Source: Snodgrassella alvi
Lineage (GTDB): Bacteria; Pseudomonadota; Gammaproteobacteria; Burkholderiales; Neisseriaceae
Direction of reading: 5' to 3'
Assembly (NCBI RefSeq): GCF_002777745.1
Contig: NZ_MEIO01000048.1
Span: 62,001 to 126,000, forward strand
Length of the DNA: 64,000 nucleotides
Positions 1-64,000 of this stretch are shown here, in pieces. How positions within the stretch are numbered: the first letter of the stretch is position 1; the number at the start of each line of letters is the position of its first letter. The notes under the pieces are model-generated. The model saw nothing but the letters and a program-made list of their open reading frames with translations, made no database searches and was not told the origin of the DNA. A program made the position numbers and the translations under genes.

Positions 1-1
1 C

Positions 2-262
2 AATAATATCGTTCACATAGAAGTGGGCGGAGATGTATTACTGGCAGAAAAAATACTACAAGAAAAAGGATATCAGGTTAACAACCAGCTCAATAGCCTT
101 GAAATCTCAATTAACCAGAATGATCGCGACCCACGTGCGGAAATTGCCAAACTACTGGTCGAAAACAATATCCCCTTAATCGGCTTAAAGCTGACACATT
201 ACTCTCTGGAAGACTCATTTCTCAATACCATTAACAGCGATAATCAAAAAAGGGCTAACTAA
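2..262 (+). CDS. ABC transporter ATP-binding subunit, C-terminal fragment
   Basis: Only the last 86 residues are in the window; the reading frame is open from base 2, so the gene starts upstream of the window. No Walker motifs remain. What is visible is the small alpha/beta C-terminal extension that follows the nucleotide-binding domain in exporters of the bacitracin/multidrug type, ending in the pattern LTHYSLEDSFLNTI (compare the family signature 'LEDvFl'). The stop codon overlaps the start of the next gene by one base (TAATG), so the two are translationally coupled and form an ATPase-permease pair. The substrate cannot be read from this piece. Confidence 0.75.
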   Translation, partial: NNIVHIEVGGDVLLAEKILQEKGYQVNNQLNSLEISINQNDRDPRAEIAKLLVENNIPLIGLKLTHYSLEDSFLNTINSDNQKRAN

Positions 263-1062
263 TGAAATTACTGATTAATGAATGGCGTAAATACCTATTC
301 AACGTCCGCAGCGTAATTATCATACCTTTAATAATATTTATCTTATTAATTATTTATTTTAGCACAATAGGTTTTATATTTTCGAAGACAACACGCTCAC
401 TTTCCGTTGACGATTGTAACAAGGTATTTTTTTATGGCATAAATATTTGTTACTATTTTATCAATTTTATTGCTATTATTTATGCTTCCAGTATTCTGAG
501 CTCAGAAATATCCAGAGGTACAATTAAATTTATCCTCACACGTCCTTATCAACGTTACAAAATACTACTGGCAAAAATTGGAGCGATAACGATATTAATG
601 CCATTGATGCTGATTATATTTGTAATCTTCACTTTATTATTACAGTTACTAACACTACACCATTTGCCAGAACTTAGTATAATAATAAAATATACTAAGA
701 TATATAGCCTATACATATTAGGAATTACAATATTTTTTACTGCATTTGCTCTAATGCTTTCTTCTCTGACCAGCAGCCCCGCCTTTGTTACCGGTTGCTG
801 TATTGTGTATTATTTCTTTGCTGATGGTCTGTGGGCGTTAATCAATTTAATTTATCTTGACCTACCAACAGATGGATGGTTATATAAATTATGCCCTTTA
901 AATATAAAGAGCTATTTATTTAAATTAATGACAGATGCAATCGAAAACCCTATTCATAATGAATTCTATATAGCCTTACTGGTCGATATTGTCTATGGAT
1001 GCATTTTCTTTCTGATAGCTGTGCTGATATTCAGACGGCGTGATATTTCATTAGCCAGTTAA
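262..1062 (+). CDS. ABC-2 type transporter permease
   Basis: This 266-residue, strongly hydrophobic protein has about six membrane spans: one near residues 15-40, the rest between about 55 and 262. The loop after the second span contains SSEISRGTIKFILTRPYQRYKILLAKI, split here only for description: the block around residues 80-105 is the cytoplasmic coupling region typical of ABC-2 permeases (EISRGTIK, TRPYQR). It overlaps the upstream ATPase gene by one base and should be its membrane partner in an exporter. The sequence is AT-rich and low in charged residues. Substrate unknown; lantibiotic/multidrug-type export is the family's usual role. Confidence 0.8.
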   Translation: MKLLINEWRKYLFNVRSVIIIPLIIFILLIIYFSTIGFIFSKTTRSLSVDDCNKVFFYGINICYYFINFIAIIYASSILSSEISRGTIKFILTRPYQRYKILLAKIGAITILMPLMLIIFVIFTLLLQLLTLHHLPELSIIIKYTKIYSLYILGITIFFTAFALMLSSLTSSPAFVTGCCIVYYFFADGLWALINLIYLDLPTDGWLYKLCPLNIKSYLFKLMTDAIENPIHNEFYIALLVDIVYGCIFFLIAVLIFRRRDISLAS

Positions 1063-1350
1063 TTGCCATCTTACTCAAACCACATACAGGCCAGATTGTA
1101 AAAAACATTTTTAAATCATGAGTATCCAACCCACCTTTTCCAGTCTGGCCTTTGATGGTAATATTTTGTTTAAAATATATCAATATAATCCAAATTTGTA
1201 ACCATAAACTCTTGTAGTATATATACACAGAAAAATTATTAAATCTTTTGAGTAATGGCTGGTTTATTTCTTATATAATTTTTATTTCTATACTTTCGAA
1301 TATCTGATTTTAATCTATTACGCTTATAATGTTTTAAAAGTGGAGAAATT
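1063..1350. other. Intergenic region between ABC permease and retron RT remnant
   Basis: AT-rich, with no convincing gene. It holds a separated inverted repeat, AGGCCAGA at 1088-1095 and TCTGGCCT at 1144-1151, which could be a weak terminator for the permease gene. Nothing else is evident. Confidence 0.4.
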
Positions 1351-1470
1351 TCAATGTGAATTTTTTAACCTCTTCATCATTTTATCAGCACTTTTTGGAT
1401 GATATTTGCTATAATATAATACTCTTCCTTGAACACTTTCAAAATTTTTAACTACAAATTTCATATCCTA
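1351..1470 (-). pseudogene. Severed C-terminal tail of the retron reverse transcriptase
   Basis: After the TAG stop of the reverse transcriptase (1468-1470) the same reading frame stays open for another 39 codons and ends with TGA at 1351-1353. The tail reads DMKFVVKNFESVQGRVLYY and so on, with NFESVQGRVLYYSKYHP resembling the conserved last element of retron RTs (a Leu/x-Gly-x-Ile/Val-x-Tyr-Tyr/Ile block followed by an Asn/His-Pro). With the tail the protein would be about 313 residues, the usual length for retron RTs; without it 274. The simplest reading is a nonsense mutation. Readthrough of the amber codon, or a separate small product starting at the ATG at 1464, are alternatives. Confidence 0.6.
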
Positions 1471-2292
1471 TTCTTGAAAATGTTGCTCTAATTGATACAA
1501 AGCAGCTCTTATATTTGCTCTTTTTTTCTTTGGAATTGATAATTTTGATTTTACTATATTAATCTTGTTTACAGTAAGTGACCTAGTTTTACAACTAGGT
1601 GCTATTGATCTTTTTTCACTCTGTAAACTGAATTGATAAGCTCTTATCATTCCTACTACGATTCTATGTACTTCATTTATATCTTCTTTTGTTTTTTTAG
1701 ATAAGGAGGAAACACTTATATCATCAACAAATCTGGTATAAACAAAATTTTTATTTCTTAATTTTTGTACCACGTTAACTTCTGAACGATAAAAAACCAA
1801 ATTTGCAATATACGAACTACATGGAGAACCTTGCGGAACTTGATTATTGACGGTTGTTAACTTTGCCAGTACATGAGATACCTCTGCAGAAAAATGAAAA
1901 AAGTTCTTAAATATATCAAATACATGTTCATAAGTAATAGCAGTAAAGAATGATTGAATATCAAAATTACAAATAACTTCTGCATTTAAATGTTGAGATA
2001 TATTAGTGTAGGTATCTCTATTAGGAAGAGCTCCATGTAAAAAATCTGGATAAGAGACTACTTTAAATATTTTAGAATTTAATCTTTTAAGAAAATATTT
2101 TAATCGTGGTTCACATAAATAAATTGGTCGGGGTTTACCGTTAGATTTAAGTATTGGTATAGATCCTTCATAAAGAGAGTTTATATTTTCTAACAAATAA
2201 GTTATTTTATTACAATTAATATTAAGATGCTTGACTAAGGATTCGATTGACTGAATGCCAGCTAAGGGGGATTTAAATTGTAAATTAAGCAT
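1468..2292 (-). CDS. Retron-type reverse transcriptase, shortened by an in-frame TAG
   Basis: A 274-residue RNA-directed DNA polymerase of the retron type. Recognisable blocks in order: the fingers motif ILKSNGKPRPIYLCEPRLK (about residues 48-67), HGALP near 87, the motif A aspartate in NFDIQSFF (about 109-116), the motif B block VPQGSPCSSYIANL (about 155-168), and the catalytic YTRFVDDISVS (about 186-196), where FVDD replaces the more usual YADD. The C-terminal part has LSIPKKKRANIRAALYQLE, the thumb element of retron RTs. The start ATG overlaps the end of the HTH gene by 8 bases. It lies in one operon with a 74-aa protein, an HTH protein and a candidate msr-msd RNA. The stop appears premature: the frame continues with a typical C-terminal motif. 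Activity is therefore uncertain. Confidence 0.85.
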   Translation of the reverse strand: MLNLQFKSPLAGIQSIESLVKHLNINCNKITYLLENINSLYEGSIPILKSNGKPRPIYLCEPRLKYFLKRLNSKIFKVVSYPDFLHGALPNRDTYTNISQHLNAEVICNFDIQSFFTAITYEHVFDIFKNFFHFSAEVSHVLAKLTTVNNQVPQGSPCSSYIANLVFYRSEVNVVQKLRNKNFVYTRFVDDISVSSLSKKTKEDINEVHRIVVGMIRAYQFSLQSEKRSIAPSCKTRSLTVNKINIVKSKLSIPKKKRANIRAALYQLEQHFQE

Positions 2293-2566
2293 TATTTTTA
2301 ATCGAATTAATTATTTGTTCATCAAAAAGTTTTGCAATATTTGGCGATAAATTTAATTCACGCTTATCTGATGCTAAATATACTAAAATTTCGATAGGTA
2401 CACCTAGAGAGTTAGAAATTTTTTCAATAGTATCTAGAGTAGGCTTTCTTTTATTATTCTCTATCAATGAAAGATAGGATTGGGATAAATTAGTCCGATT
2501 TTGCAACTCTTCTAATGAGATATCTTTTAATACTCTACAAAATTTTATTGCTTTACCGATATTCAT
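2285..2566 (-). CDS. XRE-family helix-turn-helix protein, retron accessory
   Basis: A 93-residue DNA-binding protein. Residues about 5-60 form an XRE/Cro-C1 HTH: ISLEELQNRTNLSQSYLSLIE followed by N-x-K-R-K-P-T-L-D-T-IEKIS, the classic recognition-helix and wing pattern. The start at 2566 is chosen because it precedes the HTH at the normal distance and has TGGAAAA upstream; an upstream in-frame start would add 26 residues overlapping the previous gene. The gene overlaps the RT start by 8 bases. Retron class VI in the published retron typing is defined by an HTH accessory protein next to the RT, so this fits; the class assignment is from memory. It may be the effector, or a repressor of the locus. 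Confidence 0.8.
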   Translation of the reverse strand: MNIGKAIKFCRVLKDISLEELQNRTNLSQSYLSLIENNKRKPTLDTIEKISNSLGVPIEILVYLASDKRELNLSPNIAKLFDEQIINSIKNNA

Positions 2567-2603
2567 TAATATTTTCCAAAACGAATGTAGGGCCTGCCCA
2601 TAT

Positions 2604-2828
2604 TTAGCTGAAGTATTTTTCAATTGCCTCACTGATGACCTCAATAATATCCATTACTTTCGCTATACCATTTAAATATGGCAGTAATGAAAACTTACTT
2701 TTGTCTTCTTTCAGTTGCAAAAGAAAACCTTCTAGCTCTTTCCGAGCAGGGTCGCTAATCGTATTCGACTTATCTGCAAGAATTTTTTCAATCAAACAAA
2801 TAAGGTCTTTAATTTCATTTTGTTTCAT
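2604..2828 (-). CDS. Small acidic/lysine-rich protein in the retron operon
   Basis: A 74-residue protein that I do not recognise. It is charged and predicted mostly helical, with regularly spaced Leu/Ile (IKDLICLIEKIL; RKELEGFLLQLKEDK; VMDIIEVISEAIEKYF), which would suit helix-helix packing or dimerisation. The start has a good ribosome-binding site, GGAG five bases before the ATG. It is the first protein encoded after the candidate msr-msd RNA, and the gap to the HTH gene is 37 bases, so the three proteins are probably co-transcribed. A role as a second accessory factor (effector or antitoxin-like partner of the HTH protein) is inference from position only. Confidence 0.6.
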   Translation of the reverse strand: MKQNEIKDLICLIEKILADKSNTISDPARKELEGFLLQLKEDKSKFSLLPYLNGIAKVMDIIEVISEAIEKYFS

Positions 2829-2881
2829 AAAATCTCCATAAGTTAATATAAACTGGGCAAAACACCTGCCCTGGCGATTTC

Positions 2882-3107
2882 AAGTATTGTTGCCGGTTTA
2901 GTACGATTAGCAACCACAGAAGCCCACCTACACACGTTACGTCCAGACCCTGGCACTTTTTATATATGCTCAACTACTACCGACCGTCTTCCGCTATCCA
3001 GTTTACTTCGGACGACGAACTACGCCTGTTGCTCGCTGAAGCTGACATATAAAGCAAATATCCACAATGTGGCACCCAAAATGGGTTAATTCTCCACAAC
3101 AATACTT
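2882..3107 (-). ncRNA. Candidate retron msr-msd RNA
   Basis: The segment is bounded by an exact 11-bp inverted repeat: AAGTATTGTTG (read on the minus strand at 3107-3097) and CAACAATACTT (2892-2882). Retron RNAs are flanked by just such a pair (a1/a2). Just inside a1 are two small hairpins, ACCCA/TGGGT (3086-3082 with 3078-3074) and CCAC/GTGG (3072-3069 with 3065-3062), as in an msr. Further on, AGCAAC (3033-3028) can pair with GTTGCT (2914-2909), and GTCC-type inner pairs (3014-3010 with 2944-2940) suggest the long msd stem. It sits 54 bases before the first protein gene of the operon and downstream of a consensus promoter. The branching guanosine and the exact DNA ends cannot be fixed from sequence alone. 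Confidence 0.75.
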
Positions 3108-3171
3108 AAAACTAAGAGATTCAAAATAAAATTAAAGATCGAAATGGACGGTTCATCCATCAATGAAAGTT

Positions 3172-3199
3172 ATTATATACAGCCCCTAGAAACTGTCAA
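3172..3199 (-). promoter_or_regulatory. Perfect-consensus sigma-70 promoter for the retron operon
   Basis: On the minus strand, TTGACA (3199-3194), a 16-base spacer, and TATAAT (3177-3172). Transcription would begin near 3165, about 58 bases before the a1 repeat of the candidate msr-msd RNA. Both hexamers match consensus exactly, so strong, mostly constitutive transcription is expected unless the HTH protein represses it. Confidence 0.75.
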
Positions 3200-3454
3200 T
3201 ATTATTTACTATTAGTAATAATATTGATATCACAAAATTTAAATTTTTAATCTCAAATAGATTTTTATTTAATTTATTAGATAAAATTTCCTCTACAAAA
3301 TTTACCTTAATAGATCATAATCAATATCTTATTTAGAAGCAGAATATTGATGAGAAAGTCTATATAATGTTTAATTTAAAGCTGCATCTATCTGTATAAT
3401 TATTAATACTTTTTCTATGCAGAACGGTTTATTAGCTAGGATAAGGGAGACAAT

Positions 3455-4426
3455 ATGTGTAATCAATTACCGGTTCAGCCGGAATATACGCTGGGTAATT
3501 CGGCTATTTATAGCCGGCATCTGCCCACGATTAAGCAACTGCAATATTTTCTGGCGGTATGTGAGGAAGGCAATTTTCGCAAGGCTGCCAGCAGGCTGGG
3601 GATAAGCCAGCCACCACTATCCATGCAAATTAAGACGCTGGAAGAAAAACTGCAAACCACACTATTTGTACGCAATACCCGTTATGTGCTGCTTACTGCA
3701 CAGGGCAGGCAATTTCGAGATAAGGCCAGAAGCTGGCTGCAAGGTTTATCGCTGACAATAAGCAATATCAACCCCTACTCTGCTGACCGGTTAACAATTG
3801 GTATTACTAAAATTCTGGGATTTAATTTTATTCCGCTGTTCTATGAATTTAGTAGCCGTTTTCAGCAGCACATTGATTTGTTGCAGCAGGACTATTCTTC
3901 TAAGGAGCTACTGGCTGAATTCAATAAAAATAATATTGATTTGGTGATTATTTCTGATTATAAACATGATAGTCATCAGGCCGGCAGTTTATTTGTCTAT
4001 CAGGAAACCATGCTGCTGGCTTTACCGGAAAACCATCCGGCCTGTGCGCAGGAAAAAATAGATTTAAATACAGTGGTGGATTTACCTTTATACTGGTGCA
4101 AACGCTATCAGAATCCAGCTTTATACGACCGGATGCAAAAAATAATTAGCAAATTACCCACTCCGCTGGTATTGCAGCAGAAATTGCATAATTTTTTAAC
4201 TATGCTGATGGAAATAGCCATGGGCAGGGGTATGCTGTTGCTGCCAGCATCAATGGCACAGGCTCATGTGCAGGGAGTGGTGTATAAAAAGCTGACTGCA
4301 AAATATGAGCAGCAGCTATTGATGGATATGCATCTTCTCTGGCATAAGTCTGCGGCAGAAAACACGACTATTAATGCGATGATTGAGTACTTTAAGCTTC
4401 ACCATACGGCCTCGGTGGCATTATAA
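3455..4426 (+). CDS. LysR-family transcriptional regulator
   Basis: A 323-residue regulator. After an N-terminal extension of about 22 residues comes the LysR winged HTH: LPTIKQLQYFLAVCEEGNF, then RKAASRLGISQPPLSMQIK and LEEKL (about residues 28-80). The remainder is the co-inducer-binding domain with two alpha/beta lobes. The start at 3455 has AAGGGAG upstream and no other in-frame ATG lies before the HTH. It is followed on the same strand by an aldo/keto reductase gene about 200 bases on, a plausible target, though LysR proteins more often control divergent genes; the divergent neighbour here is the retron. Inducer unknown. Confidence 0.85.
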   Translation: MCNQLPVQPEYTLGNSAIYSRHLPTIKQLQYFLAVCEEGNFRKAASRLGISQPPLSMQIKTLEEKLQTTLFVRNTRYVLLTAQGRQFRDKARSWLQGLSLTISNINPYSADRLTIGITKILGFNFIPLFYEFSSRFQQHIDLLQQDYSSKELLAEFNKNNIDLVIISDYKHDSHQAGSLFVYQETMLLALPENHPACAQEKIDLNTVVDLPLYWCKRYQNPALYDRMQKIISKLPTPLVLQQKLHNFLTMLMEIAMGRGMLLLPASMAQAHVQGVVYKKLTAKYEQQLLMDMHLLWHKSAAENTTINAMIEYFKLHHTASVAL

Positions 4427-4622
4427 AGGCTTTGCATACCGCTATGCTAAAAGATACTTTAGTTTGATATGTTTTTTATATCAATAATTTTGTATTTCTC
4501 TTCTCAAGTTGAATTATTTACTATCAATACCAGCAATAAAGCATCTGCCTAACTTGAACTAAGTATAAGGAATACTGGATAAAGCAATTCAGGCACAATT
4601 AATTCTGATAGGATAATAAATA

Positions 4623-5630
4623 ATGACTCATTCTTTACCCCAACGAAAACTTGGTCAGCATCTTACTGTCTCAGCCATTGGCTATGGCGCTATGGGACTG
4701 AGCGAATTCTATGGTGCTGTGGAGACAGCACATGCACAAAAGATATTGCAACAAGTAATTGATTATGGTGTTACTTTGATAGACACAGCGGATATGTATG
4801 GCCACGGTGAAAATGAAAAGCTGATTGGTTCGGTATTGAAAACGCTGCCTGATTCTACCCGCGCGCAGCTCACTATTGCCACTAAATGCGGTATTGATAG
4901 AAGTAATACCACCGGCTATAGTCGCAATATCAATAATCGTCCGGAATACATTAAGCAGTGCTGTGATGATTCTCTGGCCAGACTGGGTATTGAGCAAATT
5001 GATTTATTTTATATTCACCGCATTGATCCCGATACGGCGATTGAGGATACGATGCAGGCTCTGGCTGAGCTGGTACAGGCCGGCAAGATTGCCCATATTG
5101 GTTTGTGTGAGGTTTCTGCTTCGGTTTTGCAGCGTGCCTGTACTATTTATCCAGTTGATGTGGTGCAAACTGAATATTCGCTGTGGACACGTGATATTGA
5201 AGATGAATTACTGCCTTTGCTGAAAAAATCAAATATCGGTCTGGTGCCCTATTCGCCACTGGGACGCGGTTTTCTCACTGGCCAGATTCAGAATAAGGAA
5301 GATTTGGCCGAAAATGATTTCCGCCGTACCAATCCGCGCTTTCAAGATAGCAATCTGGAACATAATAAACGGCTGCTACAAGCATTAGAACCCATGACTA
5401 TCAAATACAATTGTACTATGGGGCAGATTGCGCTGGCATGGTTGCTGGCACAATGGGCACATATTGTACCGATTCCGGGTACCAAAAATGAGAAATACTT
5501 GCGCGAAAATAATCAGGCCAGCTTGTTGCAATTAGAAGAATCGGATGTCAATCTATTAAATGATCTGAAAAACAGTATTCAAATTCAAGGAGAACGGTAT
5601 ACGCCTGAAGGAATGAAAGGTATCTTCTGA
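4623..5630 (+). CDS. Aldo/keto reductase
   Basis: A 335-residue NADPH-dependent oxidoreductase of the AKR superfamily with a TIM barrel. The catalytic tetrad is visible: Asp54 and Tyr59 in DTADMYGHGENEKLIG, Lys88 in ATKCG, and His132 in YIHRID. The C-terminal cofactor-binding strand has VPIPGTK (about residues 287-293), a family signature. The length matches AKRs of the YajO/AKR11-13 type. The natural carbonyl substrate cannot be deduced. It stands alone, about 200 bases after a LysR gene and convergent with a zinc dehydrogenase gene on the other strand. Confidence 0.9.
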   Translation: MTHSLPQRKLGQHLTVSAIGYGAMGLSEFYGAVETAHAQKILQQVIDYGVTLIDTADMYGHGENEKLIGSVLKTLPDSTRAQLTIATKCGIDRSNTTGYSRNINNRPEYIKQCCDDSLARLGIEQIDLFYIHRIDPDTAIEDTMQALAELVQAGKIAHIGLCEVSASVLQRACTIYPVDVVQTEYSLWTRDIEDELLPLLKKSNIGLVPYSPLGRGFLTGQIQNKEDLAENDFRRTNPRFQDSNLEHNKRLLQALEPMTIKYNCTMGQIALAWLLAQWAHIVPIPGTKNEKYLRENNQASLLQLEESDVNLLNDLKNSIQIQGERYTPEGMKGIF

Positions 5631-5673
5631 ATTTAGGCATACTTATTTCTGAGTAAGTGAATAAGCAGTAACT

Positions 5674-5705
5674 ACCTCGCCACTGGATTTAATCTGTGGC
5701 GGGGT
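5674..5705. terminator. Hairpin between convergent reductase genes
   Basis: ACCTCGCCAC (5674-5683) pairs with GTGGCGGGGT (5696-5705) with one T-G pair and a 12-base loop. It lies between the aldo/keto reductase stop and the convergent dehydrogenase stop, so it could end transcription from either side. The run of T residues after it is short. Confidence 0.5.
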
Positions 5706-5714
5706 ACTGTTAAA

Positions 5715-6755
5715 TCAATGGCTGATAATTAATAATGATTTAATTGCCTGACGCTGATCCATTGCCTGATAGGCAGCCTGAATATCGGCTAAGTCAAAGC
5801 GCTGGTTAAAGACTTTGCCCGGCTGAATTTCTTCATTCAAAACTGCTTGTAGCAACAGGTTTTTATCATATGTGGTAACGCTGGCAATACCACCACGCAC
5901 ACCTATATTACGCCAGAAAATATCGCCGGTATTGATTTCAGTCTGCTGTGGTACGCCTACACAGCCAACAATGGCGCCCGAGCGCGCGACTGCAATGGCT
6001 GTTTGTAAAGCTTGTTTGGTACCTACACATTCCAGTACGGCATCTGCTCCAGCCTGACTGGTGAGCGCTAATACTTTTTCAACTGCATCATCACCTCGTT
6101 CCGGTACTATATCGGTAGCACCGAACTCCTGCGCCAGTTGTGCTCTGTCCGGATGCCGACTCATGGCAATAATACGTTCTGCACCACGCAATTTCGCTGC
6201 AATGACACCACACAGGCCAACTGCACCATCTCCCATGACAACTACGGTATCACCGTTTTTGACTTCGGCACTGGCCGCTGCATGATAGCCGGTAGCCATA
6301 ACATCAGCTAAGGTGAGCAATGAATTCAGCACGCTATCGGAATAATCCTGTGGCTGGCCGGGAATTTTAACCAGCGCCCAGTCTGCATTGCTAAAACGCA
6401 GATATTCTCCCTGATAGCCACCATTGCCGCTCTGCTCCTGATTCTGGCAATTGCCGTCAAACCCGGCCTTGCAGGCAGCACAATGTCCACAGCCATGGGT
6501 AAAGGGTACAATAACAAAATCACCGCTCTCGATATGCGTCACTGCATGGCCTACAGCTTCGACGATACCGATGGCTTCATGCCCGACGGGGCTTTCGGTT
6601 TTGCGCTGGCTGATTCCGCGAAACCACCATAAATCTGAACCACAAACACAGGCACGGACAATACGGATAATGGCATCGGTAGGCTGCTGGATAACAGGTT
6701 TATCCATTTCTCGTATGGCTACTTCACCGGGCGCAACAAATACTGCTACTTTCAT
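5715..6755 (-). CDS. Zinc-dependent medium-chain alcohol dehydrogenase
   Basis: A 346-residue MDR-family dehydrogenase. Catalytic zinc ligands are Cys38 (in ACVCGSD) and the GHE motif with His59-Glu60. Structural zinc ligands are Cys89, Cys92, Cys95 and Cys103 (in THGCGHCAACKAGFDGNC). The Rossmann dinucleotide motif GDGAVG lies near residue 175, followed by a strand ending with MSRHPDR, where the Arg residues suggest NADP. It converts an alcohol to an aldehyde or ketone or the reverse; the substrate is unknown. It stands alone and is convergent with the aldo/keto reductase. Confidence 0.9.
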   Translation of the reverse strand: MKVAVFVAPGEVAIREMDKPVIQQPTDAIIRIVRACVCGSDLWWFRGISQRKTESPVGHEAIGIVEAVGHAVTHIESGDFVIVPFTHGCGHCAACKAGFDGNCQNQEQSGNGGYQGEYLRFSNADWALVKIPGQPQDYSDSVLNSLLTLADVMATGYHAAASAEVKNGDTVVVMGDGAVGLCGVIAAKLRGAERIIAMSRHPDRAQLAQEFGATDIVPERGDDAVEKVLALTSQAGADAVLECVGTKQALQTAIAVARSGAIVGCVGVPQQTEINTGDIFWRNIGVRGGIASVTTYDKNLLLQAVLNEEIQPGKVFNQRFDLADIQAAYQAMDQRQAIKSLLIISH

Positions 6756-7261
6756 GGTTATCTTTCCTTAGCTGTTGAATTAAATCATCTTTGCCGTTAG
6801 TTTATAGCGGTTTAATCATCATACCATGCCAGCTGATAAAGAATAGATTCGTTTTGGTTATGATATTTTAGACTGTGGCTTATAGCAGGTATTGATGGAA
6901 CAACAATGCTATTGCTACAGATAAGATATTAGATACACAAAATACTTTTAATTAACGGATTAAACATTAATTTTATATATTCTGATATATTTAGATTTAT
7001 GCTTCTGTTTATATTCACTTGGCCTGATTTGTATAGTACTCATGTGTTATTACTAACTGAATCTGATGCAGTTATATTGTGGCAACTATGCTATGGATAT
7101 GTTTTTTTGTGTATGATTATGTCAAATATTATGTTGTTAATCAGTGCATATGGCAGAAAAAATTAATTGTGTTTCTATTATATACCGCTATATTATTTAT
7201 ATATTCAAAAATAAATAATATTTTTATTCCTAAATTATTATCATTCTATTAATGAGTTTAT
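6756..7261. other. AT-rich divergent intergenic region
   Basis: The 500 bases separate the dehydrogenase (minus) from the CHAP protein gene (plus). The stretch is very AT-rich and includes one short open frame (6999-7166), listed separately. No clear operator or terminator was found. Confidence 0.4.
6999..7166 (+). CDS. Possible 55-aa hydrophobic protein
   Basis: An ATG-initiated frame of 55 codons with a strongly hydrophobic second half (LWQLCYGYVFLCMIMSNIM) that would form one membrane helix and a basic end (AYGRKN). There is no good ribosome-binding site, and AT-rich DNA readily gives such frames by chance. Position, 95 bases before a peptidoglycan-type amidase gene, raises the thought of a small membrane partner, but this is speculation. 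Confidence 0.25.
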   Translation: MLLFIFTWPDLYSTHVLLLTESDAVILWQLCYGYVFLCMIMSNIMLLISAYGRKN

Positions 7262-7852
7262 ATGGCTAATAGATATAAAAAAAGTGTCGTATTGTTTTTG
7301 GGTTTATCACTATTTAGTTTTATTGTTTATGCTCAGTTTTTTGATCAAAGACAAACAGGTGCACAAGAGGTTGGTCAGGTTGTCGATCAGTTTAATGGTG
7401 TCAATGTATATTACAATGGGCAAATAAGTCATGTTAGCGGGCGTAATCTAACTAAGGATGGTTACAATTTAGGACAAAAATATCAATGTGTTGAATTTGT
7501 AAAACGCTATTATTATGAGCGTTTCAAGCATAAAATGCCCGATAGCTATGGCCATGCTAAAGATTTTTTTGATGCTTCGATTGCCGATGGCCATATTAAT
7601 CCAAAGCGTAATTTGCTACAGTTTCATAATGGTTCGCCAACTCAGCCAAAAGTTGATGATATTATCGTTTTGGCTGGTCGCAAATATGGTCATGTTGCCA
7701 TTATAAGTAAGGTTAGTAATAATGAAATTGAAATTGTGCAACAGAATCCAGGCCCTAACACGAGCAGTCGCGCTACTTATCCATTAATTTATAAAGATGG
7801 ATTATGGAAGATTGATAATTTCCGTGTATTGGGCTATTTACGTAAAATCTGA
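7262..7852 (+). CDS. CHAP-domain cysteine amidase, membrane-anchored or secreted
   Basis: A 196-residue protein with an N-terminal hydrophobic helix (SVVLFLGLSLFSFIVYA, about residues 8-24) acting as signal peptide or anchor. The rest is a CHAP/NlpC-P60-like cysteine amidase: catalytic Cys76 in YQCVEFVKRYY and His144 in KYGHVAIIS. The C-V-E-F-V/A-R-R-Y-like block also occurs in the amidase domain of glutathionylspermidine synthase, so the substrate could be a peptidoglycan peptide or an amide such as glutathionylspermidine; export favours the wall. The gene is noticeably AT-rich compared with neighbours, and stands alone, convergent with pcm. There is no secretion system nearby to suggest an antibacterial effector. 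Confidence 0.75.
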   Translation: MANRYKKSVVLFLGLSLFSFIVYAQFFDQRQTGAQEVGQVVDQFNGVNVYYNGQISHVSGRNLTKDGYNLGQKYQCVEFVKRYYYERFKHKMPDSYGHAKDFFDASIADGHINPKRNLLQFHNGSPTQPKVDDIIVLAGRKYGHVAIISKVSNNEIEIVQQNPGPNTSSRATYPLIYKDGLWKIDNFRVLGYLRKI

Positions 7853-7932
7853 AGTCATGACTATCGATGCTTAGTACGCCATTGATTCAAGCAGCTACAT
7901 TGATATACGCCTGCTGGAATTGCAATTAATAT

Positions 7933-8610
7933 TTAATTGTCATTTACCAGTGGCACAAATAAAGTCTGCTGTACACAGGTTTCCTGAAAACCTTCAGCTG
8001 TTTTATCGATTACCCATAAAAACTGTACGCCACCTTCATCCAGCGGCAATACCATACGACCACCTATTGACAGTTGCTGCAATAAAGGCAATGGTACTTC
8101 TTTCGGAGCAGCAGTAAGAATAATGCCATCAAATGGTGCTTCCTGTGGCAAACCAAGATAGCCATCACCACACACTAACCGAGCATGAGCCAGTAAATGC
8201 ACCGCACGCAAATTCTGTTTGGCACGTTCATGCAGCGGGCGCAGGCGCTCGATTGAATAGATTTCACGTAAACCCAGCGCTTGCAGAATCGCTGTCTGAT
8301 AACCACAACCAGTACCAATTTCCAGAATACGCAGGTTATTGTTTATCGACCGTTGGCTAAACAATAACTGTGTCATCACTGCTACAGTATAAGGCTGGGA
8401 GATAGTCTGCCCCAGACCCAGAGGCAGGGACATATCATCATAAGCATGAGAGCGCAGTGCTTCTTCAACAAACACATGTCGCGGTACAGCTGACATGGCA
8501 GACAACACTTCAGCACGGGTGATGCCCATCTGCCGCAGTCTTTCCACCATCCGTGCACGCCGGAATTCATAGCCAGTCCAGCTTACGCCCTGTCCCACTG
8601 CCGTCACCAC
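7933..8610 (-). CDS. pcm: Protein-L-isoaspartate O-methyltransferase
   Basis: A 225-residue SAM-dependent methyltransferase that methylates isoaspartyl residues in damaged proteins so they can revert to aspartate. SAM motif I is [14 protein letters not shown] (about residues 96-109); the family signature [16 protein letters not shown] lies just before it. The usual N-terminal helix block ([17 protein letters not shown]) is present. Its start overlaps the end of surE by 7 bases, the conserved surE-pcm pairing seen in many proteobacteria. Normal length. Confidence 0.93.
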
Positions 8611-9356
8611 TGTATATCTTGCAAAAAGGTGTTTACAGCATTCATTTGCTGATAGTTAGTTAAATCAAGTGTCAGCGGAGTAATGGTAACAAAACCTGCT
8701 TTGTTGGCACTAAAATCAGTATCCTGCCAACTAGTATCAGCAGCCCCCACACCCCCAATCCAATACATGGTTTCTCCACGCGGGCTATTAAATGGCACAA
8801 TACACTGTTCATGATGCCGTCGTCCCAGTTTTGCTACCTGATAGCCCTGCACAGCCTCAGCATTAATTGCCGGTATATTAATATTCCATAAAACCGGTTC
8901 TATAGCTGGCTGTGCACACACTTGTGCTAAAACGGTATTCACCGCTTTTTCAGCCGTAGCCCAATACTGACCACTGCGATCGTTAATAGAAAATGCCAGA
9001 GCAGGGATACCCATTAAAAATGCTTCGGTAGCGGCGGCTACAGTGCCGGAATACAAAACATCGTCACCCATATTAGCACCGTGATTGATGCCAGACAGAA
9101 CTAAATCAGGTTTGAAATCAGCCATGGTATGCAAGGCTACATGGATACAGTCAGTTGGTGTGCCATTAACATAATAAAAGCCATTGGAAGCTTTCTTAAT
9201 AGACAAAGGGCGATTTAGAGTAAAAGAATTACTTACCCCACTCTGATCGTTTTCTGGTGCCACTACTCTTACTTCGGCAAACTGTGCTGCCACCTTGGCC
9301 AATAAAGCAACCCCTTCTGATAAATAGCCATCATCATTACAAATTAAAATTTTCAT
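8604..9356 (-). CDS. surE: 5'/3'-nucleotidase SurE
   Basis: A 250-residue metal-dependent phosphatase that acts on nucleoside monophosphates and short polyphosphates, linked to stationary-phase survival. The N-terminus [15 protein letters not shown] carries the Asp-Asp metal site (residues 8-9), followed by [13 protein letters not shown] and the metal-binding [19 protein letters not shown]. The start at 9356 is chosen because family members begin MKIL; GGAT lies just upstream. An in-frame ATG five codons earlier has no ribosome-binding site. It is translationally coupled to pcm. Confidence 0.93.
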
Positions 9357-9371
9357 AACTATCCAATTCAA

Positions 9372-9847
9372 AAAATCTGTTCTGTTGCCGTTATATCTTC
9401 AGGCCTGTTTATTCCGTAACTGCCAGCCAAGCTCATTTACTTACCGGAAAATACAGCTACTGTGAATACACAGAACCGCCAGCACAAAGCAGGCATTATT
9501 CCACATACAGCCAATATGCTTATTCACTGCTTGCTATCCGAATATGATTTTTCTGCGTACTCACAATTGCTGGAACGCAAATACACCAGCGTCCTGCCCG
9601 ATAACTAATTATAAGGGTTTATATGCATTCTGGCAGCTTTATCCGCAATTTTGCCCTACCACTCTACCATCCCGTACAGATATTTGTATGCAGATCAAAC
9701 GTTATAAACAGTGCTAACAGGCAAATCATACCGTATAGCAACATCATACTATTACAAATAGCATAAATGTAAAAAACGAACCCTTCTGGTTCGTTTGTGA
9801 TTTAGTTCTGTGCTGGCACAGCAAAAGCCTGAATCAGCATAAAAAAA
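9372..9847. other. Intergenic region with possible gene remnants
   Basis: About 475 bases between surE and the polyamine-binding lipoprotein gene. On the plus strand a frame from CTG at 9420 to TAA at 9606-9608 encodes about 62 residues with a protein-like composition (LLSEYDFSAYSQLLERKY near its end) but no proper start, and is followed by a 49-codon frame from 9622. Both may be chance frames or decayed genes. The terminator at the right end is listed separately. Confidence 0.3.
9771..9796 (-). terminator. Rho-independent terminator of the polyamine-binding lipoprotein gene
   Basis: On the minus strand AAACGAACC and GGTTCGTTT form a 9-bp stem around a 5-base loop, followed by a run of T residues. 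It lies 52 bases after the gene stop at 9848. Confidence 0.85.
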
Positions 9848-10984
9848 CTATTGTCCCGCTTTAACCTGCTGAAACAGACGTACCGCCAAACGAACAGCAT
9901 CCTGAGACTTGGGCGATACCACAAAACTTTTATCCAGCACTTCCTGTGTGGGAAATATGCTCGGATCGCTACTGATTTCACTGTTCATCAACGCCCGTGC
10001 CGGTTTACTGGCCGGCGCAAAAGTCACATAGTTACCATTTTTCGCTGCCACTTTCGGATCGAGTGTGTAATTAATGTATTTCAAGGCATTGGCTACATTC
10101 TGGGCATCTTTGGGAATCATAAAGGAATCAATCCAGATTCCAACTCCCTCCTTCGGAGCCAGTACCTGTAAATGCACTCCGCTTTTAGCATCTTCAGCAC
10201 GTTTTTTAGCAATATTCAGATCACCGCCATAACCGGTGGCCACACACAGGTCACCGCGTGCCATATCATCAATATAGCCGGAAGAGCTGAAGCGTTTCAC
10301 ATCATTACGTACGGATTTAATCAAATTGGTAGCAGCACGAATATCATCCGGACTACTGCTGTTTGGGTCTTTACCCAGATAATGTAAAGCCAGTGGATAA
10401 AGTTCGGTAGGGCTATCAAACAGCGAAATGCCACAGCTTTTTAGTTTATGTGTGTAAATAGGATTAAATACCAGATCCCACAAATTATCCGGCAGTTTGC
10501 CATCCAGTGCCTTTTCTACCAGCTCCGTATTAATCCCAATAGTATTCATACCCCAGAAATACGGCACGGCATATTTATTACCCGGGTCTACCTTATCCAT
10601 CATCTTCAGCAGTCCCGGATCAATATTATTGTAATAGGATAGCTGACTTTTATTCACCGGCTGATATGCACCAGCCTTGATTTCGCGGCCTACATTAGCA
10701 ATAGACGGTACTACCAGATCATAGCCGGAACGGCCAATCAGAATCTTGGCCTCAAGAGTTTCGTTACTGTCGTAATAATCATAACGAACCTTGATTTTAT
10801 TTTCTTTTTCAAATGCTTTAACTGTATCCGGATCAACATAATCCGACCAGTTATAAATATTAAGCTGGTCAGTTGGATTCATGACTGCATTACTGGAGGC
10901 AGCATTTTTATTTGCATTACCGGCATCCGAGCAGGCAACCATCAGCACACTTACGATGGCTGACAATACCAGTGATTTTTTCAT
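9848..10984 (-). CDS. Spermidine/putrescine-binding lipoprotein (PotD/PotF type)
   Basis: A 378-residue periplasmic solute-binding protein for polyamine ABC importers. The N-terminus MKKSLVLSAIVSVLMVACSD is a lipoprotein signal peptide with lipidation at the cysteine of LMVAC. The mature part starts the binding fold with LNIYNWSDYVDPDTVKAFEK and contains NETLEAKILIGRSGYDLVVP, the PotD/PotF hallmark. The start at 10984 is preceded by GGAAA; an upstream in-frame start would spoil the signal peptide. No ATPase or permease gene is adjacent, so it must serve a transporter encoded elsewhere. A close paralogue lies at 61469-62635. Confidence 0.9.
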   Translation of the reverse strand: MKKSLVLSAIVSVLMVACSDAGNANKNAASSNAVMNPTDQLNIYNWSDYVDPDTVKAFEKENKIKVRYDYYDSNETLEAKILIGRSGYDLVVPSIANVGREIKAGAYQPVNKSQLSYYNNIDPGLLKMMDKVDPGNKYAVPYFWGMNTIGINTELVEKALDGKLPDNLWDLVFNPIYTHKLKSCGISLFDSPTELYPLALHYLGKDPNSSSPDDIRAATNLIKSVRNDVKRFSSSGYIDDMARGDLCVATGYGGDLNIAKKRAEDAKSGVHLQVLAPKEGVGIWIDSFMIPKDAQNVANALKYINYTLDPKVAAKNGNYVTFAPASKPARALMNSEISSDPSIFPTQEVLDKSFVVSPKSQDAVRLAVRLFQQVKAGQ

Positions 10985-11157
10985 ACACGATTTCCAATTT
11001 GTATGCCCATTGTAACGGGGAAGCAAGTATCTATGACGTGCACCAGCACAGCCACCACTAAACCGACATTAAACTGTGAAATACCGCGTCATGCAAGAGT
11101 ATTTGGCAAATTATTACAGATTGGCAGTCGATAAAAATACAAAACAGCAATTTTTAC

Positions 11158-12735
11158 TCAGAAAATCAGACGAAAAAACCAGAATAATCCTCCAGCCAAC
11201 ACAACAGATACCGGCAAAGTGAGTACCCAGGCTATAACCAGATTGCGGACAGTCGATTTCTGTAAGCCGCTTTTATTCACAGCCATGGTGCCGGCAATTC
11301 CGGAAGTCAGCACATGCGTAGTGCTCACCGGCAGACCAAAACGGTCAGCAGCACAGATCAGTGCAGCAGTTACCAGCTCGGCAGAAGCACCCTGTGCATA
11401 AGATAAATGGGTTTTACCGATTTTTTCGCCTACAGTGACCACAATACGCTTCCAGCCAACCAAAGTGCCCAGCCCCAGTGCCAGTGCCACCAGTACCTTT
11501 ACCCATACCGGAATATATTTAGTGGCATAGTCAATCAATACATGATATGCATTTAAACTATCCATCTGTACCGCGCTCAGCTTATATTGGCGCTGCAAAG
11601 CATTTTTTTGCAATAAGGTTAAAGATTCGGAAACCAGATACATATCATTACGGATATTCCCTACCTGCTGAGGTGGTAAATTGCGCAAGCAATCGCTTTT
11701 ACTCACATTATGCTCAACGATTCGTACCAGCTGTGCCAGCGCAGCCAGTTGCTCCGGCGTACCCTGCTTATCTTCCACCAAAGCCGTTACCTTAGCACGC
11801 GCATCCGTACCTGCCGGCAACACCAGCCCCGACGGCAGCAAATCCTCAATGGTTTTCTGTGCTGCTCTGGAATTGGCAGAAAATTTCGCCCATTCCTCTT
11901 TTGGTACGGCATGATTGAGTGCATATGCCATCGGCACAGTGCCAATCAGTATCAGCATAATCAATCCCATGCCTTTTTGCCCGTCATTCGAACCATGAGC
12001 AAAGCTCACTGTAGTACAGGTGAAAATCAGCAGCAAACGAATCGGCCACGGTGGCGGTGCCTCATTTTCCGGTGCCCTGTACAACGCCGGGATACGCAGC
12101 AACATTTTCGATAAAAATAACAACAATCCCGCAAGAACAAAGCCTAATAGTGGAGAAAATAACAGCGACTCACCCACATTAATTACCTGACTCCAACTTA
12201 CGCCACTGGTACTTCGATCTGCCGACATCAATTGATTAGCCACACCTACCCCGATAATCGAACCAATCAGCGTATGCGAACTGGAAGCCGGCAACCCCAG
12301 CCACCATGTACTCAGGTTCCAGATAATGGCAGCAGAAAGCAAAGCAAAAATCATTGCATAACCAACATCACTGCCCATGTGCAGAATCAATTCCACCGGC
12401 AGCAAAGAAATCACCCCATAGGCCACTGCACCGGTTGACAACAACACACCAAGAAAATTAAAAGCTCCTGACCAGATTACAGCTGTATTAGGTTTAAGTG
12501 AATGCGTATAGATTACACTGGCCACCGCATTGGCTGTGTCATGAAAACCATTCACAAACTCGAATGCCAGCGCAATCAGCAACGCTACTGTTAATAACGC
12601 ATATACCAGCAATGAAGAGCTTGGAATAGCGTGCAAATCATGGCAAATACAAACACCAGCATAAGCCAGACCGCCAAGTAATATCAGCAGAAAAAGAATT
12701 TTACCTACTTTACCAGTTTTCATGGATGCAGACAT
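11158..12735 (-). CDS. PiT-family inorganic phosphate transporter
   Basis: A 525-residue membrane protein that imports phosphate, probably as a neutral metal-phosphate complex with protons. Both copies of the PiT signature are visible: FVNGFHDTANAVASVIYTH near the N-terminus and SAELVTAALICAADRFGLPVSTTHVLTSG near the C-terminus, with LPASSSHTLIGSIIG and FAHGSNDGQKGMG between. About ten to eleven membrane spans plus a hydrophilic central loop (about residues 280-400). The ATG at 12735 has AGGG upstream; a GTG 13 codons earlier is the alternative. It stands alone. Confidence 0.9.
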   Translation of the reverse strand: MSASMKTGKVGKILFLLILLGGLAYAGVCICHDLHAIPSSSLLVYALLTVALLIALAFEFVNGFHDTANAVASVIYTHSLKPNTAVIWSGAFNFLGVLLSTGAVAYGVISLLPVELILHMGSDVGYAMIFALLSAAIIWNLSTWWLGLPASSSHTLIGSIIGVGVANQLMSADRSTSGVSWSQVINVGESLLFSPLLGFVLAGLLLFLSKMLLRIPALYRAPENEAPPPWPIRLLLIFTCTTVSFAHGSNDGQKGMGLIMLILIGTVPMAYALNHAVPKEEWAKFSANSRAAQKTIEDLLPSGLVLPAGTDARAKVTALVEDKQGTPEQLAALAQLVRIVEHNVSKSDCLRNLPPQQVGNIRNDMYLVSESLTLLQKNALQRQYKLSAVQMDSLNAYHVLIDYATKYIPVWVKVLVALALGLGTLVGWKRIVVTVGEKIGKTHLSYAQGASAELVTAALICAADRFGLPVSTTHVLTSGIAGTMAVNKSGLQKSTVRNLVIAWVLTLPVSVVLAGGLFWFFRLIF

Positions 12736-13069
12736 AATTGCCCTAGGCGACGAAGTCGCAGACGAAGCAGACACAGTTTACTCCCTATTACCAAATACTA
12801 TCGTGACTTATTGTAAAAGAGCAACATGACAACCTTACGACAGGCATAAATTAATTGCAAAATTAATAAAATGCAAATCAAGCCTGAGTGGATCAGCGGG
12901 TTTAATTGTAATCACGTGATTTTTATCTATCCCATATATAACCAATGAAAAAAACAAATAAAGAATAACCAACAGGTATCAAAAATAATACAGAAAAACA
13001 AAATATAATGACTAATCTGCATTTGGGGCCTGATTATCAGCCCCAATTTACAACATAAAATATACCCAG
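12736..13069. other. Intergenic region with terminator of the RNA-repair operon
   Basis: AT-rich, without a gene. Near its right end TTGGGG (13023-13028) pairs with CCCCAA (13041-13046), with inner pairs CTG/CAG, giving a strong hairpin 23 bases after the stop of the HD-kinase gene on the minus strand. This is the likely terminator, although its T run is poor. Confidence 0.5.
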
Positions 13070-14212
13070 TTATGGATTAATCAAATAACTCACCTTATGT
13101 GCTTCAGTAGGTAACGGAACCTCCCATTTATTTAATAACCGCTGAATGGTTTTATTTGGCAAAGTCGAATCACGTGCTGAGTTACGACGATACAACTCTT
13201 TTTCAGGTTGTTCAATATAAACAATTTGCACACTAGCATGATAAGCGTAAAGCAAATCAAGCGCTTTTTGACGCATTTCTTGCGATAAATGGGTTGCATT
13301 CCAAATAAAAGACTGCTTAGATCTCAACCATTTCCTTACTTTAGATAAAACAAATTGTGTAACCAACCCTTCATTTTCACCATACTTGAGTTTTAGTTCA
13401 GTTCTAGCATCATCATAAGAAGCAACAGACCATGCTGGATAATGCTGACTAATCCAACTATTTTTACCCGAAGCAGGTAAACCAGCGAGCATAATCACAT
13501 TAGAACCTTCTTGTGGAAATAACGCATAATCGGGTAACACATTACTGCCCCGAAAATATTGCATCCGAGTATAATCATCAACAAACTGACGCGGGTTATA
13601 TAAACACCCCTCCTCAAGTGCTAACTGTTTAAACAGTTCAACTTCATCAAGTGCTCTTGTTTTATCAGCACAGATACGACCTTCCATATCTGCCTTAGCC
13701 TGCACACATAGCATCCAGATCGGCAACTGCCACGATAATTGATGGATAACATATTCAGGCGATTTCTTTTTTTGCTTATCACTTAAAGCATAAAAAGGCA
13801 CTTGATGTACTCTAATAATGCGGCAAATTTGCTCCCGTAAATCAAACGGCACACCCATTCGCCATAATAATATGCGACTGCGAATTTCACCTTTTTTCGA
13901 ATGACGTGGCTGGCTAATTTTACCTGTAATGTCGTCAATCACCGTCGTTTCAGGTTTGGCTATATCATGCAATAATGCAGTCATAAATAGCACAAACTGA
14001 TGATCTTCTGTTGCGTTAGCAAATTCAGACTGAGCTAATAGCGCTCTTACAACCATCTGAGTATGAGTCCATACATCGCCCTCACCATGATAAACAGGAT
14101 CTTGTGGCGTTGTTATCAAACTATTTAACTCAGGAATACAAGTTAGCCATGGGCTAAAATCATCAGTTAAAATTGTGTGCGCAATTTGTTGCTTTAATAC
14201 AAGGTAATTCAT
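13070..14212 (-). CDS. HD-domain plus polynucleotide kinase RNA-repair protein
   Basis: A 380-residue two-domain protein. Residues about 40-190 are an HD phosphohydrolase domain (His50 in WTHTQMV, His82-Asp83 in LLHDIAKPETT, then RSRILLWRMGVP). Residues about 238-380 are a P-loop kinase of the T4 polynucleotide kinase type: GLPASGKNSW (244-253), the aspartate in SYDDAR, WNATHLS and a lid with RNSARD. The Walker A has Asn where Ser or Thr is usual. Such HD-Pnk proteins remove 2',3'-cyclic phosphate and phosphorylate the 5' end, preparing broken RNA for ligation. Its start overlaps the stop of the RNA ligase gene (ATGA) with GGAGG upstream, so the pair works as an end-healing and sealing unit. 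Confidence 0.85.
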   Translation of the reverse strand: MNYLVLKQQIAHTILTDDFSPWLTCIPELNSLITTPQDPVYHGEGDVWTHTQMVVRALLAQSEFANATEDHQFVLFMTALLHDIAKPETTVIDDITGKISQPRHSKKGEIRSRILLWRMGVPFDLREQICRIIRVHQVPFYALSDKQKKKSPEYVIHQLSWQLPIWMLCVQAKADMEGRICADKTRALDEVELFKQLALEEGCLYNPRQFVDDYTRMQYFRGSNVLPDYALFPQEGSNVIMLAGLPASGKNSWISQHYPAWSVASYDDARTELKLKYGENEGLVTQFVLSKVRKWLRSKQSFIWNATHLSQEMRQKALDLLYAYHASVQIVYIEQPEKELYRRNSARDSTLPNKTIQRLLNKWEVPLPTEAHKVSYLINP

Positions 14213-15072
14213 ATCTTACCTCCATTAACCGAACAACCATACCAATTCACCGTTAATTGCGGTGCATACAGATCAACACCTTCAGCCAGTTGATTAGGAA
14301 TAAAAGGCTGTTCCGAATGATGCTGACCTGCATCTAAAATCGCCTGCACAAAATCGCATCTAATCCACTTTAGGCGATCAACCGTTTGCGTGTCTGACTC
14401 GACTTTCAGATATAATCCCTCCATCAAATCAGAACCATCGCATTGTTGCCAGGCCTTGGTTAAATCAAGCTTTTCACGCAACACAATTTGCTCAAAACAT
14501 GCTCTCCAATTCGCCGTTTTAGCTAAAGATTCTTTAACCAAAATCAATAAATCGCTCAACTCAGAGGGTGCCATCCCTGCAAATAAAACAGGCACCGATA
14601 AAACAGGACCATTGGCTAATAGCTGGTGGCGTTTTAAGGTTGATAGAAAACAGTTTTGTTGCCTATCCCAAATATCAAACTCACAAAAATAGTGAGGCAA
14701 TGCATCATAAAAAATTGCATGTTTTTTATGCAACCATTCACCATAAAGAATATAACGATCTTCTAATCGCTCTAACAGCCAATTTTCATGCACGCAAGCC
14801 CAATGTTTTAACAAATTAAATTGACGCTCTCGTGAACCACCAATTAAATAATGTCCCCTAGATTGAAGCAACAGTTCACCACTGGCAGAAAAACTAATCG
14901 CGCAGTTCGCACCATCAAGCTTTTCTTCAACAACAATATACTGTCCTACTAGTTGATTATAAGGATATTGCCCATGTTCACAGTCTCCAAACTGTAAACG
15001 AGAGCTTTCCAAGTGGGGTGTTCGTGGATATTTAATTAATTCTAAATTTTGAATACAATATTCCATTGTCAT
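14209..15072 (-). CDS. RNA ligase, Rnl2/DraRnl-like nucleotidyltransferase
   Basis: A 287-residue ATP-dependent RNA ligase. Nucleotidyltransferase motifs in order: motif I EEKLDGANC with Lys51 as the AMP-accepting residue, RSRG-like motif Ia (LQSRGHYL), motif III YILYGEW, motif IIIa YFCEFDIWD, motif IV EGLYLKVE, and motif V LKWIR. The start at 15072 follows GGAG by eight bases; the TTG at 15093 and the ATG at 15066 are less likely. It is the first gene of a two-gene operon with the HD-kinase protein. Together they would restore cleaved tRNA or other RNA with 5'-OH and cyclic-phosphate ends, for example after toxin or phage-induced cleavage. Length and motif order are normal for the family. 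Confidence 0.88.
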   Translation of the reverse strand: MTMEYCIQNLELIKYPRTPHLESSRLQFGDCEHGQYPYNQLVGQYIVVEEKLDGANCAISFSASGELLLQSRGHYLIGGSRERQFNLLKHWACVHENWLLERLEDRYILYGEWLHKKHAIFYDALPHYFCEFDIWDRQQNCFLSTLKRHQLLANGPVLSVPVLFAGMAPSELSDLLILVKESLAKTANWRACFEQIVLREKLDLTKAWQQCDGSDLMEGLYLKVESDTQTVDRLKWIRCDFVQAILDAGQHHSEQPFIPNQLAEGVDLYAPQLTVNWYGCSVNGGKI

Positions 15073-16085
15073 TATGTTTTCTCCAAAAAACAAAAGAAAA
15101 CCGACAAGGCAAAAATCTACAGATTGAATTACAACAAAGAAGCTTGAAAAATACCAAGCGAAAGAATAGAAAGATACCGTGTCGGCATTAAGATAAAGTG
15201 TTAACTACAGGCATTTTGCCCCCTCACTATCATAAAAATTTTAGATTGAAAAAAACGGCGCCATTATCATGAATTGTTAATTAACTGTCAAGTTTAGTGA
15301 TAAAAAATAGTCAGTTATATTAATCAATCATTTCTGATACAGTATCGTGAATTAGCTGTAACCCTCCAGCTTGCCCCAAACTTAGATGAAACAACAACAA
15401 ATCAATTAAATCACAATGACAAAGTAACACACAGAATTGTTAAAACAAAAGCAATACTCATAAAATCGACCGCTGAATTAATCGCAAGTCATAAAGATGA
15501 TCAATTGTAACAACCAGCAATCGCTAACCCAACAATTGATAATGCCTTTAAGTAAGAAACAGATCCAAACAAAACCTTATTTCTTCTTGAATTAATTATG
15601 TAAAACATGAATAAAGCCAAAGCAACACCTAACTGTAATTCTTGTTGTAAATCAATTCTCAATCACAGCTAATCTGCTTACAGACAGTCGCACACCTGCG
15701 CCAGCATAAAATTCAGCTATACCTGCTTACAACAAACTGAACAAAAAGTTTGCAGAAGTGTTACCAAATCAAAACCATAATAAAAATGCTTACATTTCCC
15801 ACCTAGGCAGACCAAACACTACGAAATAATAATTTATATCCAACTACCTAACCTGATCACAAGCAAAAATTTTCTTAACTCAGCCTATTACCTTAAATTA
15901 CGATTATTAGAATTAAAGGTATAAACATTGACGTTAATATCTTTATTTTTTTAAAGTAATAGCCAGCATAGCAAATTGTACATATCAGAATTAAAAATTA
16001 ATAACATTTACTCTTTAACATAAAATAACCGCACACATACCATCAAATTTATTGCAACCGCACTTACATATCGAGGAGAAATTAC
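15073..16085. other. One-kilobase AT-rich region without a gene
   Basis: No convincing gene, tRNA or terminator on either strand. It separates the RNA-repair operon (minus) from the lactate permease (plus), so it must carry both promoters. Near the left end, in the leader of the ligase operon, CCGACA and TGTCGG (plus coordinates 15101-15106 and 15180-15185) could pair, and on the minus strand the second arm is followed by a T-rich run just before the ribosome-binding site, as in an attenuator. Confidence 0.4.
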
Positions 16086-17729
16086 ATGCATACATGGGTA
16101 CAAAGTTACTCCGCATTAGGCAACAGCATTTATCTCACCCTGCTGGCTGCCCTATTGCCGATCATCTTTTTCTTTGTGGCGCTTACACTACTGCGCATGA
16201 AAGGACACATTGCCGGTGCTATCACCTTGATTCTGGCAATCATTGTGGCAGTTACTGCCTACAAAATGCCACTTACACTGGCTTTATCTTCCGCGTTATA
16301 TGGTTTTTTCTACGGTCTGTGGCCGATTGCCTGGATCATAATTACCGCTGTCTTTCTCTACAACCTCACCGTCAAAAGCGGCCAGTTTGACATTATCCGT
16401 GCTTCTATTCTTTCCATCACTGAAGACCAGCGTCTGCAATTGCTGCTTATCGGCTTTTGCTTTGGTTCTTTTCTGGAGGGCGCAGCCGGCTTTGGTGCAC
16501 CCGTTGCCATTAGTGCAGCACTACTGGTAGGGCTGGGTTTCAAACCCTTATATGCAGCAGGTTTGTGCCTGATTGCTGATACGGCACCGGTTGCCTTTGG
16601 TGCACTGGGTATTCCGATTCTGGTGGGTGGACAGGTTTCCGGCCTTGACCCGTTTCATATCGGCCAGCTTGCCGGCCGGCAATTACCCATGATGTCTATT
16701 GTGATTCCGTTCTATCTGATATTTATCATGGACGGAATGCGCGGTATTCGCCAGACTTGGCCAGCACTGCTGGTTTCCGGTGTTTCCTTCGCCGCAACCC
16801 AATTTATCACCGCCAATTTTATCGGGCCGGAATTGCCGGATGTCACCTCAGCACTGGTAAGCTTGGTATGCCTGGCACTTTTTCTACAAAAATGGCAGCC
16901 TGAACAGATATTTACCTTCAACGGCATGCAGCAGCCAAACCAACAGCGCAGACCAAAAGAATATAGCATCAGACAAATTGCTCAGGCATGGTCGCCTTTT
17001 GTTATCCTGACTATCTGTGTCGCCGTGTGGACAATTAAACCCCTGCAAGTCTGGTTTAACTCATTCAGCCTAATCAAAATTCACTGGCCAATGCTGGATA
17101 ATCTGGTGATTAAAACCATACCTATCGTTGCGGAAAACACCCCCATCGCTGCCGAATTCAAGCTAAATCTGATAGGAGCAGTAGGCACATCCATTCTGCT
17201 GGCAGCCATCATTTCCATATTAATACTGAAAATAAAACCGCGTCTGGCTGTCGATACCTTCAAACACACCCTATACGATTTGCGCTATCCGATACTATCG
17301 ATTGGGCTGGTACTGGCGTTTGCCTACGTAGTTAATTACTCCGGTCTGTCATCAACCCTTGCATTGGCGCTGGCCGATACCGGTAAAGCCTTCCCGTTTT
17401 TCTCACCATTTCTTGGCTGGGTAGGTGTTTTCCTCACAGGTTCCGACACCTCTGCTAATGCCCTGTTTGGTGCTTTGCAAGCCAATACCGCCTTGCAGGT
17501 AGGCATGGATCCCGTACTTGCCGTTGCTGCTAATTCAGTTGGCGGGGTAACCGGCAAAATGATTTCACCACAATCCATTGCCATTGCCTGTGCCGCAGTG
17601 GGACTGGCCGGTAAAGAATCTGACCTGTTTCGCTTCACCGTGCGTCACAGCCTGTTCTTCTGTGTGATTGCCGGCCTGTTTACCCTTGTACAAACTTATC
17701 TGTTTCCATGGACACTAACCTTATTTTAA
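16086..17729 (+). CDS. lldP: L-lactate permease
   Basis: A 547-residue transporter of the LctP/LldP family that takes up lactate (and often glycolate) with protons. About 12-14 membrane spans; family motifs [19 protein letters not shown] and [13 protein letters not shown] (about residues 130-180), and [11 protein letters not shown] plus [17 protein letters not shown] near the C-terminus are present. The start has GAGGAG upstream. The gene stands alone and ends at a strong terminator shared with moaA. In a bee-gut organism this would feed lactate from fermenting neighbours into respiration (inference). Confidence 0.93.
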
Positions 17730-17740
17730 TTGTCTGTCGC

Positions 17741-17772
17741 ACAAAAGCCCGCTCAACAAAGCGGGCTTTTGT
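17741..17772. terminator. Bidirectional terminator between lactate permease and moaA
   Basis: ACAAAAGCCCGC (17741-17752) and GCGGGCTTTTGT (17761-17772) form a perfect 12-bp stem with an 8-base loop. The A and T runs at its edges allow termination in both directions. Confidence 0.9.
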
Positions 17773-17793
17773 TTGGTAGCAGCAACATCTATT

Positions 17794-18768
17794 TTAACCA
17801 CCGGTTTTCGCCATAATGCGCACAATCTTGTCTGGCTGCTCATTGAATTCATGTTTTTCCGGCTTCAGATCCACCGCCTGTTTAATCGCAGCCTCCAGCT
17901 GTGCATCAGAACAGTTTGCCGCCAATAATGGCTTCAACGCCATACTCTGCTCCTGCCCCAGACACAGATACAGAGTACCATCCACAGACATGCGTACCCG
18001 ATTACAGGTAGCACAGAAATGCTGCGAACGCGGTGTAATCAGCCCCAGAGTAAAACGACCATCGACACTTTCCCAGTATTTGGCCGGCCCGCCTCCGTAT
18101 ACACGCCTGCTTTCATGTAGCTGATATTTAGGACGCAGATTCTCAATCAACTCCAGCAAATTAAAATATTCCAGCTTCCGCCCGCTTACGCCCATCGGCA
18201 TCACCTCAATCAGGCGCAGGATAAAACCATTGGCAATACAGAATGCCACCATATCCTCAATATCACCGGTATTCACCCCCGGCAGCGGCACCATATTAAT
18301 CTTAATCTGTTCAAAGCCTGCATCCCGTGCTGCCTGCAAACTGTCAATTACTTTATCAAAGCTATCTTTGCCGGAAATCTCCTGCACACATTCACGTCGC
18401 AATGAATCCAGACTCACATTCAGCCGGTTTAGTCCTGCTTTACGTAAATCTTGGGCAAAACGTTTAAGTTGCGTACCATTGGTAGTTAACGACAAATCTT
18501 CTACCCCGGGCAAAGCTGCCAGCCGTGCCACCAGTTCCGGCAGATTCTTACGCAATAACGGTTCGCCGCCGGTTAAACGAAATCGAGACACACCCATGCG
18601 GGCAAATGCTCCGGCCACACGCTCAATATCCGCAAACGACAGCCAGTTAGCCGGCTTTTCAAATTCCGTAAACCCTTGTGGGATACAATAAGTACAGCGT
18701 AAATCGCATTTATCCGTTACCGAAATGCGTAAATAATCAATACGTCTGTTGAAGCGGTCAATCAGCAT
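17794..18768 (-). CDS. moaA: GTP 3',8-cyclase MoaA
   Basis: A 324-residue radical-SAM enzyme that converts GTP to 3',8-cyclo-7,8-dihydro-GTP, the first step of molybdopterin synthesis. The N-terminal cluster motif is CDLRCTYC (Cys21, Cys25, Cys28); LTGGEPLLR is the SAM-binding glycine motif; the second cluster sits at HFCATCNRVR with a further cysteine in LYLC; the essential C-terminal Gly-Gly (MAKTGG) is present. It is divergent from moaD-moaE-mobA-moeA and shares a terminator with the lactate permease. Confidence 0.95.
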   Translation of the reverse strand: MLIDRFNRRIDYLRISVTDKCDLRCTYCIPQGFTEFEKPANWLSFADIERVAGAFARMGVSRFRLTGGEPLLRKNLPELVARLAALPGVEDLSLTTNGTQLKRFAQDLRKAGLNRLNVSLDSLRRECVQEISGKDSFDKVIDSLQAARDAGFEQIKINMVPLPGVNTGDIEDMVAFCIANGFILRLIEVMPMGVSGRKLEYFNLLELIENLRPKYQLHESRRVYGGGPAKYWESVDGRFTLGLITPRSQHFCATCNRVRMSVDGTLYLCLGQEQSMALKPLLAANCSDAQLEAAIKQAVDLKPEKHEFNEQPDKIVRIMAKTGG

Positions 18769-18964
18769 GAGAAAAGTAAGCGCCTGTAAGAAGGAAAATC
18801 ATTTCAGAAATAAAAAATTAGACAAATAGTTGGAATAATTAAAAAAAAGGCTGCATTCTATCCCATTTTACTCCTTAAATCCAATCGCATCAGCAACAGC
18901 CATCTGCCACAGAAAGAAAAAACACGGCATAATAAACGATTATTGATTGACCTATGTTTTTATC

Positions 18965-19213
18965 ATGATTACCGTGATTTATCTGGCACGCTTTGCCGAA
19001 GAGCTTGGCCTGACTCAGGAACAGCTATCTCCAGACTTTACCGACAGCGATGCCCTTTTAGCCTACCTGCGCCAACGTGGTGCCCCATTTAGTGAAGTGC
19101 TGGCTGCCGGCAAAGTATACAAAATTGCCGTCAATAATATCATTCAGCATGGCTGTGCTGCCCTCAAAGACGGTGACAGCATAGCCCTGTTACCACCGGT
19201 AACCGGAGGCTAA
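18965..19213 (+). CDS. moaD: Molybdopterin synthase sulfur carrier subunit MoaD
   Basis: An 82-residue ubiquitin-fold protein that carries the thiocarboxylate sulfur for molybdopterin synthase. The C-terminus ALLPPVTGG carries the required Gly-Gly, and the N-terminal strand MITVIYLARFAEELG is typical. The ATG at 18965 is preferred by homology; a TTG six codons earlier is possible and neither has a clear ribosome-binding site. One base separates it from moaE. Confidence 0.93.
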   Translation: MITVIYLARFAEELGLTQEQLSPDFTDSDALLAYLRQRGAPFSEVLAAGKVYKIAVNNIIQHGCAALKDGDSIALLPPVTGG

Positions 19214-19214
19214 A

Positions 19215-19676
19215 ATGCAAACTCGCATACAGGTACAAAGCGAAGATTTCAACCTCAGTAACGAACTGGCTCTGGCTGAAGCCAGTGCACCAGACTGTGG
19301 TGCTGTAGTTAGCTTTATTGGCAAAGTGCGCGGCAACGATAACCCGCAGCAACCACTCAGCCACCTTCACCTTACCCATATGCCTGAAGTAACTGAACAT
19401 GAAATCAGCAAAATCATCGCTCAGGCAGCAGAACGCTGGTCACTACCCTATGCCTGCGTCATTCACCGTATAGGCAAACTGCCGGTAGGTGCCCAAATCG
19501 TACTGGTGCTCACTGCCAGCGGCCATCGCGAGCATGCCTATCAGGCCAATCATTTCATCATGGACTACCTGAAAACCGAAGCACCATTCTGGAAAAAAGA
19601 ATGCTTTGCCAACGGTGAACAGCACTGGGTAGAAATGAAACACAGCGACCAGCAGCGCACCCAGTCATGGCAATAG
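19215..19676 (+). CDS. moaE: Molybdopterin synthase catalytic subunit MoaE
   Basis: A 153-residue enzyme that, with MoaD, inserts two sulfurs into precursor Z to make molybdopterin. Family motifs: CGAVVSFIGKVRGND, HLTHMPE (the usual LEHYP-like element), IHRIGKLPVGA, and the catalytic lysines in DYLKTEAPFWKKE. The ribosome-binding site GGAGG lies within the end of moaD. Its stop overlaps the start of mobA by 10 bases, so the cluster is translationally coupled. Confidence 0.95.
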   Translation: MQTRIQVQSEDFNLSNELALAEASAPDCGAVVSFIGKVRGNDNPQQPLSHLHLTHMPEVTEHEISKIIAQAAERWSLPYACVIHRIGKLPVGAQIVLVLTASGHREHAYQANHFIMDYLKTEAPFWKKECFANGEQHWVEMKHSDQQRTQSWQ

Positions 19677-20278
19677 ATGCACAGCTTGGCCTGATTATCC
19701 TTGCCGGTGGCCTCGGTACCCGTGTTGGCGGTGCCAATAAGGCACTACTGCCGCTTCACGGCCAGCCGCTACTGGCACATATTCTGCACCAGCTTGGCCA
19801 TTGCAGCGACCACATCATTATCAGCGCCAATCGCGATATCACACAAATACAAAACTACGGCTATTCCGTGTGCCAAGATTTGCCTGCCTATACCCAGATG
19901 GGACCACTGGCCGGCATCATCAGTGCAGCACAAGCCTTACCGGAACACATCGAATACCTGCAAATCGTACCATGCGACCTGCCTTTACTAAACGCAGACA
20001 TCATCACTAGCCTGTATGAAAAGCTGCATAACCAGCCTGAGCTAGATATAGTCTGTGCCGCCGACACCAGCAATCTGCACCCTATCGTCTGCCAGATGCG
20101 CCGGCGCCACCTGCATCATATCCAGCAACAACTTAACAGCAGCGGCAAACACAGCGTACGCTCAATTATCCAGCCTTATCGCCACGCCATTGTTACTTTT
20201 GCCGATAGTGCCCCGTTTACCAACTATAACAGCAGCGCAATGTTTACCAGCACGCGCAGTGGAGCAACAACCTCATGA
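19667..20278 (+). CDS. mobA: Molybdenum cofactor guanylyltransferase MobA
   Basis: A 203-residue nucleotidyltransferase that joins GMP to molybdopterin, forming the bis-MGD cofactor used by formate dehydrogenase. The N-terminal GTP-binding motif is LAGGLGTRVGGANKALLP; PCDLPLL carries the metal-binding aspartate. It overlaps moaE by 10 bases and moeA by 4 (ATGA). bis-MGD is exactly the form needed by FdnG encoded at 30-33 kb. Confidence 0.93.
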   Translation: MAIDAQLGLIILAGGLGTRVGGANKALLPLHGQPLLAHILHQLGHCSDHIIISANRDITQIQNYGYSVCQDLPAYTQMGPLAGIISAAQALPEHIEYLQIVPCDLPLLNADIITSLYEKLHNQPELDIVCAADTSNLHPIVCQMRRRHLHHIQQQLNSSGKHSVRSIIQPYRHAIVTFADSAPFTNYNSSAMFTSTRSGATTS

Positions 20279-21465
20279 TGGATTTTTATCAGGGACAAGA
20301 AACCCTACTACAACAGGCCAGCCGTATAGTCGACAGCGAAACCGTACCCCTTAATCAGGCTGCCGGCCGCATTCTTGCCCAGCCGCTTATTGCTACTGCC
20401 GATGCCCCTGCATTCGACAACAGTGCCATGGACGGCTATGCCATCTGCGGCCTAAACTGCGTCGAATGGCAGCTTATCGGTACCGCGGCAGCCGGAGACA
20501 CCCAGCAGCTCACCCTGCAACACGGACAGGCCGTACGCATCTATACTGGCGCTGGCATTCCTTTAAATACCGATGCAGTAATCATGCAGGAAAACACCAG
20601 TGTTAACGGCAATACCCTTAGCAGCACTCGAGCACCCGCCGCCAGTGACAACATCCGCAGACGGGGCGAAGAGCTGAAACAAGGTGCCATCTTACTCGAA
20701 AAAGGCACCCTGCTAAACGCACAAGCAATCGGACTAGCAGCCTCACAAGGTGCAAGCGAATTACATGTATATCAGAAGTTGCGCGTAAGCGTATTTACCA
20801 CCGGCGATGAACTGGTAAGCGGTAATAACCAGCTACAACAGCATCAGATATACGACAGCAACCGCCCTATGCTGCTGGCCTGCCTGAGCGAATATGCGTT
20901 TATCGAAATCATCGATGGCGGTATCCTGCCGGATAAGCTCGACATCATCACCCAAACTCTTGCCAAAGCCGCAACCAACAGCCACAGCATCATTATTTCT
21001 GGCGGTGCCTCAGTTGGCGATCGCGATTTAGTCAAACCGGCACTGCAACAACTAGGCAATATCGAACACTGGAAGCTGGCGATAAAACCGGGTAAACCCT
21101 TTGGCTGGGGTAATATTCAGCAATGCCGTGTTATGCTCCTGCCCGGCAATCCCGTTGCCAGCTTTGTCACTTTCAAATTACTGGGCATACCTGCACTGCA
21201 AAGCGCTGCCGGCCGCCATATTCTGCAAGCACTGCCCGAATGCTATCAGGCCAAAGCAGCCTTCGCCATCACCCCCAACCAGCAGAAACGGCGCGAATTC
21301 CTGCGCGGCACCATCCGCTTCACCAACAACGGCCCTGAAGTACAGCTATTGGCTAAACAAGGCTCGCACATGCTTTCCGGCTGTGTCGATGCACAAGTAT
21401 TAATCGACATTCCCGCCCAAACTGATATCCATCAAGGGCAATGGGTGACGGTTTATCCGATATAA
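20275..21465 (+). CDS. moeA: Molybdopterin molybdenumtransferase MoeA
   Basis: A 396-residue enzyme that inserts molybdate into adenylated molybdopterin. Visible motifs: APAFDNSAMDGYAI (about residues 44-57), the domain with FTTGDELVSG and the MoaB/MogA-like ISGGASVGDRD, and a C-terminal barrel with PGNPVASFV before it. Normal length for MoeA. Last gene of the moaD-moaE-mobA-moeA operon; moaB, moaC, mogA and moeB are not in the window. Confidence 0.95.
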   Translation: MMDFYQGQETLLQQASRIVDSETVPLNQAAGRILAQPLIATADAPAFDNSAMDGYAICGLNCVEWQLIGTAAAGDTQQLTLQHGQAVRIYTGAGIPLNTDAVIMQENTSVNGNTLSSTRAPAASDNIRRRGEELKQGAILLEKGTLLNAQAIGLAASQGASELHVYQKLRVSVFTTGDELVSGNNQLQQHQIYDSNRPMLLACLSEYAFIEIIDGGILPDKLDIITQTLAKAATNSHSIIISGGASVGDRDLVKPALQQLGNIEHWKLAIKPGKPFGWGNIQQCRVMLLPGNPVASFVTFKLLGIPALQSAAGRHILQALPECYQAKAAFAITPNQQKRREFLRGTIRFTNNGPEVQLLAKQGSHMLSGCVDAQVLIDIPAQTDIHQGQWVTVYPI

Positions 21466-21489
21466 ATACCGGGTTTAATCAGTAAAGCA

Positions 21490-21526
21490 AATAAACAAGC
21501 CTATGCTGAACACAGGCTTGTTTATT
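21490..21526 (+). terminator. Terminator of the moaD-moeA operon
   Basis: AATAAACAAGCCT (21490-21502) pairs with AGGCTTGTTTATT (21514-21526): a perfect 13-bp stem, 24 bases after the moeA stop. The T-rich descending arm suits rho-independent termination. Confidence 0.85.
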
Positions 21527-21628
21527 CAGAAAAAATAACTTTAGCATTATAAAAGAGTCCGACCTCAATCTATGCGTAAAATTATATATACATAATAACA
21601 AAAGAACATATTTGCCGATTAACGAATA

Positions 21629-22153
21629 TCACGCATCATCTTCGGCCATCCATTTTTCAGCTAACCATTGAAATTCAGAAAATAATCTGTCTCTTTGCTC
21701 TCGTTTTCTTAAAGCTCTTACATATAATTCCAACTTTTCCCAATCCTTAATGATCAGCGAACGCTTCATGCGTTTATAAATTTCTTCATCAAATGCACCT
21801 TCTTTAATACCGGCAGCCATGAATTCGTAATTATTTAGCACATCAAGTATCGCTTGATTTTCTTTTTCATTTGCCAATAAAGATTGCGCACCTATGGTAT
21901 TAAAATCTGCGTTATTTTCTTTTAATTTAGCATACATCAAACGCGAATTAATTAAAGTAGCATCCCTTTTATCAGCAATCACTGCGTCAACGGTTGCCCT
22001 TTGTTTCCATTGAATATCATTACTCGTATGTTGCTTTCTTAACGCCCTAATCTGAGAACCAGCAAATATAGCAGACGCAACAATGGCTATTGTTTGTAAC
22101 CAATAGCCAATTGTCTCACCTAAAAATCTAAATGTTTCCGTTTCAAGTGACAT
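21629..22153 (-). CDS. DUF4760-like membrane-anchored protein
   Basis: A 174-residue protein with one N-terminal membrane helix (about residues 17-34, TIAIVASAIFAGSQIRA) and a mostly helical, charged cytoplasmic part. The pattern of an N-terminal helix, QRATVDAV, then NNYEFMAAGIKEGAFDEEIYKRMKRS and a C-terminal W-x-L-E-x-Y-V-R-x-L-R matches my memory of the DUF4760 family, which has no established function. It stands alone between the Moco operon and the divergent rtcB-like gene. Confidence 0.65.
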   Translation of the reverse strand: MSLETETFRFLGETIGYWLQTIAIVASAIFAGSQIRALRKQHTSNDIQWKQRATVDAVIADKRDATLINSRLMYAKLKENNADFNTIGAQSLLANEKENQAILDVLNNYEFMAAGIKEGAFDEEIYKRMKRSLIIKDWEKLELYVRALRKREQRDRLFSEFQWLAEKWMAEDDA

Positions 22154-22564
22154 TAAAAATCCCAGCCCTCACTGTAAATTTTTCTCTTGCTCATAATACA
22201 ATCCATTTCCTGATTTTGCCATTTCATCATATTGCACTGATAGAATAAGTTTATTTTTATAAATTATATTTCAAATTTTTAGTTTACATTAAAAAAGACA
22301 TAAGCATATTCCTATATATCTATTTGTTGGAGATTCAAACGTCTCGAAACATACTTATTACAGCATTACTGCATGTATTATTATCACAATTGTGATATTA
22401 GTCAACAATTTTATAATCAAAATATTATTAGACTATCTATAAAACCATAACCACTTTATAATCAAATGAATAATTAAAAAATAAAACTTAAGATCCAATC
22501 CATTCCCAAGATCAGCCTTTTTTGAATAGTTAATAAAAACATTATTAACATTTTTTATTCATAC
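22154..22564. other. AT-rich intergenic region before the rtcB-like gene
   Basis: No gene seen. The sequence is very AT-rich, unlike the flanking Moco genes. It contains several partial dyads but no strong terminator or recognised operator. Confidence 0.4.
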
Positions 22565-22593
22565 TTTACAAATAAAAAACCCTTGTATAGAAT
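22565..22593 (+). promoter_or_regulatory. Sigma-70 promoter of the rtcB-like gene
   Basis: TTTACA (22565-22570), a 17-base spacer and TAGAAT (22588-22593). Transcription would start near 22600, giving a leader of about 85 bases. No sigma-54 (-24/-12) element, common for rtcB genes controlled by RtcR, was found here. Confidence 0.6.
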
Positions 22594-22601
22594 TAGCCCA
22601 C

Positions 22602-22666
22602 TTTCCTGAATCGTGCTGCTGCAGGAAAACAGTAATCAACCTCCCAAAAGGCGGAGGACGCTTTTT
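22602..22666 (+). promoter_or_regulatory. Structured leader with two hairpins before the rtcB-like gene
   Basis: The leader contains TTTCCTG (22602-22608) pairing with CAGGAAA (22622-22628) and, 11 bases on, CCTCC (22640-22644) pairing with GGAGG (22653-22657), followed shortly by five T residues. This resembles a transcription attenuator placed just before the ribosome-binding site. No known riboswitch class is recognised. Confidence 0.45.
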
Positions 22667-22684
22667 ATTGTTTCCTAGGTGGCA

Positions 22685-24085
22685 ATGATGTCTACATTTA
22701 CTCGTTTACAAAAACGTTTATCCCGACTCGGAATTGAGAGTCATTTTTATAATAATATCTATACTTTTAATCAACAAAATACTACTGCTCAAGTATTATT
22801 ACCACAGGCTTTACCGTTAGAAGAAAAAGCGGTAAAACAGTTACTGGATTTTGCATCGGTAAACGTACCTAACAGCTTAGGACACGTGTGCGCAGCACGA
22901 GCAACGCCCGATTTTCATCCGGGAGCGATTGCACCAGTAGGCAGCATCGTGGCAACAACAGAAGATTTAGTTATTCCGGCAGCCATTGGCACTGATATCA
23001 ACTGCGGTATGCGCCTTTTGACAACCGGTTTAAGCCATGATGAAGTGAATGAACAAAAATCAACCATTATCGCGCAGCTTAAACGCGTATTATTGCAAGA
23101 CGAGCGTAATATTCCTGTTACTCCACAATCCTTTCAAGCATTGTTTGATGAAGGCATAGCGGCATGGATAACAGCATTACCACAACAAGGTTTATGGCAA
23201 CACGTCAATTTTAAGCGGCTACTGGCGGAAATTAATCAAATATCAGGGCAGTCATTAATCACAGCGGATAGCAAATACGCACCGGAGGCCTTTTTTGAGC
23301 CACGAAGTATTATCCGCCCAGCAAGCTTAGGTACAGTAGGCTCAGGTAACCATTTTGTTGAGTTACAAATTGTTGATGAAATCCTTGATCGACATTTAGC
23401 TTATCAAATGGGATTAAAGAAAAATACTGTTGCAATAATGATTCATACCGGTTCACGTGATGTGGGATTTTATATTGGCAACCGCTGGCAAGATAAAGCC
23501 AAAGCTTTATGGCCAGTAAATAAAAAATATCCAACATCAGGATTATTTGGTTTAGTAGATGATGATGCACAAAATTACTTGCAGGCAATGGGTGTTGCAG
23601 CACGTTATGCATGGATTAACCGAATCGTCATCACCGAATTGATACGTAAAGAATTAATGGCGATTTTCAAACAAGATAATAGCCAATTAATCGTTGATAT
23701 TCCACATAATATTATCTTACCTGAGCGTGGAATGAATATTCACCGTAAAGGAGCCACACCAGCCAATAATGGCGAAATTGCATTAATTCCTGGCTCAATG
23801 GGTGACTACTCTTACGTAGCACTTGGCAAAGGGAATCCAGACTGGTTATGGTCTTGCTCACACGGTGCAGGCAGAGCAGAAAGACGGCAATCAATGCGTA
23901 ACAAAAAAGTAGTATCTGATAGGGTTGATTTGCCATGGCAATGTATTACCCTAAAAGAGGAACGTTTACGAGAAGAAGCACCTGCCGCCTATAAACCGAT
24001 TACACCAGTAATCGAAGCCCAAGAACATGCCAATTTAATTCAGCCAGTAGTAAAACTTAAACCCTGGATTACTTTTAAAGCGTAA
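22685..24085 (+). CDS. Divergent RtcB-family RNA ligase
   Basis: A 466-residue RtcB-like 3'-phosphate RNA ligase, longer than and clearly different from the canonical RtcB at 44470-45690. Active-site blocks are preserved: GTDINCGM (metal-binding Asp and Cys, here DINCGM instead of DIGCGM), GSGNHFVELQ, IHTGSRDVG, HRKGATPANNGE, PGSMGDYSYVA and CSHGAGRAERR, whose His is the GMP-accepting residue. So it should be catalytic, joining 2',3'-cyclic phosphate or 3'-phosphate ends to 5'-OH ends using GTP. No prfH or archease gene adjoins it. The ATG at 22685 with AGG upstream is chosen; GTG at 22679 or ATG at 22688 are possible. Target RNA unknown. Confidence 0.88.
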   Translation: MMSTFTRLQKRLSRLGIESHFYNNIYTFNQQNTTAQVLLPQALPLEEKAVKQLLDFASVNVPNSLGHVCAARATPDFHPGAIAPVGSIVATTEDLVIPAAIGTDINCGMRLLTTGLSHDEVNEQKSTIIAQLKRVLLQDERNIPVTPQSFQALFDEGIAAWITALPQQGLWQHVNFKRLLAEINQISGQSLITADSKYAPEAFFEPRSIIRPASLGTVGSGNHFVELQIVDEILDRHLAYQMGLKKNTVAIMIHTGSRDVGFYIGNRWQDKAKALWPVNKKYPTSGLFGLVDDDAQNYLQAMGVAARYAWINRIVITELIRKELMAIFKQDNSQLIVDIPHNIILPERGMNIHRKGATPANNGEIALIPGSMGDYSYVALGKGNPDWLWSCSHGAGRAERRQSMRNKKVVSDRVDLPWQCITLKEERLREEAPAAYKPITPVIEAQEHANLIQPVVKLKPWITFKA

Positions 24086-24088
24086 TCA

Positions 24089-24126
24089 TACAAACAGCCC
24101 AAGCCTTGTAGCTTGGGCTGTTTGTA
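24089..24126 (+). terminator. Terminator of the rtcB-like gene
   Basis: TACAAACAGCCCAAGC (24089-24104) and its exact complement (24111-24126) form a 16-bp stem with a 6-base loop, right after the stop codon at 24083-24085. Confidence 0.9.
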
Positions 24127-24335
24127 TACTATTAACCGATAAAACTCATACGCCATCAAAATTGATATTAACTAATATCAGCATGAATTTTATACATTAC
24201 TAAAAAATATGATTGCCAATGATTAAATAATTTCTCTTTTATCGTCTTACTATTCTTTTGCTTTAATCAATTATCAATATAAAAATTAGCCTATTTTGTG
24301 GACAGATTAGCCTATGATCATTTAAATGAAAAATA

Positions 24336-24527
24336 TCAAAATTTTTTTAATACTTCAGATTTATTCTTTTTTCCTGAATAATTTTTTATCTCTGCCATCC
24401 CTCCTGCTAGAATAAACAAACCTTCTGCAACACCATAAAAATTAAGTATTCCAGAGAGTGCTTTAGCATACATCATTGGTAAGCTTATAGCCGGATTATG
24501 AGAATCATAGATTATCTTTTCTGGCAT
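24336..24527 (-). CDS. Small hypothetical protein with hydrophobic centre
   Basis: A 63-residue protein of no recognised family. A central hydrophobic segment (about residues 15-44, containing ILNFYGVAEGLFILAGGMAE) may form one membrane helix, and the end is lysine-rich. It has a good ribosome-binding site (AAAGGAAACT before the ATG), which supports it being real. The surroundings are AT-rich and gene-poor. Confidence 0.45.
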   Translation of the reverse strand: MPEKIIYDSHNPAISLPMMYAKALSGILNFYGVAEGLFILAGGMAEIKNYSGKKNKSEVLKKF

Positions 24528-24990
24528 AGTTTCCTTTGAAGTCCAGCACCCTGCTGGAGATAGCGTATCTCTCCCCTATCTAAACCAAAATTTTCGCTAA
24601 AAATCATTAAATCATGATTAGTATAGTTTCTATCACCAACCTAAAAAGAATAGTGAAAATGATAAATGGGGGGTACTGATAGATTTAGTGGATACGTTTT
24701 CTGGATAAGCATATATGGTTTGCTTTCCGATAAGGCGCTCTCTCGGAGTACAATTTAGGAATAATGAATATTTAGCTTTATTTGCAATGGGATATAACAT
24801 TTTTGTATGTTATGGATACTATTAACAATACTTTTTACTCTAAGCACAGTAGAAAAAAGGTCGATTGCGCTAAAAAAATTTCTCTGGTTTTGTCATTGCA
24901 GATATCTATTTGTTGGTCAAAGGATTATTTATGCATTAAAGCTGTTTAGCTCCTGATTCGCAATCTGAACTAAACAGCTTCCGGTTAATT
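24528..24990. other. Intergenic region with fdhE terminator
   Basis: No gene seen. At the right end AAGCTGTTTAG (24939-24949) pairs exactly with CTAAACAGCTT (24970-24980) around a 20-base loop, 11 bases beyond the fdhE stop on the minus strand: the probable terminator of fdhE. The rest is AT-rich and featureless. Confidence 0.55.
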
Positions 24991-25920
24991 TTAATGTCTG
25001 GGTACTTTACCCATCAGTAAAAACGGATTGGCACCACCACGTTGCCAGCCTTCTTCATTTAGCAATATATCCAGTGCTAAAGAAGCCAAATCATCGGCAA
25101 TCGGGTCGGCATACTGTTGTTTGGCCAAACGATAGCGTTTGCGATAGGCATGGCAGCTTGGGCAGCATTCAGCTTCCGCACCAGATAGTACGCCCTCTTT
25201 TGCCTGTTCGATACGATGTACGCCTAAATCGCGGCTATTATCACAAAAGCTACACCGTGCCCGCACACTGTGCCACCGGCTGTTGCATACGCCGCAGCAC
25301 AGATAGCGCAGCCCTTCAAGTTCACCATGTCCGATTATCACCGCACCTGCGGCATCAGTACCACAGCATGGACAAAATCCGAGCTCAGGTAATGGTTTGA
25401 CTGCTGTAGCTGCTAAATTCAGCGCAGCATGGGTATAGATAATCTGCACTACGGCGTTTACCCAAATCTGATAATCCTGCTGCGCCACGCCAAGCTGCTG
25501 ATTTAATGCCTGCTGGCACAACTGGCTGCGTTCTTCGCTGCTAAGCTGCAATAATTCTTTCCATACCTGTGCGGCTGTTGGTGACAATTGCTGTTGCAGT
25601 AGAGTATGTAAATCTGTAAACAGGCGGCCAGTTAAATCATTATTGGCACTTAGTAAGGCTGGAGTAAGCGGAAATTCATCCGTACCTGCTGGCGGTAGTA
25701 CCCATTCGGCTTCTGCATAACGCTCCAGTAAGGTTTGCTGGGCAGTGCATATGGCAGCAAGGAACTGTAAATATGGCTGCCAGTCGCTGCTGTTTTCGGC
25801 GGCGAGCTCATGCAGGCGCTGTGCACGCTGGCTGAAAATATCGGCCTGAGGCTGCTGCCAAAACGGTATATGAAAAAATTCTTGTGCCTGTATGGCTTCT
25901 GGTGTTACTTGAGTTTTCAT
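24991..25920 (-). CDS. fdhE: Formate dehydrogenase accessory protein FdhE
   Basis: A 309-residue cytoplasmic rubredoxin-like iron protein required for maturation or redox insertion of respiratory formate dehydrogenase. The C-terminal half has the expected pairs of CxxC-type motifs: GFCPCCGT, YLCCGVCNSRWH, RCSFCDNSR and CCPSCHAY. N-terminal FFHIPFWQQPQADIFSQRA is typical of the family. It is on the same strand as fdhD and fdnIHG but separated from them by a carrier gene. Confidence 0.92.
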   Translation of the reverse strand: MKTQVTPEAIQAQEFFHIPFWQQPQADIFSQRAQRLHELAAENSSDWQPYLQFLAAICTAQQTLLERYAEAEWVLPPAGTDEFPLTPALLSANNDLTGRLFTDLHTLLQQQLSPTAAQVWKELLQLSSEERSQLCQQALNQQLGVAQQDYQIWVNAVVQIIYTHAALNLAATAVKPLPELGFCPCCGTDAAGAVIIGHGELEGLRYLCCGVCNSRWHSVRARCSFCDNSRDLGVHRIEQAKEGVLSGAEAECCPSCHAYRKRYRLAKQQYADPIADDLASLALDILLNEEGWQRGGANPFLLMGKVPRH

Positions 25921-26124
25921 GTATCTATGCTATCAGGTAATGGCTGCTCATCATGGTGCGATTGTGCGAATACCATTATCGATGATTAAAATAACCAAGT
26001 TTAACTAAAATTATGCATTCTGTCTGGATTGGCTGCCGACTATTTTGCCTGTACTGTTGAAAGCTAATGGCAGTAATGGCTGGTGCAGCGTTTTGCACAT
26101 ACGGATAAGTTATCAGCAGACAAT

Positions 26125-26152
26125 AAAAAAGGTTCAGATATCTCTGAACCTT
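26125..26152 (-). terminator. Terminator of the gltP-like gene
   Basis: On the minus strand AAGGTTCAGA and TCTGAACCTT form a 10-bp stem with a 4-base loop, followed by six T residues; it lies 19 bases beyond the stop at 26171. Confidence 0.9.
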
Positions 26153-26170
26153 CTTAGTACATACACCGGA

Positions 26171-27496
26171 TTATTTAATACCTAGTGATTTTTCATATGC
26201 TCGCGCTTTTTCATCATCAAAATCGTGTTCCCAGCGCGAAATAACCAGCGAAGCCAGCGCATTACCAATTACATTCACTACAGTGCGTCCCATATCCAGA
26301 ATACGGTCGATGCCCAGAATAAAGCCCAGCCCTTCTAACGGAATGGAAGTAGTAGCTAATGTAGCAGACAATACTAAAAATGATACCCCCGGCACACCGG
26401 CAATCCCTTTGGAAGCCACCATCAAAGTAATCACAATCATCACTTGGTCAGTAACAGACAGGGAAATGCCATATAGCTGTGCCAGAAAAATAACAGCAAT
26501 ACTCTGATACAAAGTGGAACCATCCAGATTGAATGAATAACCGGTTGGTATCACAAAGCTAGTAATGGATTTCGGCGCGCCATATGCTTCCATTTTCTCA
26601 ATCATTTTTGGCAGCGCGGTTTCAGAGCTGGAAGTTGAGAAAGCAACAATCAGCTCATCTTTTAAAATTTTGATAATGGTAAAAATATTAAAACGGCAGA
26701 AATAGGCTACGCCTCCCAGTATCACCAGTGTGAACACAAACATCGCCAGATAAACAATAACAATTAGTTTCATCAGCGGAATAAGTGAACTAAAACCGAA
26801 TTTACTGATGGTAACGGTCATCAGACCAAATACACCAATCGGCGCATAGCGCATAATCATGTTGGTGATTTTAAACATCACATCTGAAATGACTTTCAGA
26901 AAATCGGAGAAGAACAGACGCTGGTTGTCAGGCAACTTGGTTAAACCCAGACCAAAGAATACACAGAAAAAGATTACTGGCAGGATTTCGCCTGAGCTGA
27001 GAGAATCAAAGATATTATGTGGAATCATATCCAGAATCATTACAACCAAACCATGCGGTTTCTCGGCTAGAGCCTCACTTTTCTGTACATACTGGGTAAC
27101 ATTGCTGTGTTGCAGGTTGGAAATATCAATACCGCTGCCCGGGTGAAACAGATTACCAAAGAGCAAACCTACACCAATGGCAACGGTGGTAATGATTTCA
27201 AAATACAGAATGGTTTTACCACCCAGTCTGCCCAGGCTTTTGGAATTACCCAACCCAGCAATCCCCAGAGTCAGGGTGCTGAGGATAATAGGCAGCACAA
27301 TCATTTTAATCAGGCGGATAAAGATATCGCCCATTGGCTGTAATACATTGATTACCCAGGATTGATAGGTTTTGTAGTACGGGTGTGAGGGATCTGCAAA
27401 AGTATGCAGATACAATCCTACTGCAACCCCCATAATCAGGGCAAAGAGAATTTGCCAGGCCAAATTACGGCTATATCGTTTGATAATCGATAACAT
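26171..27496 (-). CDS. gltP: Dicarboxylate/amino acid:cation symporter
   Basis: A 441-residue secondary carrier of the DAACS (GltP/GltPh/DctA) family, which imports glutamate, aspartate or C4-dicarboxylates with protons or sodium. Eight spans plus two hairpin loops are expected; the substrate-site signatures are present: AFSTSSSETALPKM (HP1), GYSFNLDGSTLYQ (TM7), SKGIAGVPGVSFL (HP2) and a TM8 with IDRILDMGRTVVNVIGN, where Asp and Asn line the site. The Arg in DRILDMGRT favours glutamate or aspartate rather than dicarboxylates. It lies between fdhE and fdhD but has its own terminator. Confidence 0.9.
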   Translation of the reverse strand: MLSIIKRYSRNLAWQILFALIMGVAVGLYLHTFADPSHPYYKTYQSWVINVLQPMGDIFIRLIKMIVLPIILSTLTLGIAGLGNSKSLGRLGGKTILYFEIITTVAIGVGLLFGNLFHPGSGIDISNLQHSNVTQYVQKSEALAEKPHGLVVMILDMIPHNIFDSLSSGEILPVIFFCVFFGLGLTKLPDNQRLFFSDFLKVISDVMFKITNMIMRYAPIGVFGLMTVTISKFGFSSLIPLMKLIVIVYLAMFVFTLVILGGVAYFCRFNIFTIIKILKDELIVAFSTSSSETALPKMIEKMEAYGAPKSITSFVIPTGYSFNLDGSTLYQSIAVIFLAQLYGISLSVTDQVMIVITLMVASKGIAGVPGVSFLVLSATLATTSIPLEGLGFILGIDRILDMGRTVVNVIGNALASLVISRWEHDFDDEKARAYEKSLGIK

Positions 27497-27596
27497 AGTC
27501 GTCCTTACTGTAATTGGTAATATAATTCTTATTCACTCTAACAAGCAAAACAAAACAATTAGAGTATACCCTATTATTTTTTGTTTTAAATATGCG

Positions 27597-28397
27597 TTAA
27601 GGATGAAAAAATTGAGGATGGGTATAAATTACTTGGCGGTTATGGCGCGCAAAACCCACCAGCGTGATATTAGCCTTGTGAGCTAAATCAATGGCATAGG
27701 TGGTAGGCGCAGATATGGCCACGATACACCCGATGCCGGTTATTGCTGATTTCATTACCATTTCAAAACTAGCGCGACTGGACAATACCACAAAACCCTG
27801 CTTCCAATCCACTTTTGCATGCAGTCCCCACCCAATAAGCTTGTCTAAAGCATTGTGCCGACCAATATCTTCACGCACGGTTACAATCCTGCCAGACGTA
27901 TCAGCCCACGCTACGCCGTGAACTGAACCGGTTTGGGCGCGCAACTGCTGATGATGGTTAAAATCAGTCAAAGCACGCCCGATTATGCTAAAGTCGATAT
28001 GCTTTGTGCGTAATACCGGCTTCAACTCTGGTTGTACCGTTGCAAGACTGTCGATACCACACAGACCGCAGCCGGTGCGCCCGCTCATCTGGCGGCGGCG
28101 GCTTTTCAGGCGGTTAAAAGCAGCACTGGCCAGCTCAATTTCAGCTACGATGCCATGCTGATATTCGCTGATTTCAATGGCGTAAATCTGCTCTGCATCT
28201 TCAATAATACCTTCACTTAAGCTAAAACCCAGTGCCAGTTCGGCAACATCAACAGGTGTGGCCATAAGCACTACATGGGATATACCGTTATAAACGAGAG
28301 CTACTGGGATTTCGGCACTGACATTGTCACTGGTACTGTTGCACTGTCCGGCCTGTGCCACCCAGACAGTATGGCTTTGTACGGGTATATGATTCAT
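27597..28397 (-). CDS. fdhD: Formate dehydrogenase sulfurtransferase FdhD
   Basis: A 266-residue protein that carries sulfur from cysteine desulfurase IscS to the molybdenum cofactor before its insertion into formate dehydrogenase. The CxxC loop is GRTGCGLCG, as in the active E. coli protein. The start at 28397 is chosen over an upstream frame because homologues start close to it and the upstream 35 residues read like non-coding sequence. Same strand as fdnIHG, 138 bases downstream of fdnI. Confidence 0.93.
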   Translation of the reverse strand: MNHIPVQSHTVWVAQAGQCNSTSDNVSAEIPVALVYNGISHVVLMATPVDVAELALGFSLSEGIIEDAEQIYAIEISEYQHGIVAEIELASAAFNRLKSRRRQMSGRTGCGLCGIDSLATVQPELKPVLRTKHIDFSIIGRALTDFNHHQQLRAQTGSVHGVAWADTSGRIVTVREDIGRHNALDKLIGWGLHAKVDWKQGFVVLSSRASFEMVMKSAITGIGCIVAISAPTTYAIDLAHKANITLVGFARHNRQVIYTHPQFFHP

Positions 28398-28479
28398 GGG
28401 ATTTCTTTGTCTGCACGCAGGCAGTAACAGGATAAAACCATCCTGAGCAAAGTCAGAACAGAAAAGGAGATAAAGTTTT

Positions 28480-28511
28480 ACTGTCTGTATGGCAATAGCC
28501 ATACAGACAGT
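28480..28511. repeat. Perfect 14-bp inverted repeat between fdnI and fdhD
   Basis: ACTGTCTGTATGGC (28480-28493) and its exact complement (28498-28511) enclose only AATA. It follows fdnI by 24 bases on the minus strand. It has no T run on its 3' side, so it may be an mRNA-stabilising hairpin or a weak terminator rather than a classic rho-independent one. Confidence 0.65.
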
Positions 28512-28534
28512 GCTGCCAGATGCTTCCGGCCGGA

Positions 28535-29194
28535 TTAATCGCTGCTCTGCGAATCAGAACTTTGCTGTGCTCTGGCTTCTTTTTTAGCCATCATTTCCCG
28601 ATACCAGCGCGGATGATGTTTTTTCGCCCATTCCTGAGTAACCACTCCTTCTACCATGGCAGGAATAGTGCCTTTAATCCACAATGCGGCATAAACATGG
28701 ACGATGATGCCAACAATCAGCAGGATTGCCGAAGCAGAATGCACTAGTAAAGCTATACGCACTACCCAGATGGGGAAATAACCGGAGAAAAACTGCCTCC
28801 ATGCTACCAGTCCACTGATTAATAACAACGCCATGCTGATAGTCATCAGCCAGAACATGCACTTTTGTCCTGCATTGTATTTTCCGGTATCGCCAATTTC
28901 CTTACCCAGCAGTATATGCTTGATGCCTAATAACCATTTGATGTCGTCACGTTCAAAAAAGTTATATTTAACGTAGCGGAAAAACTGGATAAAAAAGCCC
29001 AGAAACATCACCACTCCGATGAACGGATGCAGTATACGCGCCAGTTGCGGGGAACCGAATACTTCGGTCAGCCAGAAGAACGACGGATAGAAAAAACCCA
29101 GTCCGGAAACTGCCAGCAGTACGAAACAGCCAGCTACAACCCAATGATTAAAACGCTCAGATTTTTTATAGCGTTGAAGTAATAATTTTTTCAT
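28535..29194 (-). CDS. fdnI: Formate dehydrogenase cytochrome b556 (gamma) subunit
   Basis: A 219-residue membrane protein with four transmembrane helices. It holds two b-type haems and passes electrons from the Fe-S subunit to quinone. Family motifs near the start are RYKKSERFNHWVVAGCF (haem-ligand His) and LHPFIGVVMFLGF in the second helix; two more His residues lie in the last helices (LLVHSASAILLIVG, IIVHVYAALWIKGT). Its start overlaps the stop of fdnH by one base. The C-terminus ends in a polar tail typical of bacterial versions. Confidence 0.93.
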   Translation of the reverse strand: MKKLLLQRYKKSERFNHWVVAGCFVLLAVSGLGFFYPSFFWLTEVFGSPQLARILHPFIGVVMFLGFFIQFFRYVKYNFFERDDIKWLLGIKHILLGKEIGDTGKYNAGQKCMFWLMTISMALLLISGLVAWRQFFSGYFPIWVVRIALLVHSASAILLIVGIIVHVYAALWIKGTIPAMVEGVVTQEWAKKHHPRWYREMMAKKEARAQQSSDSQSSD

Positions 29195-30108
29195 TATGCG
29201 TCCCCCTTGTCTTTGAGGATTTCACCGTCACGATTAAGAACCTGTTCTTCATCGTCATCCGGGCGATTCGGGCCAATGGTGATATAGTGCAGCCAGCCTG
29301 CAAAAGCGGCGGCAGCAATACCAAAAGCTGCTATTGGTTTGAGCATACTTTTCCACAACTTGACGGTAGTACTGATATGCGGATTATCTGGCAGACCGTG
29401 GTACAAGCTGGGTTTGTCGGCATGATGCAATACATACATTACATGCGTTCCTCCTACGCCCTGCGGGTCGTAGAGCCCAGCATGTTCGAATCCGCGCTGT
29501 TTCAAATCCTTGATGCGTTCACCAGCCAGAGATTTCATGTCTTCCTTGCTGCCAAAATGAATGGCGCCGGTAGGACAGGTTTTCACACAGGCAGGTTCCT
29601 GACCAACAGCTACGCGGTCGGAACATAAGGTACATTTATAGGCGCGGTTGTCTTTTTTCGAGATACGCGGAATGTTGAAAGGGCAACCTGAAATACAGTA
29701 GCCGCAGCCAATGCAGTTTTCCTGATGAAAATCGACAATACCGTTTTCGTACTGCACGATTGCCCCCGGAGACGGACAGGCTTTCAGGCAGCCGGGATCG
29801 GCACAATGCATACAGCCATCCTTACGAATCAGCCACTCCAGTTTGCCGTATTCTTCAGTTTCAGAAAAACGCATTACTGTCCAGCTATCAGCACTCAGGT
29901 CAATCGGGTTGTCGTATACGCCATGATTGGTACCGATTTCGTCACGAATATCGTTCCATTCTGAACACGCTGCCTGACAGGCCTTGCAGCCTATGCAGGT
30001 AGAGACATCAATGAGTTTGGCAATTTCAATCGGCTTGCGTGCCTGTGGCAATGGCGTAAGCTGATTGGTCGCAGAACGACGTTTAATATCTAAAGATTGT
30101 AAAGCCAT
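29194..30108 (-). CDS. fdnH: Formate dehydrogenase iron-sulfur (beta) subunit
   Basis: A 304-residue ferredoxin-type electron-transfer subunit. Four cysteine clusters are visible: [55 protein letters not shown] and [24 protein letters not shown], giving four [4Fe-4S] sites. A single transmembrane helix near residues 255-275 ([17 protein letters not shown]) anchors it to the periplasmic side next to FdnI. It is encoded between fdnG and fdnI with 12-base and 1-base junctions. Confidence 0.95.
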
Positions 30109-30120
30109 GACTTATTCCCC

Positions 30121-33100
30121 TCACGCTTTTTCGATATTGCACAAAAAGGTTTTGTATTCTGGTGTCTGCGTATTGCAATCACCAACAAATGGTGTAAGCG
30201 TATTGATGAGGAATTGTTTTTTCTCACCAACATTTACCCAGCCACCATGCAGGGGAATACCTATTTGATGTACTGTCTGCCCATCAATTTTCAGAGGACG
30301 TAGGCGTTTGGTTACTACAGCTTTGGCCTCTACCGAGCCGCGCTTTGTACTGATTTTAACGGTATCACCTTTGGCAATATTTTTTTGTGCAGCCAGTTCC
30401 TCACTGATTTCGACAAACTGTTCCGGCTGAGCAATCATTAGTAATTTCACTGATTTAGTCCAGAACTGGAAATGTTCGGTCAGGCGATAAGTAGTGCCAA
30501 CAAAAGGAAAATCATCTTTATGACCAATGCGCTCTTTAACGCTGTCAAACAGACGTACCGCTGGTGTATTCAGTACTTTCGGATAAAGCAGATTTTTACC
30601 AATTGGCGATTCAGTGGGTTCATAGAATGTCGGAAATGGGCCATCTACCAGTTTCTTGGTACAGAACAGGCGGCCAACACCCTCTTCATTCATGATAAAT
30701 GGGTTCATATTGGTATCAGGTGCCTGATCGGCTTTGTAATCAGCCACATCAGCACCCACCCACTTGCGGCCATCCCAGTGAATCAATACTCGCTCGGGAT
30801 CCCAGGCTTTACCGGATGGATCGCAGGAAGCTCGGTTATACAGGATGCGACGATTTGCTGGCCATGACCACGCCCAGGCTGGTGTATTACCCAGTCCGGC
30901 ATTACTGTTATCACGCCGTGCCATCTGATTACCGTTTTTGGTCCATGAACCGGCAAAAATCCAGCAGGCACATGCAGTAGTACCATCATCGCGTAGCTGA
31001 GAAAAGCTATCCAACTGCCCACCTTTAGGTACGATAATATTGCCTTTTTGGTCTTTGATATCTGCTAAAGCCCAGCCATTGGATTCCTGTGCCATTTCCT
31101 CCGGCGTAGGCGAATGTGCTACTTTATACGGCCAGCTCAGGTTAATAATCGGTTCGGGTACTTTACCGCCTTCTTTTTCATACAGTGCTTTGATGCGTAA
31201 ATGCAGCTCTGCCAGAATTTCAAGGTCGGCTTTAGCCTCTTCTGGCGCTTCGGCACCGGCATAATGCCATTGCAACCAGCGTGAAGAATTGACAATAGAT
31301 CCGTTTTCTTCCGCAAAACAAGGTACTGGCAGGCGAAATACGGTGGTCTGGATAGTAGATGGATCTACATTATGCGCATCACCATGATTTTCCCAGAAAG
31401 TAGCAGTTTCTGTGTTCAGCGGATCCATCACTACCATCCACTTGAGGCGTGAAAAAGCTTCAACAATGCGATTTGAATCCGGGAAAGAACCCATGGCGTT
31501 AAAGCCTTGTACCAGCAGGCCGTGCATCTGCCCCTGATACATCATTTCTGTCATTTGCAGCACATCATACATCTTGTCCCATTTTGGCAGCCAGTCGTAG
31601 CCCCAGTCATTTTCTTTGGTGGCATTGTCACCGAAGAACCATTTAAGCAGGCTAACCATAAATTTGGGAGTATTGCTCCAGTAATTGAGCTGCCCCGGAC
31701 GCAGAGCTGCCGGCGTTTGTACTCTTAGATAGTCGGAAAAAGTAGGATTTTTCTTTTCGTTGGGCAAACTCAGATAGCCCGGCAGGTTGGTAGAAAGCAA
31801 ACCCAGATCAGACAGTCCCTGAATATTAGAGTGACCACGCAGGGCATTAACGCCACCGCCAGCCATGCCGATATTGCCAAGAATCAACTGAATCATCGCC
31901 ATAGTACGGATATTCTGCGAACCATAGGTATGTTGAGTCCAGCCTAATGCATACAGAATTGTACCAGCCTTGTTTTTTGCCGAAGTGGCTCCCAAAGCTT
32001 CGCAGACCAACAGAAAATCTTTGATTGGCGTGCCGGTAATTTTATGCATCATTTCCGGCGTGTACTGGGCATAATGCCGCTTCATTACCTGCCATACACA
32101 GCGCGGATTTTTTAGAGTCGGATCTACTTTGGCATAGCCATTTTCGTCTAATTCATATGCCCAACTGGCATTATTATAGACAGCGCTGCCTTTGGCGCCT
32201 TTCGGTGCTGCCGCCGGTGCCTGTCTGCCGTCTTCAGCAGTGTAATCAGCGTGTCCCGAAAACAAACCTTCATGAAATCCATAGCCATCAGCCACAATAA
32301 AAGAGGCATTGGTATAATTCTTAACATAATCCCATTGCACTTTATTGTTTTTAATCAGCCAGTTAATTACCGCACCTAGAAAAGCAATATCGGTACCGGA
32401 ACGAATTGGCAGGTAGTGGTCGGCCACGGAAGCTGTACGATTAAAACGCGGGTCACACACAATCAGTTTGGTGCCCTTCTGTTTTTTGGCTTCAATGACC
32501 CACTTAAAACCAACGGGATGCGCTTCAGCAGCATTGCCGCCCATCACCAGAATAAAATCTGCATTCTGGATATCTGTCCATGTATTGGTCATGGCACCAC
32601 GGCCGAATGTAGCTGCTAACGCAGATACAGTCGGGCCATGACAAACCCTTGCCTGCGAATCAGTACCAACCAGCCCGAGCGAACGCATAAATTTCTGCGT
32701 CAAAATGCCAGTTTCATTGGAGCTGGCAGAGGCACACAGCATTCCCAGACTTTCCAGCCGGTTTACGGTAACGCCATCAGCGTTTTTTTCAATCAGATTG
32801 GCATCCCGTTCATCTTTAATCAGGCGCGCAATGCGATCCAGTGCCTCATCCCAGTTGATGTCTTTCCACTCATTGCTGCCCGCTTCGCGTACCTGCGGGT
32901 GCAGCACGCGATTTGGGCTGTTCACAAAGTCAATCAGTGATGCGCCCTTAGGACACAGACTGCCGCGACTGACAGGATGATCTGGGTCTCCTTCGATATG
33001 AAAGATTTTCTTTTTGGCGTTTTTGGCGCCGTCACCCAGGCTATATAACAACGTACCACAGCCAACTGAACAATACGTGCAATTATTGCGTGTTTCTGTT

Positions 33101-33228
33101 GCCCGTAATAATTTGTACTGGCGGACTTCAGCAAAGGCAGTGGCTGGCGCCATGCCCATAACAGCCAATCCTGTAGCGCCGGCACCTGCTGCGGTAACCT
33201 TAAAAAACTGGCGTCTTGTCAGGTTCAT
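30121..33228 (-). CDS. fdnG: Formate dehydrogenase-N/O alpha subunit, cysteine form
   Basis: A 1035-residue bis-MGD molybdoenzyme that oxidises formate in the periplasm and feeds electrons to FdnHI. The N-terminus is a twin-arginine signal (LTRRQFFKVTAAGAGATGLA). Cys50, Cys53, Cys57 and Cys92 (NNCTYCSVGCG, LCPKGA) bind the [4Fe-4S] cluster. The catalytic position is Cys196 in ARVCHGPTV, where the E. coli enzyme has selenocysteine at the same number, so no SECIS element or SelB system is required. FGRGAMTNTW and MGGNAAEAHPVGF follow as in the family. It heads the fdnGHI operon. FdhD, FdhE, ModABC and the Moco genes elsewhere in the window support it. Confidence 0.96.
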   Translation of the reverse strand: MNLTRRQFFKVTAAGAGATGLAVMGMAPATAFAEVRQYKLLRATETRNNCTYCSVGCGTLLYSLGDGAKNAKKKIFHIEGDPDHPVSRGSLCPKGASLIDFVNSPNRVLHPQVREAGSNEWKDINWDEALDRIARLIKDERDANLIEKNADGVTVNRLESLGMLCASASSNETGILTQKFMRSLGLVGTDSQARVCHGPTVSALAATFGRGAMTNTWTDIQNADFILVMGGNAAEAHPVGFKWVIEAKKQKGTKLIVCDPRFNRTASVADHYLPIRSGTDIAFLGAVINWLIKNNKVQWDYVKNYTNASFIVADGYGFHEGLFSGHADYTAEDGRQAPAAAPKGAKGSAVYNNASWAYELDENGYAKVDPTLKNPRCVWQVMKRHYAQYTPEMMHKITGTPIKDFLLVCEALGATSAKNKAGTILYALGWTQHTYGSQNIRTMAMIQLILGNIGMAGGGVNALRGHSNIQGLSDLGLLSTNLPGYLSLPNEKKNPTFSDYLRVQTPAALRPGQLNYWSNTPKFMVSLLKWFFGDNATKENDWGYDWLPKWDKMYDVLQMTEMMYQGQMHGLLVQGFNAMGSFPDSNRIVEAFSRLKWMVVMDPLNTETATFWENHGDAHNVDPSTIQTTVFRLPVPCFAEENGSIVNSSRWLQWHYAGAEAPEEAKADLEILAELHLRIKALYEKEGGKVPEPIINLSWPYKVAHSPTPEEMAQESNGWALADIKDQKGNIIVPKGGQLDSFSQLRDDGTTACACWIFAGSWTKNGNQMARRDNSNAGLGNTPAWAWSWPANRRILYNRASCDPSGKAWDPERVLIHWDGRKWVGADVADYKADQAPDTNMNPFIMNEEGVGRLFCTKKLVDGPFPTFYEPTESPIGKNLLYPKVLNTPAVRLFDSVKERIGHKDDFPFVGTTYRLTEHFQFWTKSVKLLMIAQPEQFVEISEELAAQKNIAKGDTVKISTKRGSVEAKAVVTKRLRPLKIDGQTVHQIGIPLHGGWVNVGEKKQFLINTLTPFVGDCNTQTPEYKTFLCNIEKA

Positions 33229-33602
33229 GTGTGATGGTTTCCTAATGAAATTATTTTTATTTATTGTAGAGAATCAAATCTCGTACAGCTTACCAAGTAT
33301 GCTAGAAAGTTTATTAATACTAACATTTAACTCCATTATAATACTTTATTTAAACTATTATATAAATTTATCTGCATTTTTTAATATTAATAAATAATTA
33401 CACTTTTTTTTGAAAACCCTTTATTTACCTTGCTTATAGATTGTTTTTATTTAAATAATATGGTTATAGCGTTGGCAAAAAAATTAAATTGGTTACTTAG
33501 TAAATTATTTCATCTGCAAATTAATGCCCAGTATATAGTATGATTTATAATTATTTTTACTTAATATTACATAAAAGCTTTAAATGCAATATGACTGCTA
33601 TT
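33229..33602. other. AT-rich divergent region between fdnG and modA
   Basis: Very AT-rich and without a gene. It must contain the fdnG promoter on the minus strand; no FNR or NarL site was recognised by eye. The modA-proximal end has the ModE-like operator listed separately. Confidence 0.4.
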
Positions 33603-33626
33603 CGTTATATAGTAAGATATATTTCG
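33603..33626 (+). promoter_or_regulatory. modE box: Probable ModE operator of modABC
   Basis: CGTTATATA (33603-33611), a 6-base spacer, then TATATTTCG (33618-33626). The known ModE site is two half-sites of the form CGNTATATA and TATATAACG separated by 6-7 bases; this one matches in spacing and in 7 of 9 positions of the second arm. It ends 15 bases before a TATAAT (33641-33646) and 50 bases before modA, so bound ModE would cover the -35 region and repress, as in other bacteria. modE itself is the last gene of this cluster. Confidence 0.65.
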
Positions 33627-33675
33627 GAACAATTTTCCCTTATAATCAGCATAATTCGACCCAACTGGGAGAACA

Positions 33676-34467
33676 ATGCATTTTAACCAAGGACAAAATA
33701 TGCGTCATAATTATGTTCGTCTGAAAGTCATCATGACCACAATCAGCCTGTTCGTGGTTAGCAATTTTTCTTTTGCCGCCAGCATCACTGTCTCCGCTGC
33801 CGCCAGTCTCACCAATGCATTCAATGACATTGCCAAGGCATATCAGCAGCAATATCCGCAAGATAAAGTTCTGCTCAATTTTGGTGCGTCCGGTTCTCTG
33901 CTACGGCAGATGCAAAATGGTGCTCCGGTAGACGTATTCGCCTCGGCAGACCAGCAGACTATGGATCAGGCACAGGTCAAAAATCTGGTGCACGCACAAG
34001 ACAGAGTTAATTTTGTGAATAATACTCTGGTACTAATTACACCGAAAAAAAGTGATTTAACTATACGCGGCCTGCCAGACCTGCAACATAGTGGTATTAA
34101 ACATATTGCACTGGGCAATCCCGCTTACACACCAGCCGGCCGCTACGCGCAAGCAGCAATGGAACAAGCTCAGGTATGGAGTAAGGTTCAGCCTAAAATC
34201 GTTAACGTAAACAACGTGCGACAGGCATTGGATTATGTAGCCAACCAATCTGCCGAAGCCGGTTTTGTCTTTGGTACGGATGCAGCCATTATGCCGGATA
34301 AGGTCAGCGTGGCCGCTACTATCCCTACCAGCAAACCAATCAGTTATCCTATCGCCAGAACTGTAGCTAGCAAGGAACCAACTGCGGCTAACCGTTTCAT
34401 CCACTTTATTCAGTCAGCTAAAGGCCAGCAGATTCTTAAGCACTATGGTTTCCAGAGCGCACACTGA
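33676..34467 (+). CDS. modA: Molybdate-binding periplasmic protein ModA
   Basis: A 263-residue solute-binding protein for molybdate and tungstate. A signal peptide covers about residues 15-36 (VIMTTISLFVVSNFSFA). The mature protein begins with the ligand-binding strand ITVSAAASLTNAFNDIAK, and GASGSLLRQMQNGAPVDVFASAD and GNPAYTPAGRYA are classic ModA motifs. The start at 33676 has GGGAG upstream; ATG at 33700 is an alternative. First gene of modABC-modE. Confidence 0.94.
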   Translation: MHFNQGQNMRHNYVRLKVIMTTISLFVVSNFSFAASITVSAAASLTNAFNDIAKAYQQQYPQDKVLLNFGASGSLLRQMQNGAPVDVFASADQQTMDQAQVKNLVHAQDRVNFVNNTLVLITPKKSDLTIRGLPDLQHSGIKHIALGNPAYTPAGRYAQAAMEQAQVWSKVQPKIVNVNNVRQALDYVANQSAEAGFVFGTDAAIMPDKVSVAATIPTSKPISYPIARTVASKEPTAANRFIHFIQSAKGQQILKHYGFQSAH

Positions 34468-34529
34468 ATATTATTGCTGCCGGCAGTAATCACCTTAATT
34501 GCCTGAATTTTTCATTTCAAGGAGAAATA

Positions 34530-35210
34530 ATGACTGCGGCCTGGATTGCCCTTGCCCTGTCGCTTAAAATTGCCTTGTGGGCAACGGCCATCAATCTGGT
34601 TTTCGGTATAGGTGCTGGCTATGTACTCGCCCGTAAAGCTGTATGGGGACGGGAACTGATTGATACCATCCTCACCCTGCCAATGGTGATGCCACCAACG
34701 GTACTGGGCTATTATTTACTGGTATTGATTGGTAAAAATGGTTTTATTGGCCAGTGGTTACAGCATTATCTGGATATTAATCTGATTTTTACCTGGCAGG
34801 GTGCAGTAGTAGCAGCCACAGTAGTATCGTTTCCACTGATATTTAAACCGGCGCGTGCTGCATTTGAAAGTCTGGATCCACAGCTGGAACAGGCCGCCCG
34901 TGTTTTGGGTATCAGTAATGTCGGTGTTTTCCTGCGCATCACTCTGCCACTGGCCTGGCGCGGTATTCTGGCCGGTGTATTACTGGCATTCGCCCGCAGT
35001 ATGGGTGAATTCGGCGCTACACTGATGGTGGCTGGCAGCATTCCCGGGCAAACACAAACTCTGTCCATTGCTGTATACGAAGCAGTACAGGCCGGTGATG
35101 ACCATCTAGCCAATACACTAGTACTAATAATATCTGTGGTATGCATTCTGATATTACTGCTTACCAGCAAACTTTTATCCGGCAAAGTACCCATGCACAA
35201 TCTTAAATAA
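34530..35210 (+). CDS. modB: Molybdate ABC transporter permease ModB
   Basis: A 226-residue inner-membrane permease with five to six spans. The ABC permease coupling motif EQAARVLGISNVGVFLRITLPLAWRGI (read here in parts: EQAARVLGIS, then FLRITLPLAW) lies at about residues 118-145, and RSMGEFGATLMVAGSIPGQT near 162-180 is a ModB signature. The start has AAGGAG upstream, 62 bases after modA. Confidence 0.94.
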   Translation: MTAAWIALALSLKIALWATAINLVFGIGAGYVLARKAVWGRELIDTILTLPMVMPPTVLGYYLLVLIGKNGFIGQWLQHYLDINLIFTWQGAVVAATVVSFPLIFKPARAAFESLDPQLEQAARVLGISNVGVFLRITLPLAWRGILAGVLLAFARSMGEFGATLMVAGSIPGQTQTLSIAVYEAVQAGDDHLANTLVLIISVVCILILLLTSKLLSGKVPMHNLK

Positions 35211-35290
35211 CTAAATGCTTGATTCGGACAATAATACTCCTGCTTGTGTATTGCTTCGTTTCTGCCTATTTTTAATTCAACCAGTGGCTT

Positions 35291-35962
35291 ATGTTAGATT
35301 TCAATTTCCAGAAAATCCTCCGGCGTACTGATGGCAGCAAATTTACTCTGGATATCCGCCTGTCCAGTAAAGCACCACGTAATATAATTATGGGTGCCTC
35401 CGGTAGTGGAAAAAGCCTGATGTTAAAAGCCATTGCCGGCTTGCTGACCCCTGCGCAAGGCCATATTATTGTTAACGGGATTATCTTATTTCAGGCGCCA
35501 CACCTGAATCTTAATCCACAGCAACGTAAGCTTGCCTATGTTTTTCAGGACTATGCTCTCTTTCCGCATTTGAATGTACGCCAGAATATAGCCTGCGGTA
35601 TCCGACATGGTTTATTCAATCCGCGCAAACGCAGCCGATATCCGGAAGTGGAACACTGGTTGGCAGCCATGCAGCTTAGTACAGTGGCAGAACAGTATCC
35701 GGCACATCTGTCTGGTGGCCAGCGTCAGCGTGTGGCTCTGGCACGTGCGCTGATTGCACGGCCGAATGCCATTCTGCTGGATGAGCCATTTTCTGCACTG
35801 GATACCCAATTACGCGCGCAAATGCGTTCAGAACTGGCTAACTGGCAACAACAGTTAAATTTACCCATGCTACTGATTACTCACGATCCAGAAGATGCTG
35901 CTGCTTTTGACGCTCAAATCTGGCACATGGATAATGGACATTTATATTCAGCCTCCCAGTAG
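35291..35962 (+). CDS. modC: Molybdate ABC transporter ATPase ModC, short form
   Basis: A 223-residue ATPase that powers molybdate import. Walker A is GASGSGKS (about residues 36-43), the Q-loop is in VFQDYALFPHLNV, the ABC signature is LSGGQRQRVALARAL, Walker B is AILLDEPFSALD, and the switch His is in LLITHDPEDA. E. coli ModC has about 350 residues because of a C-terminal molybdate-binding TOBE domain; here the protein ends just after the nucleotide-binding domain. The gene is 80 bases from modB and 11 from modE. Confidence 0.9.
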   Translation: MLDFNFQKILRRTDGSKFTLDIRLSSKAPRNIIMGASGSGKSLMLKAIAGLLTPAQGHIIVNGIILFQAPHLNLNPQQRKLAYVFQDYALFPHLNVRQNIACGIRHGLFNPRKRSRYPEVEHWLAAMQLSTVAEQYPAHLSGGQRQRVALARALIARPNAILLDEPFSALDTQLRAQMRSELANWQQQLNLPMLLITHDPEDAAAFDAQIWHMDNGHLYSASQ

Positions 35963-35973
35963 TAACAGCCATT

Positions 35974-36768
35974 ATGAATGAATTCAATCTAGATACTGAA
36001 CTGATTCCGACCATTAACGGCCAGCGAATTGGTAACAGCAAACGGATTGCTCTACTCGAAAATATCCAGCGCCATGGCTCGATCACTCAGGCGGCTAAGG
36101 CCGTACCCATGAGTTATAAAGCAGCATGGGATGCCATAGATGCGCTAAATAATCTGGCACCACAACCCTTAGTATTACGCCAGACTGGCGGTCAGGGTGG
36201 CGGCAACAGCGTTTTAACCGCCTTTGGTGAAGCCTTTTTAAATTATTACCATACCATGCAGCAACGCCATCAGCAGTTACTTCTACAACTGCAAGGCAAT
36301 ACCGACCGCAGCCATTATGGCTTATGGCAAAAAATGAATCTGGATTTAAGTGCCGATAATCAGCTTGCCGGTATCGTTAGCCGAATCATTGATGGAACAG
36401 TAAACCATGAAGTGCATCTGCGTTTAAGCAGCGGGCAAGAACTGATAGCTATGCTTACTCGGCGCAGTTGTGAACAGATGGAACTGGCTGTCGGTGTTGA
36501 AGCACTGGCACTGATTCAGGCTTCTGCCATTATGCTTGCCCGCCCTGAGTCCAATTTACTTATATCTGCACGCAATCAGCTTAATGGACAAATACGTCAT
36601 ATTGATACCGGTGCGGTTAATAGTGTTATTACGGTAGATTTAAGTGCTGCGCTTAGTCTGACAGCCAGTATTACCCGTAGCAGCGCCGAAAATATGCAAC
36701 TTAATACCGGCAATGAAATTATACTGTTAATTAAAGCACCAAGCATTATTCTTGCCCGCCTGCGCTAA
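35974..36768 (+). CDS. modE: Molybdate-responsive regulator ModE
   Basis: A 264-residue regulator with an N-terminal winged HTH (RIALLENIQRHGSITQAAKA, then SYKAAWDAIDALNN, about residues 24-62) and two tandem TOBE molybdate-binding domains (about 125-192 and 196-262; NQLAGIVSRII and NQLNGQIRHID start the two repeats). On binding molybdate ModE represses modABC and activates Moco enzymes. The gene lies 11 bases after modC, and a ModE-like box precedes modA, so feedback control of the operon is expected. Here modE is the last gene of the operon; in E. coli it is divergent. Confidence 0.93.
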   Translation: MNEFNLDTELIPTINGQRIGNSKRIALLENIQRHGSITQAAKAVPMSYKAAWDAIDALNNLAPQPLVLRQTGGQGGGNSVLTAFGEAFLNYYHTMQQRHQQLLLQLQGNTDRSHYGLWQKMNLDLSADNQLAGIVSRIIDGTVNHEVHLRLSSGQELIAMLTRRSCEQMELAVGVEALALIQASAIMLARPESNLLISARNQLNGQIRHIDTGAVNSVITVDLSAALSLTASITRSSAENMQLNTGNEIILLIKAPSIILARLR

Positions 36769-36859
36769 ACCGGCCACATATTGCTGCATTGACAATTCAC
36801 CATATCCTCACAGGCAAGCATCAATATGCTCTGCCTGATCCGCAGCCTGAAAAATACTG

Positions 36860-36906
36860 AAGCCAGAATAATCCTGTATGTATCTGGTATCAGATTATTC
36901 TGGCTT
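36860..36906 (+). terminator. Hairpin downstream of modE
   Basis: AAGCCAGAATAATC (36860-36873) and its exact complement (36893-36906) form a 14-bp stem around a 19-base loop, 91 bases after modE. There is no good T run, so it is a probable but not typical terminator. Confidence 0.55.
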
Positions 36907-37251
36907 ATACTAATGCACGATAGCCAAGCTATTTGCGACTAGTGCATATTCTCTCTTTGTTTAAATCTGTCTTTTTAAGCCGCAAATGTATTGTAAACCC
37001 TATAGATATGTATTTTAAGGCTTTTGTCTAAATTTTTTCAAAAAAAACTTATATATATCATTTCATCACCATATGTTGGCCATTAATATCAATAATCATA
37101 TTAATTGTGCCAGATATATTATTTCGCCAGCAGCCCGAAAATATTATGTTAAACTTTCCATCTTATTTAAACCGGTAGCCACAACCACCTTTTGCATCAG
37201 CCATACTCATAACCAGAATTAGACCATACCAAACACAGAGTATATTAATTT
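36907..37251. other. AT-rich region between modE and the TPM gene
   Basis: No gene or clear regulatory element seen; convergent intergenic space. Confidence 0.4.
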
Positions 37252-37782
37252 CTAGCGCAGGATAACTTCATCTGCCAGCTCGTTTACTCCCGCATGTTTA
37301 CGCGGAAAATACTGTACCAGCAACTCTGTCAGCTCATCCAATCCGGCACTCAAACCGGCTATATAATTTTGCTGCTGAAATGCCTGCGTAATATGATTAC
37401 ATATCTTTTGCCACTCTCTCGTGTCGACACAGGTATTAATACCTCGATCTGCAATAATTTCCACTGCACGGTCTGCAAACAACACATAAACCAGAATGCC
37501 ACTCTTTTCCGTAGTATCCCATACACCCAGATGGCTAAACCAGTACCGAGCGCGTTGGCGTGCTGTAATGTGGTGGCACAGACTCGCAGTATTAAGACTG
37601 GACTCAATCACAAACCGCAGTTGTCCGGTATGCCGCTGTTCAGAACGCGCAATCTGTTCAGTAAGCTGTTGCAGAGCCAGTACCGGGAAATAGACACTTA
37701 CCCGCTGGCGTGGATGTATCCAGTGTCGCCAGAGCCGAGGCCACAACCTCATATTCAGTTTAGTTGTACTCATATAGCCCAT
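37252..37782 (-). CDS. TPM-domain protein
   Basis: A 176-residue protein with one TPM (TLP18.3/Psb32/MOLO-1) domain covering about residues 32-150: ALQQLTEQIARSEQRHTGQLRFVIE and the signature SGILVYVLFADRAVEIIADRGI. TPM proteins in bacteria are usually encoded with LemA and a second, glycine-rich TPM protein; here those partners lie 1.5 and 3.7 kb upstream on the same strand. There is no signal peptide. Function unknown; some TPM domains have phosphatase-like folds. ATG at 37782 has AGGAAAG upstream. Confidence 0.8.
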   Translation of the reverse strand: MGYMSTTKLNMRLWPRLWRHWIHPRQRVSVYFPVLALQQLTEQIARSEQRHTGQLRFVIESSLNTASLCHHITARQRARYWFSHLGVWDTTEKSGILVYVLFADRAVEIIADRGINTCVDTREWQKICNHITQAFQQQNYIAGLSAGLDELTELLVQYFPRKHAGVNELADEVILR

Positions 37783-37844
37783 TCTTTCCTGTGTATCTGA
37801 TTTGGTAGGATAACACTACAGGTTAATTTAAGAGTGTATGTATT

Positions 37845-38051
37845 TTAATTTTCTAAATCAACACCATAATAATTAAGCAAATAATTACACATATACAGGC
37901 TTATATCCGATAAAAAAACTGGCTCACCATTTTGCCTATTACGGCTTTCAGTATGGCCAGTTCTTATCAAATTTATTGGAAAAGATGGATGTATTTTATC
38001 CGTAGATGAAAAAGCACATACCGACAATGCACAACTAACATCCTTATACAA
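37845..38051 (-). pseudogene. Possible gene fragment in the TPM cluster
   Basis: A 68-codon frame without a usable start: the only initiator is a TTG that directly follows an in-frame TGA, and no ribosome-binding site is visible. The translated residues (RTGHTESRNRQNGEP, then VFLSDISLYMCNYLLNYYG) look protein-like rather than random. I do not recognise the family. It may be the remains of an inserted gene. Confidence 0.3.
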
Positions 38052-38235
38052 TCAGTATAAATGTTCAGATTGTTTTTAATGACATCAAACACCATACATC
38101 TTTTATTAATTGACTCGAGTTGAAAAATTTTTAGCAAAAATACAAAATATATTTATAAAATCAACACTTTATCAGCCAAACAAAAACCCGCATGTAACCA
38201 GAGCATTACAGTGGTCACACTTATCCAGCAAGTTG

Positions 38236-39162
38236 CTAAACGAATCCACGTAACTGTTTTATATAAGCATACGCAGCCTGTATGCGCTGGGTATGCTCGG
38301 TTGCCCGCTGTATCTCAGCTGGTGATAATTTCTTTTTAACCAGTTTATCCGGATGATATTTATTCATCAGACGGCGGTATGCCTGTTTGATTTCATGCAC
38401 ATTGGCATTTGCCGAGACTCCCAGTACCTGATAAGCATCACCGTCATACGGCTCCTCAACTGGCGGCGGCTGTCTATTATTCTGTTGCTGTTGACGATAT
38501 TGCTGCTGCTGTTGCCACGATTGTTGTTTACGCTGCTCATATCGTTCACGCTGGCGTTGCTGTTTCCATTGCCCATTTGTCTGCCAGTAATGGCGATATT
38601 CATTGCCCTGCCCATGTACTGTCTGGCTGGCAAAAATCAGCATTTGCGCATAAGGAATACGGAACTCATCCGCTATAATATTTAGGATATGCCGTTCATT
38701 TTTGTGTAGCCGGCCATCTACTAGTGCAAGTTCGAGTATATGTTTACAAAACCACATCAAACCGCGCTTGTCATGACTATAGGCACGATACAATTGGCCA
38801 AGACGGGCTCTAAGCGGATAATTTCGCATTTGTCCCATATTGAAAGCATAGCGTGCCAATACTTCCATTTCTGCGTCTAACTGTAATTTCTTAGTCATTG
38901 CATAAATATGCGATCGGTCCTCCTCAGAAACATGTCCTTTGGCAGCGCAGACTTGTCCTGCCACCTCAAACAACACCACCAAATACAGATTTCTGTCTAT
39001 AGCAATTGATGCTTCAGTACCATCATCAACAATATGCACTGCATACAGATAAAACAGAATCAGTATGACCAGCACAATATCCACTAGCATGCCACCAGTA
39101 CCAAAGCGCATGGGCAAATACCACAACAGCAGAAAACAAATAATAAACCCGATTTTAGACAT
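38236..39162 (-). CDS. TerB/DjlA-like membrane-anchored DnaJ-domain protein
   Basis: A 308-residue co-chaperone-like protein. Residues about 4-44 give two membrane spans; about 55-170 resemble the TerB/DjlA helical domain (VSEEDRSHIYAMTKKL, ALVDGRLHKNERHILNIIAD); about 185-240 is a Gln/Arg-rich linker with long Q runs; and the C-terminal 65 residues are a J domain (DAYQVLGVSANANVHEIKQA, then YRRLMNKYHPDKL with the HPD motif). It would stimulate DnaK at the membrane. The order differs little from DjlA (TM, TerB-like, J). It lies within the TPM/LemA neighbourhood. Confidence 0.88.
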   Translation of the reverse strand: MSKIGFIICFLLLWYLPMRFGTGGMLVDIVLVILILFYLYAVHIVDDGTEASIAIDRNLYLVVLFEVAGQVCAAKGHVSEEDRSHIYAMTKKLQLDAEMEVLARYAFNMGQMRNYPLRARLGQLYRAYSHDKRGLMWFCKHILELALVDGRLHKNERHILNIIADEFRIPYAQMLIFASQTVHGQGNEYRHYWQTNGQWKQQRQRERYEQRKQQSWQQQQQYRQQQQNNRQPPPVEEPYDGDAYQVLGVSANANVHEIKQAYRRLMNKYHPDKLVKKKLSPAEIQRATEHTQRIQAAYAYIKQLRGFV

Positions 39163-39289
39163 GTATGCCTACCAGAAAATACAATACATAACTCATGTAA
39201 CAAAGCAAATATCTGTATAGAAATTTAGTTAAAACCTGATAAATAATCGGCATTTCATATCTACCCTGATTCACTCTGTCCAAATATTA

Positions 39290-40162
39290 TTACCAGCTTC
39301 CAGAGGCACCACCACCACCATAGCCTCCACCGCCACCGCTAAAGCCGCCTCCAGAACCACCGCCTCCAAAAAAATCATTATCTTTATTGTTACTGTAACC
39401 ACCAATAAATACATTACCGGCAAAAATAAAGGCCACTATAAACGAGAGAATGGCCATGAGTATCGCAACGAACAGATTCCAGCCAATATACCAACCCAGC
39501 GTTAATACCAGAAACGCCACGATAGCACTGCCCAGCGTATTACCAAATATATTTTTTAAAAATGCACCCGCTACAAATACCAATAACATTGTTTCTATTA
39601 ACATAGCGGTAAAACTGTTTGTTTGCTGAGCCTCAGGCTGCTGTATTGCTGGCAATTTCTCACCGTTAATCAGTTTCTCCAGTATATCCACTGCCTGTCG
39701 TACACCACCATCTGTATTATTCGCACGCAATTGTGGGCGCAATACATCATCTAGTATACGTTTAGCATAAGCATCAGGAATAGCCCCTTCCAGCCCGCGC
39801 CCGGGAGCCAGAAACGTTTTGTGTTCATCACGCACCAGTAATAACAATACTCCATCATCAATTCCCTTTCGCCCGGGTTTCCACGTACTCATCACCCGAG
39901 TGGCGTAATCAAACGGTGTTTCCGGTGCAATAGCTGGTACAGTTAATACTATAATCTGGCTGCCATGCTCCCGACTGAACGTCAGCAATTGTCCATTTAA
40001 ATCTTTACGGGTGTCTGGCTGTAACATATTGGCCGTGTCCATTACCGGAGCAGTCAAAGCTGGTACCGGTGCCAGATTTTCAGCAGCCGGTGCCAGCAAG
40101 GCAAAGCAACAGCCCAGAATCAATAACAATAAATTGCGGGCAGATAAGCGGATTGTATTCAT
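39290..40162 (-). CDS. YgcG-like TPM-domain protein with glycine-rich tail
   Basis: A 290-residue membrane-bound protein: signal peptide (about residues 1-27, LLLLILGCCFALLAPA), TPM domain (about 38-165; LTFSREHGSQIIVLTVPAI and GVLLLLVRDEHKTFLAPGRGLEG), two or three membrane helices (about 190-255), and a C-terminal Gly/Ser-rich tail of the form GGGGSGGG. The start at 40162 has GGTGAAAATC upstream. It normally pairs with LemA, which is encoded 1.3 kb upstream on the same strand with gene debris in between. Confidence 0.88.
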   Translation of the reverse strand: MNTIRLSARNLLLLILGCCFALLAPAAENLAPVPALTAPVMDTANMLQPDTRKDLNGQLLTFSREHGSQIIVLTVPAIAPETPFDYATRVMSTWKPGRKGIDDGVLLLLVRDEHKTFLAPGRGLEGAIPDAYAKRILDDVLRPQLRANNTDGGVRQAVDILEKLINGEKLPAIQQPEAQQTNSFTAMLIETMLLVFVAGAFLKNIFGNTLGSAIVAFLVLTLGWYIGWNLFVAILMAILSFIVAFIFAGNVFIGGYSNNKDNDFFGGGGSGGGFSGGGGGYGGGGASGSW

Positions 40163-40662
40163 GATTTTCACCTTGTTGCTGTGCATGCAGCATTCATGCC
40201 GGCCAAACGGTTTCTAGCTGTAAACAAATATTTGTGCCATATTGTGGCCACTAAAATAGCAATAGCACAAGTGAAACGTCAAATCAGCAAACAGTACCTA
40301 AATATTCAGACCCTGTGCTTACATTCATACATGGCTAGTTTTATAGTCTGGCAATAAACACATCTTTTATATCAGAACAACCTTGACATGAAAACAGAAT
40401 AGTGCCATTTGCAATTGAAATGTGCAAAATACGGAATTAAATTAAATTTAATACAGCCTTACAAATAAAGACCATTCAGAAACACAGAAATGCCGATAAA
40501 AATATTGATACTGCTGCGATTACTTCTCCTCAAGCCAACCTGCAACACCATCATTAGCCTATAATGTAGAATTATACTGTTTAGCTTATAGCAACGGATA
40601 GCGCACACTGAACAACAATCCGGTACGACAAGGTATTTCCGGTATACTACCAATATTTAATT
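40163..40662. other. Intergenic region with no supported gene
   Basis: AT-rich. A 64-codon frame on the minus strand (40459-40653) has a cysteine- and hydrophobic-rich composition without a ribosome-binding site and is not considered a gene. No terminator or repeat recognised. Confidence 0.35.
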
Positions 40663-41211
40663 TTAATTGAGTAAATCCTCACTCACATTGCCAGTGGTTA
40701 AAAAATCCGTAAATACGCGTCTAACCATAGTAAAATTCCGAACAGTAGAGCAAGCTGCAAAACAATCCCCTAGCATGTAAATCATTCCCTCAGGTGCCTC
40801 AGGATTACAAGGTGCTACTGGATTATAAAATGTTCTGACATCATAACCCTCTTCAGTTTCTTCACCCAGTAATACCATATAAGTCTGAATATCAGTTTGA
40901 TGATTATCGGAATACAAAGTTATTTCCATACCAGGTGAAGTTGGTTTACTTTTCGACTGCTTCCACAGACTCAGAAAGCCATTATTGGTTCTCAAAATTT
41001 CAAGATATTATTGCATCTGATCTTCATTAGGATTTTCAATCCGAGGCAGATAAACCTTATTCATTTGTCTGAAAAAATTCAACCAGCCTTTTCGTTTCCT
41101 ATCATAATAAAACCCATACAATTTATATATACATTGTTTTTCACCGTTGTTTATTCTCAAAAAATATAGATTAATATTCAGACAACTGGCTGTTATCAAA
41201 CCGGCAGGCAT
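40663..41211 (-). pseudogene. Unrecognised gene interrupted by an in-frame TAA
   Basis: Two adjacent open stretches, 41008-41211 (67 codons) and 40663-41007 (114 codons), are in the same frame and separated only by one TAA (41008-41010). Joined, they would encode about 181 residues, with blocks such as KQCIYKLYGFYYDRKRKGW, YMVLLGEETEEGYDVRTFY and EGMIYMLGDCFAACSTVRN that look like real protein. The second part has only a TTG as a possible start and no ribosome-binding site, so a nonsense mutation is more likely than two genes. The look is that of a small soluble immunity-type protein, but I cannot name the family. It separates lemA from its usual TPM partner. Confidence 0.5.
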
Positions 41212-41399
41212 TATTATGAATAATTCACTATATGCATAGTCAGGAAGTTAACGACACCATGGTCAGACAGATAATAGTGCAACTGAATTATATATTCTGC
41301 AACAACCAAGATTTTTGCCTGAATATGCAAGATTGAATGCTATCGAACTGGTACAAATCTGTTTTACTACAAACTAATTTGAGCTGATTTAACAGAGAA

Positions 41400-41425
41400 A
41401 CAGCCAGTTTATACAAACTGGCTGT
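41400..41425 (-). terminator. Terminator of lemA
   Basis: ACAGCCAGTTT (41400-41410) and AAACTGGCTGT (41415-41425) form a perfect 11-bp stem with a 4-base loop, 37 bases after the lemA stop on the minus strand. Confidence 0.75.
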
Positions 41426-41461
41426 CTGATATTGAAATGAACCATCAGGCTGGTAATAACA

Positions 41462-42052
41462 CTAGAATTCTACCTGCGGTGCCTGTTTCACAGCAGCTTC
41501 ATTTTCCGGTACGAAGTTTGGCCGCACATGCATCCCAAACACTTTGGCGGTAATATTATTCGGAAAGGAGCGCAATGTAGTGTTATAAATCTGCACCGTT
41601 TGAATATAGCGGTTACGTGCCAACGCAATGCGGTTTTCCGTACCCTCCAGCTGTGCCTGTAAATCACGGAAACTCTGGTCAGCTTTCAGGTCAGGATAAT
41701 TTTCACTTACTACCAGCAAACGGCTTAGAGCACTGCTCAGATTACCCTGAGCCTGCGAAAACTGCTGTATTTTTGCCGGGTCTTCTGCATCGCTACTGGT
41801 CATATTCAGACTGCCAACACGTGAACGGGCATTTGTTACCTCAGTTAGAACCTGCTGTTCATGTTTGGCATAACCTTTAACCGTATTCACCAAATTGGGC
41901 ACCAGATCGGCACGACGCTGATACTGGTTCAGAACTTCTGACCAGGCAGCATTAGCGGCCTCATCCTGAGATTGCATTGTATTATAGCCACAACCACTAA
42001 GATTCAAGACCAGAATAAATACGCTTAACCAGCCCATTAATCGTTTATACAT
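41462..42052 (-). CDS. lemA: LemA-family lipoprotein
   Basis: A 196-residue LemA protein. The N-terminus (LMGWLSVFILVLNLSGCGYN) is a lipoprotein signal with lipidation at the Cys of LSGC. The helical LemA domain follows: AANAAWSEVLNQYQRRADLVPNLVNTVKGYA (residues about 33-63, the strongly conserved first helix pair), LLVVSENYPDLKADQSFRDL, and LARNRYIQTVQIYNT. The usual C-terminal TFPN element reads SFPNNITAKVFG. Function unknown; typically co-encoded with TPM-domain proteins as seen further along this strand. Confidence 0.92.
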   Translation of the reverse strand: MYKRLMGWLSVFILVLNLSGCGYNTMQSQDEAANAAWSEVLNQYQRRADLVPNLVNTVKGYAKHEQQVLTEVTNARSRVGSLNMTSSDAEDPAKIQQFSQAQGNLSSALSRLLVVSENYPDLKADQSFRDLQAQLEGTENRIALARNRYIQTVQIYNTTLRSFPNNITAKVFGMHVRPNFVPENEAAVKQAPQVEF

Positions 42053-42196
42053 TGTAAACTCCAGTACCTATTATTGTGTCATTTTAACATGTTATCGTTA
42101 CTTTTTACGCCATAAGTAGCGCAATCTTATATATCTTAAGCTATAATTAATGCAAAATAATAAAAATCATTTTAACCAAACTGTAAAGGATGTTAT

Positions 42197-42418
42197 ATGT
42201 TCCCTGAATATCGAGACCTGATTAGCAAATTAAAGGCGGAAAATAATCATTTTGCCAATCTATTTGAAGAGCACAACCGACTGGATGATAAAATAACCGG
42301 TCTGACCAATAACCCAGTTACCAGTGGTCTGGATAATCTGGACGAACTGAAACGGGAAAAATTGCGTCTTAAAGACGAGATTTATGCCATGCTGCGTGAA
42401 GCAGACGGTAAAGCCTGA
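42197..42418 (+). CDS. YdcH-family (DUF465) small helical protein
   Basis: A 73-residue, highly charged coiled-coil protein with the DUF465 pattern: N-terminal MFPEYRDLISKLKAENNHFA, then LFEEHNRLDDKIT and LKREKLRLKDEIYAML. Function is not established. The start follows AAAGGATGTTAT. It stands alone and ends at an exceptionally long terminator stem. Confidence 0.85.
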   Translation: MFPEYRDLISKLKAENNHFANLFEEHNRLDDKITGLTNNPVTSGLDNLDELKREKLRLKDEIYAMLREADGKA

Positions 42419-42477
42419 AATGGTTAAACCAGTAAAAAACCCTGCTAAAAGCAGGGTTTTTTACTGGTTTAACCATT
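42419..42477. terminator. 27-bp perfect bidirectional terminator stem
   Basis: Positions 42419-42445 are exactly complementary to 42451-42477 around a TAAAA loop. The core is ACCCTGC/GCAGGGT with A6 and T6 runs inside the stem. It lies between the YdcH-like gene (plus) and the thioesterase gene (minus), and the thioesterase stop codon at 42469-42471 is inside the stem. Confidence 0.9.
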
Positions 42478-42921
42478 ATTCTGCAACAAAGCATTAAACC
42501 GCTGCTGAATAACAGCAGGAAAAGAAACTGCCCTATTGCTTTGCTGGTCAAAAGCCACAAATGCAACCTGTGCCTGCACCACTATCTGACCTGTATTTTT
42601 CAGCGTAATAACCTGACTTACATCCACTTTGCGGGGTTGAACTTTGCTAAAAGCGGTAGTAATCAGCAAATCATCGCCGAAACCGGCACTGCGCCGGTAA
42701 CTGATATTAATATTAATCACCGCCATACCACAGCCGGCAGCAGCAAATAATGGTGTTAAGCCAGCTTCATCAAAATAATGCCAGCGCGCCTCTTCCAGAA
42801 ATTCCAGATAACGCGCATTGTTAACATGCCGGTACACATCAAGATGAAAACCACGTACCCGAATTTCAGTTTGATGCCCTTGAACCAATGGCTGCTTTAT
42901 TTTTTGCTTTAAGTCCTGCAT
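42469..42921 (-). CDS. Acyl-CoA thioesterase of the FadM/YbgC hotdog family
   Basis: A 150-residue hotdog-fold thioesterase. The block RGFHLDVYRHVNNARYLEFLEEAR (quoted in part: DVYRHVNNARYLEFLE) contains the catalytic Asp of the 4HBT class, and YRRSAGFGDDLLITT is the second conserved element. It hydrolyses acyl-CoA thioesters; FadM acts on long-chain and YbgC on other acyl-CoA or acyl-ACP substrates, and FadM is the closer pattern. Seven bases separate it from pyrC upstream, so it is in an operon with it. Confidence 0.85.
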   Translation of the reverse strand: MQDLKQKIKQPLVQGHQTEIRVRGFHLDVYRHVNNARYLEFLEEARWHYFDEAGLTPLFAAAGCGMAVININISYRRSAGFGDDLLITTAFSKVQPRKVDVSQVITLKNTGQIVVQAQVAFVAFDQQSNRAVSFPAVIQQRFNALLQNNG

Positions 42922-42928
42922 ATCTTAA

Positions 42929-43969
42929 TTATTCCAGCATAGTCCAGCCAATAGTTCCATTCGCACGCAAAGGAATCAGGCGTTCATGACCATAAGAAAA
43001 GTATGGCGGTATTGTACGATTACTCTTCACCAGTGTGATTTTATCTGTATTGGGAGTCAAACCATAAAAAAGTGGGCCGTTTTCAGCAGCAAAAGCCTGC
43101 AATTTATCCAGTGCTCCAGCCTCTTCGAATGCCTCCGCATACAGTTCAATAGCGGCAAAAGCACTAAAGATACCCGCACAACCACAGGCAGATTCCTTAC
43201 TCGTCTGTGCATGAGGAGCACTATCCGTACCCAGAAAAAATTTATGTGCCTGCTTACCACTAACAGCCTGTAACAGTGCCTGTCGATGACTCTCGCGTTT
43301 AAGTACAGGCAGACAGTAATGGTGCGGTTGCATTCCACCCACAAGCAAGGCATTGCGGTTATAAAGTAAATGTTGTGGTGTCACAGTAGCCGCAATATTT
43401 TCACCAGCCTCAGCCACCAGCCTCGCTGCTTCTGCGGTAGTAATATGCTCAAATACCAGTTTCAGACTAGGCAAACGCTGTAATAATGGCTGTAACAGCT
43501 CATCAATAAAAACCGCCTCACGGTCAAAAATATCAATTTCACTATGAGTTACCTCACCATGTACCAGTAATGGCAAGCCTAATTCAGCCATCGTTTCAAG
43601 TACCGGTAATAAAGCCCATAAGTCACTGACACCTGATGAAGAATTAGTTGTCGCACCAGCCGGATATAGCTTGCACGCTATGATCCCTGCCGCTTTGGCC
43701 TCACGAATGAGTGCCGGTGTGCTTTGGTCAGTCAGGTATAAAGTCATCAGTGGCTGAAAATGACTATTAGCCGGTAATGCAGCCAAAATACGCTCACGAT
43801 AGGCCATTGCTGCCGCAACTGTGGTTACTGGTGGTTTCAGATTTGGCATAATCAGTGCACGACCCATTTGCCGCGCACTGAACGGCACTACCGCTTTTAA
43901 AGCTGCCCCATCACGTACATGAAGATGCCAGTCATCGGGTCGGGTTATAGTAAAAATCTGCATCTGCAT
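42929..43969 (-). CDS. pyrC: Dihydroorotase
   Basis: A 346-residue zinc amidohydrolase of pyrimidine synthesis that converts carbamoyl aspartate to dihydroorotate. Metal ligands are the HLH in [10 protein letters not shown], the carbamylated lysine in [14 protein letters not shown], His in LLVHGEVT and FEHITT, and the catalytic Asp in [11 protein letters not shown]. This is the class II (E. coli PyrC) type. The start is uncertain: ATG at 43969 or 43963 is best placed before ITRPDDWH; upstream ATGs would add up to 24 unrelated residues. The thioesterase gene follows. Confidence 0.93.
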
Positions 43970-44089
43970 CCGTTTCATTAACAGGCTGTTACATAGCTCA
44001 AAAGGCAGTTGGTTAACACTGCCGCTTCTCCGGCACATCAATTGAAAACAAATTGTAAGTAATGGTATTAAATCACAGCCACATAGACT

Positions 44090-44329
44090 TTAGCGGTGCT
44101 TCACCCACATTATCATTATACCGTCATCCTTGTTTTGCAGATGCAGTAATTCATGTCCGGTCTGGCGACAGAAAGCCGCAAAATCATCAGGCGCACTTTT
44201 ATCCGTTGCCAGTACCTGCAAAACTTGCCCAGCATCCATCGCGGCCAAGGCTTTTTTGGCACGCAGAATCGGCATGGGGCAACTCAAGCCGGTTACATCT
44301 AAAATAACATCACTATGTGGTTCGCTCAT
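44090..44329 (-). CDS. tusA: TusA-family sulfurtransferase
   Basis: A 79-residue sulfur-carrier protein. The signature LDVTGLSCPMPILRAKKALAAM carries the persulfide-forming Cys17 in the CPxP motif. TusA passes sulfur for tRNA 2-thiouridine and, in some organisms, for molybdopterin via IscS; FdhD and MoaD in this window also draw sulfur from that relay. It stands just upstream of pyrC on the same strand, 120 bases away. Confidence 0.88.
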   Translation of the reverse strand: MSEPHSDVILDVTGLSCPMPILRAKKALAAMDAGQVLQVLATDKSAPDDFAAFCRQTGHELLHLQNKDDGIMIMWVKHR

Positions 44330-44469
44330 AAGCAGCTCAGCACAGATTATTGTAAAATATGATTATACAACGTGCATGCAAGAGACCAAACACTCTTTTT
44401 GGTAAACAGATGCGTTCACCACCAGACTAATAAGAATAGCGCATCTGTAGTCAAATGCGTTCTGCTACT

Positions 44470-45690
44470 TTAGCCTTTCACACACACCACCTGCCGCAAA
44501 CGGTGCACAATCTCTACCAGCTCATTCTGTGCCGTCATGACAGCATCAATATCTTTATAGGCCATCGGAATTTCATCAATCACACCGGCATCCTTTCGGC
44601 ATTCAACATGGGCAGTGGCCTGAATCTGGTCAGCAATACTAAACTGTTTTTTGGCAGCGGTACGGCTCATTACTCTTCCAGCACCATGCGAACAGGAACA
44701 GAAACTGTCTGCATTGCCCAAACCTCTGACAATATAACTTTGTGCCCCCATCGAACCGGGAATAATGCCCAGCTCGCCTGTTCGTGCTGAAACCGCGCCC
44801 TTTCGGGTAATAAAAACTTCAGCGCCAAAATGCCGCTCTTTCTGCACATAATTATGATGGCAGTTCACTGCGGCCAGATGTGTGTTAAAGGACTTGCTGA
44901 TTACCTTACGTAACGCCGCAATCACATTGTGCATTATGGTTTCACGGTTTAAGCGCGCAAACTCCTGTGCCCAGTGTACGGCTGAAACATAATCTTCAAA
45001 GTGTTCAGTGCCTTCACGCAGATAAGCCAGATTTTCATCCGGCAGATTCTGCATATGCACCTGCATATCTTTTTTCGCCAGTTCGATAAAAAAAGTTCCA
45101 ATGGCATTACCAATACCGCGTGAACCACTATGCAGCATTATCCACACCCGCTCGACTTCATCCAGACAGATTTCAATAAAGTGATTACCGGTACCGAGCG
45201 TGCCCAAATGGCGATAGTTATTGGTATTGAGAAATCGCGGATATTTGGCGGTAAGCTGCTCAAATCCCGGCAGCAGCTGCTGCCAGTACTGATCAACCAC
45301 TGAGGGCGGATTCTGCCAGCTACCCTGATCGCGGCCGCGATGTCTGGGTGTTAGCCCGTGTGGTACTGCTTTTTCGATTTCCTGCCGCAGCACCAGCAAA
45401 TTATCTGGTAAATCAGCCGCCATCAGTGAAGTCTGCACCGCCATCATGCCGCAACCAATATCCACACCCACTGCGGCCGGAATTACTGCTCCAAGTGTAG
45501 GAATAACGCTGCCAATAGTGGAACCTTTCCCCACATGTACATCAGGCATAACCGCAATGTGCTGGAAAATAAATGGAAGTTGTGCAGTTTTAATCAGTTG
45601 TGCTTTGGCTTTTTCATCTACCGGCACCCCTTGAGTCCACATTTTAATGGGTTTGGCCTGTTCCGCTTGCAGTAGATTATATGTTGTCAT
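44470..45690 (-). CDS. rtcB: RNA-splicing ligase RtcB
   Basis: A 406-residue canonical bacterial RtcB that joins 2',3'-cyclic phosphate (or 3'-phosphate) and 5'-OH RNA ends with GTP and manganese. Sites: VGVDIGCGM (Asp, Cys), GTGNHFIEI (His), MLHSGSRGIG, CHHNYVQKERHFG, TRKGAVSA, PGSMGAQSYIVRG and CSHGAGRVMSR, whose His takes GMP. No rtcA or rtcR gene lies beside it. The start follows a short GGGG run. It is the second RtcB in the window and the third RNA ligase. Confidence 0.95.
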   Translation of the reverse strand: MTTYNLLQAEQAKPIKMWTQGVPVDEKAKAQLIKTAQLPFIFQHIAVMPDVHVGKGSTIGSVIPTLGAVIPAAVGVDIGCGMMAVQTSLMAADLPDNLLVLRQEIEKAVPHGLTPRHRGRDQGSWQNPPSVVDQYWQQLLPGFEQLTAKYPRFLNTNNYRHLGTLGTGNHFIEICLDEVERVWIMLHSGSRGIGNAIGTFFIELAKKDMQVHMQNLPDENLAYLREGTEHFEDYVSAVHWAQEFARLNRETIMHNVIAALRKVISKSFNTHLAAVNCHHNYVQKERHFGAEVFITRKGAVSARTGELGIIPGSMGAQSYIVRGLGNADSFCSCSHGAGRVMSRTAAKKQFSIADQIQATAHVECRKDAGVIDEIPMAYKDIDAVMTAQNELVEIVHRLRQVVCVKG

Positions 45691-45990
45691 TTTACCCCCT
45701 TGTTACTGCTTTATTTTCATTAATCTGGTTAATTCAGACTAGCTGCCAGCTTATCGCAAGCATATAGCATAATTTTCGAAATATTGTTGTCAATCAGTAA
45801 CACCGTGCCAGCGCTATTAACCAGACAGTTATAGTACAGTCATGACATACACAAATCATAGCTAAACTAAGTTCAGCGATTTTCAACTATTGATATCGGC
45901 AGGATTAAATAACATTGCCGTCAAATCAGTGTTATTAAAACTCAAGGCAGATCTATTTCAGTATTGCCCGATAAGGTCAGAATAACAGCT
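45691..45990. other. Intergenic region between rtcB and recN
   Basis: AT-rich spacer of 300 bases upstream of rtcB (minus). No sigma-54 element of the type used by RtcR, and no terminator for recN, was recognised. Confidence 0.35.
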
Positions 45991-47652
45991 TTAGTTTTGA
46001 GCTAGCTCCAGCATCTCACTGGCATGATTACGTGTGGTATCGGTAATGGTTTCACCACCGAGCATACGCGCAATCTCATCCACTCGGCCAGCAGATGTTA
46101 ACACCTTGATCTCGCTAACTGTCTGTCCCTTATTATTGTGTTTGCGCACCTGCCAGTGCTGCTGGCCACAGGCAGCTACCTGCGGTAAATGGGTTACAGC
46201 CAGTACCTGACGGTTTTGCCCCAAACTGCGCAAAGCGTGACCAACAACATCTGCCACAGCACCACCAATGCCGGTATCAACTTCATCAAAAATCAGCGTG
46301 GGTACTGCATTGTACTGGCTGGTAACCATTTGCAGTGCCAGACTAATGCGTGCCAGTTCACCGCCGGAAGCCACTTTACTCATAGCGCGTAAAGGTGTGC
46401 CCTGATTGGCCGCCACCTGATACTGTACCTGTTCCAGACCATGCAAAGACGGTGAAGCGCTTAAAAGCTCAATATGAAAGCGTGCACCTTGCATAGCCAA
46501 ATTCTGCATATGCGCAGTAGTTTGCTTTGCCAGCTTTTTAGCCGCCTGATGGCGCTTTGCCGATAAATGCTGAGCAGCCTGCATATATTCATTTTTGCGC
46601 TCAGCTACCCGTGCATGTAATGCTTCAATATCCGCAGATGCTTCCAGTTCATTCAAAGCAGCTTCAATCTTTACCAGTTCTTCAGGCAATTGTGGTGGTT
46701 CCAGCCGGTATTTGCGCGCCATGCTCATTAATTCCTGCATCCGCTGCCCTTGCTGTGCCAGCAGATTTTCATCTGTCTCAACACTGGCACTGGCTTCGCG
46801 CAGATAAGCGCTGACCTCTCCCAGCTCGGCCTCTACTGATTCCAGCAATACCACACTATCGGCAAAAGCAGGCGCAGCCTGAGTTAGTGCTGACAGTTGC
46901 TGCCGGCAGTGATACAAACGGCTTTGCAGACCATCATCACCATTAAGTATTTCTTCCACACTGGCTGCTGTTTGCAGGATATCTGCCGCATGTACCAGTG
47001 CATCATGACTCTGGCTGAGATTTTCCCATTCATTTTCCTGTAGATTTAATGCATTGAGTTCATCAAAGCGCCATTGTAACCGCTCACGTTCAATGTTCAG
47101 GCTTTCTGCCTGATTCTGCGCTTTCTCCAGCTCACGTTCTGCATCATGCCAGCGCTGATAAGTTTCGCGTACCTGCGCAACCTCCTTATCCGCACTAGCA
47201 AAGGCATCCAGTAATACACGTTGTGCTGCTTCACTGTTTAAAGAATGATGAGCATTCTGACCATGAATATCAATCAGTAATTCACCAATCTGGCGCAACT
47301 GGCCAAGAGTAACTGCCTGATTATTGATAAAACTGCGGCTTTTGCCTTTTACATCAATTATGCGGCGAATACTTAGCTGTGTTTCATGTTCATCCAACAA
47401 CCCTTGTTCTTGCAATAATTCACATGCCTGCGGAACATCGCCAACATCAAACAAGGCAGATAACTGCGCTTCTTTGGCGCCATGACGAATCTGTCCATAA
47501 TCAGCCTTATCGCCCAGCAACAGACCTAAAGCATCCAACGTTATCGATTTGCCTGCCCCAGTTTCACCTGTCAAAACAGTAAATCCGCCTTGAAAACTCA
47601 GATTCAGCTCATCGACAATCACAAAGTCACGCAAAGACAACGCCAGAAGCAT
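45991..47652 (-). CDS. recN: DNA repair protein RecN
   Basis: A 553-residue SMC-like ATPase for double-strand break repair. Walker A GETGAGKSITLDALG (about residues 29-43) at the N-terminus, a long coiled-coil centre (about 155-370), the ABC signature SGGELARISLALQM and Walker B TLIFDEVDTGIGG near the C-terminus, followed by QVLAVTHLPQVAACG. Normal length. LexA control cannot be judged; no LexA-type box was recognised upstream. nadK lies upstream on the same strand, a common pairing. Confidence 0.96.
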   Translation of the reverse strand: MLLALSLRDFVIVDELNLSFQGGFTVLTGETGAGKSITLDALGLLLGDKADYGQIRHGAKEAQLSALFDVGDVPQACELLQEQGLLDEHETQLSIRRIIDVKGKSRSFINNQAVTLGQLRQIGELLIDIHGQNAHHSLNSEAAQRVLLDAFASADKEVAQVRETYQRWHDAERELEKAQNQAESLNIERERLQWRFDELNALNLQENEWENLSQSHDALVHAADILQTAASVEEILNGDDGLQSRLYHCRQQLSALTQAAPAFADSVVLLESVEAELGEVSAYLREASASVETDENLLAQQGQRMQELMSMARKYRLEPPQLPEELVKIEAALNELEASADIEALHARVAERKNEYMQAAQHLSAKRHQAAKKLAKQTTAHMQNLAMQGARFHIELLSASPSLHGLEQVQYQVAANQGTPLRAMSKVASGGELARISLALQMVTSQYNAVPTLIFDEVDTGIGGAVADVVGHALRSLGQNRQVLAVTHLPQVAACGQQHWQVRKHNNKGQTVSEIKVLTSAGRVDEIARMLGGETITDTTRNHASEMLELAQN

Positions 47653-47905
47653 AAACAGCCTTTCTTAAAGAAAGTATTAATGATTTACGTCAGATTTTAG
47701 TATTTTTTAGGAGAACGGGAAACTATTTTTTAGAAAAAACTAAAATTACCAATAATAAATTTCGATTTTATTAACTTCTTACCACAATTTTCTCATTATT
47801 ACTGAAATACCACTTCCTGTTCAATAATCAGAGCTGCCCGTAAAAGCCCATCTTAGCCAGATGCGTTTCTAATTATGTAGGTATTACGTGTCCGTTAGCA
47901 GACAC

Positions 47906-48796
47906 TTAGACCAGCTGGTCACCCCAGTGCAGTTTCTGGCGTAGAGTTTTGTAATACTGGTAATTAACCGGATGAAGAATCCTGAGAGAATTGCGATAAC
48001 GATTGATACGGATTTTATCCATAGTATGTAAATCAAAAAATGCCTGCCCGTCAAAATGAGCACGTGCATCACTGCCTTTAGTAATCAGCACCTCGATTTC
48101 ACTGGTATCACTCACTGCAATCGGTCGATTTGACATCGACTGTGGACAAATAGGTACCAAACTGAAAGCACGCAAAGTTGGTTGCAAAATCGGACCACCG
48201 GCAGCCAGAGCATACGCAGTTGAACCAGTAGGTGTAGACACAATCAGACCATCCGAACGCTGAGTGTAGACAAACTCCTTATTGATAAAAACTTCAAACT
48301 CAATCATCTGTCCCAGTGCTCCCCGACTGAGCACCACATCATTCAATGCCAACGAATGATAAAATTCTTCATCAGCGCGTACTACAGTAGCTTCCAATAA
48401 AATGCGCTCTTCAGGTACGTATTTACCGGTAAGCATCCCAGACAGCTCAGTAATCATCTGTGCTCGTGGCACCTGTGTCAGAAAACCCAGATGTCCCTGA
48501 TGAATACCAATCAGCGGTACCCGGTATGGTGCCAGCTTGCGTGCAACCGACAGCAGAGTTCCATCCCCCCCCAGTACTATCACCAGATCGCAGCGCCGCC
48601 CCATTTCAGATTTTTTAATAATGTTACAACGTTGCAGTTGTACTTGATTAATCTGATTATCCGCCCATGCCTCATTATCCAGATACACCGAAAGACCTTC
48701 ATCGCATAAAAAAGCAATGAGTTCATCCAATACTGTACTCATCATCGGCGTTTGCGGACGGGTTACTATCCCGATATGATTAAACTGGCTATACAT
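47906..48796 (-). CDS. nadK: NAD kinase
   Basis: A 296-residue ATP-NAD kinase producing NADP. Motifs: VLGGDGTLLSVAR (GGDG), HQGHLGFLTQV, LNDVVLSRG (NDVV with NE-type pocket), and TPTGSTAYALAAGGPIL; ARAHFDGQ near the C-terminus. The start is taken at ATG 48796, seven codons after a TTG; the AGGA element upstream is at rather long spacing for the ATG, so the start is uncertain. It precedes recN on the same strand. Confidence 0.94.
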   Translation of the reverse strand: MYSQFNHIGIVTRPQTPMMSTVLDELIAFLCDEGLSVYLDNEAWADNQINQVQLQRCNIIKKSEMGRRCDLVIVLGGDGTLLSVARKLAPYRVPLIGIHQGHLGFLTQVPRAQMITELSGMLTGKYVPEERILLEATVVRADEEFYHSLALNDVVLSRGALGQMIEFEVFINKEFVYTQRSDGLIVSTPTGSTAYALAAGGPILQPTLRAFSLVPICPQSMSNRPIAVSDTSEIEVLITKGSDARAHFDGQAFFDLHTMDKIRINRYRNSLRILHPVNYQYYKTLRQKLHWGDQLV

Positions 48797-49658
48797 GAAA
48801 ATGGTCGTTCCTGACAAAGTAACTCACTCTAATACAACTACAACAAATTTTGTTCTGTTAATTATAAAGCGTAACGCATTAACATACGTGTGTTATGTAA
48901 CCCCTCACACATAATGAAAACTTCACAGCTACAAGAAAAATTAAACATTATCATCAAACTGGCTGCAAATAAATTCTAAAATTGATCAATAGCTTTACCT
49001 ATATCCGCAGCCTGCTGATTAATTTCAACCAGTTTCTCATGAAAAATATCTTGTTATCCATACATATCCTATTTTCCACATATCTGATCCGTATAATAAT
49101 TTCTGTACAGCTTATAAAATCACACACTGCCGTAGCATAAGCCCTGACGGATGTAACAGCAGCGGATAACGCTAAACATTACTTTAAACGATCTATAAAA
49201 ACACTGGTGCGGAAAAATGGCGCAGATGATTTGGTAAAAAACAGGCTATATTATTTTATATTTATATACCTATATAAGAATAAGAACTTTGGATTGTTTA
49301 CTTTTTCCTTTGTCTTCCTTACCTTTATCACACCGAGACCCCAGTAGCCACAAGTATTGCACACTATTTTCATCACTACTAAAAAAATCACCAAACCAAA
49401 AACAATGTGTGGCCTCTCTCAACATGATTTATACAACAAAAACGCCAATACAAATTACCCGCATTTCAAAACCTATTTCACCCAATTGATTTATATAACA
49501 TAATCCAATAATTGTATATAACACATTCTGTATAAAAAAATAATTCAGATCAATGCTCATCATTTTTCATAGTATATTTAGATTGTGAAAATTTTTTATG
49601 TTGTGTGTAATCTGTCGCTGAAAAGAGCAGATACCGCTACAATAACTGTTTAAGAAAT
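48797..49658. other. 860-base gene-free divergent region between nadK and miaA
   Basis: AT-rich, with no tRNA, ncRNA or convincing gene on either strand; a 66-codon frame at 49289-49489 (plus) has a Ser/Pro/Lys-rich random look. It must hold promoters for nadK and miaA. Unusually long for this otherwise compact part of the window. Confidence 0.4.
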
Positions 49659-50615
49659 ATGGTTGCTGCCATGGCTACTTCCCTACCCAAAGTTTTTGCG
49701 CTGCTCGGTCCTACTGCCTCTGGGAAAACCAGCCTTGCTCTGCGTCTGGCTGAACGGTTTCCGATCGAAATTATCAGCCTGGATTCTGCATTAATATATC
49801 GTGACATGAATATCGGCACAGCCAAACCCACCACAGAAGAATTACAGACAGTACCTCATCATCTGATTGACATCATTTCACCTCTGGAAAGTTACAGCGC
49901 TGCCCAGTTTGTCAGTGATTGTGTGTGTCTGGTACAGGAAATCCATGCCCGTGGTCATTTTCCCTTACTGGTGGGCGGCACCATGATGTATTACCACGCC
50001 CTTACACAGGGACTGAACAGCCTGCCCGAAGCTAATACCCAAATTCGTGCTGAACTGAACAAACTGAAACAGCAGCATGGCATGGATTATTTATATACTC
50101 AACTGCAACAGGTAGACCCAATAACCGCGGCACGCCTGCCCGCTGGCGACAGCCAGCGCATTGAGCGAGCGTTAGAAATCTATCATACTACCGGCATTCC
50201 CATGAGCAGCCATCTGGCCAGACAGGAAAGCCAGCGAGCACCTGTAGAGGTATGCTCATTAGCACTGGTTCCCAGCGATCGTGCCCGTCTGCGCATACAG
50301 ATTGCCACCCGCTTTCATTCAATGCTGGCACAAGGATTTATAGAAGAAGTTGAAGCACTGCGCCTGCAATATCCCGACCTGCATTCCGATCTGCCATCGA
50401 TTCGCTGCGTTGGCTACCGGCAAGCATTCAATTATCTTGATGGCATAACTGATTACAATACTTTCGTGGAAAGCGGTATTGTCGCCACTCGACAACTGGC
50501 CAAGCGGCAGCTGACATGGCTGCGCAAATTGAATCCAAACTACCAGCTTGATCCTTTTGATCCGGCTAATCTATATGTACAGACTGCACAGTTTATGCAG
50601 CGTTTTTTTGCCTAA
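49659..50615 (+). CDS. miaA: tRNA dimethylallyltransferase
   Basis: A 318-residue enzyme that attaches a dimethylallyl group to A37 of tRNAs reading UNN codons. P-loop [18 protein letters not shown] (about residues 15-32), then [38 protein letters not shown] and [15 protein letters not shown], and the C-terminal [13 protein letters not shown]. Normal length. The start is ATG 49659; a second ATG four codons on is possible. No hfq follows, in contrast to many proteobacteria. Confidence 0.95.
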
Positions 50616-50971
50616 TCTTATTTATTTTATAAAAGATTTCTGCAATGACGGCTTACGCAATAATATTAAAATATTGTGTAAACATCTCATTAACTGGCAG
50701 CAAAATTCTTTTACAACATGATGTATTAATTAAATTAATAGATTATTAACCTGTAATTGTTTGTCTGTATAAGTGGATATATACCCAATTCATCCCAAGG
50801 CAGAACAGCAAAAGACGATTATTTACAGTAAAATGCAGTCCGTTGTTACAGTCATTATGTCATTACATTCATCACAAATTGAATAAACGGCAAAGACAAA
50901 TATTTATCCTCCACGCCTCACTCTGGCCAGATAAGGGTCAGGCATTTTCGATTTAATAAGGAGAAAACACG
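50616..50971. other. Promoter region of the CoA-transferase gene
   Basis: AT-rich intergenic region without a gene. The right end has a strong ribosome-binding site (AAGGAG) for the next gene. No terminator for miaA was found. Confidence 0.4.
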
Positions 50972-52489
50972 ATGTCCGTTCAGGATCGCATCCGTTATAC
51001 CTCACTTCATTCCCGTCTTATGTCTGCTGCTCAGGCTGCTACCCTGATTCATCATGAAGCTAATGTTGGCATGAGCGGATTTACCGGAGCCAGCTATCCC
51101 AAAGTATTGCCAAAGGCTATGGCTGATTTTGCCCGTGCCGAACATGCTGCCGGCCGCCCTTACAAAATTAATGTCTGGACAGGTGCATCAACTGCCCCAG
51201 AATGTGATGGCGCTTTAGCTGAGGCTCATGCCATCAATCAGCGCTTACCATTTAATACCGACCGCCACATGCGTCAGGAAATCAACAGTGGCGAGGTAAA
51301 CTTCATTGACATGCACTTATCACATGTTGCTCAGCAGGCATGGTTTGGTTTTCTGGGACACATGCATGTAGCCATTATCGAAGTACTGGGCATTACCGAA
51401 GACGGCATGTTGATTCCATCTACAGCCATTGGTAACAACCAAACTTGGCTGGATATGGCTGACAAAGTGATTCTGGAAGTGAATACTGGTTTGCCAGTTC
51501 AGATGGAAGGCATGCACGACATTCCTCAAAACAATGCCATCCCGCCACACCGTACACCGATTAACATGACCCGTGCGGACGATCGTATTGGTGAAAAATA
51601 CCTGAAAGTCGATCTGAACAAAGTTGTTGCCATTGTAGAATCCAATGCACCAGACCGCGACAATGTATTTAGCGAACCCGACGACAAATCCAAACAGATT
51701 GCCGCCTATATCGTTGACTTCCTGTCTCAAGAAATCAAAATGGGACGTTTACCCAAAGAAATGCTGCCGATTCAGTCTGGCGTGGGTAACGTAGCCAATG
51801 CTGTACTGGCAGGTTTATTAACCGGTCCGTTTGAAAATCTGTACGGCTATACTGAAGTATTGCAGGACGGCATGCTGGATCTGTTACGTGCTGGCAAAAT
51901 GACCACAGCATCAGCCACAGCTATTTCTCTGTCTGCCAAAGCATTCCAAGAATTTGCAGAGAACATTGATTTTTACCGTGAACGCATCATTCTGCGTCCG
52001 CAGGAAATTTCCAATCATCCCGAACTAGTACGCCGTCTGGGCATTATTGCCATGAATTCCATGATTGAAGCGGATATTTACGGCAACATCAATTCCACCC
52101 ATGTAATGGGCACCAGCATGATGAATGGTATCGGTGGTTCGGGCGACTTTGCGCGTAACAGCTTCCTCAATTTCTTCGTTACCCCGTCTACCGCCAAAGA
52201 TGACAAAATTTCCTGCATCGTGCCAATGGTATCTCATGTAGATCATACCGAACACGATACCCAGATTATTGTTACCGAACAGGGTCTGGCTGACTTACGT
52301 GGTCTGGCACCACGGCAAAGAGCCAAAGTGGTCATCGAAAAATGTGCTCATCCTGATTATCGCGACCAGCTACAGGATTACTATGATCGTGCCCTGCACA
52401 CCGCAAAAGGCATTCATACTCCTCATATTCTGACTGAAGCTTTAAGCTGGCATGAACACTTCCTGAAAACCGGTTCCATGAAAATGTAA
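50972..52489 (+). CDS. aarC: Succinyl-CoA:acetate CoA-transferase (AarC type)
   Basis: A 505-residue class I CoA-transferase, the same length as Acetobacter AarC. The catalytic glutamate is Glu295 in GYTEVLQDGMLD; SGVGNVANAVLAGLL forms the CoA-binding glycine loop, and MGTSMMNGIGGSGDFARN with VDHTEHDTQIIVTEQGLADLRGL are typical of the acetyl-CoA hydrolase/transferase C-terminal domain. It moves CoA from succinyl-CoA to acetate, giving succinate and acetyl-CoA, and can stand in for succinyl-CoA synthetase in the TCA cycle. That would let the cell use acetate made by neighbours. Single gene with its own terminator. Confidence 0.9.
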   Translation: MSVQDRIRYTSLHSRLMSAAQAATLIHHEANVGMSGFTGASYPKVLPKAMADFARAEHAAGRPYKINVWTGASTAPECDGALAEAHAINQRLPFNTDRHMRQEINSGEVNFIDMHLSHVAQQAWFGFLGHMHVAIIEVLGITEDGMLIPSTAIGNNQTWLDMADKVILEVNTGLPVQMEGMHDIPQNNAIPPHRTPINMTRADDRIGEKYLKVDLNKVVAIVESNAPDRDNVFSEPDDKSKQIAAYIVDFLSQEIKMGRLPKEMLPIQSGVGNVANAVLAGLLTGPFENLYGYTEVLQDGMLDLLRAGKMTTASATAISLSAKAFQEFAENIDFYRERIILRPQEISNHPELVRRLGIIAMNSMIEADIYGNINSTHVMGTSMMNGIGGSGDFARNSFLNFFVTPSTAKDDKISCIVPMVSHVDHTEHDTQIIVTEQGLADLRGLAPRQRAKVVIEKCAHPDYRDQLQDYYDRALHTAKGIHTPHILTEALSWHEHFLKTGSMKM

Positions 52490-52511
52490 TTTAGGATCGG
52501 ATAATAACCAG

Positions 52512-52544
52512 ACAGCCCTGTTATGACACAGGGCTGTTTTTTTA
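52512..52544 (+). terminator. Terminator of the CoA-transferase gene
   Basis: ACAGCCCTGT (52512-52521) and ACAGGGCTGT (52528-52537) form a 10-bp stem with a 6-base loop, followed by a T run. Confidence 0.92.
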
Positions 52545-52844
52545 TTATCTTCTCATTCATTTATATACAGGCATAACTGATTGATAACGACTTCCCACAT
52601 GACATCTTATTTTCATTCCGTTTCAACCACAGCTCCATAACAGTTATTCCAGACTACATAGAGGTTTTCAATCCCAACATAGTTAACAACAAAATCTGAC
52701 GGCGTTTATGAATCAGCTTCATCATGACCCATTATCAAATTCAGCCACACGCGTATCACTATCAGTTAAAATAAGCACGATTCATATCTCCTGCTGCATT
52801 CAGCAAACTCTTTATTTCTTTACTCTCATAAAGGAACGACTGCC
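52545..52844. other. Intergenic region upstream of glyA
   Basis: 300 bases with no gene. No glycine riboswitch or PurR-like box was recognised. The last bases give the ribosome-binding site AAAGGA of glyA. Confidence 0.4.
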
Positions 52845-54095
52845 ATGTTTTCCAAAGCGTTAACCATCGAAAAATTTGACCCGGAACTGGCCTCTGCCAT
52901 TACCCGAGAAGACCAGCGTCAGCAAGATCATGTGGAGCTGATAGCATCGGAAAACTATGTAAGCTGCGCCGTAATGGAAGCTCAGGGCAGCCAGTTAACC
53001 AATAAATATGCCGAAGGCTATCCGGGCAAGCGCTATTATGGCGGCTGCGAATATGTAGATGAAGTAGAGCAGCTAGCCATTGACCGTCTAAAAGAATTAT
53101 TTGGCGCCAGCTATGTTAACGTACAGCCACATTCCGGCTCTCAGGCCAATCAAGCAGTATACGCCAGCGTACTGCAACCGGGTGATACCATTCTGGGCAT
53201 GTCGCTGGCTCATGGCGGCCACCTGACTCATGGTGCCAGTGTCAATATTTCCGGTCGCCTGTATAACGCTATTACCTATGGCTTGGATGAAAACGAAATC
53301 CTTGACTACAATCAGGTGGAACAGCTAGCACTGGAACACAAGCCAAAAATGATTGTTGCCGGTGCTTCTGCCTATGCACTAGAAATAGACTGGGCGCGTT
53401 TCCGCGCAATTGCAGATAAAGTGGGTGCCTATCTGTTTGTAGATATGGCACACTATGCCGGACTGGTAGCGGGTGGTGAATATCCAAATCCGGTACCCTT
53501 TGCCGATTTTGTAACCACTACTACCCACAAAACCCTGCGTGGTCCGCGTGGTGGTGTGATTATGTGCCGCAATGAAGAACATGCCAAAGCACTGAACTCA
53601 GCCATATTCCCTTGCCTGCAAGGCGGCCCACTAATGCATGTAATTGCCGCCAAAGCGGTAGCATTCAAAGAAGCATTGCAACCTGAATTCAAACAATATG
53701 CCCGCCAGATTAAAGCCAATGCCAAAGTACTGGCAGAGACATTGATTGAGCGCGGTTTACGCATTGTTTCCGGCCGCACCGAAAGCCATGTGTTTCTGGT
53801 TGACTTGCAGCCGAAAAAACTCACAGGCAAAACTGCTGAAGCCATTCTGGGACAGGCACATATTACCGTCAACAAGAATGCTATCCCCAACGATCCCGAA
53901 AAACCATTTGTTACTTCAGGTATTCGCTTAGGTACCGCAGCTATTACTACCCGCGGTTTCACCGAAACCGATACTCGCGCACTGGGACACCTGATTGCCG
54001 ACGTACTGGACAATGCAGACAATGAGCAGGTAATCTCAGAAGTTGCTCAAAAAATACAGGAAATCTGCACTCGATTACCTGTCTATGGTAAATAA
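52845..54095 (+). CDS. glyA: Serine hydroxymethyltransferase
   Basis: A 416-residue PLP enzyme interconverting serine and glycine with tetrahydrofolate, the main source of one-carbon units. Hallmarks: [54 protein letters not shown], and the PLP lysine in [15 protein letters not shown] (about residue 229). Normal length. It stands alone and ends at a clear terminator. Confidence 0.97.
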
Positions 54096-54160
54096 ACAAC
54101 AACATTAAATTATTAATATAGTTATTATTGATTAGCACCTAAAGACTACCTATACTCATA

Positions 54161-54205
54161 ACAGACTAATACACAATCAATTCAATGATGTATTAGTCTG
54201 TTTTT
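54161..54205 (+). terminator. Terminator of glyA
   Basis: ACAGACTAATACA (54161-54173) and its complement (54189-54201) form a 13-bp stem with a 15-base loop, followed by T residues; 65 bases after the glyA stop. Confidence 0.85.
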
Positions 54206-54377
54206 CTATTGAAAGAAACATTGCTATTTGTTTCCCTACAGGAAACCTAGCTTTAACCAATCAAGCATTATCTAATTACTGATAATGTATTAATATGTGT
54301 ACATGACAAAAGCAGCATACATGACCTGCTTTTAACAATTCAATTTACCTCAATAATTAATTTTGAAAGGAAACAAA

Positions 54378-54584
54378 ATGAAAAAATTAGTTTCTACCGC
54401 TTTATTGGCTGCTTCCTTAACCATGACTGCCGGTTTTACATTGGCTAATAGTAACAGTGACTCCACTGATATTCGCAATTTCAGCGAGGCTACTGCCCAG
54501 AATGGCCAGAACAACCATGTTTCTGCATCCACCCCAGACAATACCCCGTACCGTACTCTGGATACCTATTCTGGTAACCACTAA
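54378..54584 (+). CDS. Small secreted protein
   Basis: A 68-residue protein with a clear Sec signal peptide (MKKLVSTALLAASLTMTAGF, cleaved probably after TLA) and a short mature part of about 44 residues rich in Asn, Ser, Thr and Asp. No cysteine. The ribosome-binding site AAAGGA fits the ATG at 54378. I do not recognise the family; the mature part seems disordered. It is followed by a hairpin at 54606-54631. Confidence 0.65.
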   Translation: MKKLVSTALLAASLTMTAGFTLANSNSDSTDIRNFSEATAQNGQNNHVSASTPDNTPYRTLDTYSGNH

Positions 54585-54605
54585 TATCCATAGGCTGCTA
54601 CAATA

Positions 54606-54631
54606 CAAAGCATAACAAAAGTTATGCTTTG
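54606..54631 (+). terminator. Hairpin after the small secreted protein gene
   Basis: CAAAGCATAAC (54606-54616) and GTTATGCTTTG (54621-54631) form an 11-bp stem with an AAAA loop, 21 bases after the stop. The following T run is poor, so termination may be partial and the next two genes may be co-transcribed. Confidence 0.6.
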
Positions 54632-54636
54632 CAATT

Positions 54637-54870
54637 ATGACGGCTGGTAACGCAATAACCATCAATACTATTATTTTCTTTATAGGATTTACTCCACTTT
54701 TAATGTCTTCTTTTAAACCAGTATTTGATGTCGGCCTGCTTGTTGGATTTTCTTTATTTCTAAGTGGAATATTAACAATTTTTTCACTTATCCTCTTTAC
54801 ACCAATTATTTTTTACAAAAAAGAAAACAAACGTTCACAACAGAAACTTATAACGGAGATAGCCAAATGA
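54637..54870 (+). CDS. Small two-helix membrane protein
   Basis: A 77-residue protein with two hydrophobic helices (about residues 9-24 and 31-60) and a lysine-rich end (KKENKRSQQKL). No ribosome-binding site is evident at its ATG, but its stop overlaps the start of the flavoprotein gene by 4 bases (ATGA), which suggests translational coupling and that the frame is real. Function unknown. Confidence 0.5.
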   Translation: MTAGNAITINTIIFFIGFTPLLMSSFKPVFDVGLLVGFSLFLSGILTIFSLILFTPIIFYKKENKRSQQKLITEIAK

Positions 54871-55427
54871 AACATTGTATTATTTATGCACATCCCTATG
54901 AGCTTAGTTTTAATCATGCTATTAAGGACAAAGTCATTAGCCTTATCAATAGTCGTGGAGAACAGTATAATTTGATTGATTTGTATCAGCAACGATTTCA
55001 GCCAGTGTTGTCTACTGACGATTTTATTGCACTGCAAAACAATACAGTCAATGATGATGTAAAAAGTCATCAGCAATTGGTAACTGAAGCTGATAATCTC
55101 ATCTTTATTTATCCTATATGGTGGTTTGGCCAACCTGCCATTTTAAAAGGCTGGATTGACCGAATATTTTCTTCAGGCTTTGCCTATAGAGATGATGAAA
55201 ATGGGTTCACTCCACTATTGACGGATAAATCTGCAACGTTAATTGTTACGCTTGGTTCTACACAAGAAGTACTTTTGCAACATGATATGAATGATTTCAT
55301 GAAAAGTATGATTGTTGGCACATTGAATCTAGTTGGTATAAGTAATGTAAATTGCCAACAGCTTTATGAGGTACCTACGTTAACAGAAGACGAGCGTCAA
55401 ACTATGCTAGACAATATCTCTATTTAA
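54867..55427 (+). CDS. NAD(P)H quinone-reductase-like flavoprotein (flavodoxin_2 family)
   Basis: A 186-residue flavodoxin-fold oxidoreductase of the MdaB/KefF/NQO type. The N-terminal strand and phosphate loop IIYAHPYELSFNHAI, then NLIDLYQQRFQPVLSTDD and FIYPIWWFGQPAILKGWIDRIFSSGFAY (quoted in part: YPIWWFGQPAILKGW) are the family signature. It probably reduces quinones or electrophiles with two electrons from NAD(P)H and FMN/FAD. A regulatory role for a KefC-type potassium channel is possible in principle, but no kefC is nearby. Ribosome-binding site CGGAGA; overlaps the upstream membrane-protein gene. Confidence 0.87.
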   Translation: MKHCIIYAHPYELSFNHAIKDKVISLINSRGEQYNLIDLYQQRFQPVLSTDDFIALQNNTVNDDVKSHQQLVTEADNLIFIYPIWWFGQPAILKGWIDRIFSSGFAYRDDENGFTPLLTDKSATLIVTLGSTQEVLLQHDMNDFMKSMIVGTLNLVGISNVNCQQLYEVPTLTEDERQTMLDNISI

Positions 55428-55800
55428 CCATTTTTATTTTTAATCTAGCAATAGCTATAATTGCCATCAAACTGTAAAATTGTAATACACTCAGTCTTAA
55501 CTAACTCAATAAATATAATCTTCTTATGGCCATCATAATCAACAAGTGTATTGTCACTAAATAACCACAAATCATATATCTATTTCGTTTCATTCATATA
55601 CACTTAAAATATTAACAGCATTAGCAAACAATTGTTTATCTTAATGAACTTAAGCAGAGTAAAACAATAAAAATTTTATCTGCTTTATAGATATCTATAT
55701 TTCATAGAAATAAATAAATGTTGTCATCAGGTTGATTAAAATTGTTTTATCATAATGCCATTAACAGTATAAATATTGAAATCATCAAGACTACCTTTCT
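55428..55800. other. AT-rich region upstream of the SUKH-domain gene
   Basis: No gene or clear signal seen; very AT-rich. Confidence 0.35.
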
Positions 55801-57216
55801 ATGGACAAAGCAAAATTCCAATCCCAAGCACAACGAATCAAGACAAAATTAAGTCAGGCCAGAAAAGCAGATAAAGAATTTAAAGTTTTCGGTGCAGACT
55901 CCCATAAATATCAGCTTAATAAACCCATCAGCATAGAACAGGTTGCTGCTATTGAACAAGAATATGGTTTTCAATTGCCACCGTGCTATAAAACTTTTAT
56001 TACCCAAATAGGTAATGGAGGCAGTGCTAACTCTGATGCTGCGGGCCCCTTTTATGGAATTTACTCACTACAAAGAAGCATTGATGAACTGGACGGCTTT
56101 AACGCCCCTAATGGTGTACAACGAGCCTGTATCATTTATCCATTCATGCCAAATGACTATTGGCAACAACAGCTACATGTAATTAAAAATAATGATTTTA
56201 TTACAGAAGAGTATGATGCCGAACTGGCCAAAATATATGGTGGGATTTTACCTATTGCCAGTCAGGGATGTGCTTATATAAACGGCATAGTTTTGCAGGG
56301 AGAGCATACAGGCAAAGTTGTTAATCTCTCATTTGACCATCAACTGCCAAAATTTACTTTTGAAGCTAACTTTCTTGACTGGTACGAACGCTGGCTGGAT
56401 GAAGTGATTTCAGGCGAGTTATCAGACCCGAATTCTGGCTGGTTTGGCTATTCGGTAGCCGGTTCTGAAAAGCAATTACTCGAAAAATATTTTGTATCTG
56501 AGTGCAATGAATATAAGTACTACTGCTTGGAAGCGTTATTGCTTAAATCCACTATCTCATCAAAAACATTCAAAATACTGGAAAATCAGTATCACCTGAA
56601 TAATGCCGATTTGAAGCGCATCAGCTTACAGGTTATGGTTAATTTCTCTTATCCGAAAGCCAGAAATTATCTCCATGAATACTTTAATACTGAACCAGAA
56701 TTTGTTATTAAACTGCTGTACTGGTATGGTAAGAAAAAAATCAGTGAGTGGATAGAAATATTACATACCTCTGTCCCTCAATTTAAGGATGCTGAAGCTT
56801 TCAGATGCTTTGTACATATACTGAAAGAAAGTAAAACCAATTATTGTCAAATAATCCTGCCATTTACTGCACATGCAGACCGTGAAATGCGTGCAATCGC
56901 TTTTTCTGCTTTAGATTCCCTGAACAATAAAACTAAAAAAAACCTAATAAACTATTTCATTTCTGGGCTTACTGATACAGATCGGCAAGTAATCTATAAC
57001 ACATTAGTAGCATTAGAAGGTATCGTTGACAGTAGATTGCTTAAATACTATCAGGCTATTGCCAAACAAAATGTTGATGAACAGAAAGATAACGCAATAT
57101 TATATCGATTAAATAATTGTCTGACTTATTTCAAATTAACAAACAAGACCATTTTGAATATTAATACAGATAATTATAAAATTAAAAAATGGTTTCAATT
57201 CTGGAAAAAACCATAA
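55801..57216 (+). CDS. SMI1/KNR4 (SUKH) protein with C-terminal helical repeats
   Basis: A 471-residue protein. Residues about 36-200 form a SMI1/KNR4 domain: ISIEQVAAIEQEYGFQLPP, then YKTFITQIGNGG, GPFYGIYSL and LPIASQGCAYINGIVLQGE. The remaining 270 residues are helical and contain blocks that resemble HEAT-like repeats (DREMRAIAFSALDSL, DRQVIYNTLVALEGI). SUKH proteins are mostly immunity proteins against contact-dependent or secreted polymorphic toxins. No toxin gene is next to it, so this would be an orphan immunity gene or have another role. The gene is AT-rich and has no clear ribosome-binding site. Confidence 0.8.
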   Translation: MDKAKFQSQAQRIKTKLSQARKADKEFKVFGADSHKYQLNKPISIEQVAAIEQEYGFQLPPCYKTFITQIGNGGSANSDAAGPFYGIYSLQRSIDELDGFNAPNGVQRACIIYPFMPNDYWQQQLHVIKNNDFITEEYDAELAKIYGGILPIASQGCAYINGIVLQGEHTGKVVNLSFDHQLPKFTFEANFLDWYERWLDEVISGELSDPNSGWFGYSVAGSEKQLLEKYFVSECNEYKYYCLEALLLKSTISSKTFKILENQYHLNNADLKRISLQVMVNFSYPKARNYLHEYFNTEPEFVIKLLYWYGKKKISEWIEILHTSVPQFKDAEAFRCFVHILKESKTNYCQIILPFTAHADREMRAIAFSALDSLNNKTKKNLINYFISGLTDTDRQVIYNTLVALEGIVDSRLLKYYQAIAKQNVDEQKDNAILYRLNNCLTYFKLTNKTILNINTDNYKIKKWFQFWKKP

Positions 57217-57510
57217 ATTGTTTATGTGCAATCTTCTATCTGTATCCTCGTGATAGATTATCTTTGGATTATGGATGAGTGTAATGAATTGACTTAATAT
57301 AATTCAATTAAGTTAACATCTCAGACAATTGATTCAATAACAAAAGCTATCCGCTTATATACTTTTCATCTGGCAGAAAGTAAATATAACATTTTGATTA
57401 CAAAAATTTATTTAAAAAATCACTAGCTAATAATGATTTTACCTCAGCGCCGTACTTCTATCATTGTCACAGGATTAAGATAAGGATTCCTTATTTTTCA
57501 GGAGTATAAC

Positions 57511-57762
57511 ATGGGTTTACTGTGGACAATTATAGTTGGCTTTATTATCGGTCTGATTGCCAAACTGGTTTACCCCGGCAGACAGCAATTAGGTTTAATT
57601 GTGACCACTCTTCTGGGTATTGGTGGTTCATTACTCGCTGGTTATGTAGGACAGGCATTTGGCTGGTATCATGCGGGCGAGAAAGCCGGTTTGATAGCTT
57701 CAATTGTTTTTGCCTGTATTATTTTATTTATTTACGGCAAAATCAAAAACCGACAGATATAA
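57511..57762 (+). CDS. GlsB/YeaQ/YmgE-family membrane protein
   Basis: An 83-residue protein with three hydrophobic helices and the family glycine pattern: LLWTIIVGFIIGLIAKLVYPG, then GLIVTTLLGIGGSLLAGYVG and a third helix near 60-78. These 'transglycosylase-associated' proteins are stress-induced and of unknown function. The start has CAGGAG upstream. It ends at a perfect palindromic terminator. Confidence 0.9.
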   Translation: MGLLWTIIVGFIIGLIAKLVYPGRQQLGLIVTTLLGIGGSLLAGYVGQAFGWYHAGEKAGLIASIVFACIILFIYGKIKNRQI

Positions 57763-57799
57763 AAAAATGGTGATGGATTTAAATCCATCACCATTTTTT
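57762..57799. terminator. Perfect 38-base palindromic terminator
   Basis: Bases 57762-57780 are exactly complementary to 57781-57799 with A6 at the left and T6 at the right edge (core TGGTGATGG/CCATCACCA). It serves the YeaQ-like gene on the plus strand and mlaC on the minus strand. Confidence 0.92.
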
Positions 57800-57814
57800 C
57801 AGACAACAGCAATA

Positions 57815-58432
57815 CTATTTCTTGGTCTGAACTTTTCCCAGCCCCTTATCACGCAACTGAGCAATCGTGGCATCAATCCCCTGCTGCTGAATTAACTGAT
57901 CAAATTGATTACGATATACCGTTACCAGACTGGTACCATTCACACGAAAATTGTAAATCTTGAAAACACCATTAGAATAATACATTTGGTAACCAACAAT
58001 ATAATGCTTATCATTGGCACTAACAACCTCAGTAAATGTTTCCAGCTTATTATTTCCCTGATTCACTACTTTCGGTAATACCTTTACCGTAGCATTACTG
58101 GCGCCCATTAATGCCGAATGTGCATAAATGCGCACAATCATACTTTTAAACGCCGCACTGAAATCCTGCCTCTGCTGCGCCGTAAATTGCCGCCACGGTA
58201 AACCTACTGCTAAAGCGGAGATGCGTTCATAATCCAGATACTGGTCTGCATAGCGTTCAACCTGACTGATTCGCTGCTGCTCATTCAGACTTTTGTCACG
58301 TACCACCGACAGTACTGCATCTACGTTCTGTTGTAATTGCTGTTGTGCCAGTTGTTCCTGTGCTACAGCAAACGTATATACTGAAAACATCAACATCCAT
58401 GCAGTTACACAAGCTTTTACATACTTCTGCAT
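57815..58432 (-). CDS. mlaC: MlaC-family phospholipid-binding periplasmic protein
   Basis: A 205-residue protein with a signal peptide (about residues 1-24) and a MlaC/Ttg2D fold: VDAVLSVVRDKSLN, YERISALAVGLPWRQFTAQQ and the C-terminal FKIYNFRVNGTSLVTVYRNQF. MlaC shuttles phospholipids across the periplasm between MlaA-OmpC and the MlaFEDB complex. The start at 58432 has AGGAG upstream. It normally sits in the mlaFEDCB operon; here it is alone next to alaS, so it may be a separated copy or a paralogue. Confidence 0.85.
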   Translation of the reverse strand: MQKYVKACVTAWMLMFSVYTFAVAQEQLAQQQLQQNVDAVLSVVRDKSLNEQQRISQVERYADQYLDYERISALAVGLPWRQFTAQQRQDFSAAFKSMIVRIYAHSALMGASNATVKVLPKVVNQGNNKLETFTEVVSANDKHYIVGYQMYYSNGVFKIYNFRVNGTSLVTVYRNQFDQLIQQQGIDATIAQLRDKGLGKVQTKK

Positions 58433-58517
58433 TTTGATTCTCCTATTAATAAGCAAAAAAGCGGTTTATGTTATTCACCACCCATAAACCGCCTGCTATT
58501 TTCATCTGCAAAAAACT

Positions 58518-61145
58518 TTACACTGCTTTAGCTGCCAACCAATCTGAGACACTGGCCAAAGCCGATCCCAGCGCGGCTATATTCTGCCCACCTGCCTGCG
58601 CCAGATCAGGACGACCACCTCCCTTACCACCAACCTGACTGGCAACATAATTAACCAGCTCACCAGCCTTGACTGTTTTGCTAAGTGCCTTGGATACTCC
58701 AGCAGTAATGGCAATTTTACCGTCATTTACGGCTGCCAGTAACACCACAATATTATCACCCTGAGCAGTTAAATCGGTAGCTATATCACGCAAGGCACCA
58801 CTATCGGCATCAATCTGGCTAAGTACAAGCCGTGCCGTACCCACAGCTTGCGCCTGAGCCAGTAACGCCGTACCAGCCTGTCTGGCCAACTCGCTTCTAG
58901 CTTCGCTTAGTGCTTTTTCCAACTGTTTACTCTGGTTATGCATGGCCTGTAACTTGGGCAGCAGGTCCTCGGCTGTCTGCGCTTTTACTTCAACCACGGC
59001 TGCTTTGAGCAATTCTTCCTGCTGTTGCACATACTGCAAGGCATTTAATCCGGTTACCGCTTCAATACGGCGTACGCCTGCTGCAATACCACTTTCCGAT
59101 ATAATCTTGAAAAGCCCTATATCACCCGTACGCGCAACATGCGTGCCGCCACACAGCTCGGTAGAAAACTCACCCATACTCAGCACACGTACTTCATCAC
59201 CGTATTTTTCCCCAAACAGCGCCATCGCACCGGCTGCAATAGCGTCATCAAAGCTCATATTTTGCGCACATACGACCACATTGGCCACAACTGCCTGATT
59301 CACACGGCGTTCTACTTCAGCCAGTTGTGCTGCACTTACCGGCTGAGAATGCGAAAAGTCAAAGCGGGTACGTTCAGCATTCACCAGTGAACCCTTCTGC
59401 TCAACATGTGTACCCAACACCTCACGCAAGGCACGATGCATCAGATGAGTAGCACTGTGGTTACGCATACTGGCTTCCCGCAGCGCACTATCCACCTGCG
59501 CGGTAACCACACCACCCACTTTCAGGCTGCCAGACAGCATCTGCCCAAACTGACCAAATACCTTAGCCTTGATTTTCTGGGTATCATCCACCTGAAAACG
59601 ATTTTCACCAGCGAAAATATAGCCTGTATCACCAGTCTGACCACCGGATTCTGCATAAAACGGGGTGAAGTCAATCACTACTGTACCAGTTTCACCAGCA
59701 TTTAGCTGCTCAACTGCCTCACCGTCTTTATACAAAGCCAGAATCCTACTTTCATTCTGTCGTTGCTGATAGCCGGTAAACTCTGTATCAGCGCCTTCAT
59801 AGGCCAACTGCGTATTAGCTTTGAAATTCTGTGCAGCGCGCGCACGAGCGCGTTGTGCCGCCATTTCACGCTCGAAACCAGCCTCATCAAGATTGATATT
59901 GCGTTCACGTGCGATATCGGCTGTTAAATCATATGGAAAACCATAAGTATCATACAGCTTGAAAATCACCTCACCAGCCAGTGTCTGGCCACCGTCCTGC
60001 AAGGCATTTTCCAGCAGAGCCATCCCTGTTTCCAGCGTCTGTGCAAAGCGGCTCTCTTCCTGTTTCAGAACATCACTGATTTGCGCCTGTTTTTCAACCA
60101 GCTCAGGATAGGCTGTGCCCATTTCCTGCACCAGATCAGCTACCAGCAAATGGAAAAACGCCTGTTTACAGCCCAATTTATAGCCATGACGTACGGCGCG
60201 ACGAATAATACGCCGCAATACATAACCACGACCTTCATTACTTGGCAATACACCATCGGCAATTAAAAAGGCACAGGAACGAATATGGTCAGCAATCACT
60301 TTCAGGCTTGGTATATCCTGACTATACGGTATGCCTACCACCCGTGCCACCGCATGAAGCAAATGCACAAACAGATCGATTTCATAATTGCTGTGTACAT
60401 GCTGCAATACTGCTGATACTCGTTCTAACCCCATACCAGTATCAACCGAAGGTTTGGGCAGCGGATTCATATTGCCGTTCTCATCACGGTTATACTGCAT
60501 GAATACACAGTTCCAGATTTCAATGAAACGATCGCCATCCTCCTCCGCACTGCCCGGAGGGCCTCCCGCGATATCCTCACCATGATCATAAAAGATTTCC
60601 GAACAGGGACCACAAGGACCGGTATCACCCATCTGCCAGAAATTATCCGAAGCGTAACGTGCGCCTTTGTTGTCACCAATGCGGATAATTTTTTCTGGTG
60701 GCAGACCAATTTCATTTAACCAGATATCATAAGCTTCATCGTCATCAGCATATACTGTCGCCAGTAATTTTTCCTGCGGCAGATTCAGCCAGTCCTTGCT
60801 GGTGAGAAATTCCCAAGCAAAATGCAGAGCATCCCGCTTAAAATAATCACCAAAGCTGAAATTGCCCAGCATTTCAAAAAAGGTATGGTGGCGCGCGGTA
60901 TAACCTACATTTTCCAAATCATTGTGTTTACCGCCAGCGCGTACACATTTCTGCGCGGTTGTCGCGCGGCTGTACGGACGCTTGTCAAACCCCAGAAACA
61001 CATCTTTAAACTGATTCATACCCGCATTGGTAAACAACAGGGTTTTATCATCCTGTGGTGGCACCAGCGAAGAAGAAGGCACAATCTGATGGCCCTTACT
61101 TGCAAAAAATTGAAGAAATTTAGAACGTAATTCTGCTGTTTTCAT
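58518..61145 (-). CDS. alaS: Alanyl-tRNA synthetase
   Basis: An 875-residue class II synthetase. The N-terminal catalytic domain starts with [20 protein letters not shown] and contains motif 2 ([25 protein letters not shown]) and [15 protein letters not shown]. The editing domain has the zinc ligands [11 protein letters not shown] and [13 protein letters not shown], and the C-terminal part is the oligomerising domain ending [15 protein letters not shown]. Normal length for a bacterial AlaRS. It follows the mlaC gene's promoter on the same strand and faces the polyamine-binding protein gene. Confidence 0.97.
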
Positions 61146-61175
61146 GGTAGTTTCAATTAGACGGGCAATTAATCG

Positions 61176-61213
61176 TATTCAGGCAGTCTGCATAAACACA
61201 GACTGCCTGAATA
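61176..61213. repeat. 15-bp inverted repeat with uptake-sequence-like arms
   Basis: TATTCAGGCAGTCTG (61176-61190) and its exact complement (61199-61213) flank an 8-base loop. It lies 31 bases upstream of alaS and 256 bases before the next gene, so neither gene needs it as a terminator. One arm reads AGACTGCCTGAA, one mismatch from the DNA-uptake sequence AGGCTGCCTGAA recalled for Simonsiella. It could also be an operator for alaS. Confidence 0.6.
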
Positions 61214-61468
61214 TGGATATTAAAAACAGGACGCTGATTAATCCATCTCAACCATCACCCTTGTTAAAATCATCTGCTTATCTTACCGCAGTTTTACGCA
61301 TAAGCCTACCTGAATAGCCTAAATTCCATGCCAAAATGACAATTCCAACAACAATACTGCTTTAATACGGTATAGTTAGCCTTAAAGCAAACAGAATGAA
61401 GTTACAAAGACGGTAATAACACGTAACTATGTTAGCCTGTAATTGGTGCATCTTTGAAAAGGACAAAC
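61214..61468. other. Divergent promoter region for alaS and the binding-protein gene
   Basis: AT-rich and without a gene; the ribosome-binding site AAAGGA for the next gene is at its right end. Confidence 0.4.
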
Positions 61469-62635
61469 ATGAAAAACACAGCCTGCCTGAGTTTATCCGG
61501 TTTGATTTTATGTATTTTGACCGCATGCAGCGGTTCACATGATAACAGCAATCCACAACAACCAGCTTCTGCTGCGATAGCCAACAATGCCGGTACTTTA
61601 AGCGATAGCAAAACATTAAAAATATATAATTGGTCAGATTATGTCGACCCAAAAACTATTAGTGAATTTGAAAAGAAATACGGCATCAAAGTCACCTACA
61701 ACTTTTATGACAGTGATGAAACGCTGGAAAGTAAAATTCTTACTGGACAATCTGGTTATGATATTGTCGGACCATCCAACTCTTTCGTTGGCCGCCAGAT
61801 TAAGGCCGGAGCTTATCAGCCACTGGACAAAGACCAGTTGCCAAACTGGAAATACATTAACCCGAAATTACTCGATTTATTGAAAGACGTCGATCCCGGC
61901 AATCAGTATGCCGTACCCAACTATTGGGGCATGAATACCATTGCAATCAACATCGAGAAAGTCAATGCTGCTCTCGGTGACACCCAGATGCCGCAGAACA
62001 GTTGGGATTTAGTCTTCAACCCAGAATACACCGACAAACTGAAAAATTGTGGTATCAGCTATATGGACAGTCCAGTAGAAATGATTCCACTTGCACTGCA
62101 CTATGCCGGCAAAGACCCCAACACTCAGAACAAAGATGATATCGACATAGCTGCTAATATCATCAAAGCCAATCGCAGCAATGTATTGCGCTACTCTTCT
62201 TCCGGCTATATCGATGATCTAGCACGTGGCGATGTCTGCGTGGCCATCGGCTTTGGTGGTGATTTAAATATTGCCAAACGCCGCCGGCTAGAAGCAACCG
62301 GCAAGAAAGATATTTTAGTACTGGTGCCTACTCAGGGCGTTTCCCTGTGGGTAGATACACTCACCATTCCCAAAGATGCAGCCAATCTCAAAAATGCCTA
62401 TCGCTACCTGAACTGGATACTGGAACCACAGATTGCAGCCAGAAACGCCAATTATGTTTCCTATGCGCCATCCAGCCTGCCGGCAAAAGAGCTGATGAAA
62501 AAAGAATACCGTGAAGACAACAGTATTTTCCCATCAGATGAAGTTCTGGCCAACAGCTATCTGGTTCTACCAGCCAAATCCGAAACACTGAAATATGAAT
62601 TGCGCTTATGGCAGAATCTGAAGGCAGGTAAATAA
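61469..62635 (+). CDS. Spermidine/putrescine-binding lipoprotein, second copy
   Basis: A 388-residue solute-binding protein for polyamines, similar throughout to the one at 9848-10984 (shared blocks YNWSDYVDP, DETLESKILTGQSGYDIV, YWGMNTI and SSSGYIDDLARGD). Lipoprotein signal at the N-terminus (LILCILTACSG). The start at 61469 has AAAGGA upstream. As with the first copy, no transporter gene is adjacent. Two such free-standing receptors may have different polyamine preferences for one importer. Confidence 0.9.
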   Translation: MKNTACLSLSGLILCILTACSGSHDNSNPQQPASAAIANNAGTLSDSKTLKIYNWSDYVDPKTISEFEKKYGIKVTYNFYDSDETLESKILTGQSGYDIVGPSNSFVGRQIKAGAYQPLDKDQLPNWKYINPKLLDLLKDVDPGNQYAVPNYWGMNTIAINIEKVNAALGDTQMPQNSWDLVFNPEYTDKLKNCGISYMDSPVEMIPLALHYAGKDPNTQNKDDIDIAANIIKANRSNVLRYSSSGYIDDLARGDVCVAIGFGGDLNIAKRRRLEATGKKDILVLVPTQGVSLWVDTLTIPKDAANLKNAYRYLNWILEPQIAARNANYVSYAPSSLPAKELMKKEYREDNSIFPSDEVLANSYLVLPAKSETLKYELRLWQNLKAGK

Positions 62636-62661
62636 CTGCTCTGACTAATATCAGATTTACA

Positions 62662-62689
62662 GCAAGCCCCTCAGAAGCAGTGGGCTTGC
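62662..62689. terminator. Terminator between the convergent genes
   Basis: GCAAGCCC (62662-62669) and GGGCTTGC (62682-62689) form an 8-bp stem with a 12-base loop, 27 bases after the binding-protein stop and before the convergent lipoprotein gene. Confidence 0.7.
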
Positions 62690-62723
62690 CATTTATTGCA
62701 GCTACATAAAAGACATAATGCAC

Positions 62724-63230
62724 CTACTGGCACAGCTCAGGAAACTTCTTCCATGCCTGCGATAAAGTCGTACCATTAGAATAAACATTTACCATGCTTC
62801 TCGCCATACCAGCTTTAAGCACATCTATCTGCAAGCCTTCTATCTGCGTAAACGGATTCACCAGTGCCAGAGTCTGGCTGCCATTAGGATAAGAGCTGAT
62901 TTTGTAAAACTCCCGTGGCAAATTAAAGCGGGACTGTAATTTATCGTGCAAGCACTTACTCACCTCAATTGCCGGCCGGTTAATACTCAGACTGGCATCA
63001 GGTAGTGCTGTACGTTCAGGTTTCAGCACCGGTACATCTCTCGCCACGACCACACAACGGAAACTATTTGCGTTAGAAGACTGACTAGACTGCAATAGAA
63101 CTCTTGCTATTGCCTGTGAATCACATTCACGCTCTTCAGAAACAGAAACAGCAGGAGTTACCTGATGAGCACACCCCACCAGCAGACTTGCGCACAGGCA
63201 TGGCCACCACAATATTTTTTTCCACAACAT
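62724..63230 (-). CDS. Hypothetical lipoprotein
   Basis: A 168-residue protein with a lipoprotein signal (LWWPCLCASLLVGCAHQV; lipidation at the Cys of LVGC) and a mature part of about 148 residues containing three further cysteines (ERECDSQ, SKCLHDKL, FPELCQ), plus one in SFRCVVVARD, so two disulfides are possible. No family recognised. It lies between a convergent polyamine receptor and the divergent ubiX gene. Confidence 0.75.
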   Translation of the reverse strand: MLWKKILWWPCLCASLLVGCAHQVTPAVSVSEERECDSQAIARVLLQSSQSSNANSFRCVVVARDVPVLKPERTALPDASLSINRPAIEVSKCLHDKLQSRFNLPREFYKISSYPNGSQTLALVNPFTQIEGLQIDVLKAGMARSMVNVYSNGTTLSQAWKKFPELCQ

Positions 63231-63466
63231 ACTTACATTTCCATAATCTATATTTAGGTTCTAATCATTCAGACAAACGATATTTTGTGCCGACAAGTTA
63301 TTACTGGCTGTCTGAACTAAATAAATTTATATTAATTTCAGGATAATACTGTGCCGCTTGGCTGATAATTGTTTTCAACTGAATAAAAACGGCTGTATGC
63401 CAAATGTTATATCGAAAACAAAATCGCTATAATAACAGGCATATTCAGACACACACTAGTTTTATC

Positions 63467-64000
63467 ATGATTTTTTCTACCACCAATCCCGTCAAAACCG
63501 TTACTCTGGCTTTAACCGGAGCCTCGGGCATGCCCTACGCCAAACGGCTTCTGGCCTGCTTATTACAGGCCAATATCAGAGTATGGTTACTGTATTCACA
63601 AGCAGCCCAGATAGTCGCTCAGCAAGAAATCAACTGGCATTTACCCACCAATGCCAAACAATGTAACGCAGCATTATGTGCAGAATACGCAGTCGACCCA
63701 TCCATGCTTACCGTGTTTGGACGCGATGAATGGTTTGCTCCTCCCGCCTCCGGATCCAATCCTGCCGATGCAATGATTATCTGTCCCGCCAGCATGGGTT
63801 GTGTAGCGGCTATTGCCGCCGGTACTTCAGACCATCTGCTTGAACGCGCTGCCGATGTTTCTATTAAAGAAAACCGGCCGCTGATTATAGTACCGCGTGA
63901 AACACCATTATCAGCAATTCATCTAGAAAACATGCTCAAACTAGCTCGTTTAGGCGTATGCATCCTGCCACCCGTATCAGCTTTCTATCAGCACCCCAAA
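63467..64000 (+). CDS. ubiX: Flavin prenyltransferase UbiX, 3' end beyond the window
   Basis: The first 178 codons are present; the gene runs off the right edge. The flavoprotein fold starts with TLALTGASGMPYAKRLL (the FMN and phosphate loop), and IICPASMGCVAAIAAGTSDHLLERAADV, quoted here by its first half (IICPASMGCVAAIAAG), and the following LLERAADV block are the UbiX/Pad1 signature, with IIVPRETP after it. UbiX prenylates FMN to make the cofactor of the decarboxylase UbiD in ubiquinone synthesis. About 10-20 residues should be missing. Confidence 0.93.
   Translation, partial: MIFSTTNPVKTVTLALTGASGMPYAKRLLACLLQANIRVWLLYSQAAQIVAQQEINWHLPTNAKQCNAALCAEYAVDPSMLTVFGRDEWFAPPASGSNPADAMIICPASMGCVAAIAAGTSDHLLERAADVSIKENRPLIIVPRETPLSAIHLENMLKLARLGVCILPPVSAFYQHPK

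Follow-up and report, generated by a model that had tools for sequence, protein, structure and literature searches.

The window, meaning here the whole 64,000-nt stretch of DNA that was analysed, comes from the bee-gut bacterium Snodgrassella alvi (contig NZ_MEIO01000048.1, positions 62,001-126,000 of the forward strand), and all coordinates below are window positions. On its minus strand lie, in this order, an operator-like palindrome, a promoter, a hairpin with a boxA-like element, a repeat arm (a1), a presumed msr-msd region, a second arm (a2), and genes for a small protein, an HTH protein and a reverse transcriptase (RT). A first-pass annotation had placed the RT, HTH and small-protein genes downstream of the repeat in the same orientation, and all three are indeed on the minus strand. 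Three features are additions to that annotation: the palindrome that covers the -35 box, a hairpin with boxA-like element lying between the promoter and a1, and the shortened RT.

The RT gene (1468..2292, minus strand) encodes 274 aa with an FVDD motif and is C-terminally shortened. Among the RT models in PADLOC, RT_VI matched it best (200.8 bits, E = 6.4e-60), with RT_V close (198.3 bits, 5.3e-59). The Xre-type HTH protein of 93 aa (2285..2566, minus strand) matched PADLOC HTH_VI at 4.8e-24 and Pfam HTH_3 at 1.4e-14. The small protein of 74 aa (2604..2828, minus strand) was matched by none of the PADLOC SP_VI models when searched alone, and these models match up to 14 of the 16 small proteins in our alignment A4, the window's not among them. 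Profile comparison with the other 15 proteins of A4 gave 92.7% (E = 4.2e-7 for one comparison), which points to a relative of the type VI small proteins and a probable effector. Its structural model has three helices (mean pLDDT 73.2, pTM 0.43) and found no match in the PDB at E ≤ 0.001; the small proteins as a group fell into no consistent Pfam family. Incidentally, the same genome contains a second, distant RT-like ORF with a 519-aa open frame (L003, G000:C54:34495-34815).

The class meant here by type VI is reportedly type VI of Mestre et al. 2020. The window resembles such retrons in having an RT and an HTH protein best matched by RT_VI and HTH_VI, but its small protein is too divergent for the SP_VI models and its RT is shortened. 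In the portion of PMC8541194 available, type VI retrons are described as combining an RT with two neighbours, a DNA-binding protein and a small auxiliary protein. Sequence comparison supports placing the locus among them, with one component, the small protein, matched indirectly.

Because a single-protein scan of genome contigs returned one relative, relatives were drawn from genome searches and viral contigs. A search with the HTH_VI family gave matches in 311 of 369 genomes and also in all 14 control genomes, so the strongest of these matches alone were followed. At E ≤ 1e-30, RT alignment A2 matched in 14/399 genomes of the window's own order and 26/390 of another order, and viral contigs gave 18 loci. 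The regions compared were 17 from genome matches, mostly the strongest, and 12 earlier ones. Besides the window, 18 loci, referred to below as type VI loci, have RT, HTH and small ORF together in one and the same gene order (L122, L123, L126, L127, L129, L130, L131, L134, L061, L063, L064, L053-L058 and L068). L062 was dropped as a duplicate of L061, and L070, with HTH matches before its RT, was counted with the other loci. With tblastn, 177 plasmid records and 21 phage records were obtained, and two plasmids (L047 and L048) were looked at.

Window-type loci L061, L063 and L064 are on IMG/VR contigs listed as viral, and prophages may therefore carry such retrons. Four loci with HTH, RT and a short basic small ORF (L049-L052) were considered as window-type loci and set aside for their different leader. 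They form a second kind of HTH and RT locus, which lacks a boxA-like leader and whose small ORF has a hydrophobic stretch at its end. In Snodgrassella genomes G004 and G001 (L059 and L060), another RT precedes a large ORF in which an ATPase-like P-loop is seen by eye, perhaps a different retron type.

The first-pass annotation had held that recurrence of the repeat as a general genomic element would speak against a retron. The stretch with the putative non-coding RNA (ncRNA) is single copy in its own genome and was found in 2 of 14 Snodgrassella genomes. It lies in a presence/absence site (1166-3338) flanked by genes for an ABC transporter and a LysR protein, and the retron is there in the window and in G007. 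In G008 (L156), the flanking genes are ~100 nt apart against ~2.2 kb in the window, and window positions 1166-3338 have no match there; in G001 (L158), the same gap holds a 401-aa ORF, MFS transporter-like by eye. Given the empty site, the MFS-like ORF and the count of 2/14, the retron is an accessory element.

The same count, taken with the length of the RT, could also mean that the window holds a remnant, in which RNA, small protein and HTH protein are kept while the shortened RT makes no msDNA, the locus either decaying or surviving as a small-protein/HTH pair. The RT is 274 aa here and 351 aa in its 90%-identical relative L058, and homology runs on beyond the stop, so the window copy, but not the locus type, falls short of a full-length RT and may be decaying. 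(The closest named relative found was S. communis LMG 28360, with an RT 90% identical.) On the other hand, the catalytic FVDD lies upstream of the stop, the stop is possibly a sequencing error, and leader, arms, small protein and HTH protein are nearly unchanged from L058: leader and arms are the same, small proteins are 98.6% and HTH proteins 97.8% identical, and differences fall in the promoter spacer and msd. We take decay to be a serious possibility, at somewhat less than an even chance.

The promoter TTGACA-N16-TATAAT (3172..3199, minus strand), already seen in the first pass upstream of the repeat, is the sole exact match in the 64 kb with spacers of 15-19 nt allowed, where 0.10 is expected. 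Its reported distance of 58 bases holds to the extended arm described below, and is 63 nt to the 11-bp arm. Overlapping the -35 box is an operator-like palindrome (3196..3227, minus strand) with perfect 11-bp outer arms and the core ACTAATAGT. In 13 of 19 loci, against 0.48 expected, the operator core ACTNNNAGT lies no more than 100 nt upstream of the hairpin; this count includes the near-duplicates window/L058 and L056/L126. By analogy with autoregulated Xre proteins, which are known, the HTH protein may bind this palindrome.

Downstream of the promoter come the leader hairpin AUGGAU-GAACC-GUCCAU (3144..3160, minus strand) and the boxA-like element GATCTTTAATT (3130..3140, minus strand). boxA is the rRNA antitermination signal that keeps ribosomal RNA transcription going, and both rRNA leaders fetched from this Snodgrassella genome bear CGCTCTTTAACAGA, in agreement with the boxA consensus. 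The element in the window, identical in L058, has two mismatches to the consensus GYTCTTTAANA given in the part of PMC5725501 available.

The leader was scanned for up to 1300 nt upstream of each RT, with a hairpin of at least 4 Watson-Crick pairs and a loop of 4-6 nt required within 10 nt before the boxA core. Such a hairpin with boxA core was found in 15 of the 18 type VI loci (1.57 expected) and in 3 of 14 other RT loci (0.64 expected), namely L124, L128 and, as a poor match, L066. The type VI loci without a scan match are L123, which has the hairpin and lacks the core, and L054 and L057, both with an altered core, L054 retaining the hairpin. When the scan was widened to 62 loci, several of them short of upstream sequence (L047 has just 3 nt), 14 matches resulted: 9 among 10 type VI loci and 5 among the 52 others, these being L084 (= L124), L098 (= L128), L048 and the poor matches L117 and L066. 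Nearly all type VI matches have a loop of 5 or 6 nt with G first and CC or UC last, from which L068 deviates. The exact consensus GYTCTTTAANA is present upstream of the RT in 8/18 type VI loci (0.117 expected) and in 2/14 others, L124 and L125 (0.037 expected), and is absent upstream of the RT in the window and in L058.

Covariation was examined in alignment A3, which contains 15 hairpins and leaves out the window, L058, L056, L057, L068 and L124. All 6 of the 6 hairpin pairs had two-sided changes, with a score of 0.897 against 0.388 ± 0.053 for shuffled alignments (0/500 reached it). Because the hairpins were picked sequence by sequence, the 100% pairing in A3 is partly by construction, and the hairpin and boxA scan of the 18 loci is a fairer test. 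Model R1, built from A3 and thus without Snodgrassella, has its best match in the 64-kb window at 3164-3129 (22.8 bits, E = 0.0011), followed by a runner-up of 12.7 bits. Genome-wide, with 150 of 569 first-look candidates scored, the window leader was the sole match at E ≤ 0.1, a weak one at E = 0.043. R1 matched in 12 of 13 genomes, nine of which are sources of the model, and not in G1160. A separate R1 match of 20.1 bits (E = 0.02) in L138, at 723-757, with TTGACTCACAGTCAA and an adjoining boxA, lies ~2.4 kb before a short RT and is perhaps a second retron leader.

Type V retrons resemble the window in the close RT_V score and, in L047, a Salmonella plasmid locus, in a hairpin and exact boxA before the RT. 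The RT of L047 best matches RT_V (1.6e-124) and its annotation is also type V, but it differs in that the RT is followed by an annotated Se72-family effector and the gene table lists no HTH. L048, the RT locus of an Edwardsiella plasmid, takes its type V label solely from an annotated cold-shock-domain neighbour. Both plasmids have the hairpin and an exact GYTCTTTAANA upstream of the RT (in L047 across the record origin, in L048 at 2800-2840), where R1 scores weakly, 11.2 bits and 17.0 bits, respectively.

What the leader does can be read in two ways. Like rRNA-operon and CRISPR-array leaders, it has a boxA core near the start of a long untranslated RNA, as these leaders are described in the parts of PMC5725501 and PMC7862264 available; unlike them, it has a conserved stem-loop hairpin directly before boxA, and then a putative retron RNA. 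We propose from the sequences that retrons of this kind rely on Nus factors of the host for transcription of their long untranslated RNA. Alternatively, hairpin and boxA could belong to the retron RNA as a binding site for the RT or the HTH protein, or be a Nus repression site. The conserved hairpin with its set loop would suit a protein site, the boxA of the window is imperfect, and boxA in the suhB leader represses, according to the same portion of PMC5725501. Nevertheless, the exact rRNA consensus stands in 8/18 loci, and in what is available of PMC7862264 boxA elements are reported ahead of long non-coding RNAs and also of CRISPR arrays, where they raised array transcription. A role other than antitermination thus keeps real weight, and we hold it to be a little less probable than its opposite.

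The putative retron RNA follows. The first-pass annotation had reported an exact 11-bp inverted repeat enclosing 226 nt, and AAGTATTGTTG (3108-3098) and CAACAATACTT (2893-2883) are exact complements that span 3108-2883. With G-U pairs allowed, the ungapped duplex extends to 17 nt and gives the a1 arm (3097..3113) and the a2 arm (2878..2894), both on the minus strand. Of 5000 sequences generated with a first-order Markov model of the 343-nt leader-to-gene stretch, 23 contained an exact 11-bp inverted repeat with 100-300 nt between arms, and such repeats start at 7 positions in the 64-kb window, the a1/a2 pair included. For these two reasons the inverted repeat by itself is suggestive, not decisive.

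Pairing was compared across loci by taking two regions, the first 50 nt downstream of boxA and the stretch from 105 to 25 nt before the end of the leader-to-ATG segment, and scoring the best ungapped duplex that they form. Seventeen loci were used: the window, 14 of the 18 type VI loci, and two loci with leader, small ORF and RT but without an HTH match, L124 and L128. The near-duplicates L058 and L126 were left out, as were L057 and L068, which were not extracted. The sum over own partners was 349.5 against 295.8 ± 11.8 for permuted partners, and the observed sum was reached in 1 of 20,000 permutations. In a thermodynamic version with the same 17 loci it was reached in 0 of 20,000, although several loci rank at or below the average when taken singly. 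Arm length ranges from 6 to 24 nt across loci, and the arms lie at similar places. This comparison of sequences supports a1 and a2 pairing to close the retron RNA, and an ncRNA closed by a1/a2 arms, as expected of a retron, is what the locus presents.

Inside the arms, the presumed msr and msd (2895..3096, minus strand) are taken as one stretch, on the basis of predicted folds. Both short hairpins noted earlier after a1 (ACCCA..TGGGT and CCACATTGTGG) exist in the sequence, but the minimum-energy fold retains the first only. The deeper complementary segments 3033-3028 and 2914-2909 are likewise there as a 6-bp pair, though six bases is little. The 233-nt fold barely beats shuffles (z = -1.93, equalled by 12 of 200). 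In a two-sequence fold of the window and L058, no pair changed on both sides, so that the msd stem gains no covariation support, and one pair of msd changes taken at first as compensatory was rejected on that account. That fold also has a short hairpin, GGGCA..TGCCC, downstream of a2 and ahead of the first gene (2856..2872, minus strand), and relatives have similar hairpins at the same place as judged by eye. An alignment fold of L122, L127, L064 and L053 had two-sided changes in 10 of 60 pairs, leader-hairpin pairs among them, and gave no clear common msd. The Rfam scan of the window gave no match, and model R2 of the 3' region, which came out with no base pairs, did not find the window.

The absence of an Rfam match, the weak fold and the 7 start positions of comparable repeats would fit a chance repeat beside an unrelated RT. 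The permutation test on a1/a2, the single copy of the stretch and the type VI models matched by RT and HTH protein all argue against it, and we consider such a coincidence very improbable. The retron reading of the first pass is upheld by the type VI-like neighbour genes and by own-partner pairing over the 17 loci.

The best explanation as a whole, to which we give a probability of about 0.72, is that the ncRNA (msr-msd) of a type VI retron heads a small minus-strand operon that would work as follows. The HTH protein would repress the operon through the palindrome over the -35 box. Transcription would start at ~3165, judging from the -10 box, and the hairpin and boxA-like element would be transcribed first, an element that in the family may recruit a complex containing NusB and S10. 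RNA polymerase could thereby cross ~340 untranslated nt before the first gene without Rho-dependent termination. Arms a1 and a2 would then pair and close the RNA, as the comparison of loci supports. By the pattern of the retron family, the RT would start at a branch guanosine beside a1 and copy msd into msDNA. The RT of the window copy is ~77 residues shorter than that of its closest relative, and this copy may therefore make little or no msDNA. By analogy with other retrons, the RT-msDNA complex, perhaps with the HTH protein, would restrain the small helical protein until a phage disturbs the complex; control of an effector by an RT-msDNA complex is described for Ec86 and Ec83 in the portion of PMC12948488 available. 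The retron is probably an anti-virus system.

The comparison of 18 loci and the window yields a type VI RNA model (leader, a1/a2 and 3' hairpin), an operator, an operon order and an idea of how the retron RNA is transcribed. In the literature searched, the phrase 'type VI retron' was scarcely met; matches to retron with antitermination were judged off-topic, and retron with boxA returned a poster collection only. The wider proposal is that in one branch of retrons, comprising type VI and at least part of type V, the transcript opens with a dedicated leader, made of a hairpin with conserved stem and loop and an rRNA-type boxA, by which Nus factors of the host would take RNA polymerase across the structured untranslated retron RNA. 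We would give this generalization an even chance. If boxA works there, it would link retrons to the transcription of rRNA and CRISPR arrays and bear on expressing such retrons in other hosts. Lambda-like phages use Nus factors, and retron expression would then depend on host factors that these phages take over. By capturing Nus factors, a phage could alter how much retron RNA is made relative to the effector and RT encoded downstream.
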